NCBI GenBank assembly: GCA_013176395.1
Contig: JABMLP010000019.1
Location: 992,001 to 1,056,000 of the forward strand
Source: Venturia oleaginea
Taxonomy: Eukaryota > Ascomycota > Dothideomycetes > Venturiales > Venturiaceae
Direction: 5' to 3'
Length of the DNA stretch: 64,000 bases
Position numbers and translations under genes: made by a program. Position 1 is the first letter of the stretch. The number at the start of each line of letters is the position of its first letter. Under the pieces are notes generated by a model. The model saw only the letters and a list, made by a program, of their open reading frames with translations, was not told the DNA's origin and did no database searches. Below, piece after piece: positions 1 through 64,000 of this stretch.

Positions 1-1904
1 AATCGAGGACAGTAATTTAATGATTTGTATAACTTCGCACGTTATCCCGACACACCTACACCTTTTGTGACTGCTGCTGCGTCTTTTTACGCCGTCGAGG
101 CCTGCTGGACTCTTACGATCTTCGCCCAAGATGAGGTGTCGCAACCCTGTAAGTTCGTGCCTTTCTCTCTCATGGTTCTTAGCTATCAATCGTCGAATTT
201 TAGCCGAGCAGAGGTCTGTGTATTCGGATTCTCCTTGCTTGGCAACGAATACGTCATGAACCCTTAGGCTCACTTGGTGACAGTGAAATACTCTCTCCTG
301 CTTCTCGCTATCCGATGCTGAGCTTTCAACCCAATGAGGCGCTGGAGCTACACAAATCGTCAGCCATGTTCACGAGATGAGTAGTCAATGTATCAAGTGT
401 GTTGAAGCGAGCCAATCAATCGTGGTAGAGTGCTCGATGGAGCTTCGATGGTCATTTGACCCGTACTTGCGCATGAATTGAGTTGAGGTAGGAGTGGCAT
501 TCAAACGAGCAATATTAATGTTTGGTAGCAGTCGAATGCCCACTCCTTGTCATGATCAGAATCGCTATGGTAAGATCATGTAGCGGAAAGAATGGCTCAA
601 GCCGGGCACCTTTTCCTTATCAGACTCCCTCACTCCAAGAGCGATATTGATGACCCTCTGGCAAGTTTCAGAAATTAGACCAGGAAATTCAATGATGGCG
701 ATCTCGAACTGAAGGACTTGAACAAGAAAGGAGGATTTAATACCTAGAGCTATGGGAGGGGGCCCCGGAAACAGAACTAGCAGGCGCCTTGAGTCACTCC
801 TTTTGCCATTTACAAGTTAGTCTCCTCTCTTTGCCGCCATTGTCCGAGTGTAAGAGGGGGGTATGTACTTGCCGGACAGCATTGTGAATACGTGCTTCAT
901 GGCTCTTAGCTATGATGGTTTCCCTGTATAACAATGCCATCTTTTGTATGTTTTTGTCCGTTTTATGAGACATTGTGAATAGGATATCGCTTCCTTTTGC
1001 CTACCCCCTCGCTTTCCCAGCTGAGCAAACCTTTATTATTCTGCCGGCTACCTTCAAGACTGATCTCCATCCCGCATATAGCCATGAAGTTCACTCAAAG
1101 CGCCACGCTGCATGGTCCTGTTGGAACCTCTCTCTCTCTCTCTCTTGCCGTAGTTCGCTGCTCGTCCTCGCACCCGTCGCCATTATGCACTCGTCCTATG
1201 ATCGAAGAGCGATCTACCACCATGATGATCCAGCCGTTCCAGCTGACTAATCTTTCCTTCTGCCGCAGCAATATCAGTAACACGATGACATTGTAGTATG
1301 CCTCATGTTTGAGCATTGAGGTTCAGTGGTTCTACGCGGGGGGCGGACGTCATCAAGCAGCTGGCTGGATGTGGGACTCTCGAGGTGAGGCTGTGGAGGA
1401 ATATTGGTCTATTGTGGGCTGGCCGGTGTCCCAATATAGTCCGAGTCAATACTGCTCTGGGCAGTGTTCTGTGAATGAAAGCGACCTCTAGTGTTGTTGG
1501 ATGCGAAGTGTGCCTGAACTTCCTGAAGCCAACTTGTGAGGCGTCTCCGATCTCCTTAATTTACGACCAACGGAAAGAAAACACCATCAACATCACTGCC
1601 ATCCCAACCCCTCAGCACTCATCCTCGCCGTGTGCTGGCCATCGCATCATCTCAGGGCTTCATCCCACACGTCTTCATCGCTCCAGTCGCCCCCAGCGCT
1701 CTCCTTCACTCCGTCTCCGCATATACGCCCACGCGAGTCGAACGCGCCGACCTCCTCCACCACCATCCGAATCCTTCATCTCCGATTCACAATACAGCAA
1801 GCCTGAACACAACCAGCGCAGTCATCACATCGTGCAACCGCCATCCACTGAGAAACTGCGTTTCCTCATCGGGATGGTGCTGTGTTTGGTACGCAGGTAA
1901 TACT
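1..1904. other. Intergenic region upstream of SET1
   Basis: No gene can be supported here. The open frames are short, overlap one another and lack family motifs. The last few hundred bases (about 1560-1904) are C-rich and pyrimidine-rich on the + strand, as fungal promoters and 5' leaders often are, and probably hold the SET1 promoter and 5' UTR. A CT microsatellite sits at about 1128-1145. Confidence 0.5.
1128..1145. repeat. CT dinucleotide microsatellite
   Basis: Uninterrupted CT repeat of about nine units in the region upstream of SET1. It has no coding context. Confidence 0.8.
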
Positions 1905-4900
1905 ATGTCGCGAGCTGCCAAAGACAAACTGTCTTTTCCACTACGCAACACTTCTTCTACGCAAGACCGTAATTCCTCCCAGAGTCGCTCATCAGCATTT
2001 TCCCTGTCTGGTGGTGCTAAATCTTTGTCGAGAAGCAGGGTTGATCACAATCCGTTTGCGAACGAGACTCGCTCTTCACATAGGAACACCCCGCACAACG
2101 ACGATGAGCTCCAGAGAATTTCGCCAAGCGACGTGCTAAACACTGTCGGCTCAGCGAGCTCGCTGTCTAGCAACACCTCCTCCGTTTTCTCAAATACATT
2201 TCAAAGTCACGCGACAGACGCTACATTATCAAGTATGAGCGCTTTGACTCCTCTCACAAACGCCGAGTCCTCTCCGTCGAACGGCAAGATGCCCAGCCCA
2301 CGCTCAACAAAACGGACCTACGATGACATGCGAAATGGCGCATCCGAATCGCCATATTTGGCACCCACCGCAGACACCCCTGGAACCATCACTCCGGTTC
2401 AAACCCCTCCTGAAAACAGACTACAAGCTCGACCAGGACCAGGCGTGGTCAAAGGTCTCAAGATAACCCTCGATCCTGTCCTTGACCACAAAGTCTCCTC
2501 GAAGGAGCGGAAAACATTGAAACCTACATACAGAGAATTTGGTGCAGAGGTACGTTCTACAAGCATGGGTGTTTTGCTGACATGATTTTGAATGCAATGG
2601 CTGACACCATGCTTGTAGAACGAACCCTCTGCACCTCCGGATCCCAGACTCGCAATCGCCGGTTATACGACTGGTGCCTATCATACGCGACCAACCAAAT
2701 CCAGGTTACGAATTTCGCCGTATACGGTTAAAAAATACCCTTTTGATAAGAATATCTCAATTGGTCCTGGGCGTGCGAAGCGAATCGTTGTCACGGGATT
2801 TGATCCTCTTATTGCGGAGCAGCGGATTATGTCGTATTTTGGTTCGTATGGAGACATTGACAAAATCATGAACGAAACCGATCCGAAAACGGGTATTTTT
2901 CTCGGTATTTGCTCTGTGCTTTACAAAGACCGACCTGCGACGAAGCGAGGCGAAGCTGCAGTCAAAGCTTCCGATGCGGCTGCGGCTGCAGAAAAGAAGA
3001 TGAATGGGCAGCGTTTGGATCTGAGGACTGTGAAAGTTGAGACGGATCGCGAAGGCGCAAAGTGTCGGAAACACGTGGAAAAGGCGCTGAAAACCAGGCA
3101 CGCAGAACAGGAGAAATGGCAAAAGGAAGAGATGCTCAAACGCCCTCCTCCGCCTCCTGCGCCGACTGGAGTAGCCCCACCAAATGCGCCCAAGGGCCCG
3201 TCTGGACGAGGCCAGTCAAAAGCAATGGCTCCACCTGCTGGACCGCGGGCTGTTGCGCGACCTACTCACGACGCACGACCGCCTCAACATGCTCTTGTAG
3301 AAATGGAGCCAATTCTACCTCGGTTGAAGAAACAGCCATATCTCTTCATGGCAGCATCATTTGTGCCAGTCCTGGGAACAACGATTGCGCATTTGCAGAA
3401 GCGATTGAAGTCCTATACTTGGGAGGCGGTGCGATGTGACAAGACTGGTTATTATGTAACGTTCGAGCAGTCGCGATTTGGTGAAAAAGAAGCAGAGCGT
3501 TGCCATGCAGGATGCCATCTACACCCGCTCTTCACATACCAAATGCATTTTGAGTGCCATAAAAAGGGCAATCCTAATTATGTCCGAAGCCCTAGCCCGG
3601 AACGTGTTGCTGCGAGCAATCGCCAGAAGGATCAGCGCAAGCGTTTGCGAGATGCAGATGAGGCTGATTGGGAGGCCGAGAAGAAGGAGCGGGCTGAACG
3701 GTTAGACGTGGTGAAGGCAGCCATGGAGATGTTGCTACCAGACCTCATGGACACAACCATGAGGGACGTCAAACTTCGCATTGCTAGGGAGTGTATCCAT
3801 GAATATCTGGATCCTGAACGTCACGCCGAAAAACGCCAGAAGTTAGGCATCGCTGACCCTCGAGACGCGATTCCGAGGGCGTTGCTTCCAATCACCGGCA
3901 ACCATTCACCATTCCCCTCCAATTCGCGAGTGGACAAACTCAAGGCGAAGCCATTTGGTAAGAACACAAGGATTCGTCAAGACGTCAAAGGACCTGTCAA
4001 TCCATACGACGAGCGCCGGAAAGCCGCAGCACCTCCGCGGCCCCGAGGCCTTGTACCGCTGCATCGCCGCTTGCAAGAATTTGTTGACGACGATGAGTCT
4101 GACGACGAAAACCAGACGGTTGCGACGCGCGACTCTGACGATGTTGAAAGCCAGCCTGTCAGCGATATTGGTGCCGCTACTCCAGCCCGTTTCATCGACG
4201 ACGAAGGACAGCCCACTCCTCCGAAGTCGAAGAAGAAACGAGTGGTGAACGATGGATGGGGTAATGAGGATGATGATGAGGGAATGGATGCTGTTTCCAG
4301 GTCTTTGCTGGGTCATTTGCAAGGCAAAGAACCGGAAGATATGGCCATGCGAGAGCTTGAACAGCTCATTTCCACACTTCCTCACCAATCCAAACTTCGT
4401 CGACGTGCAGCCGCCGAAATCAAACTGCGGCACAAAGCGAAACAAGATGACAAACTCTTCGGCATTGTGCCAGAAGTTGTTGTTGAGCCAATCGTTGATG
4501 TTGTCACCGAAGATGCTGAAATGCCCGATTCGACACCTGACCCTACTTCAGACATGGGACTCAAGATTACGACGAAGAAGAAGGCCGCTGCCAAGCCAAA
4601 GAAGAAGACCAAGAAGCAGGTTTTCGAGGAACAAGAAGCTGCAAAGGCTGAGGCACAGGCCGAGGCCAAGGCTGAAGAAGAGGCACTCAAGGCTCTGGCC
4701 GAGGAAGAAGCTCCCACCCCCGCTGCGATTCACGAAATTGAAGAGGAAACCAGAGCCGAAGTTGAGTGGGGTGTGTCTACCGATACCCCTCGACGCACGG
4801 TCGAAGACGATCCAGCAGTTGTTTTGGATGTCGACGGCTGGCAACACCTGGTTAAGGATGATGAAGACATCCAATTCCTTGCCAACGCTCTTGAACCCCA

Positions 4901-5828
4901 AAAAGCTGCCAAGCTCGCCGACGCCAAGTGGTGGGTCTACAACCAGAAGCAAATCAAGTCGCTCAATACTGGTGGTGCCCATGGTGTCACCAAAAGCGCG
5001 GCGGTGATCCAAGGCTACTATGTGCCAAATGCCTCTGGCTGTGCCCGGACTGAAGGCTCGAAGAAGATTACTCAAGCCGAGAAGTCCATGTACCTTCCTC
5101 ACCGTATCCGTGTGCAAAAGGAACGCGAAGAACGCGAAAAGGAGGCAAAGAATGATCCAATCACCATCGCCGAAGCAGCGAAAGCAGCAGCGAAAGCCGC
5201 TGCTGCGATGAAGATCGCCACCACCGCTGTTTCGCGCTCCAACCGTGTCAACAATCGCCGCATCGTCAACGACATCAACACCCAGAAACAAATTCTTGGT
5301 GCCGACACTGATGCTCTTAAATTCAACCAGCTGAAGAGACGCAAGAAGCTTGTCCGCTTTGATCGCTCCGCCATCCACAACTGGGGTCTTTACGCCGAGG
5401 AGAACATTGCGGCCAATGATATGATTATTGAATACGTTGGCGAAAAGGTACGACAGCGGGTTGCGGATATTCGAGAAATCAACTATGACAGGCAAGGCGT
5501 TGGGTCTTCATACCTTTTCAGGATTGACGATGACACGGTAGTCGATGCAACCAAGAAGGGTGGAATTGCGCGGTTCATCAATCATTCTTGCATGCCGTCA
5601 TGTACTGCGAAGATTATCAGGGTGGAAGGAACAAAACGAATTGTCATTTACGCGATGAGGGATATTGCGAAGAGTAAGTCACGCCTTCGATCCAGCCGAG
5701 AGCTTCAACTAATTTGTCGTCCAGATGAGGAACTCACTTATGACTACAAGTTTGAGCGGGAACTTGGAAGCACCGACCGTATTCCTTGTCTTTGCGGCAG
5801 TGTGGGCTGCAAAGGCTTCCTCAATTAA
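1905..5828 (+). CDS. SET1: Histone H3 lysine-4 methyltransferase SET1 (COMPASS catalytic subunit)
   Basis: Spliced product of about 1267 residues: exons 1905-2549, 2619-5673 and 5725-5828. The RRM is visible around residues 265-345 (KRIVVTGFDP, then MSYFGSYGDI). A long charged middle follows. The C-terminus holds the nSET/SET block from about residue 1120, with WGLYAEENI, RFINHSCMPSC and ELTYDYKFE, and a post-SET cysteine cluster CLCGSVGCKGFLN. This order (RRM, nSET, SET, post-SET) is diagnostic of SET1 within COMPASS, which mono-, di- and trimethylates H3K4 in the nucleus at transcribed genes. Intron 1 (2550-2618, 69 nt) contains an in-frame stop. Intron 2 (5674-5724, 51 nt) is a multiple of three without a stop, so its retention would add 17 residues inside the SET domain; splicing restores the expected DIAKNEELTYDY. 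The first in-frame ATG of the coding exon was chosen as start; the frame is open upstream to 1632. Confidence 0.93.
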
Positions 5829-7103
5829 TCTGCTTCACAAAGCAACAGCAGGCGTTTGCTTCTTTGCCAATTTTTTTGCGTCGGTCGATGGGATCTGCTA
5901 CATTTACAACATTCGGAGGGAGGCTCATTTGCATTTGAAAGGCGTTCCTTCTCACCCATTGCTATCCACGCTTTTCTTATTCTATCTTCTTTTTCTCACT
6001 CCCACTTTATCGCACGGGAGGAGAAGATCATCTCTGGCATTCAATGGAGAAAAGCCTATGAGCGTTTGGAATTGCATGTAGAATATTTTGCGACGACTTT
6101 TTGGTCGGAAACGTCTTTGGAGATGCAATGATGGGGAGATAGGGAAGGAGGTTTAACAGCGACTCTGGTTCGCGCTCAACACGTTTTTGGTTGGTGGATA
6201 GACAGAAAGAAAGCCGTGGCTCCTGTGGAGCTCGTGGCGACGGCGATGAGAATGAAGAATGTAATACTCGCGATGTTGTTTTTCGTAACCGGCCTTTCAA
6301 GTGAACATTTATCAATGACTCGAAGCTATTCTCTCTGATCTCAGTTCTTTTTATCGCGGTTCCCACGCCTTAACCGTTTCTTGTTTGCCAGCCTGGTTGG
6401 TCTTTTAGCGAGTGACCAGGAAGGATGAGGGTCAGTTTGACAAATAATTGTTCCAGTCCGCTTTGTCGAGCAAAAGTATAACCATCGAGAGAGAGACATT
6501 AACTGCAAACATCCATACATGATACCATTCTACTGCCCCTTGATGAGTGGTCAACTACAAGAAAGTAAGATACGTATAAATACGACTCGATCTCGATAAA
6601 CGTCTAGCCATCTGCCGTCTCAAAATACCAGCCACGAGAGTTTTTACCCATTTCGATACCAACGTTAGTATAGTTCGGCACGGAATTCACTCCTGCGTGG
6701 TTTCGGGATTTGGATGCAAGGGATCACATACCTGATGATACGTTTGGACGACTAAAGACGCGTTGGGAAAGGGAACTTGACGGGGACGTGCAGGGTGTAA
6801 GTGACCAGATATGTCGTTTTGTACGGATCTTCATCATTGATGCTGTTCCTTAAACCGATGTAAAGTATTGTCCTTCAACCTTGAAATGGGCTTGCCTTTC
6901 TTGCACGGAAATGGAACTGATGATGTCAAAAGATGGTATGGAGTACGTGAGAGCACCGATCGCGTGGATCTACCAAAACCTATCTTGGAGTCTTGATCCA
7001 TTGTGTAGTGGTATGTAATCGTGCACGCACTTCGATCGATCCACAGTATATGCCAGCCAGCCTTGACCTGAACGCCATTACTATCCACTCGTCAAAATAC
7101 CAT
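5829..7103. other. Intergenic region between SET1 and PRE4
   Basis: About 1.3 kb without a convincing gene. It lies downstream of both the + strand SET1 and the - strand PRE4 (convergent arrangement), so it should hold two 3' UTRs. I see no motif-bearing reading frame, tRNA or repeat. Confidence 0.5.
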
Positions 7104-7998
7104 CTAGTTGACCTGGGTGCCATATCCCCTGATTTGCTCGGCAAACTCCCAGCTCTGGTTCTCCAGCTTCTCGGTCTCATTGATCTCGACTCCCTCCTTG
7201 GAGATGGTAGCAATGCTGTAGACATCCAGACTCCTAGCATCCCTGTAGAAGAGAACCTTCATACAGTCCTTGATGACCTGGATCGCATCTTCCTTGCTCA
7301 ACTTCTCCGCCGCTGCCTCATCTGGCACCGCCTTCCTCATTATCGGCTGCGCGAGATGTGCACCGTATCCCGTTGCCAAACTGGGAGAGCTGAACGTTGT
7401 ACCAAGCAAATCCACAGAAGCCAGGAAGGGCTTCTTCTCTTCATCCAATCCAGCGACCAGAATGTGGTTCCAGAGTGGGTTGAAGTCTGTGCGGCGCTTG
7501 TACATTACTTTGGACATGTAGGTGTGCAGGTTCTTCGCTGACAGTTGGGTATCCGGGTCGGCGTGGTTGTAGTTCTCGCAGATGTCAAGGGAGTTGAGGA
7601 GGCGGTCTAAGTATTGCATGTCTGAGACGTCGCCGCCGAAGCCTAGCACGGCGCGGTCATTGAATTTGCGAAGACGCTTGACGTCCGTGAAGCGGGCGAG
7701 GGAGCCATACGATGCTAAGGTCATACGTTAGAGATGAATTGCCGGGTTATGAGTTTGAGATGTGTATACCCAAATTGTCGGCGGCGATAACAACACCATC
7801 TTTGTACTTGATGGCAACTACTGAGGTTCCGGTGACGATTGGCGATTGTGTGTGCTGGGTAGGACCGGCGGTCTGGAGGTATGCGGAGTTGTACTGGCCG
7901 TAGACATCATCTCTAGGCTTTCGGAGCTGTTAGTAGAGGTCGAATGCGGCGAAGAGCTGGGAGCTTACACGGCCCCATGCTTGTGGAAAGTGATTCAT
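7104..7998 (-). CDS. PRE4: 20S proteasome subunit beta-7 (yeast Pre4 / human PSMB4 type)
   Basis: Three exons on the minus strand (7998-7969, 7917-7770, 7714-7104) give 262 residues, close to yeast Pre4 (266). The first exon encodes only [10 protein letters not shown]. The spliced core reads [19 protein letters not shown] then [10 protein letters not shown], the proteasome beta-type signature with the SYGSLARF form typical of beta-7. The residue at the mature N-terminus of the beta fold is not arranged as a catalytic threonine, matching the known non-proteolytic role of beta-7 in the core particle, where its C-terminal tail clamps the two half-proteasomes. Introns are 51 and 55 nt, the first with a TACTAACAG branch. 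It lies 3 kb from PRE7, another non-catalytic beta subunit. Confidence 0.93.
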
Positions 7999-8377
7999 TC
8001 TAAATGTCGGGATGGGTTCGTTGGGAGAGAGGAGAGAGAAGAAGAGTCGATGGTATTGCTTGGATTTGTCGTGGTGGGAGTAGATTGGCAAGGTGCCGGT
8101 GTTTGGTGAAGGCTGTCATCGAGATTCGCGTCGATACTCTGGACCCTAGTGTGATCCCAAAGAGGCTGAAGTCATGAAAACGGATATGGATTTGAACACG
8201 ACAGAATCATTGGGATCTCTTGAGTTAGTTAAGAATGATTGTCTATTTATTAAGCTATTGTATAGATCTTCTTCGAGTGCTTCAGATATCAATCCAAGGT
8301 CCAAAGTCTAATCATCTCATCTCATCCCAATGCTGCATCAAATCGCGTAAACCCAATCCTCGACTACTATAGCTGGG
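7999..8377. other. Intergenic region between the HCNGP-like gene and PRE4
   Basis: About 380 bases between two minus-strand genes. It should hold the PRE4 promoter and the 3' UTR of the upstream HCNGP-like gene. No further feature seen. Confidence 0.45.
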
Positions 8378-9339
8378 TCACCTTGACCTTTCATCAAACC
8401 TGCTCCGTTTCGCCTCTGGCTTTCCACCGTTCCTCTCATCCTTCCGCTTCCCAGTGTCCTGCGCTGAAGGCTTCTCCCGATTTAATCCAGCCATCACTCT
8501 CTCGGAAACACTCCCTCTGGAAATCCCAGATATAGCAGTTCTACTTGATGCGCCAGATGTCGTGGCAGAAACAAACTCAATCGATTCACGCTGTTTCTGT
8601 GCCTGTTCTTCCTCTTTCTTTTTCTTCATCACCTGCTGCGTCTTGTTCAATTCATCTGTATACGCCCAAGCTGGGAACGATGTTGGTACTGCCAGCTCCT
8701 CTGGTAAAGCGGTTGCCAGCGAATCCTTCTCGTCTATGCCCGCGAATTCCCTCAACTTAGGAAGTAGATTTGGATTCTTGAGCGCAGAAGATGTCTCCAA
8801 TTTCGCGTTGAAATGTATACCTTGTTTCTTGAGCTCAAGAAATCGCGAGAACCTCTTTGTGGCTGTGAGAGGAGGTGATACAGGTGGTGAGGGTGGAATA
8901 TCGAAATTAGGTACAGGAGGCATCGTAAGATGTCGTCTCGAAAGTCGGGTAGCTGTGTATGGCGATTGTGGTGCCGAGTCTGTTCCTAGCATCGGTTCGT
9001 TTTCTGGTCTCGAAGGCATCGAAGGGCCCATCGCGGGTCCTTGGGGTGGTGCATCTTGTGAGGGGAGAGCAGCTGTGGGCGCAGGAGGAACTGATGCGAC
9101 GGGTTCCGATTGCAGTTCTGCCTCTGATTATCAGCTGCAACCGCAGAAGGTGAGATATGTTCCCTACTCTTCGAATTGGCGGTGGATGGTGTAGGGACGC
9201 TTTCAATCTGTGTCAATACTTGGTAATTAGTAGCGACCTTGATCTTCTCGTCTGGTAGGTACTCAGGTCTTACATTTTCTTGGGGGATTTCGTCGTTGTC
9301 TTCTTCGTCACTGCTACCATAGGCCACAAGCGGAGGCAT
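8378..9339 (-). CDS. HCNGP/SAP30BP-like nuclear protein
   Basis: The predicted product is about 305 residues from two exons (9339-9168 and 9123-8378). The start MPPLVAYGSSDEEDNDE resembles the acidic N-terminus of SAP30-binding-protein-type proteins. The middle (about residues 145-220) carries the HCNGP-like block: IHFNAKLETSSALKNPNLL, then KLREFAGIDEKDS and a WAYTDELNKTQQ end. The C-terminus is basic (KRKDERNGGKPEAKRSRFDE), suggesting nuclear location. Family members are linked to transcription and pre-mRNA splicing, but the exact role in fungi is not established. The single intron is inferred (9124-9167, donor GTAGGG, CTGAT branch, ATCAG acceptor). At 44 nt it is short, so this junction is the weakest part of the model; the frames on either side clearly belong together. 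Confidence 0.78.
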
Positions 9340-10337
9340 TCTGGGAGGATCTTTGTTGGTGTTGTCGCAAAGAAAGAAAATGATTGATGGGAGTTCACGA
9401 TCCACCCAGGGCGTGTACAAGAAATTGGATGGATTGGATTGATTCAAAATGGATCAGGATAAAATGAAGGCTTCAAAAGATTTTAGCGTCGATTGGTTCC
9501 CTTACCTGTTGGTTTCGAGCCACTTTACTAGTAAAAATCCAATCAATCCAGCCCAGCTAAATTTGGCCCTGAGGCTTGTTCGAGGATCAATCTTTGAGCG
9601 TGGATTTGCCAATTTTGGCGAGTCTGGCGAATCCAGAGGGGTTCTGTTCGAGTTAAAATTGTTCAAATAACGAAAATATGTCCAAAAATCCTGGATTTGT
9701 TCTATTGATTGAACTTTGCGCGGCTATCTGAATCCAGCTAATTAGAGAGCTTAAACAGCCAACGGATCGAATGAATCCAGCGCCGCCAAGTATCGATTCT
9801 CTCGATTCTCTAGCCGTCAGAACACGCCCAAAACCGAGGGGATTTGTAAAATATATCTTAGTCAATAAATCATTTCCGTACACGTTTGCATTAGCTGTAT
9901 TTGTTGGATGTAGCCGCCAAAATCGAACAAATCCTACTAAGCAGCTGAAACGTCCCCTCTCTTTTCATAACTCGTACCTTTATAACTCCACCAAGAACTC
10001 ATGAATAATTCGAAAACTTCCTAGGAATACAGAAAAGAGGTCTCTCTATCTTACCTTCCTCTATTTAGAATCATTATCTATCGTTATTGTGGTAGAATCA
10101 AGAGATATGTAACTGATTTCCGGGGACGTTTTCGGCCGCGTATTTCTCCTACTGACAGCACGATCCACCCAGGCTGCTGTGAGCTTCGCGTCGACCTCAT
10201 CGCCTTTGACAATCAATCAACAACTTGAACCACAAACAAATACACCACCACCACCATAATACATCCCGATATCGACTCCAGTCCCTACGCCGACTAAACC
10301 CCCGTTCTATCCCCCAGTCACCGCACATCTCACAGTC
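9340..10337. other. Divergent intergenic region between the HCNGP-like gene and PRE7
   Basis: About 1 kb. It is A+T-rich from roughly 9500 to 10120 and contains no motif-bearing frame. The final 200 bases (10130-10337) are C/A-rich with CCACCACCACC and CATCCCG runs, like a PRE7 promoter and leader. No canonical yeast PACE element (GGTGGCAAA) was noticed. Confidence 0.45.
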
Positions 10338-11182
10338 ATGGCCGCAATGTTCGCAGGTCCATCAGACGGACCAGGCTACTCCTTCACCGCAGCTACTGTA
10401 TCGAACAACGGAAACGGTCCAACACAGCATGGCTTCTACCCGTACGATCGTCCTATCAAATGATTGCATGTAACCACAGCTAACAAAACGATAGATACAC
10501 AGATAATGGCGGGTCCACCCTAGGAATCAGCGGCGCCGACTTCACAATCATGGCTGGCGACACCCGTTCCACCTCCGGCTACAGTATCAACTCCCGCATG
10601 GTCCCCAAACTCTTCCTTATCGGCGGTGATGGTCCATCCCACAAAGGCGCCCGCATTGTCCTCTCTGTCGTCGGATTTGCAGCAGATGGTGATGCGTTAA
10701 AGGAGCAGCTCGACACCATCGTCAAGCTATACAAGTACCAACACGGAAAGCCCATGAGCGTGACAGCTTGTGCGCAGCGACTTTCTCACATTCTATACGG
10801 AAAGCGATTCTTCCCATACTACGTTACGGCAATTCTGGGCGGTCTGGATGAGGATGGCAAGGGAGCGTTGTTCTCATATGACCCTGTTGGATCGTATGAG
10901 CGGGAACAGTGTAGAGCTGCTGGTGCCGCTGCTTCGCTGATAATGCCATTCCTTGACAATCAGGTAAATTTCAAGAATCAGTACGTGCCAGGTAGCGGGA
11001 CGGGCCATGATCTGCAGCCAAAGCAGGCGACACCACTACCCATGAAGGATGTCGAAGAGCTGGTCATGGATGCATTTTCGAGTGCAGTGGAGAGACATAT
11101 CGAAGTTGGTGATGGGCTACAAGTTATGATCATCACGAAGGATGGTGTGGAGCAGAAGTTCGTGCCACTGAAGCTGGATTAG
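10338..11182 (+). CDS. PRE7: 20S proteasome subunit beta-6 (yeast Pre7 / human PSMB1 type)
   Basis: Two exons (10338-10441 and 10495-11182) give 263 residues. The ATG at 10338 begins MAAMFAGPSDGPGYSF. Splicing of a 53-nt intron (donor GTACGA, GCTAAC branch, GATAG acceptor) joins FYP to YTDNGGSTLGISGADF and IMAGDTRSTSGYSINSR, the beta-6 signature. The later block GGLDEDGKGALFSYDPVGSYER also fits. Beta-6 is one of the four non-catalytic beta subunits of the 20S core particle in cytosol and nucleus. It lies close to PRE4 (beta-7), with only the HCNGP-like gene between them. Confidence 0.94.
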
Positions 11183-11678
11183 ATGGTGCATTCTTGGGCA
11201 TGGAGTCTAGGTGGAGGCGTTGTGTGTACCATATCATCCAGCGGCTTATTTCTGACAGGACAAAGAGCTTTGATTGAGGTCATTTTGATAGTAGATCTGG
11301 AATAACGAAACAGTCGACACCCACTCCTGTTGAACGTCGTCTTTGCACCTCACCTCCACCTCCAAACCGCTCGTTAAATTTATGAACGATATCCTAACAT
11401 GGATGTTCAAGGAGGGCAATTCTTGGGATATAAGATGGACTGTTAGCAAATATGAAGCGAGATCAACCAACGATTATGTTACAGAAACAATCACGATATA
11501 ATCTTTTATTTACACATGGGCTTCGATGGCCTGTCTATGCACCTATGTCAGACTCGGACATAGTCTAATCGGTCAAAAACATGACTCGCCTGTCAGCCAC
11601 AAACGAAGCGACTACACCACATTTTCCCACTTTCATCATCTCCATCGATTACTTAGGATCCATGATGGATCATGCAGG
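11183..11678. other. Intergenic region between PRE7 and the acid phosphatase
   Basis: About 500 bases, containing the PRE7 3' UTR and the promoter of the next + strand gene. The reading frame of the phosphatase is open upstream of its chosen ATG back to 11526, but that stretch has no signal-peptide or domain character. Nothing else seen. Confidence 0.4.
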
Positions 11679-13293
11679 ATGGGCAATGTTCCGTCCTTTC
11701 CCGCATTCGCTCTCGCCATGTCCATCTCATCTGTGATGATTTACAGCTTCCTCATCTACCAGTTTTCGTTGCCCACCTTGCTTTCTGCTTTGCTTTCATC
11801 TTCAGCCCCTGAGCATCTCCAATCGACATCGGTTGATGCTACATGGCATCCTCCCAATGCCACGTGGATCAATGACCTTTCGGATGTCATCAATGGGACA
11901 GGTGTGCATGGCTTCATCTTCAATAATTCATATCCGAAAGATGTCGCTTATGGCGATTACAATTGGTGCAACATGCCGCATGTACGACAGAGTGAATATG
12001 TCATACCAGATCCAGAGTATGAACTCGAATATGTGGAACTGGTAAGGCTAAATCCCTCGGATGCGGGTTTGATGAGCTAAACTTAAATAGATTCATCGAC
12101 ACCATAAACGAACGCCCTATGCAGCAAACACATTCCCTCGCGAGTCCTACTCATGGGACTGCAGTGATGAGGGCCTCTTCTATTATGCACAGCCCTTGAA
12201 CCCCATCACCGAATCTGCTGCTTCTACCTATTGGAGCGTTTACACCTCCTTGGTCAATCCATTCGCTCCGTCAGCTTTCAACGGAACTTGCCAGTTCCCC
12301 CAAATAACCCGCGAAGGGCTTGAAGATTCACACCAGCATGGACAAGATCTTCTTGGCGTTTACCATCATCTTCTCCATTTCTTGCCCGACACACCAGATA
12401 ACACGACAAGCTGGAGAGTCACGAACAACGTCATTACTTCTCAAGTGGCCTCGATGGTCACCAACGCAATGTATCCATATCACAAAGGTCCATTTCAGTT
12501 GCAGATCCAGCCTTCCTCCATTGATTCTTTAGAGCCAGCATATCCTTGTCTCGCAGCGACCTATCTCTCTGGGAACTTTTCTGTAGGCGGCAAGGATCCT
12601 GGATGGACCGGCCATCTCAACGCTTCGTCAAACCTTTTCGCGGCTCTCGATGCCGTCTCTGGTGTTCCGAAAAATGACACTTGTTTTCATCAGTCTTGGG
12701 ATCATTACTTTGACAATCTTAGTGCGCGACAGTGTCATGCCAAACCTCTTCCTTGCAACATCACTAACCCAACTGTCTGTGTGAGCCAAGACCAGGCAGA
12801 TGAAGTGTATCGCCTTGGTCAATGGGAGTATTCGTATATCCACCGTGGCTCCAATCAATCACTGCGTGCGGCAACCGCTGCATACGGAGTTTGGATCGCG
12901 GAGTTGGCAGACAACATTCGGAGGAAGATTGATGGAACAAATCCGACGATTTATAGACACAACATCGCTCACGACGGCTCTATATCGCGGTAAGATCTGC
13001 CCCGGAGGACGATATGATTGTGATCACGCTGACAAAAACACAGAGTATTATCCATTCTCCAAGTTGATATTATGGTGTGGCCAGGCATGGGCTCGGAGAT
13101 TGTTTTCGAGATCTACAAACGGCCTTCTTCATTCACACCATCAAAACGGTACGTCCGAGTGTTGTGGGGAGGAAAGGTTCTTCGAAGCTCTAATCCCAGT
13201 CTGGGGTCGATGAACATGCTGGATGCGGATGTTCTTCTTGGATATATCGACAAGTTGGGTGTCAGTAATGTGGTGAAATTATGTCGTACTTGA
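11679..13293 (+). CDS. Membrane-anchored or secreted histidine acid phosphatase family protein
   Basis: Three exons (11679-12041, 12091-12989, 13044-13293) encode about 503 residues. The N-terminus MGNVPSFPAFALAMSISSV is followed by a strongly hydrophobic segment (about residues 8-40), a signal anchor or signal peptide. The catalytic motif appears directly after intron 1 as IHRHHKRTPYAANTFP. This is the histidine acid phosphatase RHGxRxP loop in the RHxxRTP form. The distal proton-donor motif is AHDGSIS at the end of exon 2. Many N-x-S/T sequons and spaced cysteines indicate an extracytoplasmic domain. The substrate is unknown; the family includes phytases, acid phosphatases and the 2-phosphoxylose phosphatase type. 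Introns are 49 and 54 nt. Confidence 0.8.
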
Positions 13294-13796
13294 TTGAAAT
13301 TCGGATGTTAATTTGAGGGTTTGAAAACTTGAAGCATACCAATACATAGACTTTAATGTAAAATTATAGCTCAGCATTCATAGCCTGACACACGACATGA
13401 TTTCGGGCAAGATATTTTATGTGTGGAGAAGATGGCATCTAGTTGCAGTTTCCAGAGTAAGTTGGTGAGAATACCGATGGAAGCCAACCTGAAGAACTTC
13501 ATCGATTCAGTGCCCTAGATTGTTGAGATCAGTCTGTCGTCCTCAAATCGTAGCATGTGTTTTAATTCGGTGTGGTGCCCATAACAGTTTTGAGTCCAAT
13601 CTAGACATTGTAATCGACATCGAATTCGACAAATTTCGAGCATTTCAAGGAGGAGAATTGCGAAGAGCTTGCCAAAATCGACGTGAGGTTATGATTCACA
13701 TCGCTAAATTCCCGGGACCCCAGGATGGGACTTTCTTGTCGAAAAGTGATTCTCTTTTGGAAGACTTCAAAACCAAACACTATCTGAAGGCTCTGC
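13294..13796. other. Convergent intergenic region before the polyol cluster
   Basis: About 500 bases between the phosphatase (+) and the MDR dehydrogenase (-). It probably carries the two 3' UTRs. The short open frames in it have no recognisable motif. Confidence 0.4.
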
Positions 13797-15067
13797 TTAA
13801 TCAAACACAATGGCAGCTTTGATGCAAGTCTTATTTCTCACAGCATCCAAAGCCTCACCGAATTGCTCTAGTTTGAAAGTCTTGTCCACAATTCCCCTCA
13901 CATCCACCTTTCTGCTCTCAAGATACTTCACACTTCTGCCAACACACCACATTTCCGAGAAGGATCTGGATTACAAGTTAGCGATTCCGAAATTGAGGAA
14001 GAGAGATCCTCACATACCCAATCATAGTGATTTCATCCGAGAACACCTTTTGCGGCGATACAGCAATCAGTGCTTCCTTGGAATAAACACCATAGTAAAC
14101 CAACTTCCCACCTCTCGCGCAAAAATCAATCGCCATCTCAAGCACCTTGTGGGACCCACTCGCCTCAACAACAACATCAAAACCATACGGATACCGCTCC
14201 TTCAGCGCATTCCACTGCTCCCTCGGATCCTCGCGGCTAAGCTCAACATACTCATCCGCACAATTCAATTTCTTAGCCACTTCCATCTTGGGCCCAGCAT
14301 TCGATGCAAGAACGACGTGTTGACCCCCGTTGCCTTTCAGAAGTTGGGCGAGGCAGAGTCCGGTGGCTCCTGAGCCTATTAAAAGGACGGAGGAGCCGAT
14401 TTCGGGCCGTATTCTGTCCATGCCGTGGACGGCGCAAGAGGCGGCTTCAAAGAGGGCGGCTTCTTCCCAGGAGAGGTTCTGGAATTTGAAGAGTTTTTCC
14501 GCGGGGAAGACGCAGTACTCTGCGAATCCACCGTCGACTGGTTCTGTATCAGCGTCACGCTTGCTTACGATCGATGACGAAAGGTTGCTGGGAACGTACG
14601 ATGGACACCGTGGGCTGCAAAGTTCTCGCAGTATAACAGCTTTCCTTCTCGACAGAAATGGCAGTAGCCACAGAGTTCAGAGTTGTCCGCAGTGACTTTG
14701 TCGCCGATTGTGAAGCCTTTCACCGATTCACCGATTTGGACGACGATGCCGCTTGTTTCGTGGCCTGTGACTACAGGCATCCTGGAATCGAAGTCGCCAT
14801 TGTGGATGTGGAGGTCTGTTCCGCAGACACCGCATGATTTCACTGTCCAAATGTTAGATATGTTTGATCAATCAAGCTCAACGAGATGATACCTTTTATC
14901 AATATCTCATGTGCTCTTGGTTTGGGAACTGGCATCGTCACCAAAGACCAATCCTTGATTTTGTAGTATCTGATGGCCTTCATCTCGGTGGGAATCGTGT
15001 AGGTTTGGCCATTCGTCTTTCCGTTGGTTGGAAGGCTGACTTCTTGTATATCACTATGTGGTGCCAT
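13797..15067 (-). CDS. Zinc-dependent MDR alcohol/polyol dehydrogenase (D-arabinitol/xylitol dehydrogenase-like)
   Basis: Four exons on the minus strand (15067-14893, 14842-14600, 14543-14018, 13965-13797) give about 370 residues. Catalytic-zinc features are CGVCGTDLH and VVTGHETSG. The structural-zinc lobe is CGYCHFCREGKLLYC (C-x2-C-x2-C-x7-C). The cofactor site is VLLIGSGATGLCLAQLL. These place it in the medium-chain dehydrogenase/reductase superfamily, near fungal D-arabinitol and xylitol dehydrogenases, which oxidise sugar alcohols to ketoses in the cytosol with NAD(P). The exact polyol cannot be read from sequence. The exon 2/3 acceptor could also lie six bases downstream. It is transcribed divergently from the sugar transporter across a 674-bp promoter with shared CGG palindromes, and belongs to the cluster running to 22.6 kb. 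Confidence 0.85.
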
Positions 15068-15327
15068 TTTAACGGTATGTTGAAGGTTAACGATTGCTAA
15101 TGGATGAAGATGAGAATGATAGAAGGTAATGATTGGTAAAAGAAGACATTGGCTGAAGCTCTATATAGTTTATCCCTCCAAACACTTCTCACATGGTTGT
15201 CCAGAGCCGGACTGACACCTCCGCACAATTCGATATCTTATCGCGGGGTTTTGGGGCAATCCCATGTCATGAGTTGGTATAATCGGTGACAGTGGTCCGA
15301 AAGAATGAAGGTGGTTTATTCCAAGTC

Positions 15328-15348
15328 ATCGGCGCTCAGTCGACCGAT
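15328..15348. promoter_or_regulatory. ATCGG-N11-CCGAT palindrome, copy 1
   Basis: Perfect inverted ATCGG/CCGAT half-sites with an 11-base spacer, the Gal4-like geometry of a head-to-head Zn2Cys6 dimer. The same motif recurs at 15410 and 21550, only noticed in promoters of this cluster. Confidence 0.6.
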
Positions 15349-15409
15349 GGAGTAGATTTTCCCCAGATAATAAAAGTGGAGGCGGACGCGGAAAGATATC
15401 CGCAACATG

Positions 15410-15430
15410 ATCGGTCGACAGTGGGCCGAT
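15410..15430. promoter_or_regulatory. ATCGG-N11-CCGAT palindrome, copy 2
   Basis: Same half-sites and spacer as copy 1, in an orientation such that its reverse complement matches most of copy 1, including GTCGACCGAT. This suggests a duplicated, inverted operator. Confidence 0.6.
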
Positions 15431-15741
15431 GGGGAAAACCTGTCCACGAGACTAGTTCTGAACCATGGGCGCTCGCGTACGAGCAGGCCCCAGTCTCTGA
15501 GTTACGCTTACGACCTGGGGCCCCGCGTTTTCCCATGGCCGGGATGTTTGCACGGCTGGAATATGGCTTGCTCCAGGCTTTCCGGGTAGGCTGAACTATT
15601 GCGAGAAGGCTGTATATGCTCGTCTATATAAAGCATGGTGCATCATTATCCCTATCTGCTTCTGTTAAGATTGATAGATCGTATCTGATCAACTGCTACC
15701 ACTATCAATTACCTCTCCATCCATAAAATTCATACTGAAAG

Positions 15742-17681
15742 ATGGTTGCCGGGGGAGCTGCCGTCGCTGACGGTGTCGACATCTCTTATGGTCCTTCAGG
15801 TAAGGAGAGTAGCTGCGCCCTGGGTGGAGTAACGGGTGCTAACACTGTGAAGGCTACAAAGGTCTTGTCAAAGAACCTTACATTTTTGGCCTATCATGCT
15901 TCGCGAGTATTGGCGGCCTTCTCTTTGGGTATGATCAGGGTGTCATATCTGGCGTCTTGGTTATGAATAGTTTCGTAAGTCATTGCATATGCGCAGAAAG
16001 CCAGAGTCTAACTTCGCACAGGGTCGACTGTTCCCAACCCTCGCCAACAATCCAGATCTCCAAGGGTGGATGGTATCTGTTTTGACACTCGGATGCATGT
16101 TCGGCGCTTTCGCAAACGGCCCAATCGCTGATCGTTATTCTCGACGATGGTCCATCCTTCTTGCCAATATCATTTTCCTCATCGGCTCCATCATTCAGTG
16201 TGGCGCTGTCAATGTTCCAATGATCTTCGTTGGACGTTTTGTTGCCGGTGTCTCAATTGGACAGCTATCCATGGTGGTTCCTCTATACCTTAGCGAGTTG
16301 GCTCCTCCAAATCTCCGCGGTGGGTTAGTAGCTCTGCAGCAGCTGGGAATCACTGTTGGCATAATGATCGCATTCTGGCTTGATTATGGAACCCAGCATA
16401 TTGGCGGCACTGGTGATGGTCAGAGCCAAGTGGCATGGAGACTACCATTGGCGCTCCAAATTGTGCCATCGCTGATTCTCGGCGGTGGCACTTTCTTCTT
16501 ACCGTATAGTCCTCGATGGTTGATGGAGAAAGGTATGTTTGGACAACACTGAAACCTCTCATCGATTGCTAACTTGTGCGGTAAAAGGCCGTGAGGAAGA
16601 GGCTTTTGCAACCCTTGTCAGGCTCCGACGTGTCTCTTCTGACGATTATCGCCTCAAACTCGAACTTCTCGAAATCAAAGCGGCCGCAATCTTCGACCAG
16701 GAAACAGGCGATGCTCGCCTCGACCACATCAAATCTCCCTTCATGAAAAACGTGCATCAGTATCTCGAACTTTTTACTGTCCGTAACCTCAACCGCCGAC
16801 TCTTGATTGCATGCCTCCTCCAGATTATTCAGCAGTTTACGGGGATCAACGCCATAATATACTTTTCACCGCAAATATTCAGACAGATCGGATTGACCGG
16901 AAACTCCGTCGATCTGCTGGCGACAGGCGTGGTGGGTGTGATCAACTTCTTTTCCACGATACCAGCGATAATGTTCATGGATCGCTGGGGTCGCAGAAAA
17001 GTTTTGATGATCGGTGGTGTAGGCATGGGCGTCTCGCAGCTGATTGTTGGTACCTTGTATGCTGTTTACAAGGACAGATGGTCAGACCACAGGGCAGCAG
17101 GCTGGGTGGCGGCTGTTTTTATTTGGGCGTACATTTCCAATTTCGCCTTCAGCATCGGATGCGTGAATTGGATCATGCCGTCTGAGATCTTCCCTCCACG
17201 AGTTAGAGGCAAGGCCGTGGGTTTGTCTATTGCCACCAATTGGTTGACAAACGTAAGTCCATCCTACAATGCTCTTTATCTAGCAATCGCTTACACGGAA
17301 CGAAATCAGTTCGTTGTCGCTTTGATCACCCCACGAATGCTTACGAGCATCACGTTCGGAACCTTCTATTTCTTCCTTGGTAAGTCAACTTCCTAATGCC
17401 TGATGCCTGATGGTAATGCCTGACATGTTACAGTGTTCTGCGTGATACTGGTTGTGTGGGTGTACTTTTGGGTTCCAGAGACGAGGGGTGTGCCCATGGA
17501 GGAGATGGACAAGATCTTCGGTGGAAACCAAGGGCAAGAGGATCTTCGCAAGATTGTTGAAATCAGACAAAGATTGGGAATGAACCAGGGCGCCACAAGA
17601 AGCTCAAGTGATCCATCAAATCACAAGGACAAGGCTGACGCCACGACAATCGAGTACGTGGAAAGATTGGCCTGTGAATAG
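15742..17681 (+). CDS. MFS sugar transporter (sugar porter family)
   Basis: Six exons (15742-15799, 15853-15974, 16022-16532, 16588-17252, 17310-17379, 17434-17681) encode about 557 residues. Sugar-porter signatures occur in order: GGLLFGYDQGVISGVLVM in the first membrane segment, ADRYSRRWS in loop 2-3, PLYLSELAPPNLRGG, PYSPRWLMEKGR at the central loop, QQFTGINAIIYFSPQIF, DRWGRRKVL, PSEIFPPRVRGKAVG and the terminal PETRGVPMEEMDKIFGG. Twelve membrane segments are expected, in the plasma membrane. All five introns are 47-57 nt. It is divergent from the MDR dehydrogenase and convergent with the Zn2Cys6 gene (71 bp apart). From context it probably imports the polyol or sugar used by the cluster, but the family also carries hexoses, quinate and disaccharides, so the substrate is inferred only. 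Confidence 0.9.
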
Positions 17682-17751
17682 CAAGGGAGGAGTCTGCAGC
17701 ATGGTCTTCCTTGGAGATGGTCAACGATGTGGAAGAATGTGTCATGTCTTC

Positions 17752-20126
17752 TTAGCCTTGATATCCTGTGTTGTACATGTTGTAATTGATGTAATCGAAG
17801 TGATTGTGCTCAATTGTTCCCGGGAAGCCATTGAAATCTTGAAAGAAATTCTGCATGGAATTGTCTGCCAAGAATGTGCTCAGTGATGGATCAGCTGCGT
17901 TCGACCAATCACTACCAAAGAGTGCTGCTGTTTCTGGGGATGCCTGGTCTTGCAGAACCGTATGGGCAAGCCCAACAGGATCTCTTGCCTGTCCGTCATC
18001 TAATTGAAATGCGGGTTCGATCACGCTGTTCACATTTATTGTAGTTGCGGTATTTGGTTCCGGGCTGGGAACAAGGGCGCCAGACTGAATTCGGCGAAGT
18101 ACAGCGAGGCAACGTTTGGCGGCATTGCTCTCTTTGCCAAGCAATGTCAGACAATCTCGGGCTTGAGCAATAGCTTGAGTCCATGATCCGAGGCGGTGAT
18201 CCACTCCTTGTCCAGACTTTTGAGCAGCCTGAAGCTCAAAATGCAAGAGAACCAGCGTAGCTTGGAAGAGAAAGTACGTTGCGTACCAGCTTAAACCACG
18301 ATGGACGAGGTCAACGTTTTCCCTGCAAAAACCGCAGATGTCAAAGACTGCTTGGAGAGAGGCAGAGCAACACTTCAAGCTCGACTCGACCTTCCCAGGC
18401 CACAGATTTGGTCGTCGCTCGAGGGCTTGCCAAAGAAGAATCCTAAGGTTCTGCTCTTTCCAGAAAAGAATGGCTCGCGGGGCCCTGAACCAGCTTGGAA
18501 TGCCGCCCAGACTAAAGTATGGGGGCAAAGATCTTCTCCACTCGTTAATCGATTCTTCTGTAGAGGCCAGATTAGAGTCCATCTCTGCTTCTGAGACCTG
18601 AGCAGACATCGAAATGGTGTGTATTCGATTGGCGATGATGGCCAATCTTGACTGTGCAATGATCGCTGAGTAAGGTGTCGGAAAATCAGCTTCGGTTGGC
18701 ACCGTGGATGTCATTGAAGCTCCCTAAAACTATTAGAGAGCTTAACTGGGGTAGATGTATTGTGCAGAGTAAATGGGCTTAGACCTACATGGTCGTCAAT
18801 ATTTCGCGGCATCTTTGCATCAATAAAGGTATCTGAAATAGTCGTTGGTCGCCCAGTTGTGATGCTGAACCCGCTATCGAAGCAGTAAAGAGTCCAGAAA
18901 ACTTGGCGTCGCCGCTCGTTGGCGACAATGTCTCCGTGGTTCTTTGTAGGTGCTTCTCTGTGTAGCCCCAGTCCCAGAGCCATCCTGTATGCAATACCGA
19001 CGAAATTATAGCCTGTATTGGGGCGATCCATCTTCTTTACACGTGTCAGCATGTCTCCACGGTTCCTGGACAAAGCCAATGTTTTACCTGCAGATAGTTC
19101 CCCTATGGATGCTAGATTAGTGAGGATTCATGATATGTATGAATTCATAGCACTTACCATAAGCAAAAGAGCCTGTACTGTTCCCAGCGTTCCAGCCTCG
19201 AGTAGTTTGATCGTGAACAGTGAGCGTGCCGCTGAGTAGTAAAGTGCTTGAGAGTGCTCTTTCTCCGGCGCGGAAAGCCAATGACCTATTGCAAGGACCA
19301 TGTAGAATGTGATCTGAAAACTTGACTTAAGAGTACTCGATTTTCGGTTTCGACACTTTTCCCTGAAAGTGCTTTCGTGCAGAATCGGATAGGATGAATG
19401 ATATAACTGAAAGTATGTACCGACAAGTGAATCAACAACAGTAGACGCAGCAAGCTGTTCAGAGAGTAGTAGGTTTGAGGCCTGAAGATTTGTGGGATAT
19501 TGCTCTTCTGCATCAGTATCGGCACCAGGATCAGGCCAGCCAGCATCGGGTGAAATCAAGCTAGAAATCGTTTGGAGAAGTTTTGTGCCCGAGGTATTGC
19601 CTAGCATGGGCATAAATTTACGAGCTCTAAGTGAGGCGAAAAACTCACCCAAATAACCAGCTTCTTGGGACTTCGCAGGTAGATTTGCCATTCCATCGCC
19701 AATACGGTTGCCATCTTTTGAGGCACCAGCGGCCTCTGACAAGGCCGTCTCATGCCATTCGAATTCATCAGATGACCGCGGACTTGGCTGCTTTTCTTGA
19801 GGCTCATTTTCGTCGGCATCCGAGTCCACAGAAGCGTCTACAAGGTCGTGAAGAACAGAGTCAACATCCAGATCTGGACGTATCGACCTCAGGAGCGACT
19901 CCAACTGTCGATTCCTTCGTTCTGCTGCGTCAAGATTCTTTCTAGTAAGCGACGTGCGGGAGGGCAACGCTTCAAACGTGCATAGCTTTCCAGATTTCTT
20001 GCAATAGGAGCATGTCTGCGAGTCGTCTCGAGTGCCCATGCATCTAGTCTTACGCTTTTGGCACTCTCGGCAAGCTCGCCGCGGGACAATTGAGCGTCTT
20101 CTGAGTGAGCTGCTAACCACGTCCAT
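17752..20126 (-). CDS. Zn2Cys6 transcription factor with fungal-specific TF domain
   Basis: Four exons (20126-19158, 19102-19088, 19034-18789, 18723-17752) give about 733 residues. The N-terminus has the binuclear zinc cluster CRECQKRKTRC then CSYCKKSGKLC (C-x2-C-x6-C ... C-x2-C-x6-C). A likely coiled-coil dimerisation stretch (AAERRNRQLESLLRSI) follows. The middle-homology domain includes YHSSYPILHESTFR and GYNFVGIAYRMALGLGLHRE. Exon 2 is only 15 nt (GNYLQ) and is supported by consensus splice sites on both sides and by the expected continuity of the domain. The ATG at 20126 was chosen because no ATG precedes it in frame. Its place inside the cluster and the Gal4-type palindromes in the two divergent promoters suggest it is the pathway regulator; this is inference. 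Confidence 0.87.
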
Positions 20127-20375
20127 GATGGTGACCAAACATGAGTAATGGGGTTGATGAGGGATTGATGGCAGACAATAATTGACATCTCGACTCGGGA
20201 GTCGTGATTCGTGAAGATTGAAGAACGCCGCTTCGGGCCTCGCTAATGGAATGATCCGAATGAACCTGGCTCACAGCGTTACCTCTTTCGGACGTAACGT
20301 GATGACAATTATATTAGGAGAATTACATCAATTTGAACCGTCCACGAAATGCGGAGCTCTATTTCGATCTTGCTG

Positions 20376-21065
20376 TCACATCTCGTTTACACTGTGGACT
20401 GTAATCCCCGGCGTAACTAGCTTCCTCCTCGTCTCCTCGCCATTCACCAAATCATTCCCTGAAGCTCTCCGCACAGCATCCTCCCAATTCGTTTCGATAC
20501 CGGCTTTGATATGTCTTTTCGCAACGCGATGTTTGGCCATTTCCGCATCCACGTCCACGAACCATGTGTCGTCAACAAGCGAGCTGATTTTGTCCCAAGG
20601 TTCCTGGTCGTAAAGCAGCCAAAGTCCTTCCAGAATGACCAGCGATATATCCCCAGGAATCACAACGCCATCTTCCACCGGATCCTTCTCGGCATGGTTG
20701 AAACTTGGTGCTGAAATGACCACCGTCCGATCGTTTTTTGTGTCGTGCAGTCTTTCAACGAGACTGACAGCTCGCGGCGCGTCAAATGTCCAGGCGACAC
20801 CTCTTCTCTGATACGCTTCCTCGCGATTAGGCATTTGATCTAGGGTCGAGCGTGGAAGGTGATATCCGTCCATGGACATTACAATCGCGAATGGTTTTGC
20901 GGCTCTTTTGTTCAACCTCCGCACGACTTCCTCTGCTATTGTTGATTTTCCTGAGCCTGGTGGACCGGCGAAGGCGATGACTGCTCTATTTTGGACGTTG
21001 CCATTTCGAGCTTTGTCATGGACTTCCAAGGCTCGGGCTTCGAGCGAGGTGTAGACGTGCTGCAT
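20376..21065 (-). CDS. P-loop kinase of the phosphoribulokinase/uridine kinase superfamily
   Basis: Intronless, 229 residues from the ATG at 21065 (MQHVYTSLEARALEVHDK). The Walker A motif GPPGSGKST lies near residues 34-42. The family blocks MSMDGYHLPRSTLDQ, RRGVAWTFDAPR and VILEGLWLLYDQEPW follow. The C-terminal half has RVAKRHIKAGIETNWEDAVRRASGND, seen in YFH7/FrcK-like kinases. The fold phosphorylates small sugars or nucleosides with ATP. In this neighbourhood the substrate may be the ketose made by the flanking dehydrogenases, a step usually done by FGGY-family kinases. The gene reads in the same direction as the Zn2Cys6 gene, 249 bp upstream of it, and is divergent from the SDR gene. Family assignment is firm; substrate is not known. 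Confidence 0.8.
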   Translation of the reverse strand: MQHVYTSLEARALEVHDKARNGNVQNRAVIAFAGPPGSGKSTIAEEVVRRLNKRAAKPFAIVMSMDGYHLPRSTLDQMPNREEAYQRRGVAWTFDAPRAVSLVERLHDTKNDRTVVISAPSFNHAEKDPVEDGVVIPGDISLVILEGLWLLYDQEPWDKISSLVDDTWFVDVDAEMAKHRVAKRHIKAGIETNWEDAVRRASGNDLVNGEETRRKLVTPGITVHSVNEM

Positions 21066-21727
21066 GATGTGACGGAAGTGAAGAATGAACAAGTTCGGTA
21101 TTTTGATTTGCTGCAACGGGCTCAACAAGGCAATTGATACGACTGATCATCATCGGAAGCAGTGCAGTTTTCCAGGATTTCATCGAAGCGAACTCTACAT
21201 CGGCCACTTCTTTCTTGATAAATAAGAGTTGTCGAGTCGGGCCACTCTGCCCCGAGTAATTTGCCGAGTCCCCGCACCATCACCTTTGGGCCGGGTGCCT
21301 GTGTGCTACACACCTGTGTGTTGTACATACGAGTAATAGGGTGCCTGTGTGCTGTACCAGCGCGCCCAAGGTAAGTTTTAACTTTTTGACTGATATCAAT
21401 TGGTTGGTAAGCTGATGAACAAGATCTGAGGCCATTGATTGGCGAATCAACCTTACTAGAGGGCTGTTTTAATTCGTTGTTGAAACTAACCTGGGCATAG
21501 TACGGTTACTATGGTAGAGCGGATGGTAGAGCGGCGTCACGACAACAAGATCGGATCCCTGCGCTCCGATTACCTAGTCTGTTCGTTCTATCGTGTGCTT
21601 TCACACGTGCTTGTCAGTTTATATATCCTGCTTGCACCAATAGTCTCGTTTTGACCATCAAGAGTGGTAAGAACACCGCCGGTTTCTGATCAACTCTAGC
21701 AAACAACTACCATCATAAACATCCAGA
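21066..21727. promoter_or_regulatory. Divergent promoter of the kinase and SDR genes
   Basis: The 662-bp bidirectional promoter carries CGG-N11-CCG at 21238-21254 and ATCGG-N11-CCGAT at 21550-21570. The second repeats exactly the half-sites found in the transporter/MDR promoter. A GGGTGCCTGTGTGCT repeat occurs twice (about 21293 and 21339). A TATATAT box at about 21618-21625 precedes the SDR gene. Confidence 0.55.
21550..21570. promoter_or_regulatory. ATCGG-N11-CCGAT palindrome, copy 3
   Basis: Identical half-sites and spacing to the copies at 15328 and 15410, here about 160 bp ahead of the SDR start. The shared motif links the two promoters of the cluster to one regulator. Confidence 0.6.
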
Positions 21728-22636
21728 ATGCCTCCAAGCGCAGACAAAGCTTCAGCACTGACAAGTCGCGATGAACTCACCAAACGCACAATCCCTCACA
21801 TGGTGCTTGGCAATGAAGCATCCACATCATTGACAGCTCCGCCAACAACATCTCCAAAATCAGCCGAAGCACGCTTCTCAGTCAAAGGAGTTGCGATAGT
21901 CACTGGAGGCACAGGAACCCTCGGAATGGCAGCCGCCCAGGCACTACTGCAGCATGGCTTACAAGGCCTCATGATATTCGATGTCAACATAGACTCGGCA
22001 CGGAAGCAACTCAACAGCGTGCGAACGGAATTTCCTGACTCCAAAATTGAAGCTCTGAGCGTCGATGTCACGGACGAGGATGCTGTCCAAAAAGCTACTG
22101 AAGAGACCGCCCAGCTTCTTGGCTCAGTTGATATCCTTCTTTGTTTTGCTGGAGTCGTGGGATCTGCCCATGCACTCGATATGCCTGCTTCGCTATGGAG
22201 GAAGATTCTTGAAATCAACACGACGGGCTCATTTCTGTGTGCTCAAGCTGCAGCACGACAAATGGTTAAGCAGGGATCAGGTGGCTCAATCATTTTCACT
22301 GCTTCGATTTCAGCTCATAGAGTCAATTATCCACAACCGCAGGCTTCTTACAACGTCAGCAAGGCTGCCTTGCTGTCGTTAAAAAGCTGCCTCGCTGCTG
22401 AATGGGCTCGGTATGGGATCAGAACCAATACGATCAGTCCGGGATACATGGACACGATTCTGAATGAAGGAGACGGACTAGAGGAGGCGAGGAGGATCTG
22501 GTTTGATAGGAATCCAACGGGGAGGTTGGGCGTGCCGAGTGAATTGACAGGAGCCGTGGTATTGCTGGCCAGCAGTGCTGGAACCTATATCAACGGTGCA
22601 GATATCGTTGTTGATGGTGGGGCGATTGTATTTTAG
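21728..22636 (+). CDS. Short-chain dehydrogenase/reductase (polyol/ketose type)
   Basis: Intronless, 302 residues. After a variable N-terminus of about 50 residues come the Rossmann motif VAIVTGGTGTLG, the catalytic serine region IIFTASISAH, the YxxxK pair in SYNVSKAALL, and ISPGYMDT. The C-terminus INGADIVVDGGAIVF is classical SDR. Overall it resembles fungal D-arabinitol 2-dehydrogenase, mannitol dehydrogenase and related ketose reductases, which interconvert ketoses and polyols with NAD(P)(H). It closes the cluster, divergent from the kinase and sharing with it a promoter that bears ATCGG-N11-CCGAT. Together with the MDR enzyme it would allow two redox steps on a sugar alcohol. The substrate is inferred. 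Confidence 0.83.
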   Translation: MPPSADKASALTSRDELTKRTIPHMVLGNEASTSLTAPPTTSPKSAEARFSVKGVAIVTGGTGTLGMAAAQALLQHGLQGLMIFDVNIDSARKQLNSVRTEFPDSKIEALSVDVTDEDAVQKATEETAQLLGSVDILLCFAGVVGSAHALDMPASLWRKILEINTTGSFLCAQAAARQMVKQGSGGSIIFTASISAHRVNYPQPQASYNVSKAALLSLKSCLAAEWARYGIRTNTISPGYMDTILNEGDGLEEARRIWFDRNPTGRLGVPSELTGAVVLLASSAGTYINGADIVVDGGAIVF

Positions 22637-23054
22637 AAATGGGAACTTCTGATCAACCGAAGCAGCATTTAGAGTAAGGCTATATTGCAAGAAAGACAGT
22701 AGGCCTAGCCATTCAAGACTCCTCTACAAACACCGTCAATATCTAGTAACTCCTATACCTTTTGCGAATGTAATAAGAAAATTGCTAGGAATTTTGGAGG
22801 CTCGATCTTGCTTCAATCTATCTGTAAGGTTGAGACTTGGAATCTTTTATTCGCTATTTATACATGTTGCATGGAAAGAAGTCGATAAGTAAACCTCAAT
22901 CGCAACTTGCCGTTTTGGGATTCATATCATGTTCATCCCTCATGACCGACCTCTATAAACAAACAACAACAGTAACAACCATTATTATTTGGCAACCCTC
23001 TCTTGCTAGCCTGTAACTCCAATCTCTCTCTTGACCACATGCTAATCTGCCATT
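22637..23054. other. Intergenic region between the SDR gene and RAM2
   Basis: About 420 bases between two + strand genes. It is A+T-rich at 22730-22880, followed by a C/A-rich leader before RAM2. No additional gene seen. Confidence 0.4.
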
Positions 23055-24142
23055 ATGGCAAAATACGCCGAATCCCCCACCTGGTCAGATATCGACCCCA
23101 TCCCGCAAGATGACGGACCTGGCCAACCACTCGCAGCTATCGCCTACACAGATGCCTACAGCGAGGCAATGTCATACTTAAGAGCAGTGATGGCCAAGAA
23201 TGAGATGTCGGAACGAGTGTTGGAGTTGACCGAGGATATCATTGGCATGAATCCAGCGCATTATACTGTCTGGTATGTTCACTACCTGGGACAATAGAAG
23301 AGAACGAAGCAGAACTTTCAGCTACGATATTGAACTACAGACACTAATAGGTAAACAATAGGCTCTACCGCGCCCGCGTTCTTTTCCACCTCTCACTTCC
23401 CCTCCGCACCGAAATCGAATGGCTCAATCCTACCTCCCTCAAACACCAAAAGAATTACCAAATATGGCACCACCGTCAAACCATTATCGACCGTCTGAAC
23501 GATCCAACAGGGGAACAAGAATTCATCACCGAGATGTTCGCCCTCGATTCCAAAAACTATCACGTCTGGAGCTACAGGCAGTGGCTTGTTAAAAGATTTG
23601 CGTTGTGGGATGAGGGAGAGGTGGAAGCTTGTGAGATGTTGTTGAAGACGGATGTCAGGAACAATAGTGCTTGGAATCATCGGTGGTTTGTGGTCTTTGG
23701 GCGGGATGAGGCGAATGCGGTCTTGAGGGATGAGAGCGTGGTACAGAGAGAGATCGAGTATGTTTTGACCCACTTGGGGGCGAGGGAGCTGCTAATGAGA
23801 GACAGGTACGCGAAATCGCAGATTCGACTTGCCCCGCAGAATCAGTCACCGTGGAATTATTTGCAGGGTCTTGCGAGACAAGCTACTGGTCCTGCGGCTG
23901 TATCGCACTCCTCCCTCAAAGAGTTCGCGTCGGAGTTCGCATCGATAGAAGATCCCGACAACGTACATTCTAGCCATGCATTGGACATGCTGGCCGATAT
24001 ACTGGCGAAAGAGGAGGGCCGGAGCGCGGAAGCGGCAAAGGCACTGGATCTTCTGGCAACCAAGTACGATCCGATACGAGAGAACTACTGGAAGTATAGA
24101 AAGACGTTATTGCCAGGGAGTACTGTGGAAGCTGCGGCATGA
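23055..24142 (+). CDS. RAM2: Protein farnesyltransferase/geranylgeranyltransferase I alpha subunit
   Basis: Three exons (23055-23272, 23362-23757, 23806-24142) give 316 residues, the length of yeast Ram2. The tetratricopeptide-like prenyltransferase alpha repeats are visible: NYQIWHHRQTIIDRL, NYHVWSYRQWLVKRF, NNSAWNHRWFVVF and NQSPWNYLQGLARQ. The subunit pairs with a farnesyl- or geranylgeranyl-transferase beta subunit to prenylate CaaX proteins in the cytosol. Intron 1 is 89 nt. Intron 2 (23758-23805, 48 nt) is a stop-free multiple of three and could be missed. Removing it gives the expected REIEYAKSQIRLAPQNQSPWNYL; its GTATGT donor, GCTAATG branch and ACAG acceptor support it. Confidence 0.92.
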
Positions 24143-27100
24143 TGAGACAGGAGACGACACATGGGATTATGCAACGAGCGACGAATAACGAAGGCATCGA
24201 AAAGGGAATTGCCGTGTTGCTACTGACAACAGGTATCAATACTACAGTGCAGCAGCCCGTTCAGGCATAAAGCATGGCCCAATCTAACCAGATAGACATG
24301 CCATGGCATGTTCATCATTTACTTAGGTGAAAGCGACAGTAAGAGTCTGAACCTGCAAATTTAGGCATTCAACGCCATGTGGTTGTGCTAGGACCGCACT
24401 TGAGCCGTGGATTAAACATGGAGCGAACGGGCAATCCAGCAATACTTCGGAAAATGGGACTCGAATCTCTGAACAACAATCATAAATGCCTCATGAGGCC
24501 AGCTCGAATAATCGTTTGGCATCATCAACCGGCTGTCTCCCTGGTCTTACCTGGCAACAAGTGTTGTACTTCCATGCTGTATGTCAACATCTACACCACA
24601 GAGTTTGCTAGGCTCTTCTGTTACATGCAGAAATGTGCCGTGTCGCTGCAAAGGCATGTGTTGTCTCGATGCCGTTAGATGTCGGCTATAACAATGCTGT
24701 CTAGTGGAGTCGGCGTTGAAGCGGCCATCTTCTCCTCCCCATCCTTCCTTTACCTGTGCTCCTTGCTTCAATTTCTATATTCTTCCTCATCTGACCCCGA
24801 TTTCCGACTACCAGGGCCCCTTCATCTTTTCATGTGATGATCATAGGCGCAGGGCCGGCAAGAGTCTATTCCGTGGCTTTGATGGGGCGGTATCGGAAAC
24901 GGGCGCTGCGTATGTTAATTCGACGAACCAGTCGAAGAAGTTTGCAATGGCGCAGAAGTTTGGACTGGGACATATTGACCAGTAGACGCACGGGAACTTT
25001 GTGATGCAGGACTTGAATGGGAGTGTGCATACGTTTGGGTATGGAGAGATTCCTAGGGTATTTGATTAAAGCAGAGTAGCGTGAGTGGTGATGCTTATTG
25101 TTGGTTAGCAAGAACCAGAGACTGGAGGGGTCAAGATATGGTGAGAATCCGCGATCTGTTCGAGTCTCTGTGCCTGGGAAGTTTGTGTGTTATGGTTTGC
25201 AGTATTGTAAGACGGGTGGTGAGCTGATGACAGGAAGGGAGGGGGGCGATTTCTGAAAATCGCTACAGGTAGGAGGCTTGTATCACAATATAAGCTGGGA
25301 GGGAGGAAACTGATAGCAATAGTAACTCAGTCCTTCTTGGCTAGTCTTCTGACTGCAGATTCAATCATGCTTAATACCCCCGTTAATGCCATCAGCGATA
25401 TAAGCAACTCAGTCACAAGCTCGACTAAGAATAACAAGACTAAGAGAACAAAATGCCTCGTCGTATCCCTCCCAACAACTCTGTACAAAACGATCCAATT
25501 TGATCCCCTCTTCCAGAGAGTAAACCTAAATCGCAACACGGACGATCCATGGCTACACCTCAAATTTCCTCCTTTCTTATACAACGCCTTGGTGGCGAGA
25601 ACTGGCATCACGCGGTCTCACGCAGTCGCTTAAGGGCGTCGTGGCTATGAACAGGGATACCTCCAACGAAGAGTTGGGATATTTCTCGCTTCTATGTTCT
25701 CTCCTTGGCGATCCTGGATATCGCTGTTCTCTACTTCCACCCTTGGAAAGACAAGCAGCGGTGAAGAGGCACATCGAATCTCTCTGCCAGCCGTTATTCG
25801 ACAGGGAGGGCAAAGGCTGGAAAGTACCAGGAGGGAAGGGGTATACGGAGGGAATTTGAAGTAACGAGGTGTTCTCGAGGGATGTTCTTGTCTTTTTTTT
25901 CCCTCCGGGTTTGATGAGTGAGGTTGGGATGAAATCAGAAGCAGTGCGGGCAATACGTTTTTCGCCGGGATGGAAACGGCTTCCGAGTGGAGGGGGTTAT
26001 ATGGAGGCAGCTGTTCAGAGTGGGGCGAGCGGTGCTGCGGAGGTCATCAAAGGGTTGAAGAAGGGCACGGCGAGGCCGTAAAAAAGTATGCCAGGGAATT
26101 TGGGGAACTTGTGGTAATGAACAACCACTATGTAGGAACGTTGTTCAAACAGTGAGTTCGTATTCCGTGTTTTCAATTTCCTCCACGAGCTAATGGGGAA
26201 CAATGACAGTCCCACCGTATCAATCGATATCTCCTCCCTGCGCCCTCTACAAGCAGTCTAAACATCCTCATGCATGTGGATGAGATAGCTTGTGAGTTCA
26301 TCGACGCAGCTCATGGAATGTTGATACGTAGCAGTAAGTCACCAGCCATTGTTTACACCTATCCCTTCATTGCTTCTTCACAATCTCACCTCGCTGGCGC
26401 CACTAGAACGCTGATATGGCTAGTACCAACCTCGTGGGGCAAGATCGATTGCTTCGGTTTTCTTGTGGGGCTATTTCTACTTTGAGTTCCCAACAATATG
26501 AGGAGGGCTATACGTAGCTCAGTATTAGGCTGAGTTTTATAATAACAATTGACGGGAACATTGGCGAAAACCCAAGTAAGACTTTTCACACATACTCCAC
26601 GTGAGAATCGATCGAGGTCATGACCAAACCAGGCATCGCTATCGAGTTCTACAATTGATCATCCGCACCGATTTTCCTGACCACTGTCGATACCAACAAG
26701 AAATACAACCAAAACACCACTAATTCAAAAGGCAAAATTCCTTCCTCCAAAAACAAAAAGACCATTCCAAACCCCATGAAACTATCTTATGGCAAGCTCA
26801 AGACCAATGACCAATATGCGATAACGAGGCCTCCAACGCATTGACCGTGAAGATACTGCGGTAAAAAGGTGTAATTTTGTAAAGGAATGGTCGTGAAGGT
26901 TTGGGTTTTGGATCAACTTACTGTTGACCATGGACTTAATACGGCTGCATTCATAGAGGTTTCGATGATAGAAGTCAAAAGGATAGAGTGGTAGTTTTTG
27001 GGGGGTTAGAGCGAGGAACGTGTCATGTCTTGTCAGGTCCTATTTCCCTTCCGATTGTCATCTTGTTTCGTCTGGCGCGTTATGCGAGTGAAGTGACTTA

Positions 27101-27200
27101 ATGCTCGAACTTCGCTGCTCAGCCTTACACTCTGCCTCTCCCCACCTGTCTCAATATAGTGTTACTTCATCGGCTTGAGGTTCATCCAACAACAAAATCC
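24143..27200. other. 3-kb region without a supportable protein gene
   Basis: Several short frames of 60-100 codons occur on both strands (for example + strand 24704-24985, 25337-25633, 25869-26081), but none carries a family motif and I could not chain them with splice sites into one product. Stops interrupt what might have been coding at about 24985 and 25070. The region may hold decayed genes, non-coding transcripts or an unusual gene I do not recognise. The stretch just before the tRNA gene (26600-27200) is ordinary A+T-rich intergenic DNA. Confidence 0.4.
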
Positions 27201-27215
27201 GGCTCTATGGTCTAG

Positions 27216-27266
27216 GTTAGTTTACTCGACATGCCGATATCGTTGATGCCAACTAATCGATACCAG
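27216..27266 (+). other. Spliceosomal-type intron 1 inside tRNA-Pro
   Basis: 51 nt, inserted after position 15 in the D-loop. The donor is GTTAGT after CTAG, the branch is ACTAAT at 27252-27257, and the acceptor is CCAG before TGGT. Size and signals match the coding-gene introns in this window (46-57 nt). It contains no tRNA-like structure of its own. Confidence 0.8.
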
Positions 27267-27276
27267 TGGTATGATT

Positions 27277-27333
27277 GTAAGTTCCCCTACTCAGGAATCC
27301 GCGACTGAATCAGCATCTAATTATGTCCCTCAG
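27277..27333 (+). other. Spliceosomal-type intron 2 inside tRNA-Pro
   Basis: 57 nt, inserted exactly between the D-arm (TGGTATGATT) and the anticodon stem (CCTGC). It has a perfect GTAAGT donor, a TCTAAT branch at 27316-27321 and a pyrimidine-rich CCCTCAG acceptor. Confidence 0.8.
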
Positions 27334-27344
27334 CCTGCTTTGGG

Positions 27345-27359
27345 AGATTGATTTCAAGA
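27345..27359 (+). other. Canonical tRNA intron after anticodon position 37
   Basis: 15 nt between G37 and T38 of the anticodon loop, the standard place for endonuclease-processed tRNA introns. It lacks GT/AG ends, unlike the other two. Confidence 0.75.
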
Positions 27360-27399
27360 TGCAGGAGGCCCCGCGTTCGAATCGCGGTGGAGCCCCAAC

Positions 27400-27404
27400 T
27401 TTTT
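27400..27404 (+). terminator. Pol III T5 terminator of tRNA-Pro
   Basis: A run of five T begins five bases after the discriminator base, the usual position for RNA polymerase III termination. It argues that the gene descends from, and may still be, a Pol III unit. Confidence 0.65.
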
Positions 27405-27892
27405 GTCTTGTCTTGATTGTATGACTTTTCTTTTTTGAAATTTGCAAGGTTGGTGGCACCTGAAGAACTGTGCGGATGAGCTATTAGCGGAAAACTTTTC
27501 GAGTTGAGACGAAAGTGAAGTGGGAAAGATGGATTCTAATCGATTAAGGATGTGGAGACTAATGAAAATCTTCTCTTCTGCTCCTTAGTTGGTCGATATC
27601 CAGAGATCTATCGATTGCCGATGTGGAGTCGAGCTCGTACGGAGGCTTCCCGAGACTCCATCATTCATCGAATCGAATCGTGGGCTCGTATCTTGGTTCT
27701 GCAATCCTTTGGTCTACGTTGACACCGATTTGATATTTTGATACCTTTAAATCGGGGGTCAATCCAATGCAATCTTTGTCTAACCTTGTAATGACCAACA
27801 AATGATCCACGGCATCGACTCGGAATTACCACTCCAACTCAAAGTTTCTCATCTCTTTCGAGGCCCTTTCCGACACTGTCTGATTCAGAAAG
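27405..27892. other. Intergenic region between tRNA-Pro and SEC53
   Basis: About 490 bases containing the SEC53 3' flank. No gene or repeat recognised. Confidence 0.4.
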
Positions 27893-28939
27893 TCATAGAT
27901 CAAAAAGCTCCTTGATCTTCGCATATGTATCTGCCGGGCTCTTGACTGCGTGTCCAACCGTCCTGGGATCGTTGTAGATCTCGTAATCATTCCCACCGAC
28001 CATCGTCTTGTCTCCGAAAAAGTGAACCGTATTGTACTTGACGCCGTCTGGGCGAGCAGCCTCGGCCTCGACGTGGCCGAGACAGTATCGCTTGTCCCAG
28101 CCTTGCGGGAAGACGTCGAATGAGATCATACCCCCTATCGAGTAGCTATTCAACATTAGCCCCGATGCCCAATTGTGAGAAGCGTGTAAAAACATACGTG
28201 AGACCATAATCTGGGAACTCAGCCTTCAATGCTTCGACAAACTTCTTGCGGATGTTATGCTCCAGATCGAACTTCTCATACTCGGCCCTTTCTGCGTTGC
28301 TAGCGTTACGTCCTACAGGACTGACGTTGATCATGCCGTTCCTGAACTCGACAAAAGTACCTCTCATAACCGGCAGATCCAAATCGGCAATGTACTTCAA
28401 GCAGAACTTGACGAGCTTCTTGTATTTGTCTTCTCCGAGCCAGCCAATGAAGGAGGCGGAGGCGAGGGGCTCACCGAGACGGAATGCGGCGAGACCGTTT
28501 TCGGGGAAGCAGAAGTCGAAGAGGGTTGTTACGTTTATGACGCTGGTGCCGAGTTGTTCTTGTTGTTTGGACAGGTCGGAGCCGCCAACGTAACCAATAG
28601 CGACTTTTTGGCGAAGAGAGGAAAGGAGAGCGAGCATTTCGGGAGAGACTGCCTAAGGAGATGTCAGTATATGCTTTGCCTCCTTCGTGTGCCATTGAAG
28701 CCCAAACACGAGTCTCAGGATACGCTGGCGTCTCTGTCTGAGCTTCATGTCTTCAGAGCTCAATTGAGGCCAAAAGGAAAGAGAGGTTGATTTGACAGGT
28801 AACATAGGAGTTGGGGAGTCAAACATACCCGTCTGGCTGGCGTCAACGTGTCATCAACATCGAATAGCACAATCGTGTTCTGAATTGGTCGCTGGTTGAG
28901 AGGCGGGTAGACAGCGGCGCCTTGAACTGGAGTTGCCAT
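27893..28939 (-). CDS. SEC53: Phosphomannomutase
   Basis: Three minus-strand exons (28939-28829, 28652-28198, 28145-27893) give 272 residues (yeast Sec53 has 254). The HAD-type catalytic motif is [13 protein letters not shown]. Further blocks are [37 protein letters not shown], and the metal/sugar-phosphate region [21 protein letters not shown]. The enzyme converts mannose-6-phosphate to mannose-1-phosphate in the cytosol, feeding GDP-mannose for glycosylation, GPI anchors and cell wall. The ATG at 28939 gives [18 protein letters not shown], a plausible native N-terminus. Intron 1 is unusually long for this window (176 nt). Confidence 0.93.
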
Positions 28940-29528
28940 GATTGCGGTGTCTATGGCTGGTGTTTTTCGAGGTGCAAACGAGTGAGGGGTGAGATATATA
29001 GTCGAAATTGAGGTCGAGGTTGAGGACAAGTTTCTTTTGTAGCACTAACCACTGTTTACTTTGCTTTGTGTAGTCAGGGTCTCGTCGTTGATAGTCACAC
29101 CGCTAAATGCACACGTGGATTCTTGGATAGGGGGTTGATCAGGCTGATACATCCCATCATGCATCCTCAAATCCAGCATTGGTCAATTGGTTGTGGTTAC
29201 AAAGGCTGACTGAATGGCTGATTCATCAAGTCCTTTAATGTACAATGAGTGACAATGCTATTCTCTCAGAACTACCCCTCCATCATATCCAGATCTGCAG
29301 GGTCTCGCTTCGGGATATCAAGTCCAAGCTCCAATTCATCCCACCATACAGCAGCTTTGCAGCGAAAGAACCTGTACATTATATGTGTATCCTCCTCCTA
29401 AAACATCTTCGCGCTTGACCAACTCTTGGCCATCTATCCAATTAACGCCACGTTAAATTGACATCCAGTGAAGGAAAAAACGGAATGACAAAATCAAACC
29501 AAAATACCTAACCATGGGCTGAAAAAGG
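28940..29528. other. SEC53 upstream region
   Basis: About 590 bases holding the SEC53 promoter and the 3' flank of the AVT-like gene, both on the minus strand. No further feature recognised. Confidence 0.4.
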
Positions 29529-31888
29529 CTACAAACTTGGCATCGCATGCTTCCCTTCATCGCAATACCCTGGTGATTTGGCCTCTCCACCATTTATCCA
29601 ACTTTGAATAGTAAGTGATGTCGTATAGACCATGACGATGAATCCAAAGATGATAAGTAAAACGTCTGCAAGGCGGGAATACCAAGTACGAGATATGGCT
29701 TTGTAGTGAAGCATTGGCTATGAAATTAAGTCAGTAATTGACCCCAGAGAGTAATCTAGGGAGTGTATCTCACAGGGTAAATGTACACAAGTGGAATACA
29801 AGCAAATGTGCCAATAAGGGCGACAAATCTATCCAAATCTTCTGCACCAACCCACGCAACCAAAGCGCAGAGGATGACCATCAGAAAGCGGAAAATGTTC
29901 TTCTTCCACTTGATGTATGGATTGTTCTTCCCAGTCTTGGTGAAGATCGCTTTGGAAGTGATCTCGATGGCCGGGAAAAATTGCAGCGGCGTCGATAGCA
30001 ATATAGCTAAAGAGTAGATGAATTGAACACCATTGACAAACTTGCTGTCCTGCGGCATATTCAAAATGACAACAGTCTCGGTCTTGGATCCAAACGCAGC
30101 GTAAGAAAGGGCTCCCATGCTGGTAAAAATGATGGTGATGATGATCATAACCAGACCGAGTACGGCAGGAAACCTTTTCGGCTCCTTCATGCTTTCCTGA
30201 ATAGGAATGACGAGACCGATTCCCTCAAATGTAAAGATAGCAGTACCGATGAAAAGAGTCCATGATTTGGGATTGAATGGTTCAATGTCGGCAATACCAT
30301 GTTGAGCGACCAATGTAAAAATGTCGAAGTAATAAAGGTAAAGCAATCCAAGCAGGATGAAGACGTCGGCAACAATGGCGACCTTTTGGATATTGTGAAG
30401 GTTGCGGTATAGCGATAGAGGGAGAAAGATGACCATCTGCAATAGAATCATCCATTTGATATCGATGTAAGTACGGCACTTGGATACAGCAAGTACGAAA
30501 GCCTGCAAGTTCTCTGACACGAACACAATGTAGGCGGCGGAGAAGCCAATCTGACTGATGACGAGGGAAAAATTGATGAGGATGAGCATCCATTTGCCGT
30601 AGAGTTTCTTGCCCATTCCACCAAAAGATGCTGGAACTGCCAGTCGAGTTGAGCAGAGGAGCAGAAAGCAGTAGTAGCTAAGAGCTGCCACAAAGAGGAG
30701 AATTGCAGAACTGAAGACCATGCCGCCGTTCAGGAAAGCCTTGGGTAGGAACAACACGCCTGTTCCAACAAAGGATTTCAGCAATAGCAATGCCGCTCCC
30801 TTGGGGCTCGAATTGCCCTGCTTGTCCTTTCTTCTCTTCTTTTTGCCCGGTGTCTCCGGAAGTAGAGCACTCCTCTCCCCGTATTCCTGGTCTGTTGTCT
30901 CTCCTTCGCCGCTGATGTCTCCGTACGGATCCGAAGAGAAATAGTCCTCTTCATAGTCTTCGTCCAGCTCTTCACCGGCAAAATGGCCATACAGGCTCAG
31001 GAACTCGATGAAACTCGTAGTAAGAATTTGAGGCTGCTGCCTCGTCTGTGCTCCCGATTGACTCGATTCTCCTTGCTCCCGGTTGGGAGAGGGGCTTCCA
31101 GCAGCCCTTCGTATGTAGTTTCGTCTGAAACCACCGGGTTGCTTGATAGTCTTGACGTCCAACTGCGGATCTTCAGGCGGCGGTGGTTCGAAGTGGAAGC
31201 TTTTCCGGCGGCTGGCCAGCTCTCGTTGCTCTGCCTGTTGTTGTTCTACCAGTCTGTAGATGGGCCTGGTCACATCCCCGCCCTGGAGACGCAAGCTCGA
31301 AAACTCGTCTTCGTCCATGCCAGGCGCCACTGATTCCAGATCGTCATTGTCATTATGGCCAGGAGTGCCGAGCCCAGACGCCAGGTTGGATCCATCACCA
31401 GTCGGACCCGCCAGATGTCTCTTCACAATCTCCAGGTTATCATGCTGCATGGGGCTGCCAGCTCGGGGATCGAATGAACCGTAGTTGCTTCTTGGGTGAC
31501 CGGGCCCATCGTATGAAGCTGAAGTGGGCGAGAGAGGTCGGATGGGAGGAGTACCGAAGCGAGGTGGACTGCCTTGGTACGAGTTCTTGAGAGCGGCAGC
31601 AAGTGCAGACTCTCCAGGTCCGTAGGAAGCAACACCTCTCGAAGGGCCGAGACCTGGCAAAGGGGATGCTTCTCCAGATGAAAGACGGGACTCAAGCTGT
31701 CCCGGCGTCGGTATCTGACGAACTGGAGGAGTTCCTGTACGAATTGGCGAACCTAATCTGGCCATGGAAGCTCTTCTGGACTGGGAGCCCACCGGTGATG
31801 GGCCTAAACCAGGGGATGGTGAACGATAGGAACTTGGCACGGCCAGAGGGGTCGACCGCTCTTTGGGCGGCCTCGAGTCGCTTGCCAT
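29529..31888 (-). CDS. Vacuolar amino acid transporter, AVT3/AVT4-like (AAAP family)
   Basis: Two exons (31888-29774 and 29717-29529) give 767 residues. The first about 330 residues are Ser/Pro-rich, low-complexity and probably cytosolic. The transporter domain begins at KGAALLLLKSFVGTGVLFLPKAF, the hallmark first segment of AVT3/4 and SLC36-like carriers, and is followed by about ten more hydrophobic helices such as FTFEGIGLVIPIQESMKEP and ALSYAAFGSKTETVVILNMP. Family members export neutral or other amino acids from the vacuole lumen. The 56-nt intron splits the last helices (donor GTGAGA, acceptor CATAG), and exon 2 encodes a last membrane span and a short tail. The long unstructured N-terminus is normal for Avt3/Avt4 orthologues. 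Confidence 0.88.
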
Positions 31889-32343
31889 GATTGAGTATGA
31901 ATGTTGTTGGTTTGTGTACTCGTGTGGTGTAGAGATGGGGTATCGACTCGGAGCTTAAAGTAGGTGGGGGATTGTTTATATTAGCACGCTACTGCCAGAC
32001 AGATGTTGTCGACACGGGCAACTTGCATCGAGTCCATGGAAAGGATATTGAGTAGGAAGGGATATATGGCTACAGCTATGGCTAACTCTTAGCCGCGTCA
32101 GATCATGAAGCAGCCAGAAGATCCAACGCCCACGGAACGATCCGAGGGCAATCCAGGAGCATAGATGCAATCATCCCTCACCAATTGCCATATCCCAATC
32201 ACGACGGAACCATTACGAACACCGACCCGGCCCGTGAAGCCAAGGGAAAAGAAAGCAGAGCAACTATAGGTCCAAGCTTGGAACAGAGCCCCAACAACAA
32301 CATCTCCTACTCTCCTCAATCCTACCCATGGCTATTCAACAAC
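31889..32343. other. Divergent promoter of the AVT-like and SLC12 genes
   Basis: About 450 bases between two divergent starts. The + strand reading frame of the cotransporter is open from 32185, but the first ATG is at 32344, so 32185-32343 may be leader. No repeat or regulatory palindrome stands out. Confidence 0.4.
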
Positions 32344-35300
32344 ATGAACCATGAGCAAACATCAAGGAGGCCTCTTCCCCGGTCACACTCCAATTTCGCG
32401 GCTCGGACCGCTACGGATGCTGAGGATCAACTGGGCAGAAGATGGTCCGCCTTCAAGAACACTCCGTCTCCACGAGATGAAGGACAGTCTACAGGCTTCT
32501 TTCAACGATTTTTCCAACGCGAAAACTCCCATGAGCGCCATAACTCTCCGTCGCGCAGGAGTCCACGCCATCGGTCATCTTCAAAAGAGCCATTACTCGA
32601 CAAACACAGACACAGTCGAGATGTCAAGCCTCGACTGAAATCCACTGTAAATCAGAATGGCCCAGCGGCTGCCAAATTGGGCACATTTGCTGGTGTTTTC
32701 GTTCCCACTACGCTGAACGTGTTGAGTATTCTCATGTTCCTGCGTTTTGGCTTCGTTCTTGGGCAGAGTGGTGTTGTTGGGATGATGGGAATGCTCATTG
32801 CTTGCTATGCTATCAACTTGTTGACAACCATGTCCATTTCTGCCATCGCCACTAATGGAACCGTGCGTGGTGGCGGCGCCTACTATCTGCTCTCGCGAAG
32901 TCTGGGGCCTGAGTTTGGGGGTTCTATTGGCATGGTCTTCTATCTTGGATGTGTCTTCAACACCGGAATGAACGCGGTTGGCTTGATAGATTGTCTGAGA
33001 TACAACTTTGGCGCGACAAGCGGAGGTTGGTCTCAATGGCTTCCGGATGGATTTTGGTTTAATTATCTTTGGGCTACCGTAGTCTTGGTCTTCTGCACAG
33101 CTGTATGTCTTGCTGGCTCAGGTCTGTTTGCGAGAGCAAGCAATGGCTTATTGGTCATTCTGTTGATCGCCACCTTCAGCATTCCCATCTCGACCATCTT
33201 TATGAGCCCCTTCGAAAGTAAACGCCTTGGAATCGAGTACACAGGTCCCAGCATGGAGACATTCAAGGGCAACTTGTTGCCTCAGTTTACTAAAGGCGCC
33301 GACGGTTCTCAGTTGAAGGGTCGGGAGACCTGGCAAGATCTTTTCGGCATCCTTTTCCCTGCCACGGGCGGAATCTTTGCGTATGTTGACTCCCTTAGAC
33401 CACCCTGCCTCTCCCTTACTGACATCTGATATAGCGGCGCGAGTATGTCTGGCGACTTGAAACACCCGAGCAAAGCCATACCGAAGGGAACGCTCTACGG
33501 GCTTCTTATGACCTTCTTCTCCTACACCATCGTAATCCTAGCCATGGGTGCTACCATCACCAGAACTTCATTCTACCACAACGTCAACGTTATCCAAGAT
33601 GTAAGTGGCGCTTCTCGACTCTGATAATGATAGAAGCTGAGTCAATAAAGGTCAATGTTTCCGGCGTCGTCGTATTATTGGGAGAAATCGCTACATCTCT
33701 CTTCTCGTCCTTGATGGGCGTCATCGGCTCAGCAAAACTACTCCAGGCCCTGGCTCGCGACAAATTGATACCAGGGCTTTCGATTTTCGGTCAAGGCACC
33801 AAGAATGGCGACGAGCCCACCTACGCCATCATTGTGACTTACGCGGTGGCTCAACTCACGATGCTTGCGGATATCAATCGAATCGCCTCTTTTGTCACCA
33901 TGACTTACCTTCTCACTTTCATCATCACCAACCTGGCTTGCTTTCTTCTCACGATTGGATCGGCTCCGAACTTCAGACCATCATTCCATTTCTTCAACTG
34001 GCAAACGGCATTTTTCGGGACCTTGGTTAGCGCCGCCGTGATGTTCTTCGTCGATCGTCTTTACGCGGCTATGTCTGTGGGTATTATGGCGTTCATTTTC
34101 CTGCTTATCCATTACACCACACCCCCAAAGTCCTGGGGTGATGTCTCGCAGAGTCTCATCTACCACCAGGTCAGGAAGTATTTGCTCAGACTTCGATCGG
34201 ACCACATCAAATTCTGGAGACCCTCGGTTCTTTTGTTGGTCAATGACCCTCGCCGGCAATACAAGCTGATTCAATTCTGCAACTCGTTGAAGAAGGGCGG
34301 CCTATTCATTCTAGGCCATGTCATTGTCACACAAGACTTCTCCGGCTCTGTGGCAGAAGCAAAGCAACAACAAAGTAATTGGCAGAAGTACATCGACTTT
34401 TCCAAAATCAAGGCCTTTATCAACATCTCGATCAGCCCTGCTGTGGAATGGGGTGCAAGAAATGTTGTCTTAGGTGCTGGACTTGGTGGCATGCGGCCGA
34501 ACATCGTCGTCATGGGATTCTTCAACCTCAATGATCTTCGACATAGCCAGACATTGGTGGACATCCCATCCCCTCAACCTTCCCGCCCCGCAAGTGTGAG
34601 GTCCGTGGAAATGAAAGGCCCAAAAGACCCGAAGATTACAAAATTGAAAGATCCAAAAAAGCGTGTTCAGAAAGACCTAGAAACGTTGAGAGGAAAATTG
34701 CCGACCGACATCAACAGACCCGAAGGAGCCATTGGTGCCTGCAGCTATATGACCGTGCTAGAAGACATGGTGCTACGTTTGCAGATCAATGTTGCGATTG
34801 GCAAGGGTTTTCAAGAACTTGAACTGCCATCACCGAAGCCCACAAAAGCAGAGAGAGCACTTTCTTGGCTCGGATGGAAAGAAATTGACGAAAACGACAA
34901 CACCAAGAAGTACATCGATCTATGTATGTCCGCGTTCCCCTATACTTGTACACTGGCTAACAATCTGCAGGGCCAATACAGATGTCAGCCGAGATATGCG
35001 CAGATGGCGGGGATGGCAGCGAGAACAACAAAGCCATGCTGACAAGCAACTTCGATACGTATACTTTGATTCTGCAGCTTGGCTGTATTCTCGATACTGT
35101 CCCGTCGTGGAAACGAGCCTTCAAAATCCGCGTCTGCGTTTTCGTGGAGTACGAATCGGATGTAGAGGAGGAACGAGGTCGTGTCACATCCCTACTCAAC
35201 AACCTGCGTATCCAAGCTGATGTTCTCGTATTCTGGCTAGCTTCTGGCTCTTTGATGACCTACGAAGTTATCGTTAATGGGAAGAGAGGGAACGAGTATG

Positions 35301-36496
35301 CCCAAGCTATGAGCGACGTGAACGAGACCCTCGAAGACGAAGAATGGTGGGACGATGTCGAAAAGCTTCGAGGGATGAAAGGCAAGCTAAGCGCAGTCGA
35401 AGAGTTGGCGGAGATGGAAAACATTCTCGATTCAACTGCGAGCTGGCCTACTTCTTCATACCAACATGGCCGACAAGTGGAGTCCAACGTCATCAAGTTT
35501 GAGGGTCTTCGCAAGATGATGCGGAAAGCCAAACGACGTGCTTCTGTCAGTACCCAGTTCCGCGTATCCATGAAGGCCAATTCTTCTACGTTAGATCCTA
35601 ATCTGATTCTGAGCCATCCTGCCTATGATAGCGCCAGCGAGTCTGCATCGAGCTCAGACGAGGCCGACAGCGACGACTCTGCTGTTAGTGAGGCAGATGC
35701 GGACGATTACAAATCGGACAAGGAAATACCCAAAAGTCCCATCAAGCGGAGCAAGAGTGTTGGAGACAGTCTACGCCCTCTTTTCCTGCGTGACAAACTC
35801 GGGAAGGCATCGAGTAGTCGTCCTGTAACACCCGGGATGACCCCGCCACTTCTGCCCACCACCAATACAAAGGACACCGCCGTCCCAGAAAGGCCACTTA
35901 GCGACACGACTACCAAACCACCAGCTCCTCGCCGAGAGGTAAAAACCGAAGCATCAAGTCCACGAATTGAACCCAAAAGACCCTCCAACTTCCGCCAACA
36001 ATCCTTCCCACGCTTCACCTCGCGCCCCGTCCCAGCCACCAAAGTCGCAACAGAAGAAAACGAGCTAGGAGGCCGCTCAATAATGTTTGCAGAAGGCAAC
36101 AGCCCACCAGTGAAAGGCGGTCCCAAGCAATCCATCTACGCACCATCGCCCTCCTGCCCAACACCAGCCGTGTCCGATCTTTCCTCGGCCTCTTCCTCCA
36201 ATCCCACGCCTCAAAGCGGAATCCCAGCCTCTGGGTTTCCAGCCCTCGGTGCGATTCCATTGACCTTCAATGACCTCCCCTGCCGCGCTCAACATCTCAT
36301 CCTCAACGAACTCATCAATCAACATTCTTCTGAGACATGCACCTTGATGACGACGCTTCCGTCACCGGTCTTGGGAACGTGTGAGAGCGAGGTGGAGAGT
36401 GTAAGGTATCTGAGTGATTTGGAGGTGCTCTGTCAGGGATTGCCGCCGGTACTGTTGGTACACAGTAACAGCATCACGGTGACGACGAATTTGTGA
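32344..36496 (+). CDS. VHC1: Cation-chloride cotransporter, SLC12 family (yeast Vhc1-like)
   Basis: Four exons (32344-33380, 33435-33600, 33651-34923, 34971-36496) encode about 1333 residues. After a basic, Ser/Arg-rich N-terminus, the membrane core starts with KLGTFAGVFVPTTLNVLSILMFLRFGFVLG, the SLC12 first-helix signature, then SISAIATNGTVRGGGAYYLLSRSLG, and GSAKLLQALARDKLIPGLSIFG. The C-terminal cytosolic part has VLLLVNDPRRQYKLIQFCNSLKKGG and QLGCILDTVPSWKRAFKIRVCVFVE, typical of K-Cl cotransporters. A long Ser/Pro-rich insert (roughly residues 1020-1250) precedes a final conserved block FNDLPCRAQHLILNELINQHS and VLLVHSNSITVTTNL. In yeast Vhc1 is vacuolar and moves K+ and Cl-. The first ATG in frame, at 32344, was taken as start. 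Introns are 54, 50 and 47 nt. Confidence 0.9.
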
Positions 36497-37442
36497 AATG
36501 CATGACAGGGGAGGATGCGGAGTAGAACGTACACGTTGAGAGTGTGCATGTTGAAGGCGGGCTTCGCATGGTAACAAGGAAGAAAGAACTTACGAGAGCC
36601 GACATTAGCGATGGAAAATGGTTCGTTCGATTTGGTTTAGATTGTGCATTTGACAACATGTTGTTGCATACGAGGACGGGCAAGGCGTTGAGGTTTTTGT
36701 TTCTGGGAAAAGCTGAGATTTATGATTTTTAGATCCCTCGTCATGAAACGTTGCGTATAGATTTATCACAGCGTCCTGCTACTCCCGCGACAGGCGATCA
36801 ATTCACCATTTCTGGCTAACGATTGCCTATGATATATAAAGCTTCCAAGTGAGGAGGTCGACATGGATTAAATAAATTGAGCAATTTAACCCCCACATAT
36901 TGTCCAAGGCGGGCGGGGCGGACACTACATTTACCACCCCAATCCTTTTACATCTACCCCCGCCTACATTATAGAAGAAAGGCCCCGTCATCTTCAGGGC
37001 TTACCCACTCACAAAAGACGGAATCTTCCTAGCCAGGCGGTCAATACAAATCGAATTCTTAACCCCCTAGTACCTGAATCTAGAGTGATGAGCGAGGTAT
37101 CTTTACTATTGTATGCTACCGATCTAGATAGATAGCGTCTCGCTGTGATATTTGAACGCTCGGAATTGGTAGGGGCTCGGGGTGGATAGTATCTGCCTTG
37201 TCGTCGAAATCTTATCGCTGGTTATCTCGAGGGACCAATACTGCGAAAGAGATGGTGTACGTAGTTTCGGATACTGTGTTGTCAGAGGGGCACTGAATTG
37301 ATCAATGTGCCTTCGTGATCGAGATGTCGATGAACTCAAGCAGTTGCAACCATACCCGTCGTTTGAAAAGCCCCTCGTAACCACACAAACCCATAGCCAA
37401 GATGAGATGCATCCCGTACCACAAAACCCTCCACATCCTCAC
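36497..37442. other. Convergent intergenic region between VHC1 and the GT90 gene
   Basis: About 950 bases between two convergent genes, carrying 3' flanks. It is A+T-rich around 36720-36900, with a C-rich patch at 36890-36990. No gene recognised. Confidence 0.4.
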
Positions 37443-40400
37443 TCAAATCGAGAAACCCAACCCATCCCGATTATCATCCGTCAACCGCCCCCACTCCAAA
37501 AGCAACCTCCAAAAATACAACTCCATATCCTCCTTCCTCAACACCTTCCCAGCCCACTCCTTTCCATCCCTAGCGATCTTCTCCCCCTCCACCATATGAA
37601 CACCCACCCTCCCCTTGACAACCTTGCCATACAACTTCCCGCCCACCAATTCCGAGGGCACACTCGCACTCTCCACGCCAGTAAAATAAGCAAGCGTGCT
37701 CCATAAACCGTGCAGTCGGAGATCCTGCGGGACGAAATGTTTCCAAGCCGTGAGACGGGAATCGTACCACTCGCGAAACAGCGCCGTCTTGAAAGGGAGA
37801 GAGTTGGATTGCAGGAAGGGGAGGAAACGGCCGGAGAATCCTGCGCCGTCGAGGTCGAAGAGGTATCGGTATTTCCAATGGGCTTGGAAGTCTGTTGCGC
37901 CGTCGAAGGGGAACTCTGAGAATTGTTGGTCGCAGTCGATTCCCCCGCACCTATCTACTTTGTCGACAAAGGATATGTTGGTGCTCAGTCCGAGGTCTGG
38001 TATCGAGGCGGCGGGGACGAGTGAGTATTGGTAATTTCGGCCTAATGGTAGTAATATGGTAGCGCCTTTGTGATCGGCATGTGTGAGGTTGTTCGTCATG
38101 TGTACGAGACGTTGACGCGTCATTCCTCGCCAGACGTGGTTTCCGCGGGAAACACCTTCACTTGTAGCGCCTCTCCAGAACAAGGTGTTTTCTTTCGAAG
38201 CAAAGTGTGGATCTGGATATTTTTCCGAGGGCTCGTACTTGACTTTGTCTCGGTAGTTCCATGCAGAAGGATAGAGGATATCGTGGTAGCCATGTGGTTT
38301 CGATTGCGAGAACACGGGCATAAGTTTGTTCGATGTCTTGAAAGCCGCTGGAGAGAGATAGAACCCATGTAGATGAGCGAGGTCGGGTTGGTGACACACG
38401 TCTGCTGCGAGGAACCAATCTGACACGAATAGACGATCTCCGGAATGAGGCTTGATGCAGTCAAGACAGAGATGTGAGGAAGGAGATCTGCTGAACTTGG
38501 TGCGGCGAGCGGGTGATTCAGGATCGCAAGCGACGGAGCCATACTTCTCGAATGAATTCAAATGAGACGATTCCACGAAGACGCTCTCGACATTGCCCAC
38601 GTCTGTGACTGGCCGCCAACCTTGGCTGCGATTGCTTGACCATGTGTCAGATCCTGAGAGTTTGACTTTCCGCGATTTCTCCATCAAAAGCGACATCTCA
38701 GCATATGGTACCGCCACCCTCGATTCGTCGTTGAGGTTGAACGCTAGATCCATGTCGGGGAGATGTCGTACGAATGAGTTGATGAGAGCTTCGACACCCT
38801 CTACCATCCACTTGTGAGTTGGCTGCATATTATCTTGAATCCTTGCGGAGCCATTGCGAATGCTGATGCCAGCTATCCAGTTTTCAGGATTTGACACCAT
38901 TTCCCACGTCTGTCTTCGTAGAATTGCTGGAGAAACGGTACGGAAAGGTAGCAGGTCATGGTGGATTTGGTCGAACTCGTCGATGACGGTTGCTGAGGTA
39001 TTCATAGCGTACTCGTACCAGACATCAAACCCTGGCGGTGGCCGCATGCTGTACCGTCGTTTGTATTCCACCACGGCGTCTTGAAGCGAGTTTCCTGTTC
39101 TGACACGCTGCTTGTAGATTTCGTGCTGTCTGCTTGCTCGCTCTATCAGAGCATCAATGGGATGACTTTTCACGATAGGAGAGCTCGACCAACAAGGATA
39201 TGTGGCGACCAACAGGAAAATCAACATGACAACGTGCCGTCGAAGTGAATGCTGTTTTTCCAGGTGAAGATACTGTCGAGAGAATTCGAATGTACGCCAT
39301 CCCAGGTAGACCAATGCGAAAGACAAGATGGCAGCGCCAGGAGAGACGAGTGGGAAAGGCGTACGATAGGTCCAGACAAACTGCAAACTGGGGATGATGA
39401 CGGCAATTGCAGTAAAAGAAATCGAAGTGTAGATAAACCCGTAATGGAGCGCCTAAGAAAGTTAATGCACGTCCATTCAAACGGAATACACCACTCACTG
39501 AGACAAGCGCGGTGATATACAGCAGCGAAAGCGAAAGTGCTAGCGTGAACTGCAAGCGAAGAAAAGACACACTGAAAATGACATGGAATGGAAGTCGTTC
39601 AAGAAATTCATCTGGTCTGGCTAGGCGTGAAATGATGCCGATTGCAAGCCAGATTGTGGCCGTAACAATGAGTATCGACGCCCATGTGTTGCTCCCACGT
39701 AGACATTTCGGTAGGGATGCCTGAGTGTAACGCGTGCTCAGTTCAAAAGCCGTGTATAGCAACAGAATATCAAGGGAAGTAGCTGCATGGCCGAGCCAGT
39801 TCTCTTTGGCAGAAAGTGGACATATGTAGGTAGAAACGGTTGCATCTCGGAGTCGAAGCAAAAGCCAACACCCAAGCGAAAGAAGAAAGGCTGAAGGAAG
39901 AAAGCGTAAGTGGTCGACTAGTGGAAATGTTGACAATTTTCCAGCCCACCACTTCAACGCTAGATGCACGCCGGCATCGGTGGAGGAAATGCTGAGTGGA
40001 AGAAAGACCTGAGATGATCAGTGGGCAGAAGGACAGGCATGCCTCCAAGTCAACTTACGTCCAAACTGTTAACGATACATTCCGGGATTTTGTTCAATCT
40101 TCTATAGAGCTCTACACGCGCGGTCAACATCAATGCGGCCAAGAGCATGAGCAGAAGGCAGGCGTAAGAGCTGGCCTTGGGATTTCTGACATGAGCAGTG
40201 GATGGGCGCTGTTGCAGAGGTAAGACTGGCAACTTCTCGTTGTCGCTTCCGTAAGCCGTGAACAGATTCGGAAAACATGTCGGCAGTCCTAGCAGCAGGA
40301 GAGCTGTCGTGGCGAAAGAAATAACGACTGTATGTACCGGGGGGTCTTATCGCAGTGTTCAGTATTCATTCACAAGGTCGGTGTGGCTGATGGCACTTAC

Positions 40401-40535
40401 AATACGGGACAAAGTCGAAGAAGGAAATGGTGTTTAGATAGGCGCCAATGACAGCAAGTCTACCATGGTTAGCCGCGGGCGATTGAGGACGGAAGACTAG
40501 AAGTCGTCTTACGTAAGGACGAGCTTGATCAGCAT
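37443..40535 (-). CDS. Glycosyltransferase family 90 (CAP10-domain) multi-pass membrane protein
   Basis: Five minus-strand exons (40535-40513, 40459-40401, 40327-40059, 40008-39499, 39452-37443) give about 956 residues. The N-terminal 350 residues are strongly hydrophobic with about eight to ten membrane segments (FVISFATTALLLLGLPTCF, SYACLLLMLLAALML and others). The C-terminal CAP10 domain shows LFWRGATSEGVSRGNHVWRG and the acceptor-site block KYRYLFDLDGAGFSGRFLPF, then LPFKTALFREWYDSRLTAWKHFVP. GT90 enzymes include the Cryptococcus beta-xylosyltransferase family acting in the secretory pathway on glycans. The first exon (23 nt, MLIKLVL) is tentative: the same frame stays open upstream and passes into a 7-bp minisatellite at about 40640, so translation might begin further upstream. 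Confidence 0.82.
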
Positions 40536-40643
40536 CTTGTCGATTTCGCCATAGAGAGGGCGACGGTAGTGCTTGTGCTTGTCAATAGTAGAGTCATGGG
40601 TGTAGCGCTTGCGCGTGGAGAAGCGAAGGTGTAGGGACGTTGA

Positions 40644-40868
40644 TCTGTTGGCTGTTGATCTGTTGGCTGTTGGCTCTGTTGGTTGTTGGCTGTTGGCTGT
40701 TGGCTGTTGGCTGTTGGCTGTTGGCTGATGGCTCTGTTGGTTGTTGGTTGTTGGCTGTTGGCTGTTGGCTGTTGGCTGTTGGCTGTTGGCTGTTGGCTGT
40801 TGGCTGTTGGCTGTTGGCTGTTGGCTGTTGGCTGTTGGCTGTTGGCTCTGTTGGCTGTTGGCTGTTGG
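40644..40868. repeat. 7-bp minisatellite (GTTGGCT)n at the 5' end of the GT90 gene
   Basis: About 30 near-perfect tandem copies of GTTGGCT with a few variants (GTTGGTT, GTTGATC, GATGGCT). Because seven is not a multiple of three, every frame of the minus strand is open and reads a repeated ANSQQPT heptapeptide. It starts about 110 bases beyond the proposed GT90 start codon. Length is likely polymorphic. Confidence 0.9.
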
Positions 40869-40961
40869 CCCTGTGTAGCGTTGGCACTGTGTAGCGTTGG
40901 CACTGTGTAGCGTTGGCCCTGTGTAGCGTTGGCACTGTGTAGCGTTGGCCCTGTGTAGCGT
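40869..40961. repeat. 16-bp tandem repeat CTGTGTAGCGTTGGC(A/C)
   Basis: Six copies of a 16-bp unit directly abut the 7-bp minisatellite. The last base alternates between A and C. The GTTGGC core is shared with the neighbouring 7-mer, which suggests that one array was born from the other. Confidence 0.9.
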
Positions 40962-41004
40962 GATTGTGTCGCCTCAAGGCTCACATTACTTCCTGTACGT
41001 AATA

Positions 41005-41070
41005 GATAACAAGGCAGGTACGAGTAGATAACGAGGCAGGTACGAGTAGATAACCAGGCGGTACGAGTAG
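41005..41070. repeat. 22-bp tandem repeat (GATAACGAGGCAGGTACGAGTA type)
   Basis: Three imperfect copies of about 22 bp, the third shortened by one base. This is the third independent tandem array within 450 bases of the GT90 5' end. Confidence 0.8.
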
Positions 41071-42236
41071 CTCAGAGGAGGCCGCCTCAGCTATCTTCTA
41101 CCATCTTCCACCTTCCGAGAAATTGGACCCTCGTTTCAGGAATTATGAAGGCGAGGTTCGAAAACACTTTGTGTGAGGGAACCCCCACCCTAACCAATTC
41201 AACAGGCTCAAGAGCGAGCTTAGTTAATTACTTTACCTCGAATTGACTTCTATTTCCATAAATCTCTGGGCGTTCCGAACGACCTTCTTACCAGGTGTTT
41301 ATCCAATTCAACATGACTCGAGAGTACTGTACCCTCCTTCTCGGCCGACATGAATTGATCAATCCACCCCCTTAGATATCCACGCATAACTCGTAGCAAG
41401 CCTCGCTGACTGAGCAAAGTATACCTACCCTCAGTTGAGCTTCTCCCATTCGATGGCTCCTGATATTGATCGCACGAACTCCAAGGCCGATGGCGGTATC
41501 CATGGCAGGAACGGCAACTCAAGGAGATAAGGATAATGCAATCAGAAGTCAGATGGCTGCAGAGTGCATCCTGATGGTGTCAAGGTGAGGAGGGAATTTC
41601 GACGTTGAAGTTGTTCTGCGCGGACCCACTGTCTCTTGTCGCTAACCGTTAGGGGGCACGCCCGAAAAGCAATCATCTCTCTGTACCTCACAGCCTCTCC
41701 ATCCGAATCACCCATCTTTTGCCAACCAATATCACGTCAAGTATCTCCTCCAATCATCTCTAGCTTACAACCGAGCTAATTTGATATCACTCATAAAATA
41801 GCGACATTGCAACATTTCTGCCAATCCACTTTCTCAATCCCGCAACAAGTCAATCAATATCGATGCTACATGAATAATTCTATTGCAAGAGGTAGCTTTC
41901 GACCATAGGTTCACACACACCGTCCTACATCGACGGCCTTGGCGTGTCTGACCAGGAGTGCCTGTCTTATATTGTAATATTATATGTGCTTTCATGTGGA
42001 TTTCACAATTTCAAACTACTCATCGATACTACGGTACTCGCATCGTGTTAACATACATAGACAAACGAATGTGTGCCTCCCAACAGACCATGACGCGCTT
42101 ATTGTTTTTCTGATCCATCCAATCATTTCTTTCTCGACGCATATCATATCAAATCGGATACATTCTCCCTCGATAAAACTAAGCCGGGATATATTTTCCA
42201 AGAGTCCGCAACAAAGAGGTCTGATAGACGAAAATT
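41071..42236. other. Intergenic region between GT90 and the DUF6604 remnant
   Basis: About 1.2 kb with no motif-bearing frame. It should include the GT90 promoter if the start lies near 40.5 kb. No tRNA or transposon ends noticed. Confidence 0.4.
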
Positions 42237-44086
42237 TCATCCCATCGGTGCCTGAAATTGTTGCCGCTTTTGCCACTTCTGGAGCGTATTGCTTTCGTCC
42301 CATCCAATGGCACGGACGTCACTGAAAAGATTTGAGACGACGGCGTTCTGAGGCAATTCTCGCGGGTTGGGCAGCATTTTCAGTTTCGTCATCTTTTTGG
42401 TATGTCGTGGATTCGCAGCGAATTTTTTTACTGAAGCTCCTTGCTGTAGACAGAAGCTCTTGAAATAGGCTTCCATGCCCCTGGGCATTGGCATTGCACC
42501 TACCAAGAATTCGAATGGTGCATGCAAGCCATATAGTAGGTCAATATCAGTCCAGCGAGTGGTTTTGGCGAGGAGGTTCTCTTGGTGGACGGCGTTGTAG
42601 ATGTGAGCGGCATACATGATCGAGCCCCAGACGTTGACAAATTTTAGGGCAATATCTCGAAACCGGACCTTGAACGCGAATGAAAGTGAGCCACACAGAA
42701 TAGGGTGATGATACAAGAGATTTCGACGCTTCGTTACAACAACTCCTGGTATGTGGTTTCTGTAGTCGGCAATAAAGTCCCCATGAATGGTAATACTGGC
42801 ATTGTCCAGGAACTTGCGGAGTTGCTCGTCATTCTTCTGCGGCCAGCGAGGATGACGTAGATTCTTGTGAAAGGCAAGAGTGGCGAGGCTGGTGTCATGC
42901 AGGTTAATCAATCCTGTACCCCTTCTACATTTGAAAACCTTCAATTGTACCATTCGTTTTGGGAGCCCGACACAAGATCAATGTCGATGAATCTCTGGCA
43001 ACCTAAAAGGATCGAATCGTCAGAAATTCATCGATATCGAATTTGAGCAGAGGCGTTATTGAAGAGAGGAAATTGATTAACCTACCTGAACGTACTGGCC
43101 ATTGCTCCTCAGATCAAGTAAAGGATGGTGAATCGCGCTGCGAAAGATGTGGTGAATATCGATGAAGCTTTGGACGGCTACCAGAACAGGAAACGTGATA
43201 GTGTTTTCGTTCATGAATAGGCCGAACAGCCTGGTGATCTCATCTTCGCCATGAAAGCCGGTACCTGCCGAGAGACCAGAGGCTCCAATGACGTGGAAAT
43301 CTGCCAACACTAGATTCATGATCGCAGTATACTCTTGGAATTTGTGAAAACCGCATTTGCCGGTTCGACCGTCTGTGGGATCGTAACCGTGATCGTCTGG
43401 CTCGTTTGGCCACGAGAGCTTTTCCAGGTTTCAGCATACCAGCAAGTTTCTGGAGGATAACACACGGAGTAAGGAATGTACCATTTGCAATCTGGTAGGT
43501 GTCGATGTTGAACGGATGCTTTAAGTTGTAGAGAAAATGGGTGTCTTCTTCTTCCACATAGCATCGCGATTCGTAGTAGACAGTGACGATGTCAACTAGC
43601 CGAGCTTTTGGGTTACGCATGCTGAAATTCTCTTTGCAAATGGGCTACAAGGTCAAGAGCATTGTTAGTGGCAACAGCTGCGGTCTCAAGAGACAACTTG
43701 TGATCTAAGTGCAGTCCACGTCTCCTTGATGTAGAGGCGAAATTCGTTGAGATCTTGGATGAAACAGAAAGCTGCTAATTCGTTTTTTAAATCGTCTTCG
43801 AGATTTTCGACCTCGTAATCTTCATCTGTTGGCGGAGGTAAATCACCGGCCTTGTTGGGAGACTTAGATATTTTTGGAGGCGTATTCAAACAGCTGTCAG
43901 AAGACTCCTCGACTTCGAATTTGCGAATAGGTTGTTGATTTAAGCTTCAGCATTATGTCCACACTTTTCAAGACTCGGGTAGCCGTAGTTTTTCGCCGTT
44001 TTTACGAGCCAATTTCCGATGGTGTTCGTGTCAGATTTGTATTGCTGGTAACTGCTATACAGGTATTTCGGCAGTTGAGAAACCAT
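42237..44086 (-). pseudogene. Broken DUF6604-family protein gene
   Basis: Family features are spread over several frames. The N-terminal block MVSQLPKYLYSSYQQYKSD then TIGNWLVKTAKNYGYP (from 44086) is the DUF6604 start. A frame around 43889-43690 gives FCFIQDLNEFRLYIKETW. The family core LETAAVATNNALDLVAHL lies in a second frame, and PKARLVDIVTVYYESRC in a third. Each shift is a single base with no room for an intron. Most of the usual 200-residue segment between the first two blocks is absent. One junction is a normal intron (donor GTATGC after QKLA, acceptor CACAG, giving DGRTGKCGFHKF). The last 238 codons (42953-42237) remain open and family-like (HPILCGSLSFAFKVRFRDIAL, NVWGSIMYAAHIYNAV). 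A stop blocks the frame before them at about 42980. DUF6604 proteins have no known function. It reads as a decaying gene unless the assembly is faulty. Confidence 0.65.
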
Positions 44087-44386
44087 CTGTTTGAACAAAC
44101 GGGTGTGAGATTAGACGTGGCTCGGAAAGACAAAGAAATAGCCGGAGTGCAGGGACATAGCATCCTGGAATGCTTGGTGATTGTACTCTGATGCAGTTTC
44201 TGCTGAATCTTTGCCTTGGACGCCCAGCGAGATATCTGATGAATGATGAAGCAAGAACGAATTGAGATGGACGAGAACAGGACTGAGTTTGGAGTCAGAG
44301 TCAGCTACTTTTTGTGAAGCGATATAAGCTCCGAGGCCACCAAGGGGCTCTGAGAGTCGACTGTTGTAGATGATTGAGGCAGACAT
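44087..44386 (-). other. Unassigned 91-codon frame upstream of the DUF6604 remnant
   Basis: An ATG at 44386 opens MSASIIYNSRLSEPLGGLGA and runs to 44111 without a recognisable motif. It could be a leader exon, a small gene or chance. I cannot support a function. Confidence 0.25.
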
Positions 44387-44752
44387 GGTGCGTAGATGGC
44401 CCGATGATCAATATGGACGGATACTGTGTCTGTACAGCAATCCGCCATACATCAAGCAATGGGATGGAGAGTGTCTCGCGATAATGGTCATGGCCGTGAG
44501 GAGGAAATGTAATGTCAGTTGGCGATGATTACTCAGCGGCACTAGGCCCAAGACAGGTCTAGTGGAGCTTCAAATTCGAAGCAACAGCTGTTCATCAACA
44601 AATTCTTCCCTGTCACGGCCGACGAGTGTGCAGGACAAACCCGGTAATCGTTGGTGCAATTATATACAACCACAATACCATCTCCTTTGTTTTTCTGACT
44701 TTCTCTGCTTCCAACTTCCACTCATCCAATTGTTCAAGACAACTACCTCAAT
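44387..44752. other. ARG4 promoter region
   Basis: About 370 bases ahead of ARG4. The last 80 bases are pyrimidine-rich, as in many fungal leaders. I did not find a convincing TGACTCA (Gcn4/CpcA) site, though ATGATTACTCA at about 44524-44534 is related. Confidence 0.4.
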
Positions 44753-46448
44753 ATGACCCAGCAACCAATCCGACTATGGGGTGGTCGATTCACCGGTGCC
44801 TCAGATCCCATCATGGACCAGTACAACGAGAGTCTGTCATTTGACCGTGCCTTTTATGCCCAAGATATCAGGGGCTCAATTGCTTATGCGAGGGCGAACG
44901 TCAAGACTGGAATTCTCACTCAGGAAGAATTCGACAAAATTGAAGAGGGTCTCAAGGCTGTTCTCAAAGAATGGGAAGAGGGAAAATTCACAGTTGCCCC
45001 TGGAGATGAAGGTGAATGATGCGTTCCCATTCTTTGTGAGACTCAATCGCTAATATGGCCAGATATCCATACTGCAAACGAGCGCCGGCTAGGTGAAGTT
45101 ATTGGCACACATATCGCAGGAAAGCTTCATACTGGTATGTCAACCTGTACCATCATTCATATCTTACAAATCCACTGACTCATGAATCCGTAGGACGAAG
45201 CCGAAACGACCAAGTAGCAACAGACATGCGCATGTGGCTCCGCGACGAGCTCATCCAAATCGAGCAGTACCTTGTTGATCTCCTCAAAGTGATTGCTGAA
45301 CGTGCCGAGAAAGATATCGACCACCTCATGCCAGCTTACACACATCTTCAACGAGCACAGCCCATTCGATGGAGCCACTGGCTTTGCAGCTACGCAACAG
45401 CTTTCCAGCTCGATCTGGAGCGTCTTAGATTCACCCAGAAGCGTGTGAACAGGCTACCACTTGGCTGCGGAGCTGTCGCCGGTAATGCCTTCGGTATTGA
45501 TCGGTTGGCGTTGGCGAAAGAGCTAGGGTTTGAGGGTCTCATCATGAACAGCATGTCCGCAGTTGGTGACCGAGACTTTGTGTCCGAGTTCTTACAGTGT
45601 GCTTCCACCATCGGTTCCCACCTCTCCCGCTGGTCGGAGGATTTGATCATCTATAGCTCCCTCGAATTCGGGTACGTCAAGCTCGCAGACGCATACACGA
45701 CCGGTTCCTCTTTGATGCCCCAGAAGAAGAACAGCGACTCTCTCGAGCTTCTCCGTGGTAAATCCGGACGAATTTTCGGTGCCATGGCTGGTCTCATGAT
45801 GAGTATCAAGGGCATTCCTTCAACTTACAACAAGGATCTGCAAGAATCTGTCCAGCCAATGTTGGATGTTGTCAAGACCCTCAAGGACTCGTTACTCATT
45901 GCAACAAGGTCGCTTGACACTGCTACCATCTTCCCAGAGAAGATGCGCGCTGCGCTAAGTCCTGACATGCTGGCTACCGACCTTGCCGAGTACTTGGTAC
46001 GAAAGGGTAAGTTCTCGCCTCTTCCCCCCTGCCGAAATGTGAAGAAACACAACAAGCCCGTGATGAGATTTTCAAACAATATGATAGGAAGAGGATGACC
46101 TGGTCTTTGACTGGGATTGATATCACCATTCATTATTTCTGAGGCTCTATCATGAAAACAGCAGTAAAATAACGTTCACCAAGATATCTTGCTAATAACT
46201 CGTCAGGCGTCCCCTTTCGCGAAACCCACCACCTAGCTGGCCGCATGGTCGCTCTTGCCGAGGACGAAAAGAAGGGAATGGACCAACTCTCCGTCGCTCA
46301 ATTCCAAGGCATCGATGCCCGATTCGGTGACGATGTTCTCAGTGTATTTGACTACGAGCGTTCTGTGGAATTGAAGGACACTACAGGTGGAACTTCCCGC
46401 CGCGCTGTCCTCGAGCAAGTCGAGGCTCTCAAGCAGTCGCTTCAATGA
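44753..46448 (+). CDS. ARG4: Argininosuccinate lyase
   Basis: Four exons (44753-45011, 45063-45134, 45194-46006, 46207-46448) give 461 residues (yeast Arg4 has 463). Diagnostic blocks are [20 protein letters not shown] at the start, [20 protein letters not shown], the histidine-bearing [13 protein letters not shown], and the fumarase/lyase signature [19 protein letters not shown]. The enzyme cleaves argininosuccinate to arginine and fumarate, the last step of arginine synthesis, in the cytosol. Introns are 51, 59 and 200 nt; the last is much longer than the norm here. The reading frame is intact throughout. Confidence 0.95.
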
Positions 46449-46849
46449 TATGTTTCCCTGTATGGATTTTGATTTAATTGTCTTCGGAATTGTCTTTGGA
46501 AGGATCAAGATTGTATGATTGTTGTATTGATGCACGGAGTTAGGGCATGGAAAAGTACTAGATGTTCATCGTACGGTGGGTTTGCTAATTGGATGCGCAG
46601 TTCATGGCCATTCAACCAAATGCTGAACCTGAATGAAAGCTACCAGATCCAGATCAATATCGATCAATTCGTAACTAATTTATCTCTAGAACTCGCCAGA
46701 AACTCGTCGCTATTGATCTCTGGTTGTGAATTTGGAATCGGATTTCAGGTGTTGTCAAAGAGAAGAAGATTTAGAGCCTAGCAGCGGCAACGTCAATCCT
46801 GCTGAAGTAGTCAGTAAAGTATATATCAATAGTAAGAGTTTTTTACTTA

Positions 46850-46900
46850 CCAAGTCCTTAAGGAGGTAGCTATAATCCGTTAATGGCGTAAAGGACTTGG
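46850..46900. repeat. Perfect 10-bp inverted repeat with 31-nt loop
   Basis: CCAAGTCCTT at 46850-46859 pairs perfectly with AAGGACTTGG at 46891-46900. It could be a small hairpin or the ends of a tiny degenerate element. It lies in the A+T-rich island. Confidence 0.6.
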
Positions 46901-47865
46901 AGATGAGAGGTGAAATTCTATGATGAAGGAGGTCATCTCTAAAGGCTTTCCTCTCGTCTAGTAGGAGCGTCGGGTAATCTAGTAGGTACTAGTATAGTTA
47001 ACAAGTATTAATATAATTGCGAGGCAGGTAATAAAGGTAAGAAGTCATACTGTATTAGTATTTAGTAGTAAGCGGGTAATAGTAGAGGGTAAAGAAGAAA
47101 GAGGAATACTTACCAGTAAATATCCGGATTTAGCGAACAATCAGCGCAGAATCTTCACACATTGGGGATCAGCCGTGGTAGCAAAGAGGTACTTAATGGG
47201 ACGGACTCACTCCAACAGGACATTGGTAGTCCCTACTGCGCCTGCGTCAAGAAGAACATCAACACAGACAATATTTTCACCATTCACATTCCCCATCAAA
47301 CGACGCTGCGATAGGAATACCGCCAGTCACCGTATTTCAACACCCCCAAATTATTCATCCTCAGTCTGGCGTGCGCTCTCGAGTCTGACCGCTCCTCCAC
47401 ATCCCATCCACAAACCCTCACTCAACCCAACATATTCCCATCACATACACATTCTTATCTGAAATCCAACAACAAATACCACCCCCTCACGATCGAACTG
47501 ATCGCTCCCCGTCCTTCCAGTCCCTCCGCACCTCCACAAAACCTCCACGCCCATTGTTGAGCCCACAATCCCCCATCAGCTCAAAAAGAACCCAGCTGCA
47601 TGCGCCACCATGAACATCAACATCCCCCACCTCCTTCTCTGGACGCGTCGAATCGGTATGCGAATACGGTTTTGTTCGTGGTTGGTATGGGATACTACGT
47701 TTGGTCATTGAATTGAGTGTAAGAGGGATACTTTGTTTCATCAAGGCGAAAAAAAAAACTAAACTAGAAAAAATAGAATTAGAAGGAAACCGACCGAGAA
47801 TAATAAGGCTCGGTATGGAAAGCGACGGATTTCAAATCAAAGCAAGACTCTCTTTACGAAGAGTG

Positions 47866-47990
47866 GTGAGATGAGATGAGATGAGATGAGATGAGATGAG
47901 ATGAGATGAGATGAGATGAGATGAGATGAGATGAGATGAGATGAGATGAGATGAGATGAGATGAGATGGGATGAGATGGGATGAGATGAG
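47866..47990. repeat. Pentanucleotide satellite (ATGAG)n
   Basis: About 25 uninterrupted or nearly uninterrupted copies of the 5-mer GATGA/ATGAG, with two ATGGG variants near the 3' end. Five is not a multiple of three, so the minus strand is open in all frames and reads SHLIS-type repeats. These frames are not taken as genes. Confidence 0.95.
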
Positions 47991-48577
47991 TCGGGAGTCG
48001 GGAGTGGGATTCAAACACCATGTATACAGCGTCAAGGGCTTCGACATTCAGAAGATGAGGTGAGGATGCGCGTGAAGGCCCAGCAAATATAGTCGAGGTA
48101 GCGGGAACTGATCGAGTGACACGAGTATACGAGCACAGGGCAGGGGTAGAGTGAGTGATGGAATGAAGCAGCACTCGAGAAGAGCGTAGGGGGCGAGAAG
48201 GTATGAGAAGAGAAAGATCTTGGTTGTAAACTCCGCTCCTTTGTTTTGTAGATTAATCCTAGGTAACAGCGCCGATTCCAATCGTAAATTTGGGCGTCGT
48301 AAGAGGTCGATTACAGCAATTTTGTACAGAACGTGAACACGTAGGCACATCGCCGTAGTCAGCACGGCATTGATTTTATGCCCTCTACTTCGTCCATCTT
48401 ACAATCTAATTTCTCTCCAATTAATAAGCGTCAATGACGCAGGGGGTATCTTTTGTTTCTCAATCTGGGGCGCCCGAAGAATAGTCAGCTAGAAAAGAAT
48501 GGAAGACCGCAAGAAGACCGACTTTGTCCACAAATGAGCAGTGCAGCCCGGTCCTTTAGCAATGTGCTTCGCTGCCT

Positions 48578-49369
48578 TCATTCAATTGGCTCGTATCCGT
48601 CATCTTCGCTCTTTGTCAACCTGACTATGGCATAAATCGCAGCTCCGACGCCTAGAAGGAGGATGGCACCGAGGCCGATGAAGAGAGCAATGACCGGGCT
48701 AGTCAACGGTTCGCTGACATCCAGACCGGGACAATTCTGGTTCAGAGGAATGTTGTCTACATGGCTATATGGCCACGGGTCTCTCCAAATGTGGTGGAAA
48801 CTTTTACGTTTAAGCTGCGGCAAACACGAAGGGAGACGATAGACTCACTCTGAAGTTGGGTACAGAGGCGGGTTCATGTCACCCAGCAAATAGGTAATGT
48901 TGGACATGGTTCTGTGCTCCCAGCAGACGAGAATATTTCCGCGGCCATTGTAGTTTTTGACGGTTTTGCCCACGCAGGCAACATCGTCTCGGTCGCAGTG
49001 CGTGTCGACTTTGAGGCCCAAGTCGCGACTCAGTGGCAGAACGGTATCGTAAGGCCTTTTCCGGCTGCCGTCTGAAGATGTTAGCAATTTTGACGATATG
49101 AAAAGCGCAGATAGCAAGTTACCAGACTGTGGTTGTTGAGCAATGATGTTGCCAATGTGGAAAGACGAATTCTTCGCGAAGACATTCCTTAAACACTGTG
49201 CTCTTTGCAGCCCATCAGCACTCAAACCATCACCAAAGGGCGGCTTTTCTCCATGGCGAATGAAGAAAATGCTTGGTTTTGATGGTTTGCTGGGTTTTGC
49301 GACGAGTGTCGTGGCTGAGAAGACAAGTTGGGCTAGGGTAGCCAGGACAAGTAGGTTTACGAGCCACAT
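48578..49369 (-). CDS. Membrane-anchored histidine phosphatase superfamily protein
   Basis: Three minus-strand exons (49369-49123, 49071-48849, 48800-48578) give about 230 residues. The N-terminus MWLVNLLVLATLAQLVFSAT is a signal peptide. The phosphoglycerate-mutase-like motif IFFIRHGEKP follows at about residue 36, with DGLSADGLQRAQCLRNVF after it. A second histidine region is GNILVCWEHRTMSNI. The C-terminus has one membrane helix (SPVIALFIGLGAILLLGVGAAIYAIV) and a short acidic tail, suggesting a type I membrane protein of the cell surface or secretory system. Intron 1 (49072-49122, 51 nt) is a stop-free multiple of three. Intron 2 (48 nt) uses a GTAAAAG acceptor chosen because it restores the frame. 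Substrate unknown. Confidence 0.72.
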
Positions 49370-49862
49370 GATTCAGCTAGTGGTACAATGGTAGTACGGT
49401 ATATCCGAGGAGTATAGGGAAGAAACAATGCGGTGCTGTTGGAATAGGATGTCTGTGTTTGTGTAATCGTCTTCTCGGAGGAGGATGGAATTGAAGGAAG
49501 GAGTAATTGATGTGCGCACGCACATCAATTGTTCGCGTTCTGACGCGAGATGCGTGCCTCTGTGATACGTCACCTCCCACAGGGGAGTGTGGGGAGGAGT
49601 AGGGGTAACAGATCGGATGCAGTTACTAGTACTAGTAGCTGGAGACGGGCTCACCTGTGCTTTTTGCTTCCAAATAAGTGAGAATTTAATGAACTCGCAA
49701 ATGATTCTGCGAGAGGTAGAATTTACCAAAATATACTATCAATCCGTGAGAGAAAACCAGTCCGCTGCACGTGATCAGGACCCAAAACGGAATGCGAAGA
49801 TCCGTCTCCGAAAAAAAGTTGGAGTCTACACAGTAGGTAGGAAACATCAATCAAAATCAGTC
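49370..49862. promoter_or_regulatory. Divergent promoter of the histidine phosphatase and YTM1
   Basis: The 493-bp bidirectional promoter contains a 26-base near-perfect palindrome at 49505-49530 and the short palindrome ACTAGTACTAGT at about 49626-49637. The YTM1 leader before 49863 is purine-rich. Confidence 0.45.
49505..49530. repeat. 26-base palindrome with 12-bp arms
   Basis: AATTGATGTGCG and CGCACATCAATT flank a two-base centre. It could form a cruciform or bind a dimeric regulator in this divergent promoter. Confidence 0.75.
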
Positions 49863-51294
49863 ATGGACGTCGACTCAAAACCTGCCTCACAGGTGCGAAT
49901 ACAGCTGTCCACGCGCGACGAACAACTTCAACTACCAGAAACCGGCCCAATTCTGGTTCAAACCGGTAAGTCCTCGTGTCTTCAGATCATTCAGTAATCA
50001 CACGACTAAAGCAATTGAAGCACTCAAACGATACGCCCTCTCCACCCTTGTAAACAGCCTGCTCGAGTCTGAGAAACCCATCCCTTTCGAATTCCTGATC
50101 AATGGCCAATTCCTACGTACTTCAATCGACGAATTCTTGACAGCAAATGCCATTTCGGCCGAAACCACTCTCAACCTCGAGTATGTGCGCGCATTGATAC
50201 CGCCCATTCACATCTCGAGTTTGGAGCACGACGATTGGGTCAGCTCCGTCGATGCGTTATCCTCAGAATCCGATGCCCGTATCTTGTCGGGGTCTTTCGA
50301 CGGGCTCATTCGTGTGTGGAACAACTCAAATACAACTCTGCTCGCTACATCGCCCTCCGCCGTTTACAATGGACACACGGCTTCTGTGAAAGCTGTAAAG
50401 TTTTTAACCCCTTCGAAAATTGTGTCCGCTGGAAATGATCGTACACTTCGGATTTGGAACTATAACGAAAACGAAACGAGTGCATCCATAGTCCCCGCGC
50501 TCGAACTGTATGGCCATGCTTCGAAAATCAATTCAATATCCGTCCATGCACCTACTTCGCACATAATCTCAGCCTCCGATGATCACATAATCGGCCTATG
50601 GTCCACCTCCAAATCCTCTGCGCCTGAAGCACGCTCTTCCCTCCTCCCTACAGCTTCCAGTGCGGCCAACAAGCGACGCAAGATCTCGAAAGCGGACAAC
50701 AAGCAGATATCGCAGCGTGGACCTCTGTCTACCCTCGAAGGACATTCCGATGTTGCTTCAGCAGCCATATTCAAAGCTACGGATCCAACCGTTGCCTACT
50801 CAAGTTCATGGGATCATAGCGTACGAACCTGGGACTTGACAACCTCAAAATCGGTGGAATCGAGAACTACGCTGCATCCATTGTTGGCACTTGTTGAAAT
50901 GCAAGGCGTAAACCTCCTAGCCGCAGGTTCTACAGCGAGGCATATTACACTGATCGATCCGAGGGCATCGGCTTCGAAAGTGGCAGCAATGACACTAAGA
51001 GGCCACACTAACGCCGTTTCTTCACTGGCGCAGGAACCGGGTAGCAAATATTCGCTTGTATCAGGATCTCATGATGGGACATGTCGAATCTGGGATATTC
51101 GCAGTGTGAAAAGTGCTCCAAGTGCAGAAGGTGGCCAGGTTGGAGAGAGCGTATACGTGATCAACCGGGAGAGTAGTGGCGGGCAGCCCAAAAAGGAGGG
51201 GGTTCAAGTCTTTGGCGTGGTGTGGGATAAGGACATTGGAATCGTGAGCGCGAGCGAGGACAAGCGTGTCCAAGTCAATAGGCCGGTGAAGTAG
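49863..51294 (+). CDS. YTM1: Ribosome biogenesis WD-repeat protein Ytm1 (WDR12)
   Basis: Two exons (49863-49965 and 50012-51294) give 461 residues, matching yeast Ytm1 (460). The N-terminal NLE domain is visible (VRIQLSTRDEQLQLPETGP, then FEFLINGQFLRTSIDEFL). About seven WD repeats follow (SFDGLIRVWNN, GNDRTLRIWNY, SDDHIIGLWST, SWDHSVRTWDL, SHDGTCRIWDI, ASEDKRVQVNRPVK). Ytm1 joins Nop7 and Erb1 in the nucleolus for 60S subunit maturation, and its NLE domain is removed by the AAA ATPase Rea1. The 46-nt intron is among the shortest here. The ATG at 49863 (MDVDSKPASQ) is the first in the coding frame. Confidence 0.93.
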
Positions 51295-54083
51295 ACGACT
51301 CAATTCTACGGCTAGTATCGAATCAATTCTGGCGGTGTTCGAGACTGGATTGCCACAAATTCTGACATATCTATAGTGAACGCGTCATTTCAATATCAAG
51401 ATGTATATTTGATGAATTGATTGGTAGGATCGAAGTCTGGAAGGATATCAAGATTGTCCTCCGGATGTCTTGAATGTTTCATCGTGGTTGATACTATACG
51501 GCGGTGCGGGCATAGAATCATTCTTGATCTGGTCTGAGTATGTCTGGCTTTGAATGCTTGCTTCCGATAAGACAGCAGGTGAGTAATTTCATGCTCCGTT
51601 TTTATTGTCGTGCACCACAACAGCTTGGTCACAATTTCCCTACCCATTTGATAACAAAACTTTATGCCACATTTCCAACTAAAGATTATCGTTCGATAAA
51701 ATTCTAGCAATATACTTGGGGATCTTCGCAAACGATTTCGGATTGAGAAACTCCCAGGCTAATAGTACATTTCATCGATAGTTGGTAGGGTGCTAACTTG
51801 AAGGCCAAACGTACTACCAAAAACTACATCATACCAAATATCCTTCGATTACGGTCCCTCTATTCTAGAGACCTTTACCATCCGACATCTCCACTAAAAG
51901 CAAGATTTCATTGCTTACTCAACGCACCAAAATCCGTTTCCCCACCCAGTGCCCGGAAAAACAGCGTCCTCGTTTCTCTTTCAGCCCCCTCTCAATCTCC
52001 CTGTTCATTTCTCGCTGAAACATATCCTCCTGCTCCGCCATAAATTTCTCAGCCCTACATTTGAGCTGCGAAATCAGACTATCGAGATCGTCCAAGCCAG
52101 CTTCGGTAACCTATACTCCAAGAGCATTTGCATGCTTATAGAGGTGTAAATTTGCCTCTAAATACAGGATTCGGGAATCGGATCTGTCAATTCATGTCAA
52201 TATTGGCAGTAGGGTAAGAAGATGAAGCCGAAGCTCAATAACGTAGAAGAACCACCGACTTATGATTATGGTCTGCTTTGCTCGGGTGTTGTGGCTAAGA
52301 ATCTTGAGTGCTCCTTGAGGTGTTGTTCGTGTTACCAGACGATTCTGCTTTTGGTCCATCCGATTCTTTTGGCGAATGTGATGGTTACATGTGAGGTATT
52401 TACATTCTGTAGGCTGGAGATGCCGTATCTTTGGTGTCGGGTCCTGTCGTGCAGTTTCTGGGACGGTATCTCGTTCAAAGGTATGGCCCGTATTGACACC
52501 AATGGGCATTTGGAGCTCCTCATTTCCATTTTCGTTTTGGGCGAAGAAGTCGGAAAAGCTAGAATATCTTGAAGCTTTCCAACTTTGTTCTTCCACTATC
52601 ACCATCTCTTCAACCTCGTGTTTCCAAGTCCTGGTAGATAACATTCGTCCACAAACCGTACGCACAGATGCCCCCACACACTCCTGAGAGCCAGTGAGAG
52701 GAATCGCTTGTGCACGGTCTGATCAGGTCACTTGAAGTACTCTGGCCATTCTTACCAGCACGCAATGTGCTGTCATTCTTCAATCGCGTCAACCATGAAG
52801 CCCGACACGCTGAGATGGCAAGGTTCCCTCGCACGAGCACGAGCGCTCAGGCTGAGTCGGTATTGGCAAACATCCGAGTCCACGTTCGCGGTAGAAAAGG
52901 TCCCGACCAATGGCGTATCGAGAGGGTGCGGGCGCGTATGTTATCAAGTGCAAGGGGAGCCTGAGGTTCGTATTTGTACGAAATGAGAGGGAGAGAGGGT
53001 TTGGTGAAAAGAAGAAATGAAAGTACCCGGAAAATCACCATCTTCCTCCATCTCCCTCTCCCTCTCCAACAATTGGCCCGAGCCCCGAGCCCCGACCCCC
53101 GAATTCCCAGCGCTTAGGCACATGGCGCCACAGGGTCTCTAGTACCCCTGATTGGATACCAAAACAACTGCGGGAAGAGGCGATCCTTATGCCTGGGATG
53201 GGAAACAATAATGAATGGTCCGTGATGCGCCATCTTTCTCCAGAAACTCTTCACCTTTGTTCTTCTCCACTACGTCGAGATATTTCTATTCTAGTCAATC
53301 TCTTCGCAACCAATCCCCTTCCCACCTCCAACTTTTAGCAGAACGCTACGTTCGGCACCCGGAAACGTCTCCTAGACTCTTCCCATCATTGCTTCTTCAA
53401 TCCTTCGTCCGAATCCAAGCCCATCCTTCCATCTCACCGTGTGACTGACTATTCAGCGACAAAGATGTGACAACGAGTAATTAATTGGATAATGCGCTCA
53501 TGGGCGGGTGGGCGCGCGGGAGGGAGGAAAAGGAGTCGTGGAACGAAACCACTCAAGGGTCATGCTGTGATACATGCAGCATTCCGCCGGCGTCAAAGAA
53601 AAAAGTCAAAAATAATAGTAACTAAGAGGACAAGCACGAGAAAGACAAGCAATCTATGAAAGAGACTTGTTGATGTCGTAATGTAAATCACTGTTCGTAA
53701 ATATAAATGTATAGATGTATCTCCAAAAATGGGTGGCAGTTGTGCATGCTGTAACGCGCAAAGAGTCCTCATATTACCCATTCCATTGATGTAGATGCAA
53801 CCGCATATCCATATTCCATAAGCGCCTATACCATAACACCATACAATATTGTACGACCACAAGCAAGAAGGTCCAACCCTGAGACCAGTCCAATAAATGG
53901 TATCAAACGCGCTCAAACCAACAAGAAGCGAAGAAAAAGACCAAGGAGCTCAAGCCCTGTTTTCCACCCAGTCTCAGCACTAGTAGCGTCGTTAGATCAT
54001 GTCTTCGACACAAGAGAAAGATAATACTCCAAAAAAAGGTCCTCCAGAGGCTACGAAAGTAAATATCGATCGCCTTGCTAGGC
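51295..54083. other. 2.8-kb region without a supportable gene
   Basis: Short frames occur on both strands (for instance 51396-51731 minus and 52222-52572 plus), but none shows a recognised motif or chains cleanly with splice sites. Parts at 53040-53120 are very C-rich. The region probably holds the 3' flanks of YTM1 and of the 54-kb gene; a long non-coding transcript is possible. Confidence 0.4.
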
Positions 54084-54956
54084 TCACTCAATAGAAGTCG
54101 TCGTCGAACTAGCCGTGACCAACGAACTCCCACTGTCCGTCCTTCTCTTCTTACAAGCAGGCACAGGATCCACAATCGGTGTCCGCGAATAATGCGTCAC
54201 CGTCCTCGTAACGACTCGTCGCACACTAACCCCCACACTTTTGTTCTCTGTGTCCCATGAATCTCTTGGACTCATCGCGCTGGTTGTGTAGGGAGAGTAT
54301 ATGGTCGCTGCTGAGCTGAGCGGAGAGCGCACTGAGGCGGGGGAGTATGGGGTCAGTGGTATTTGGAGTCGTCTGGGCGTTCGTGCGGAATGTGGTCGTG
54401 GGAAGCCAGGGGTGGGTGGTATGGTTGTATTTATTGCCTCGGGACGTTCATGTCTTTTGATGCCTCGTTTGGCTACCGTGGTTATGTCTTCCTCCTTCGC
54501 AACGCGTTCTTTTTCTGAAGAATTGCTATGGGCGGACGAGCAGCTGCTTGACCGGGAAGAACATTTTGACAAAGGCGAGGAGGGCCGGGAGCATTTTGCT
54601 GGCGCAGTGCTGGCGAGGGAAGTAGAGGTTATTGTGCTCGAGTTTGAGCTCATGGAAGCTGTCGTAGACACCGAATCAGAGGAGGCGGCAGATGTGAGTG
54701 CTGGCTTGGTCTCGGGGAAATTGAAGCGTTTTGAGGTAGCTGGACCTGCCGACATTGGACTCATGAGCTGGGTAGGGGAGAGCTTGGAGAGGAAGTCGAG
54801 GTAGGCGGCAGGAGGAGTGATGGGTGTCTTCAAGCTCTCTTCTTGCTTGATATATGTTGGAGTTGAGACAAGAGGACTTCGAAGCTCTGAAGGGTACGAG
54901 GCCGAGAGAGGTGTTCTGAGGGCTGAGAGGCGGGGTTTCTGTTGTGTGGTGGCCAT
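54084..54956 (-). CDS. Hypothetical Ser/Thr/Pro-rich protein
   Basis: A single open frame of 290 residues starts at MATTQQKPRLSALRTP. A short ordered-looking block, LKTPITPPAAYLDFLSKLSPT (about residues 42-62), is the kind of TPITPP-x-AY-x-x-FL motif found in conserved uncharacterised fungal proteins. The rest is low-complexity Ser/Thr-rich sequence. Basic patches near KRGIKRHERPEA and CKKRRTDSGSS could act as nuclear localisation signals. No enzymatic domain is visible. Coding status is supported by length, codon-like composition and the motif; function is not known. Confidence 0.6.
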   Translation of the reverse strand: MATTQQKPRLSALRTPLSASYPSELRSPLVSTPTYIKQEESLKTPITPPAAYLDFLSKLSPTQLMSPMSAGPATSKRFNFPETKPALTSAASSDSVSTTASMSSNSSTITSTSLASTAPAKCSRPSSPLSKCSSRSSSCSSAHSNSSEKERVAKEEDITTVAKRGIKRHERPEAINTTIPPTPGFPRPHSARTPRRLQIPLTPYSPASVRSPLSSAATIYSPYTTSAMSPRDSWDTENKSVGVSVRRVVTRTVTHYSRTPIVDPVPACKKRRTDSGSSLVTASSTTTSIE

Positions 54957-56281
54957 GATTGAAGAGTATGGTGGAAGGGTCTATCTGAGTGGAAGAGTGA
55001 GTACATGCAAGAAGGGAGGGGAGTGTGAGGGAGCGGGCAGGGGAAATGACAGCTAATTGAACTTATGCGTACCGGTGGCTTCCTGTGGCTTCCTGTGGCT
55101 TCCTGTGGCTTCTCACACCAATGTCCAGCTTGATGCTTCTTGTCACGAAGAAGGTCGGCGCTTCGAGGCAGTTGGAGAGGGCTAGGTGCTAAGGGTCCGT
55201 CCGATGCACTGACGCACTGACGCACTTTGGATGCGCAAGGCTGCCGAGTGGTCTATGTTAAGAAACGGTTTAACCGCCGTCCTAGAGCGAAAGAGGCCAA
55301 GACGAAATGCGAGACGCCGTCTGCTGGGTGCTTCCTCGCTCAGATTGGCCCAAACACGATTTCCGAAGATGCCTGACTGCCACGAGAAGCCTGCGATGTG
55401 CGTGTGATTCGCTGACCTGCTTGCAGCGGAGAATATACTGCTTCCCGGTCTTGGATTGCCAGGAGAGAGTGGCGATGATGGTATTGGAAAGAGAGTGCGT
55501 GGACACCCTGATATAGATGTCCTGGATAATTGCGACTTCGTGTGGGAATGTATCAGAATCAGGTGTGACGAATATAAAAAGCGACAACGAATATTGAAAG
55601 CGGCTGCTGGGCTGTAGGCAAGGGACGACGGAGAAGATTTGCTAATAGAGCTGAATGCAGAGTGCAATCTTCTGCGGCAATCCAGACATATATATCTTGA
55701 AGCCTCAATCACCCATCGCTAATTTCTTCTAGTCGCAGGCTAGGCCGGCAGGCAAGCCAAACGCGCGCGAGCTTTCTGCTCGAAATGGCACTCTTCAAAG
55801 GGCGTGACGCCAAAGGATTTGATCGAAAAAGGCCTACGAGAAGCCTACTCGTGATTGTACACAACGACATGTGAGTAGGCGCCTCTCGACGCCAGCGCAT
55901 CGCCATGAAGAATAGCTTGGAGTTATCACGATTGGAGATGCAGCCAGCATGCCGTTATCCACGAAACTCGTCCAATGACATGGTTGTCTGAAGCTACCCA
56001 GTTGACAGGTGCAGCCCGCTTGTACATCAACCTTAAATCTCCCCAATGACCTTGACTAACCGCTGAGTTTCTTCGTTCGATGCGCACGACAGAAGCAGCC
56101 ATGGCCGCATTACTGCATAGAACACCGCGGGAGAAGAATCTGTGTTATATTTGAGAGCAAGTGAATGCCTTATGGCAAGTTGCCGTCAACCGCTTGCCGT
56201 ATAGGTGGCCAGAAATGCGACATTGAATACGTTTCGCTAGGAAATATCTACAACTTCTCCATACTTGCAGAGGGCCAGCGT
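54957..56281. other. Region between the hypothetical gene and MOCOS, unresolved
   Basis: About 1.3 kb. A minus-strand frame at 55712-55182 begins with a peptide (ASRYICLDCRRRLHSAFSSI) that looks like a mitochondrial targeting sequence with a CxxC pair, but it has no ATG of its own and I could not find the rest of a gene. A 10-bp tandem repeat lies at 55074-55112. Confidence 0.35.
55074..55112. repeat. 10-bp tandem repeat (TCCTGTGGCT)
   Basis: Three full copies and a flanking partial copy in the promoter side of the 54-kb hypothetical gene. On the minus strand it reads AGCCACAGGA. Confidence 0.8.
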
Positions 56282-58753
56282 CTAGCCCTCCATGTATGGG
56301 TTGACCGCATCACCAACCATAATGGTCGGTCTCTGGGCCTCCGGGGAACCCTCCTCTGCCGTCTGAGCATGGCATGTATGCTGTCCGAAATATACCTTGC
56401 CGTCGATACGCCGCGTTTTCGCCAGCGTGTTGAACGGCTCTTGGTTCCTCACAGCTGTCTCTTGGTCGATACAAACCATCTGACACCTTCGGCATGACCC
56501 CAAGAATTGAAAACGCTGGGACCCAATCTGCATCATGTGCCAATGATCTTCAGCATAGGGTTCTTGAAATCCAGGTGTTGATTTATGATATTCCGCCACC
56601 ACGATATTGGCACGGAAAACGTCGGCATGAACTGCCTTACCGCCAGCGCTCTTGATCTGCTCATTCAAGCGGTTGAGGCTTGACCTTGAGATGGTAAGAA
56701 TGGGACTTTCATTTGCTAGCAAGATTGGGTGAGGCGGGTAAACAGCAGCCACTTGCACTTCTTCTGGGAAGATGCCCGGAATATTGCGTGTTTTCCGGTC
56801 TTGGAAAGACTGTAAATGCGCTTTGGCATGCCTGGTCGATCCCAGAGAGCTGTTAGCCGGGAATCTGGCAAGTTGGCAAGCCACCCCGAGGGCTTGTGTA
56901 AAGAATTTGGTGATGGCTGACGATTGGTAGACTTGGGCGGCTACGACATCCTCACAGACTTTGGCATCTCTCAGCGCAAAGTGGTCTGGGGAGAAGAATG
57001 ATGGGTCGAGGGAAAGTGGAACCGATATGGGAGCAATCCTCGTTGTCCGATCGGAAAAGCTAATTCGGAGAACCCCCTGCTCCAAATCAATCACAGGCCT
57101 GATCAGTGCCATCCGAGGATATCGTTTTTGACTCAAGGCTGCACCCGAACCCGGACGCACAAGACACCATTCCCTGTCCCAAGCCAGGCCTTCTTTGTTA
57201 ACCACCCAAGCTGTTAGCGGAGGCACCCTCCAGCCTGCACAGCTTTTGATCGGGTAGACAGACAGGCTCTCAACGTACCATCGCTCATCTCTCGGCGATG
57301 GCAGCGTGACCACGTCCAGCATTGGAACCGCAGAATCAACATAGAACTCATGCATGAAATCAACAATTGTCTCGACGTCCTTGATGGTGCTCATAGCTCC
57401 CAAGCTCAATCGAATCATCCCAGTCGGTCTTCCATACATGACGTCTTCCTCACTCCCACATCGATGGCCAGCAGAAAAATTGCGTCCTCATTTCCCATGG
57501 CTCCAGTTGAAGAGAAGAGGCCATGCCGCCAGGATTACACAGCCCACCTGTCCGCAGGTGTATGTTGCGGACGGACGCAAGCCTTTCGATCTCGGAGTTG
57601 GTCACCCATCCGCCATGAACATTGCGTACATTGAAAGCGACGATGGGACCTTGCAATTCGGTCTCAGAGTAATCAGATGATGTGTCCTTGTATATCTGGC
57701 AAACTTCCCGACCATTGGCGTGACGAAGCGCTGACAGACTGTGATGCAACTTCTTTGCTAAGAACGCGCAATGCTCGGACACGCGGCTCAAAGACCCATA
57801 AAGTTCACGATGAACGTCAAAAGCGGAGTGGAGTGCTAGGACGTTATGCACAGGAAGTGTGCCATCTTCTAGTCGCTCGTGGACTGAACTCACTTTCTTC
57901 GCGTGCCACTGCTCTTTCATGCAGACGACCATATCCACGGTGCCACCACCAAAATACTTTCTCGATTGGAATACGTGGGCAGATGATCGACGGACAATCA
58001 GTGCGCCAAGATCAGGAAATCCGAATGCTTTGTACAAACTCAAGACAGTGAAGTCAGGAGCGGTGGAGGAGTTGCTTAGGTCGAGTGGAGATGTGGAGAC
58101 CATAGCAGCAGCGTCTAGCAGGCTGTACGTGGACTTGAGTTGTCGAAGCTGCCGACACCAATCCAGTGGCAAGCGACGACCATTCATGTTCGATTGTGCC
58201 GGATAGGCAACCAGTCTTTGCACGTGTACGCTGTCGTCCTGCGCAGCAGACTGGATCCATCTCTTAACCTGTTCATCCGAGCCTAAGCACGCATGCTTTT
58301 TCGCATGTTCCCTTGCTCCTATCAAGCTTGTATGCGAGTCCCTATGATATCCATACCAGTACCCTTCTTCACTGTCCCTGAAAGCGTCCATCACAAGCTT
58401 GATACCGGCTGTAGCATTGGCCACAAAGACAACATCGAACTCGTCTGGGTCGGCTTGGAAGAGATCGAGCAACCGTAGGCGGGCATCCTCGATCCTTTTG
58501 GAAGTATTTTGGGAAGCAAGCGAAGCTGAATGAGGATTTCCGTACAGGTTGGATATGATGTCGGCAGAGAAGCGCTCCATGAGAGACCTGGCAGGTATAG
58601 TCGTTCCGGCATGGTCAAGATATGTTGTGTCTTGATAAAATCAGTGAAGTTTGTGCAAAACAGTAATACATACCGACCTTTTAGCATGGGATACTCATAT
58701 TCCCGGAGTTCTTCCACACGACTATTGTAGCTAGCCTGGCTATGATCGGCCAT
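56282..58753 (-). CDS. Molybdenum cofactor sulfurase (MOCOS/HxB type), interrupted by a 1-base frameshift
   Basis: Exon 1 is 58753-58678 and exon 2 starts at 58630. The N-terminal NifS-like domain shows TTYLDHAGTT, LYGNPHSASLASQN, LDAAAMVSTSPLDLS and the PLP-lysine region SLYKAFGFPDLGALIVRR. After RTGGLCNPGG the frame hits a stop at about 57450. The expected continuation AGHRCGSEEDVMYGRPTGMI, then the MOSC domain (SLSVYPIKSCAGWRV, LVRPGSG, FLGSCRRCQMVCID), lies in another frame to 56282. One extra base in an A5 run on the + strand at 57475-57479 accounts for this. Without it the product is about 807 residues, usual for the family. The enzyme sulfurates the Mo cofactor of xanthine dehydrogenase-type enzymes. 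The donor of the 47-nt intron (GTCGGT) is weak. Confidence 0.85.
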
Positions 58754-59549
58754 TCTCCTGCAAATTCAACGAGAGGCCAGAGCGCGGTCAATGAGAGGAA
58801 GGTGATTGTAGTCGATTATATCATGAAGCAAGACGGTACTCTTCACCAAATTCATCCAGTGCAAGAGAAGATGAGGACATACGCTTGAAGCAAACAAGGT
58901 AGCTTTGGAGCTGACTACGGCGGACTCCGCGCCCCGCTAACAACCTCCAAGCGCTCTGACGGGAGAGATTGGAGAATGGACAACCTCGTGTATGGACGTG
59001 GGCAGCTTCTTGCTACAGTTTAATCGTTTGACCGGGTGATTGGGCAGATGAGTTTGCTATCCGGTGGCGATGTTGTGGTGTAGAGTTCAAATGCGGCTAA
59101 AAAAGAAACCGCGATCCGAAATAGAAAGCAGCGACTCAAAGCATTCAGGAAGCAAAACCCCGCCGTGGAGTTTGAGAGGTCTCTCCCGTCAATTTGGTGT
59201 TATAGTCTGACAATTTGATGTTGGGTTCACCAAATGGAAAGGTTTAGCGCGAATTGCAGGTATCATAGAGATCGGATCAGGCAAGAGTTGAGATCGTGCC
59301 TCGCCAACCACTGGCGATTGTAATTTCAGAGTGAAGCATGGAGATAACAGATTAAATTCATACTCTGCTGACTGATGCATAACAGCAATGGATATGGGTG
59401 TCATCCAATTCATCCTAAGAAGACCGTCCCGACACGATATGCGAGTTTACGAAGCACTTCTGAGCACAACATTGATGCACGACATGCCAATTCGTCTCCT
59501 CCACGTCGTTGAACCGATATCTGCCGTTGAAAGAGCCCGCAAATAATTT
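58754..59549. other. MOCOS upstream region
   Basis: About 800 bases with the MOCOS promoter and the SHR3 3' flank. Short frames have no motif. Nothing else seen. Confidence 0.4.
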
Positions 59550-60258
59550 CTAAGACTTCTTTTTCTGCGCGTTCTTTTTCTCGTCGCGCGTCTTGTTCAT
59601 GGCAGCGATTTCGGCCTCTTCTTGATGCTGCGCGTACCATTGGCCACCCTGTAATACCAAAATTCCAATCAACACGAGCGCGAGAATGGTGTTGCTGGCA
59701 GCCAGAACCCTCAGAGAGTCTTCTCTTCCAATTATGTAGCCCTCCTCGCCCGGTGATCCTCCCGCAGCAGCAACTGACTCTCCCTCAACCAACTCCATAG
59801 CACCATAGATGCCGCCAGTAACGACTCTGAAGCCCTTGATGATGTTGGCAATGTAGACTGTGATTCCACACATGTAGAGGACTAGCGATGCGCCATCGAA
59901 GAGCTTGTTTGCTTCCGAGGGCTTGTATAGCTTTACGAGGAAGCCGAGGAAGCCGGTGCCAATGACGATGTGCAGTATGCGTGAGATGAGAGGAGGGCTG
60001 GCGTGTAGGAACTTGACATGGTTCTCGAGCAGGACGTAGTAAGGTTCTCGGTCGAGGGGGGTAGACCAGAGGACATTGTAGTCATACGGCAGGAATGTGA
60101 ACAGGACGCCGAGGAAAAAGCAAACAGCTTTTCTGATGTTAGCAAGGCCAATCGGGAGAGAATACATCTGCGACGGGCGAGGCGCGTGGAAGAGTTTGTT
60201 GAAAGTACGTACGGCCTACGATAAGCAGCGTCGCGAACGAGTTTGTTTGCGTCGGCAT
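59550..60258 (-). CDS. SHR3: ER chaperone for amino acid permeases, Shr3 family
   Basis: Two minus-strand exons (60258-60213 and 60127-59550) give 207 residues (yeast Shr3 has 210). The N-terminus MPTQTNSFATLLIVG joins after an 85-nt intron to VCFFLGVLFTFLPYDYNVLW, the invariant first membrane segment of Shr3. Three further hydrophobic helices follow (HIVIGTGFLGFLVKLYK, ASLVLYMCGITVYIANIIKG, VLAASNTILALVLIGILVL). The C-terminus is charged and Lys-rich (KTRDEKKNAQKKKS), the cytosolic tail that in yeast recruits COPII for export of amino acid permeases. The splice phase gives one non-consensus residue (Pro) at the junction. Confidence 0.88.
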
Positions 60259-62047
60259 AGTGGCAGTTCCTTAACGATGTAGAAATGTGATGGAGGGTTT
60301 GGAGGTGAAGTTTGAGGAGACGTTGTCCTTGAGCGAGCAAAAGAGGAAGGACGAAGAGTGGAGTTGGAAGAGTCTTCGTATCGCGGTCGCCGTAGGCCTC
60401 AATGGGTCCCCAAATTGCTTATCTGGTGATGCAAGACGCAGGATTTACGGAGTATAAGAGACTCGATGTTCGATTTCAAGTTTTTGCCTGATTGAGCGAG
60501 ATTCTAGGGGTACGGGAAGAAACAGAAGGTAAACAGTCCTGGCGGAACATCCTGCTGTTTGTTCTGAAGAAGGACGTGTCTCTGAACGTCACGCTAGTGT
60601 TCTTCGAGAAGGCGGTATCGCGGACATGTTCCGACACAACAGCTCATCCACACATCAAACATTATCATAACACCATACTCACAAGAGATTCAACTGTGTT
60701 AGCGGACTTTGGGGCCATCGATTCGAGCCAAGCATCACTCAGTCATATTCATCACCACACTCACGTGTCGATATCATCGTCATTGTCATCAATATCGAGC
60801 CGTTCGCATGGATGACCGGCGGCAATATATTACCCATGTGTACTTTACGACAGAGCTCTCCGAGTCCCTCCTCCGTCTTTACGGGTCTCCTTAAGCAGCT
60901 GTGGCCGGAGTCTGTTGATATATCCTTATCGGGTATAGTATAGCACTCGACAATATTCATTTTCAAGGTCCATCTCAACGACTGAGCATTTTTGGCTAAC
61001 GAGTACGAGATCATACAGTGGGGTTGCCCATCCTCTGCCCATCGATAGCACCTGAAATCCGAATTAAACCTACTTATAACGATGGGTTTCCAGACATTTG
61101 ATTTTTGAACATTTCTAGAAATTCCTCGCTATCGATCCATCTCAAGCCAAGAAATGCCAGTGCTAACGGTAACTCAGTTATTTACCATGTAGTTAGGGGA
61201 CACCTATCAGGAAAGCCACTGCGATAACGTTACCCCGTACACATTCTTGACATAGCCCTGCAGGCACGCACGGGATCGATTCCCGCGGGTCCATGCAATA
61301 ACGAGCTACTAGATGTAGATGTTCCGCGGACACACAGGCTCTGACCTCATTCTTCTGGGGAAGTGAGCTGCTATGTCACCCAGAAATCGGTCTCTCCAGG
61401 TGTTCACGATACAGGAGATTCTGCCCTCTGTTTTCAGGAAGCCGAACCGTTGCTTTGCCTGCCAGTGTCGTTACGGTCCTCGTATTGGACTAGGACAGGA
61501 TAGACAAGCAGTCATTCATATGGTCTCCCAATTCACCGACTCGTCGTTTTTCGACTCTCTTCGGGCCACGAGCTGTAAGTTTCACTTTCTCGGCTGCTCC
61601 CGTCTGCAAGAAAATCCACCTCTCCGGTGGGGCTCCAAGTAAATGATTCAATCTATGTAATTCGCTTACCTTGAATTAATCTATTTGATTCGAAGACAGC
61701 CTCAAGGATCAACAGCACCGTCATTTAAATTTGACAGGTACTATGGTTGTCCTCACAATCCTGGAAGCGATGGCCAGGCCAAGTCCTTCTATACCTGCCA
61801 TGAACTTCGTGATCCATTCATATTTCTTCATCCTGCTCCAAGCTTACTCGTCAGGGCTAGCACTATTTGGGACCGGGACGAACTTTCGATGCTTCTTCAT
61901 ATATATACCGTCCAGAACAGGACCCATTAAAATGACAGTTTTATTTGTTCAACATTTCAACTCACCAGCTGGTCCGGTTTTTTTCACTCACTACGATAAA
62001 TTTATTCACTGCTGTAAATTCATTCACATTCATTCCTTACGACCAAA
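60259..62047. other. 1.8-kb intergenic region between SHR3 and the pectate lyase gene
   Basis: No protein gene is supportable. A B-box-like GGGATCGATTCCCG at about 61277-61290 was examined as a tRNA end and rejected. It includes the SHR3 promoter at its left end and, from about 61700, the pectate lyase promoter. Confidence 0.4.
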
Positions 62048-63157
62048 ATGAAATTCACAAAATCTTGCTTCGCTGGTCTTTCATTGGCAACCTCCGCCCT
62101 CGCTCTGCCAGCAGAGCTAGCTAGCGAAGTTGGAAAGAAAGCCAGTGCTCAAGAAGTTGCTTCCGTCGGCTATGCAACTATGAACGGAGGGTAAGCATTT
62201 ATGCACTCGTTTAGCGCAATTGGGGTTAACATTTCGAAGAACAAGTGGTGGCAAAGGTGGTTCAGTCGTCAATGTCGCCTCGTTCGCTGAGCTGGAGAAA
62301 GCTTGTGCCGGCTCTTCTCCAGCGATCATTATGGTGACAGGGAAAATCTCGACAGCAGGCAAGATCAGAGTCGGGTCAAATAAGTCGATCATTGGGAAGA
62401 GCTCGCGTGCCGGTATGTTTTAAAAAAAAAAAAAAAAAAAGAGAAAGGAAAACAACCATCATCCAGATGCACACTAACTTCAGAACAACAGAGCTTGCGG
62501 GGGCTGGATTTTTCATTTGGAAATCAAAAAATGTCATAATCCGCAACTTGAAGATCCACCATGTCCTATCATCCAATGGCGATGCGATAGGAATTCAGGC
62601 CTCAACAAATATTTGGATTGACCACGTTGATGTCTCATCTGATAAGACCCACGGCAAAGACTATTACGATGGTCTGATCGATATGAGCCACGCGACGGAC
62701 TTTGTCACCGTCAGCAACTCACACATCCATGACCACTACAAGGCATCACTGGTGGGCCATTCCGACAAGAACTCTGCAGAAGATACTGGGAAACTACGCG
62801 TCACATACTGCGGCAACTTCTGGGAGAATATCAACTCGCGAGCTCCCTCTTTGCGATTCGGAACCGCTCACATCTTCGACAGTATGTTCGTTAATGTCAC
62901 TGGACGGCATCAACGTTCGAAAGGGAGCCCACGCCCACGTGGAGAACGATGCATTCTCTGGCTCTCTGAAACCTCTTTACACTGTTGATTCTACAGGTTC
63001 TGCGGTGTCGACGGGCAACGACTTTGGCACCAGCAACTCAACTCGGCTGCTCAAGACGGGAACTATGAAGAGTGTGCCGTACAAGTACACTCTGCGGACT
63101 ATGGCGGAGATGAAAGCGACCGTGCCCAAGACTGCCGGAAACACACTTTCTTTTTGA
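62048..63157 (+). CDS. PL1-family pectate lyase, secreted, with a 1-base frameshift
   Basis: Exons 62048-62190, 62240-62412 and 62492-63157. MKFTKSCFAGLSLATSALALP is a signal peptide. PL1 features are VVNVASFAELEKAC, GSNKSIIGKSS-RAELAGAGFFI, NVIIRNLKIHHV, the Ca-binding region NIWIDHVDVSSDKTHGKDYYDGLIDMSHATDFVT and VTYCGNFWENINSRAPSLRFG. The enzyme would cleave de-esterified pectin by beta-elimination outside the cell. After FDSMFVNV the frame shifts: the expected DGINVRKGAHAHVENDAF and the C-terminal part to 63157 lie one frame away, explained by one extra G near 62905-62906. As read, translation ends about 30 residues later at 62988. The first intron is 49 nt. Intron 2 (79 nt) contains an A19 run and an upstream unused CAG, and joins RA to ELAGAG. 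Confidence 0.82.
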
Positions 63158-64000
63158 GAGGAAAAATCGTGATGGTTCTTGCACAGCGATGAAAATTTAT
63201 GATATCCCAGGGTTTAATCCAGATGTACTTATGTCTTGTCTCGATGACTGTTCGATGCTCGAATAATATTTTATGCCCCTTTTTCCTTTTTATCATTCTC
63301 TCTCGCAAAGTTGTCGTGAGGGTGTCAGTGGAAACAGTGGTGAAAAATATTATCCCAATTCCGATAGAAACTCTAAACCCTTGAGTTCCCCTTACACTTC
63401 TTCTTATTCTTGATTATCTACAAAGTTTTCTCTATCGTGATGGTGTTTTCTTTCAATTTACTGCCTCTTTTTCTCTTTCTCATCCTAAAACAGTCGCCAA
63501 TTATGTAGCCGGAGAGCAAGATCACGTTGATTCAAGGTTCGAAACGTACAGGCAAGATGATTCTCAAAACCTACAAACATCAATCACATCCCCTCCTACT
63601 CTCGATGAGACATCCTCATTAGCCACAGTTTCTACATGAGCACGACCTTTTGTCAAAACAATATTTTGCTCCTGGCCATTAGATGTCTACCCTCCATCTT
63701 GCGACTTTCGAAATCAACCCTTCTAAAATCCGACGCAAATGAACCCCTTCACAATTATCCATTGAAAAAGACACGTCCGGACAACTAGGTACTCATCAAC
63801 CAGGTATTCCAAAAACGGTACCACCCGACATTTCACCTCTACCTCTGCCTCTCAATCAATTCCACAGCCCACCTCGAGATTTCCCTTCACTACCACTACA
63901 TATCCTGCCTCTTACTCGCACCTTTCACCGGACTACGCTCCTACCCAAACAAAATTCACAGATCCTGTGCCTCCCCCCAAATAGCCACGACTCTCGAAAT
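63158..64000. other. Pectate lyase 3' flank and right end of window
   Basis: About 840 bases, pyrimidine-rich on the + strand from 63380 and C-rich to the end. It may be the promoter of a gene beyond the window. No coding sequence can be supported. Confidence 0.4.

What the first reader, a model, noticed from the sequence alone, without database searches (positions are those of the whole stretch)
27201..27395. tRNA-Pro gene interrupted by two spliceosomal-type introns
The gene makes a complete tRNA-Pro(UGG) cloverleaf only if three segments are removed. One is the usual 15-nt intron after position 37. The other two (51 and 57 nt) sit in the D-loop and between the D-arm and anticodon stem, where tRNA endonuclease introns are not normally found in fungi. 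They have GT...CTAAT...AG signals and sizes identical in style to mRNA introns here. Established: mRNA-type introns occur in a few non-coding RNAs (U6 snRNA in fission yeast, rRNA genes of some lichen fungi). I know of no described nuclear tRNA gene with two. If real, a spliceosome-dependent tRNA, needing two splicing machineries, would be new.
Basis: partly seen in the sequence, partly recalled or inferred. Interest (0 to 1): 0.95.

Follow-up and report, generated by a model that had tools for sequence, protein, structure and literature searches.

The report
tRNA genes interrupted by spliceosomal introns
In this fungus, a tRNA gene for proline, and many other tRNA genes in the same genome, appear to carry mRNA-type introns that only the spliceosome could remove, although tRNAs are thought to be spliced by a separate protein enzyme.

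Summary
Removing 27216-27266 and 27277-27333 turns an undetectable locus into tRNA-Pro(UGG) with an ordinary 15-nt 37/38 intron. Both inserts have GT, CTAAT and AG signals. The genome (46 Mb; one window protein is closest to Venturia nashicola) has a second copy with identical mature sequence, both inserts at the same sites and diverged insert sequence; one copy with only the first insert; and one without either, but with a T-stem mismatch. I resolved 31 interrupted tRNA genes for 17 anticodons, with 38 introns, median 53 nt. G at +5 plus CTRAY 8-14 nt before AG occur together in 31 of 38, against 0.86% of 5438 chance GT-AG segments. A canonical bulge-helix-bulge core is in 0 of 38. Every copy found is interrupted for Trp-CCA (3 of 3), Leu-AAG (3 of 3) and Arg-UCU (2 of 2, one damaged). 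Two U6 genes have such introns. Most likely these are spliceosomal introns in Pol III tRNA genes. No RNA data or related fungal genome could be checked.

The parts
27201..27395 (+). tRNA-Pro(UGG) gene, 195 nt, 72-nt mature form
   Evidence: ARAGORN on the spliced sequence; identical mature sequence in L090
27201..27215 (+). exon 1: acceptor 5' strand, D-stem 5' strand, start of D loop
   Evidence: acceptor 7 of 7 pairs with the 3' exon
27216..27266 (+). spliceosomal-type intron 1, 51 nt, GTTAGT..CTAAT(9 nt)..CAG, in the D loop
   Evidence: same site interrupted in L089 and L090, continuous in L088
27267..27276 (+). exon 2: 10 nt, rest of D loop and D-stem 3' strand
27277..27333 (+). spliceosomal-type intron 2, 57 nt, GTAAGT..CTAAT(12 nt)..CAG, between D arm and anticodon stem
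   Evidence: same site interrupted in L090, continuous in L088 and L089
27334..27344 (+). exon 3: anticodon stem 5' strand and anticodon UGG
27345..27359 (+). 15-nt 37/38 intron (tRNA-endonuclease type)
   Evidence: ARAGORN i(36,15); 15-nt introns at the same place in L088, L089 and L090
27360..27395 (+). exon 4: anticodon stem 3' strand, variable loop, T arm (B box GTTCGAATC intact), acceptor 3' strand
27400..27404 (+). T5 run, Pol III terminator-like, just after the tRNA

Best explanation
27201-27395 is a functional nuclear tRNA-Pro(UGG) gene, transcribed by RNA polymerase III. Its transcript needs two splicing systems: the spliceosome removes two short GT-AG introns (D loop; D arm/anticodon stem junction) and the tRNA endonuclease removes the 15-nt intron at 37/38. 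It belongs to a genome-wide set: at least 31 tRNA genes of this Venturia-like fungus carry 38 such introns, gained at many positions, some present in one paralogue and absent from another. Shown: the gene anatomy, the splice signals, conserved exons with diverged introns, stems that pair across introns. Inferred: Pol III transcription, actual splicing, and function of the mature tRNA.
For:: cloverleaf only after excision; four Pro-UGG paralogues with two, two, one and no such introns; the two double-intron copies have identical mature sequences while their introns are 63% and 66% alike, against 56 +/- 6% (maximum 71%) for unrelated introns; 31 genes, 38 introns; all 31 spliced forms are called tRNA by ARAGORN; +5 is G in 37 of 38. 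G at +5 plus CTRAY 8-14 nt before AG in 31 of 38 (28 of 35 without the three introns found by a CTAAY pattern) against 0.86% of 5438 control segments; 11 distinct T arms cut by an intron form 53 of 55 stem pairs, against 3.62 of 5 when strands are swapped between genes; 21 distinct acceptor stems 6.81 of 7 against 3.77; 21 of 21 insertions with an uninterrupted sister sequence admit a GT-AG placement (53 placements in all, 0.21 expected); canonical BHB core 0 of 38; all 3 Trp-CCA genes found are interrupted. U6 genes of the same genome carry such introns. T run of 4 or more within 60 nt downstream in 27 of 31 (three of the other four loci were cut short).
Against: No RNA evidence and no second species. 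An uninterrupted Pro-UGG copy exists (L088). Some interrupted copies look decayed (L123, L133, L166, L180; L089 has A at position 54) and one insert (L184) lacks GT. Introns in the A box region (D loop) and T loop may impair TFIIIC binding. 7 of 38 introns lack one of the two scored signals. GT-AG was assumed when junctions were written down, and one scan used to flag loci required a branch-like motif. ARAGORN gives a different anticodon from mine for 4 of 31 spliced forms. If the BHB register may shift by one, 5 of 38 junctions, intron 1 of the window gene among them, do show a 4-bp core, though swapped exons reach that number in 135 of 1000 trials.
Confidence: 0.91

Rival explanations
1. The interrupted loci are dead tRNA copies with chance or decayed insertions; uninterrupted genes supply the tRNA.
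For: Uninterrupted sisters exist for Pro-UGG (L088), Ser-AGA, Ser-GCU, Ser-UGA, Arg-UCG, Gly-GCC, Leu-UAG, Ala-UGC, Met and both Lys types. L123, L133, L166 and L180 show damaged stems or a changed U33.
Against: In five of 16 paralogue pairs compared, 66 of 66 exon end nucleotides are identical, while introns at the same site are 52-66% alike, near the 56% baseline; flanks that could be compared in full are also near their own baseline of 58%. Stems pair across introns. No uninterrupted copy was found for Trp-CCA, Leu-AAG, Arg-UCU, Arg-CCG or Gly-CCC, though a diverged one is not excluded.
Confidence: 0.05
2. The inserts are ectopic tRNA-endonuclease introns with bulge-helix-bulge motifs, as in Cyanidioschyzon or archaea.
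For: Ectopic introns in the D and T loops of nuclear tRNAs are known in Cyanidioschyzon merolae (PMC3978253, passages). With the register allowed to shift by one, 5 of 38 junctions have a 4-bp core, among them intron 1 of the window gene.
Against: In the canonical register the core is in 0 of 38 junctions (1.39 expected with swapped exons); the 5 shifted ones are within chance (mean 2.96, 135 of 1000 trials reach 5). Lengths cluster at 49-60 nt with GT, branch site and AG. Eukaryotic tRNA introns are described as mostly at 37/38 (PMC4090602, passages).
Confidence: 0.02
3. Self-splicing group I or II introns, or small mobile elements unrelated to splicing.
For: Inserts occupy conserved arms, as some mobile elements do.
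Against: About 50 nt is too short for a self-splicing intron (established knowledge); no Rfam family reaches its gathering score in the window. Introns at the same site in paralogues are about as unlike as unrelated introns.
Confidence: 0.01
4. Assembly or sequencing artefact.
For: No reads were available.
Against: 31 genes on many contigs, each with its own intron sequence and consistent splice signals.
Confidence: 0.01

Closest known systems
Spliceosomal introns in fungal U6 snRNA and U3 snoRNA genes
   Same: Canonical GT-AG introns in Pol III-type small structured RNA genes; presence varies between paralogues; the same genome has U6 introns. U3 survey: GT-AG junctions in 136 of 138, branch RCTRAY, branch to acceptor 6-36 nt in fungi (PMC5832005, passages).
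   Different: Host RNA is tRNA. That paper says U3 and U6 are so far the only small structured RNAs known to be often interrupted by an intron. Here many positions, up to two spliceosomal introns per gene, a 4-nt exon, and a second, endonuclease-type intron in many of the same genes.
Protein-spliced (tRNA endonuclease) introns at 37/38
   Same: Present here as well: 15 nt in the window gene.
   Different: The 51- and 57-nt inserts lie elsewhere and carry GT/branch/AG; no canonical BHB core.
Ectopic and multiple BHB introns of Cyanidioschyzon merolae and archaeal tRNAs
   Same: Introns in D loop, T loop and stems; several per gene (PMC3978253, passages).
   Different: No BHB core above chance here; spliceosomal signals instead.
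mRNA-type introns in fungal rRNA genes
   Same: Short spliceosomal introns in a non-coding RNA gene of ascomycetes (recalled; a 1993 title on 18S rDNA was seen in the reference list of PMC11782384).
   Different: rRNA (a Pol I transcript), not tRNA.

Membership tests
Fungal spliceosomal intron (U2 type) | GT...AG ends | tested here: met
   38 of 38 resolved introns by construction; independently, 21 of 21 insertions with an uninterrupted sister sequence admit a GT-AG placement; L184 left out, its insert lacks GT
Fungal spliceosomal intron (U2 type) | branch site CTRAY a short way before AG | tested here: met
   CTRAY 8-14 nt before AG in 32 of 38, 2.3% in control; window introns both CTAAT, at 9 and 12 nt
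Fungal spliceosomal intron (U2 type) | length typical of the species' mRNA introns | tested here: met
   median 53 nt, range 49-89, against 47, 50 and 56 nt in three mRNA introns of the window read by eye (small sample)
Fungal spliceosomal intron (U2 type) | removed by the spliceosome as a lariat | not testable with these tools
   needs RNA
Functional tRNA gene | complete cloverleaf after splicing | tested here: met
   acceptor 7 of 7, T stem 5 of 5
Functional tRNA gene | Pol III terminator and internal promoter | tested here: inconclusive
   T5 run just downstream and B box intact in the window gene; the A box region is interrupted by intron 1
Functional tRNA gene | mature tRNA made | not testable with these tools
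   needs tRNA sequencing
Bulge-helix-bulge tRNA intron | 4-bp helix between intron +2..+5 and 3' exon +2..+5 | tested here: not met
   0 of 38 in the canonical register; 5 of 38 if the register may shift by one, including window intron 1, not above chance
Group I or II intron | match to a known ribozyme family | tested here: not met
   no Rfam family at its gathering score in the window

The most novel reading that the evidence does not exclude
Spliceosomal introns have spread through the tRNA gene set of this Dothideomycete, so that decoding of some codons depends on the spliceosome. All tRNA-Trp(CCA) genes found, and all tRNA-Leu(AAG) and Arg(UCU) genes found, must be spliced by the spliceosome; many of the interrupted tRNAs also need the tRNA endonuclease, so one small RNA passes through two unrelated splicing machines.
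Probability: 0.82. Interest if true: 0.97.

Novelty: new variant of a known kind. Interest (0 to 1): 0.95.

Why it matters
A standing division says mRNA introns are removed by the spliceosome and nuclear tRNA introns by a protein endonuclease; [quoted passage not shown] These genes would break that division on a genome scale. They would tie translation to spliceosome activity, and show that Pol III precursors of roughly 120-200 nt, with exons as short as 4-10 nt, can be spliced. They would also give a natural series of intron gains, with empty sites in sister genes, in which to study how spliceosomal introns insert. A tRNA finder misses such a gene (ARAGORN: none in the unmodified locus), so others may lie unseen in other fungi.

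Tried and rejected
Bulge-helix-bulge introns: canonical core absent (0 of 38); shifted registers not above chance. Pseudogene reading for the Pro gene: rejected on exon conservation, though individual copies elsewhere are decayed. A Rfam scan of the whole window gave nothing, as expected for an interrupted tRNA. The RF00005 search of the genome is lossy: it scored 63 of 1697 candidates and missed even the uninterrupted Pro gene L088, so my set is a lower bound. The 19-gene query scored 40 of 67 candidates. The B-box + TTTT pattern gave 445 matches against 321 in the control and listed only the first part. The T-arm pattern gave 19 matches against 21 in the control, no excess as a count; only matches with a readable tRNA were kept. 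The taxon rests on one protein; the second protein search had an unnamed best hit at 80% and no hit named Venturia in its list. Comparison with other fungal genomes was not possible: the held genome collections are prokaryotic, viral or plasmid. Ten paper searches listed titles and starts of abstracts; none of those shows spliceosomal introns in nuclear tRNA genes. Three lists were cut (15 of 136, 15 of 244, 12 of 1392), and subscription journals and preprints are mostly not held, so prior reports cannot be excluded. Rows left out of the 31-gene table: L184 (insert without GT), L187 (identity unclear), L175 (decayed Gly), the second copy in L145/L179 (truncated Leu). One search stopped with an error and was rerun.

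Full report
The observation. The locus at 27201-27395 gives no tRNA by ARAGORN or Rfam as it stands. With 27216-27266 and 27277-27333 removed, ARAGORN reports tRNA-Pro(tgg) with a 15-nt intron in the anticodon loop; with that removed too, a 72-nt tRNA-Pro. Acceptor stem 7 of 7 and T stem 5 of 5 pairs form. Insert 1 begins GTTAGT and has CTAAT 9 nt before its end at CAG; insert 2 begins GTAAGT and has CTAAT 12 nt before its end at CAG. A T5 run follows at 27400-27404. In a blind scan of both strands of the window, 2901 ways of removing one or two GTNNG...AG segments with a branch-like motif gave 6 tRNA calls, all at this locus (one the Pro solution, five alternative solutions there); 3935 variants of the reversed sequence gave none.

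Paralogues. The genome holding the window has 46 Mb in 61 contigs. One window protein, a 710-aa amino acid transporter, is 94% identical to one of Venturia nashicola and 87% to one of Venturia effusa, so I call it a Venturia-like Dothideomycete; a second protein search gave no named Venturia hit. A search with the joined mature sequence found four Pro-UGG genes, 4 of 4 candidates scored. L090 has both inserts at the same two sites; L089 has only the first; L088 has neither. All four have a 15-nt 37/38 intron. The mature sequences of the window gene and L090 are identical, but the inserts are 63% and 66% alike, against 56 +/- 6% (maximum 71%) between unrelated introns of the set, and the flanks 60% and 66%, against 58 +/- 4-5% (maximum 70%) between unrelated genes. 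L088 is uninterrupted but has a C-C mismatch in the T stem; L089 has A in place of the conserved T54. So the two copies with an intact T arm are the two double-intron copies.

It is genome wide. Reading the tRNA loci found by several probes gave 31 interrupted genes with 38 introns for 17 anticodons: Pro-UGG, Ser-AGA/GCU/UGA, Arg-UCU/UCG/CCG, Gly-CCC/GCC, Leu-UAG/AAG/CAG, Met-CAU, Ala-UGC, Lys-UUU/CUU, Trp-CCA. Sites include the D stem and loop, the D arm/anticodon stem junction, the anticodon stem, the variable loop, the T stem and the T loop; 16 of 38 lie in the T arm, 8 of these before the last 5' base of the T stem, where the intron's own AG rebuilds the B box GG. Seven genes have two introns; Gly-GCC-1 (L084) has a 4-nt exon, TGGT, between two of them. 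All 31 spliced forms are called tRNA by ARAGORN; in 4 (Leu-AAG-2, Met-CAU-2, Lys-UUU-1, Trp-CCA-3) its anticodon differs from my reading because of where it puts the 37/38 intron. A T run of 4 or more follows within 60 nt in 27 of 31; three of the other four loci were fetched with less than 60 nt of trailer.

Splice signals. Median length 53 nt, range 49-89; +5 is G in 37 of 38; ends are CAG 17, TAG 16, AAG 5. G at +5 and CTRAY 8-14 nt before the AG together occur in 31 of 38, against 0.86% of 5438 GT-AG segments of 49-60 nt in the window (binomial p about 1e-57). Three of the 38 introns (L119 second, L120, L123) were found with a pattern containing CTAAY; without them it is 28 of 35. Some loci were first flagged by a scan that requires a branch-like motif, though loci were then read by eye. 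GT-AG was assumed in writing junctions down, so a separate check used uninterrupted sister sequences: 21 insertions, 53 equivalent placements in all, 0.21 GT-AG placements expected, 21 of 21 found. For the Leu-AAG rows the sister is the shared 5' half of Leu-CAA, L169. Two clear mRNA introns of the window are alike (47 and 56 nt; CTAAC and CTGAC) and a third is weaker. A canonical bulge-helix-bulge core is present in 0 of 38 junctions, against 1.39 expected with swapped exons. If the register may shift by one, 5 of 38 have a 4-bp core (first introns of Pro-UGG-1, -2, -3 and Gly-GCC-1, and Trp-CCA-2), against 2.96 with swapped exons; 135 of 1000 swaps reach 5.

Selection on the spliced product. 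In five of 16 pairs compared (Pro-UGG-1/2, Ser-GCU-2/3, Arg-UCG-1/2, Leu-AAG-1/2, Met-CAU-1/2), 66 of 66 exon end nucleotides are identical while introns at the same site are 52-66% alike, near the baseline; other pairs are lower (63 to 65 of 66, and 39-60 of 66 for Trp, Ser-AGA and the two Lys types, whose sequences differ or are out of register). Eleven distinct T arms that are cut by an intron form 53 of 55 stem pairs, against 3.62 of 5 when 5' and 3' strands are swapped between genes; 21 distinct acceptor stems form 6.81 of 7 pairs against 3.77. The two missing T-stem pairs are in L123 and L133, which look decayed.

How common, and are the genes needed? Two probes blind to the presence of introns give a fraction. 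The Ser variable-arm 13-mer hit 14 places, of which I read 12 as tRNA-Ser (L150 and L153 are not): 7 interrupted, 5 continuous. The Arg/Trp D-arm 17-mer with up to one mismatch hit 12 places, all tRNA-like: 9 interrupted (8 GT-AG, 1 without GT), 3 continuous. For Trp-CCA all 3 genes found (3 of 3 candidates) are interrupted in the variable loop; Trp-CCA-1 has a weak branch and a mismatched acceptor, the other two are sound apart from an A31-C39 mismatch shared by all three. Both Arg-UCU genes found are interrupted, and one of them (L166) has A at position 33. Leu-AAG: L167 and L168 (11 of 11 candidates scored) and L085 from a B-box match, all interrupted. One search missed L085 and the interrupted Leu-CAG gene L176, whose stretches matching the query are short, so these searches lose interrupted genes more readily than intact ones; a diverged intact copy is still not excluded. 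The C38 contig, read as the mitochondrial genome, has its own Trp and Arg-UCU genes.

U6 as a yardstick. The same genome has 7 U6 matches above the family cut-off, 47 of 2907 candidates scored. L189 and L190 are interrupted by 52- and 58-nt GTAAGT..CTAAC..CAG introns at two different places; L191 has a degenerate insert; four are continuous by length, two of which I read. A survey of fungal U3 snoRNAs says that U3 and U6 are so far the only small structured RNAs known to be often interrupted by an intron (PMC5832005, passages).

Mechanism. Most likely Pol III makes a precursor of about 200 nt; the spliceosome removes the two GT-AG introns in the nucleus, which lets the D arm and cloverleaf form; the endonuclease then removes the 37/38 intron. 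The order is inferred: Sen54 of the endonuclease is reported to contact the D arm of its substrates (PMC4090602, passages), so spliceosomal removal should come first. How the introns arrived is open; paralogues with and without the intron fit recent gain, for example reverse splicing into the RNA followed by copying into DNA, or loss by gene conversion. Introns in the A box or T loop may change promoter strength; 7 of the 18 genes with enough upstream sequence have a TATA-like match in the last 60 bases, six of them near -35 (no control was run).

Novelty. Known kinds are spliceosomal introns in U6, U3 and rRNA genes of fungi, and endonuclease introns in tRNA. A spliceosomal intron in a nuclear tRNA gene is not described in anything the ten paper searches listed (listings, with passages of seven papers). 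I rate it a new variant of a known kind because the introns themselves are ordinary; the host gene class and the scale are new. The main weakness is the absence of RNA data and of a second species.

Noticed in passing
L189 (C12:1178040-1178300), L190 (C36:59790-60060), L191 (C2:1122060-1122320): U6 snRNA genes with GT-AG introns at two different sites (L189, L190) and one degenerate copy (L191), beside continuous U6 copies.
   Followed up: partly
L084 1337-1521: tRNA-Gly(GCC) with two spliceosomal-type introns separated by a 4-nt exon, TGGT, in the D loop.
   Followed up: partly
L184 (C12:1294700-1294950): tRNA-Arg(CCG)-like gene with an insert at the usual T-loop site that starts ATAAGT or GATAAGT instead of GT; either a non-canonical splice site or a dead copy.
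   Followed up: no
L187/L185 (C22:334660-335020): tRNA-like gene with a 54-nt GTCAGT..CTAAC..CAG insert near position 9/10; isotype unclear.
   Followed up: partly
L179 (C23:763600-764000): Leu-UAG gene with a T-arm intron, followed about 50 nt on by a truncated second 3' part that also carries an intron-like insert.
   Followed up: no
L032, L033, L141, L142, L161: tRNA-Asp genes share a conserved leader (about GACAAGCNCAGCTTGCC) just before the tRNA that could form a small hairpin; in L161 both arms differ but still pair.
   Followed up: no
L180, L182, L183: All three tRNA-Trp genes share an A31-C39 mismatch at the end of the anticodon stem.
   Followed up: no
genome G000: No Pro-AGG gene was found by the Pro search; it may be diverged or split into exons too short to detect.
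   Followed up: no
G000:C58 (18,945 bases): L021, L022: Small contig with two inverted copies of an A+T-rich tRNA-Arg(TCG), mitochondrial in style; perhaps a mitochondrial plasmid.
   Followed up: no
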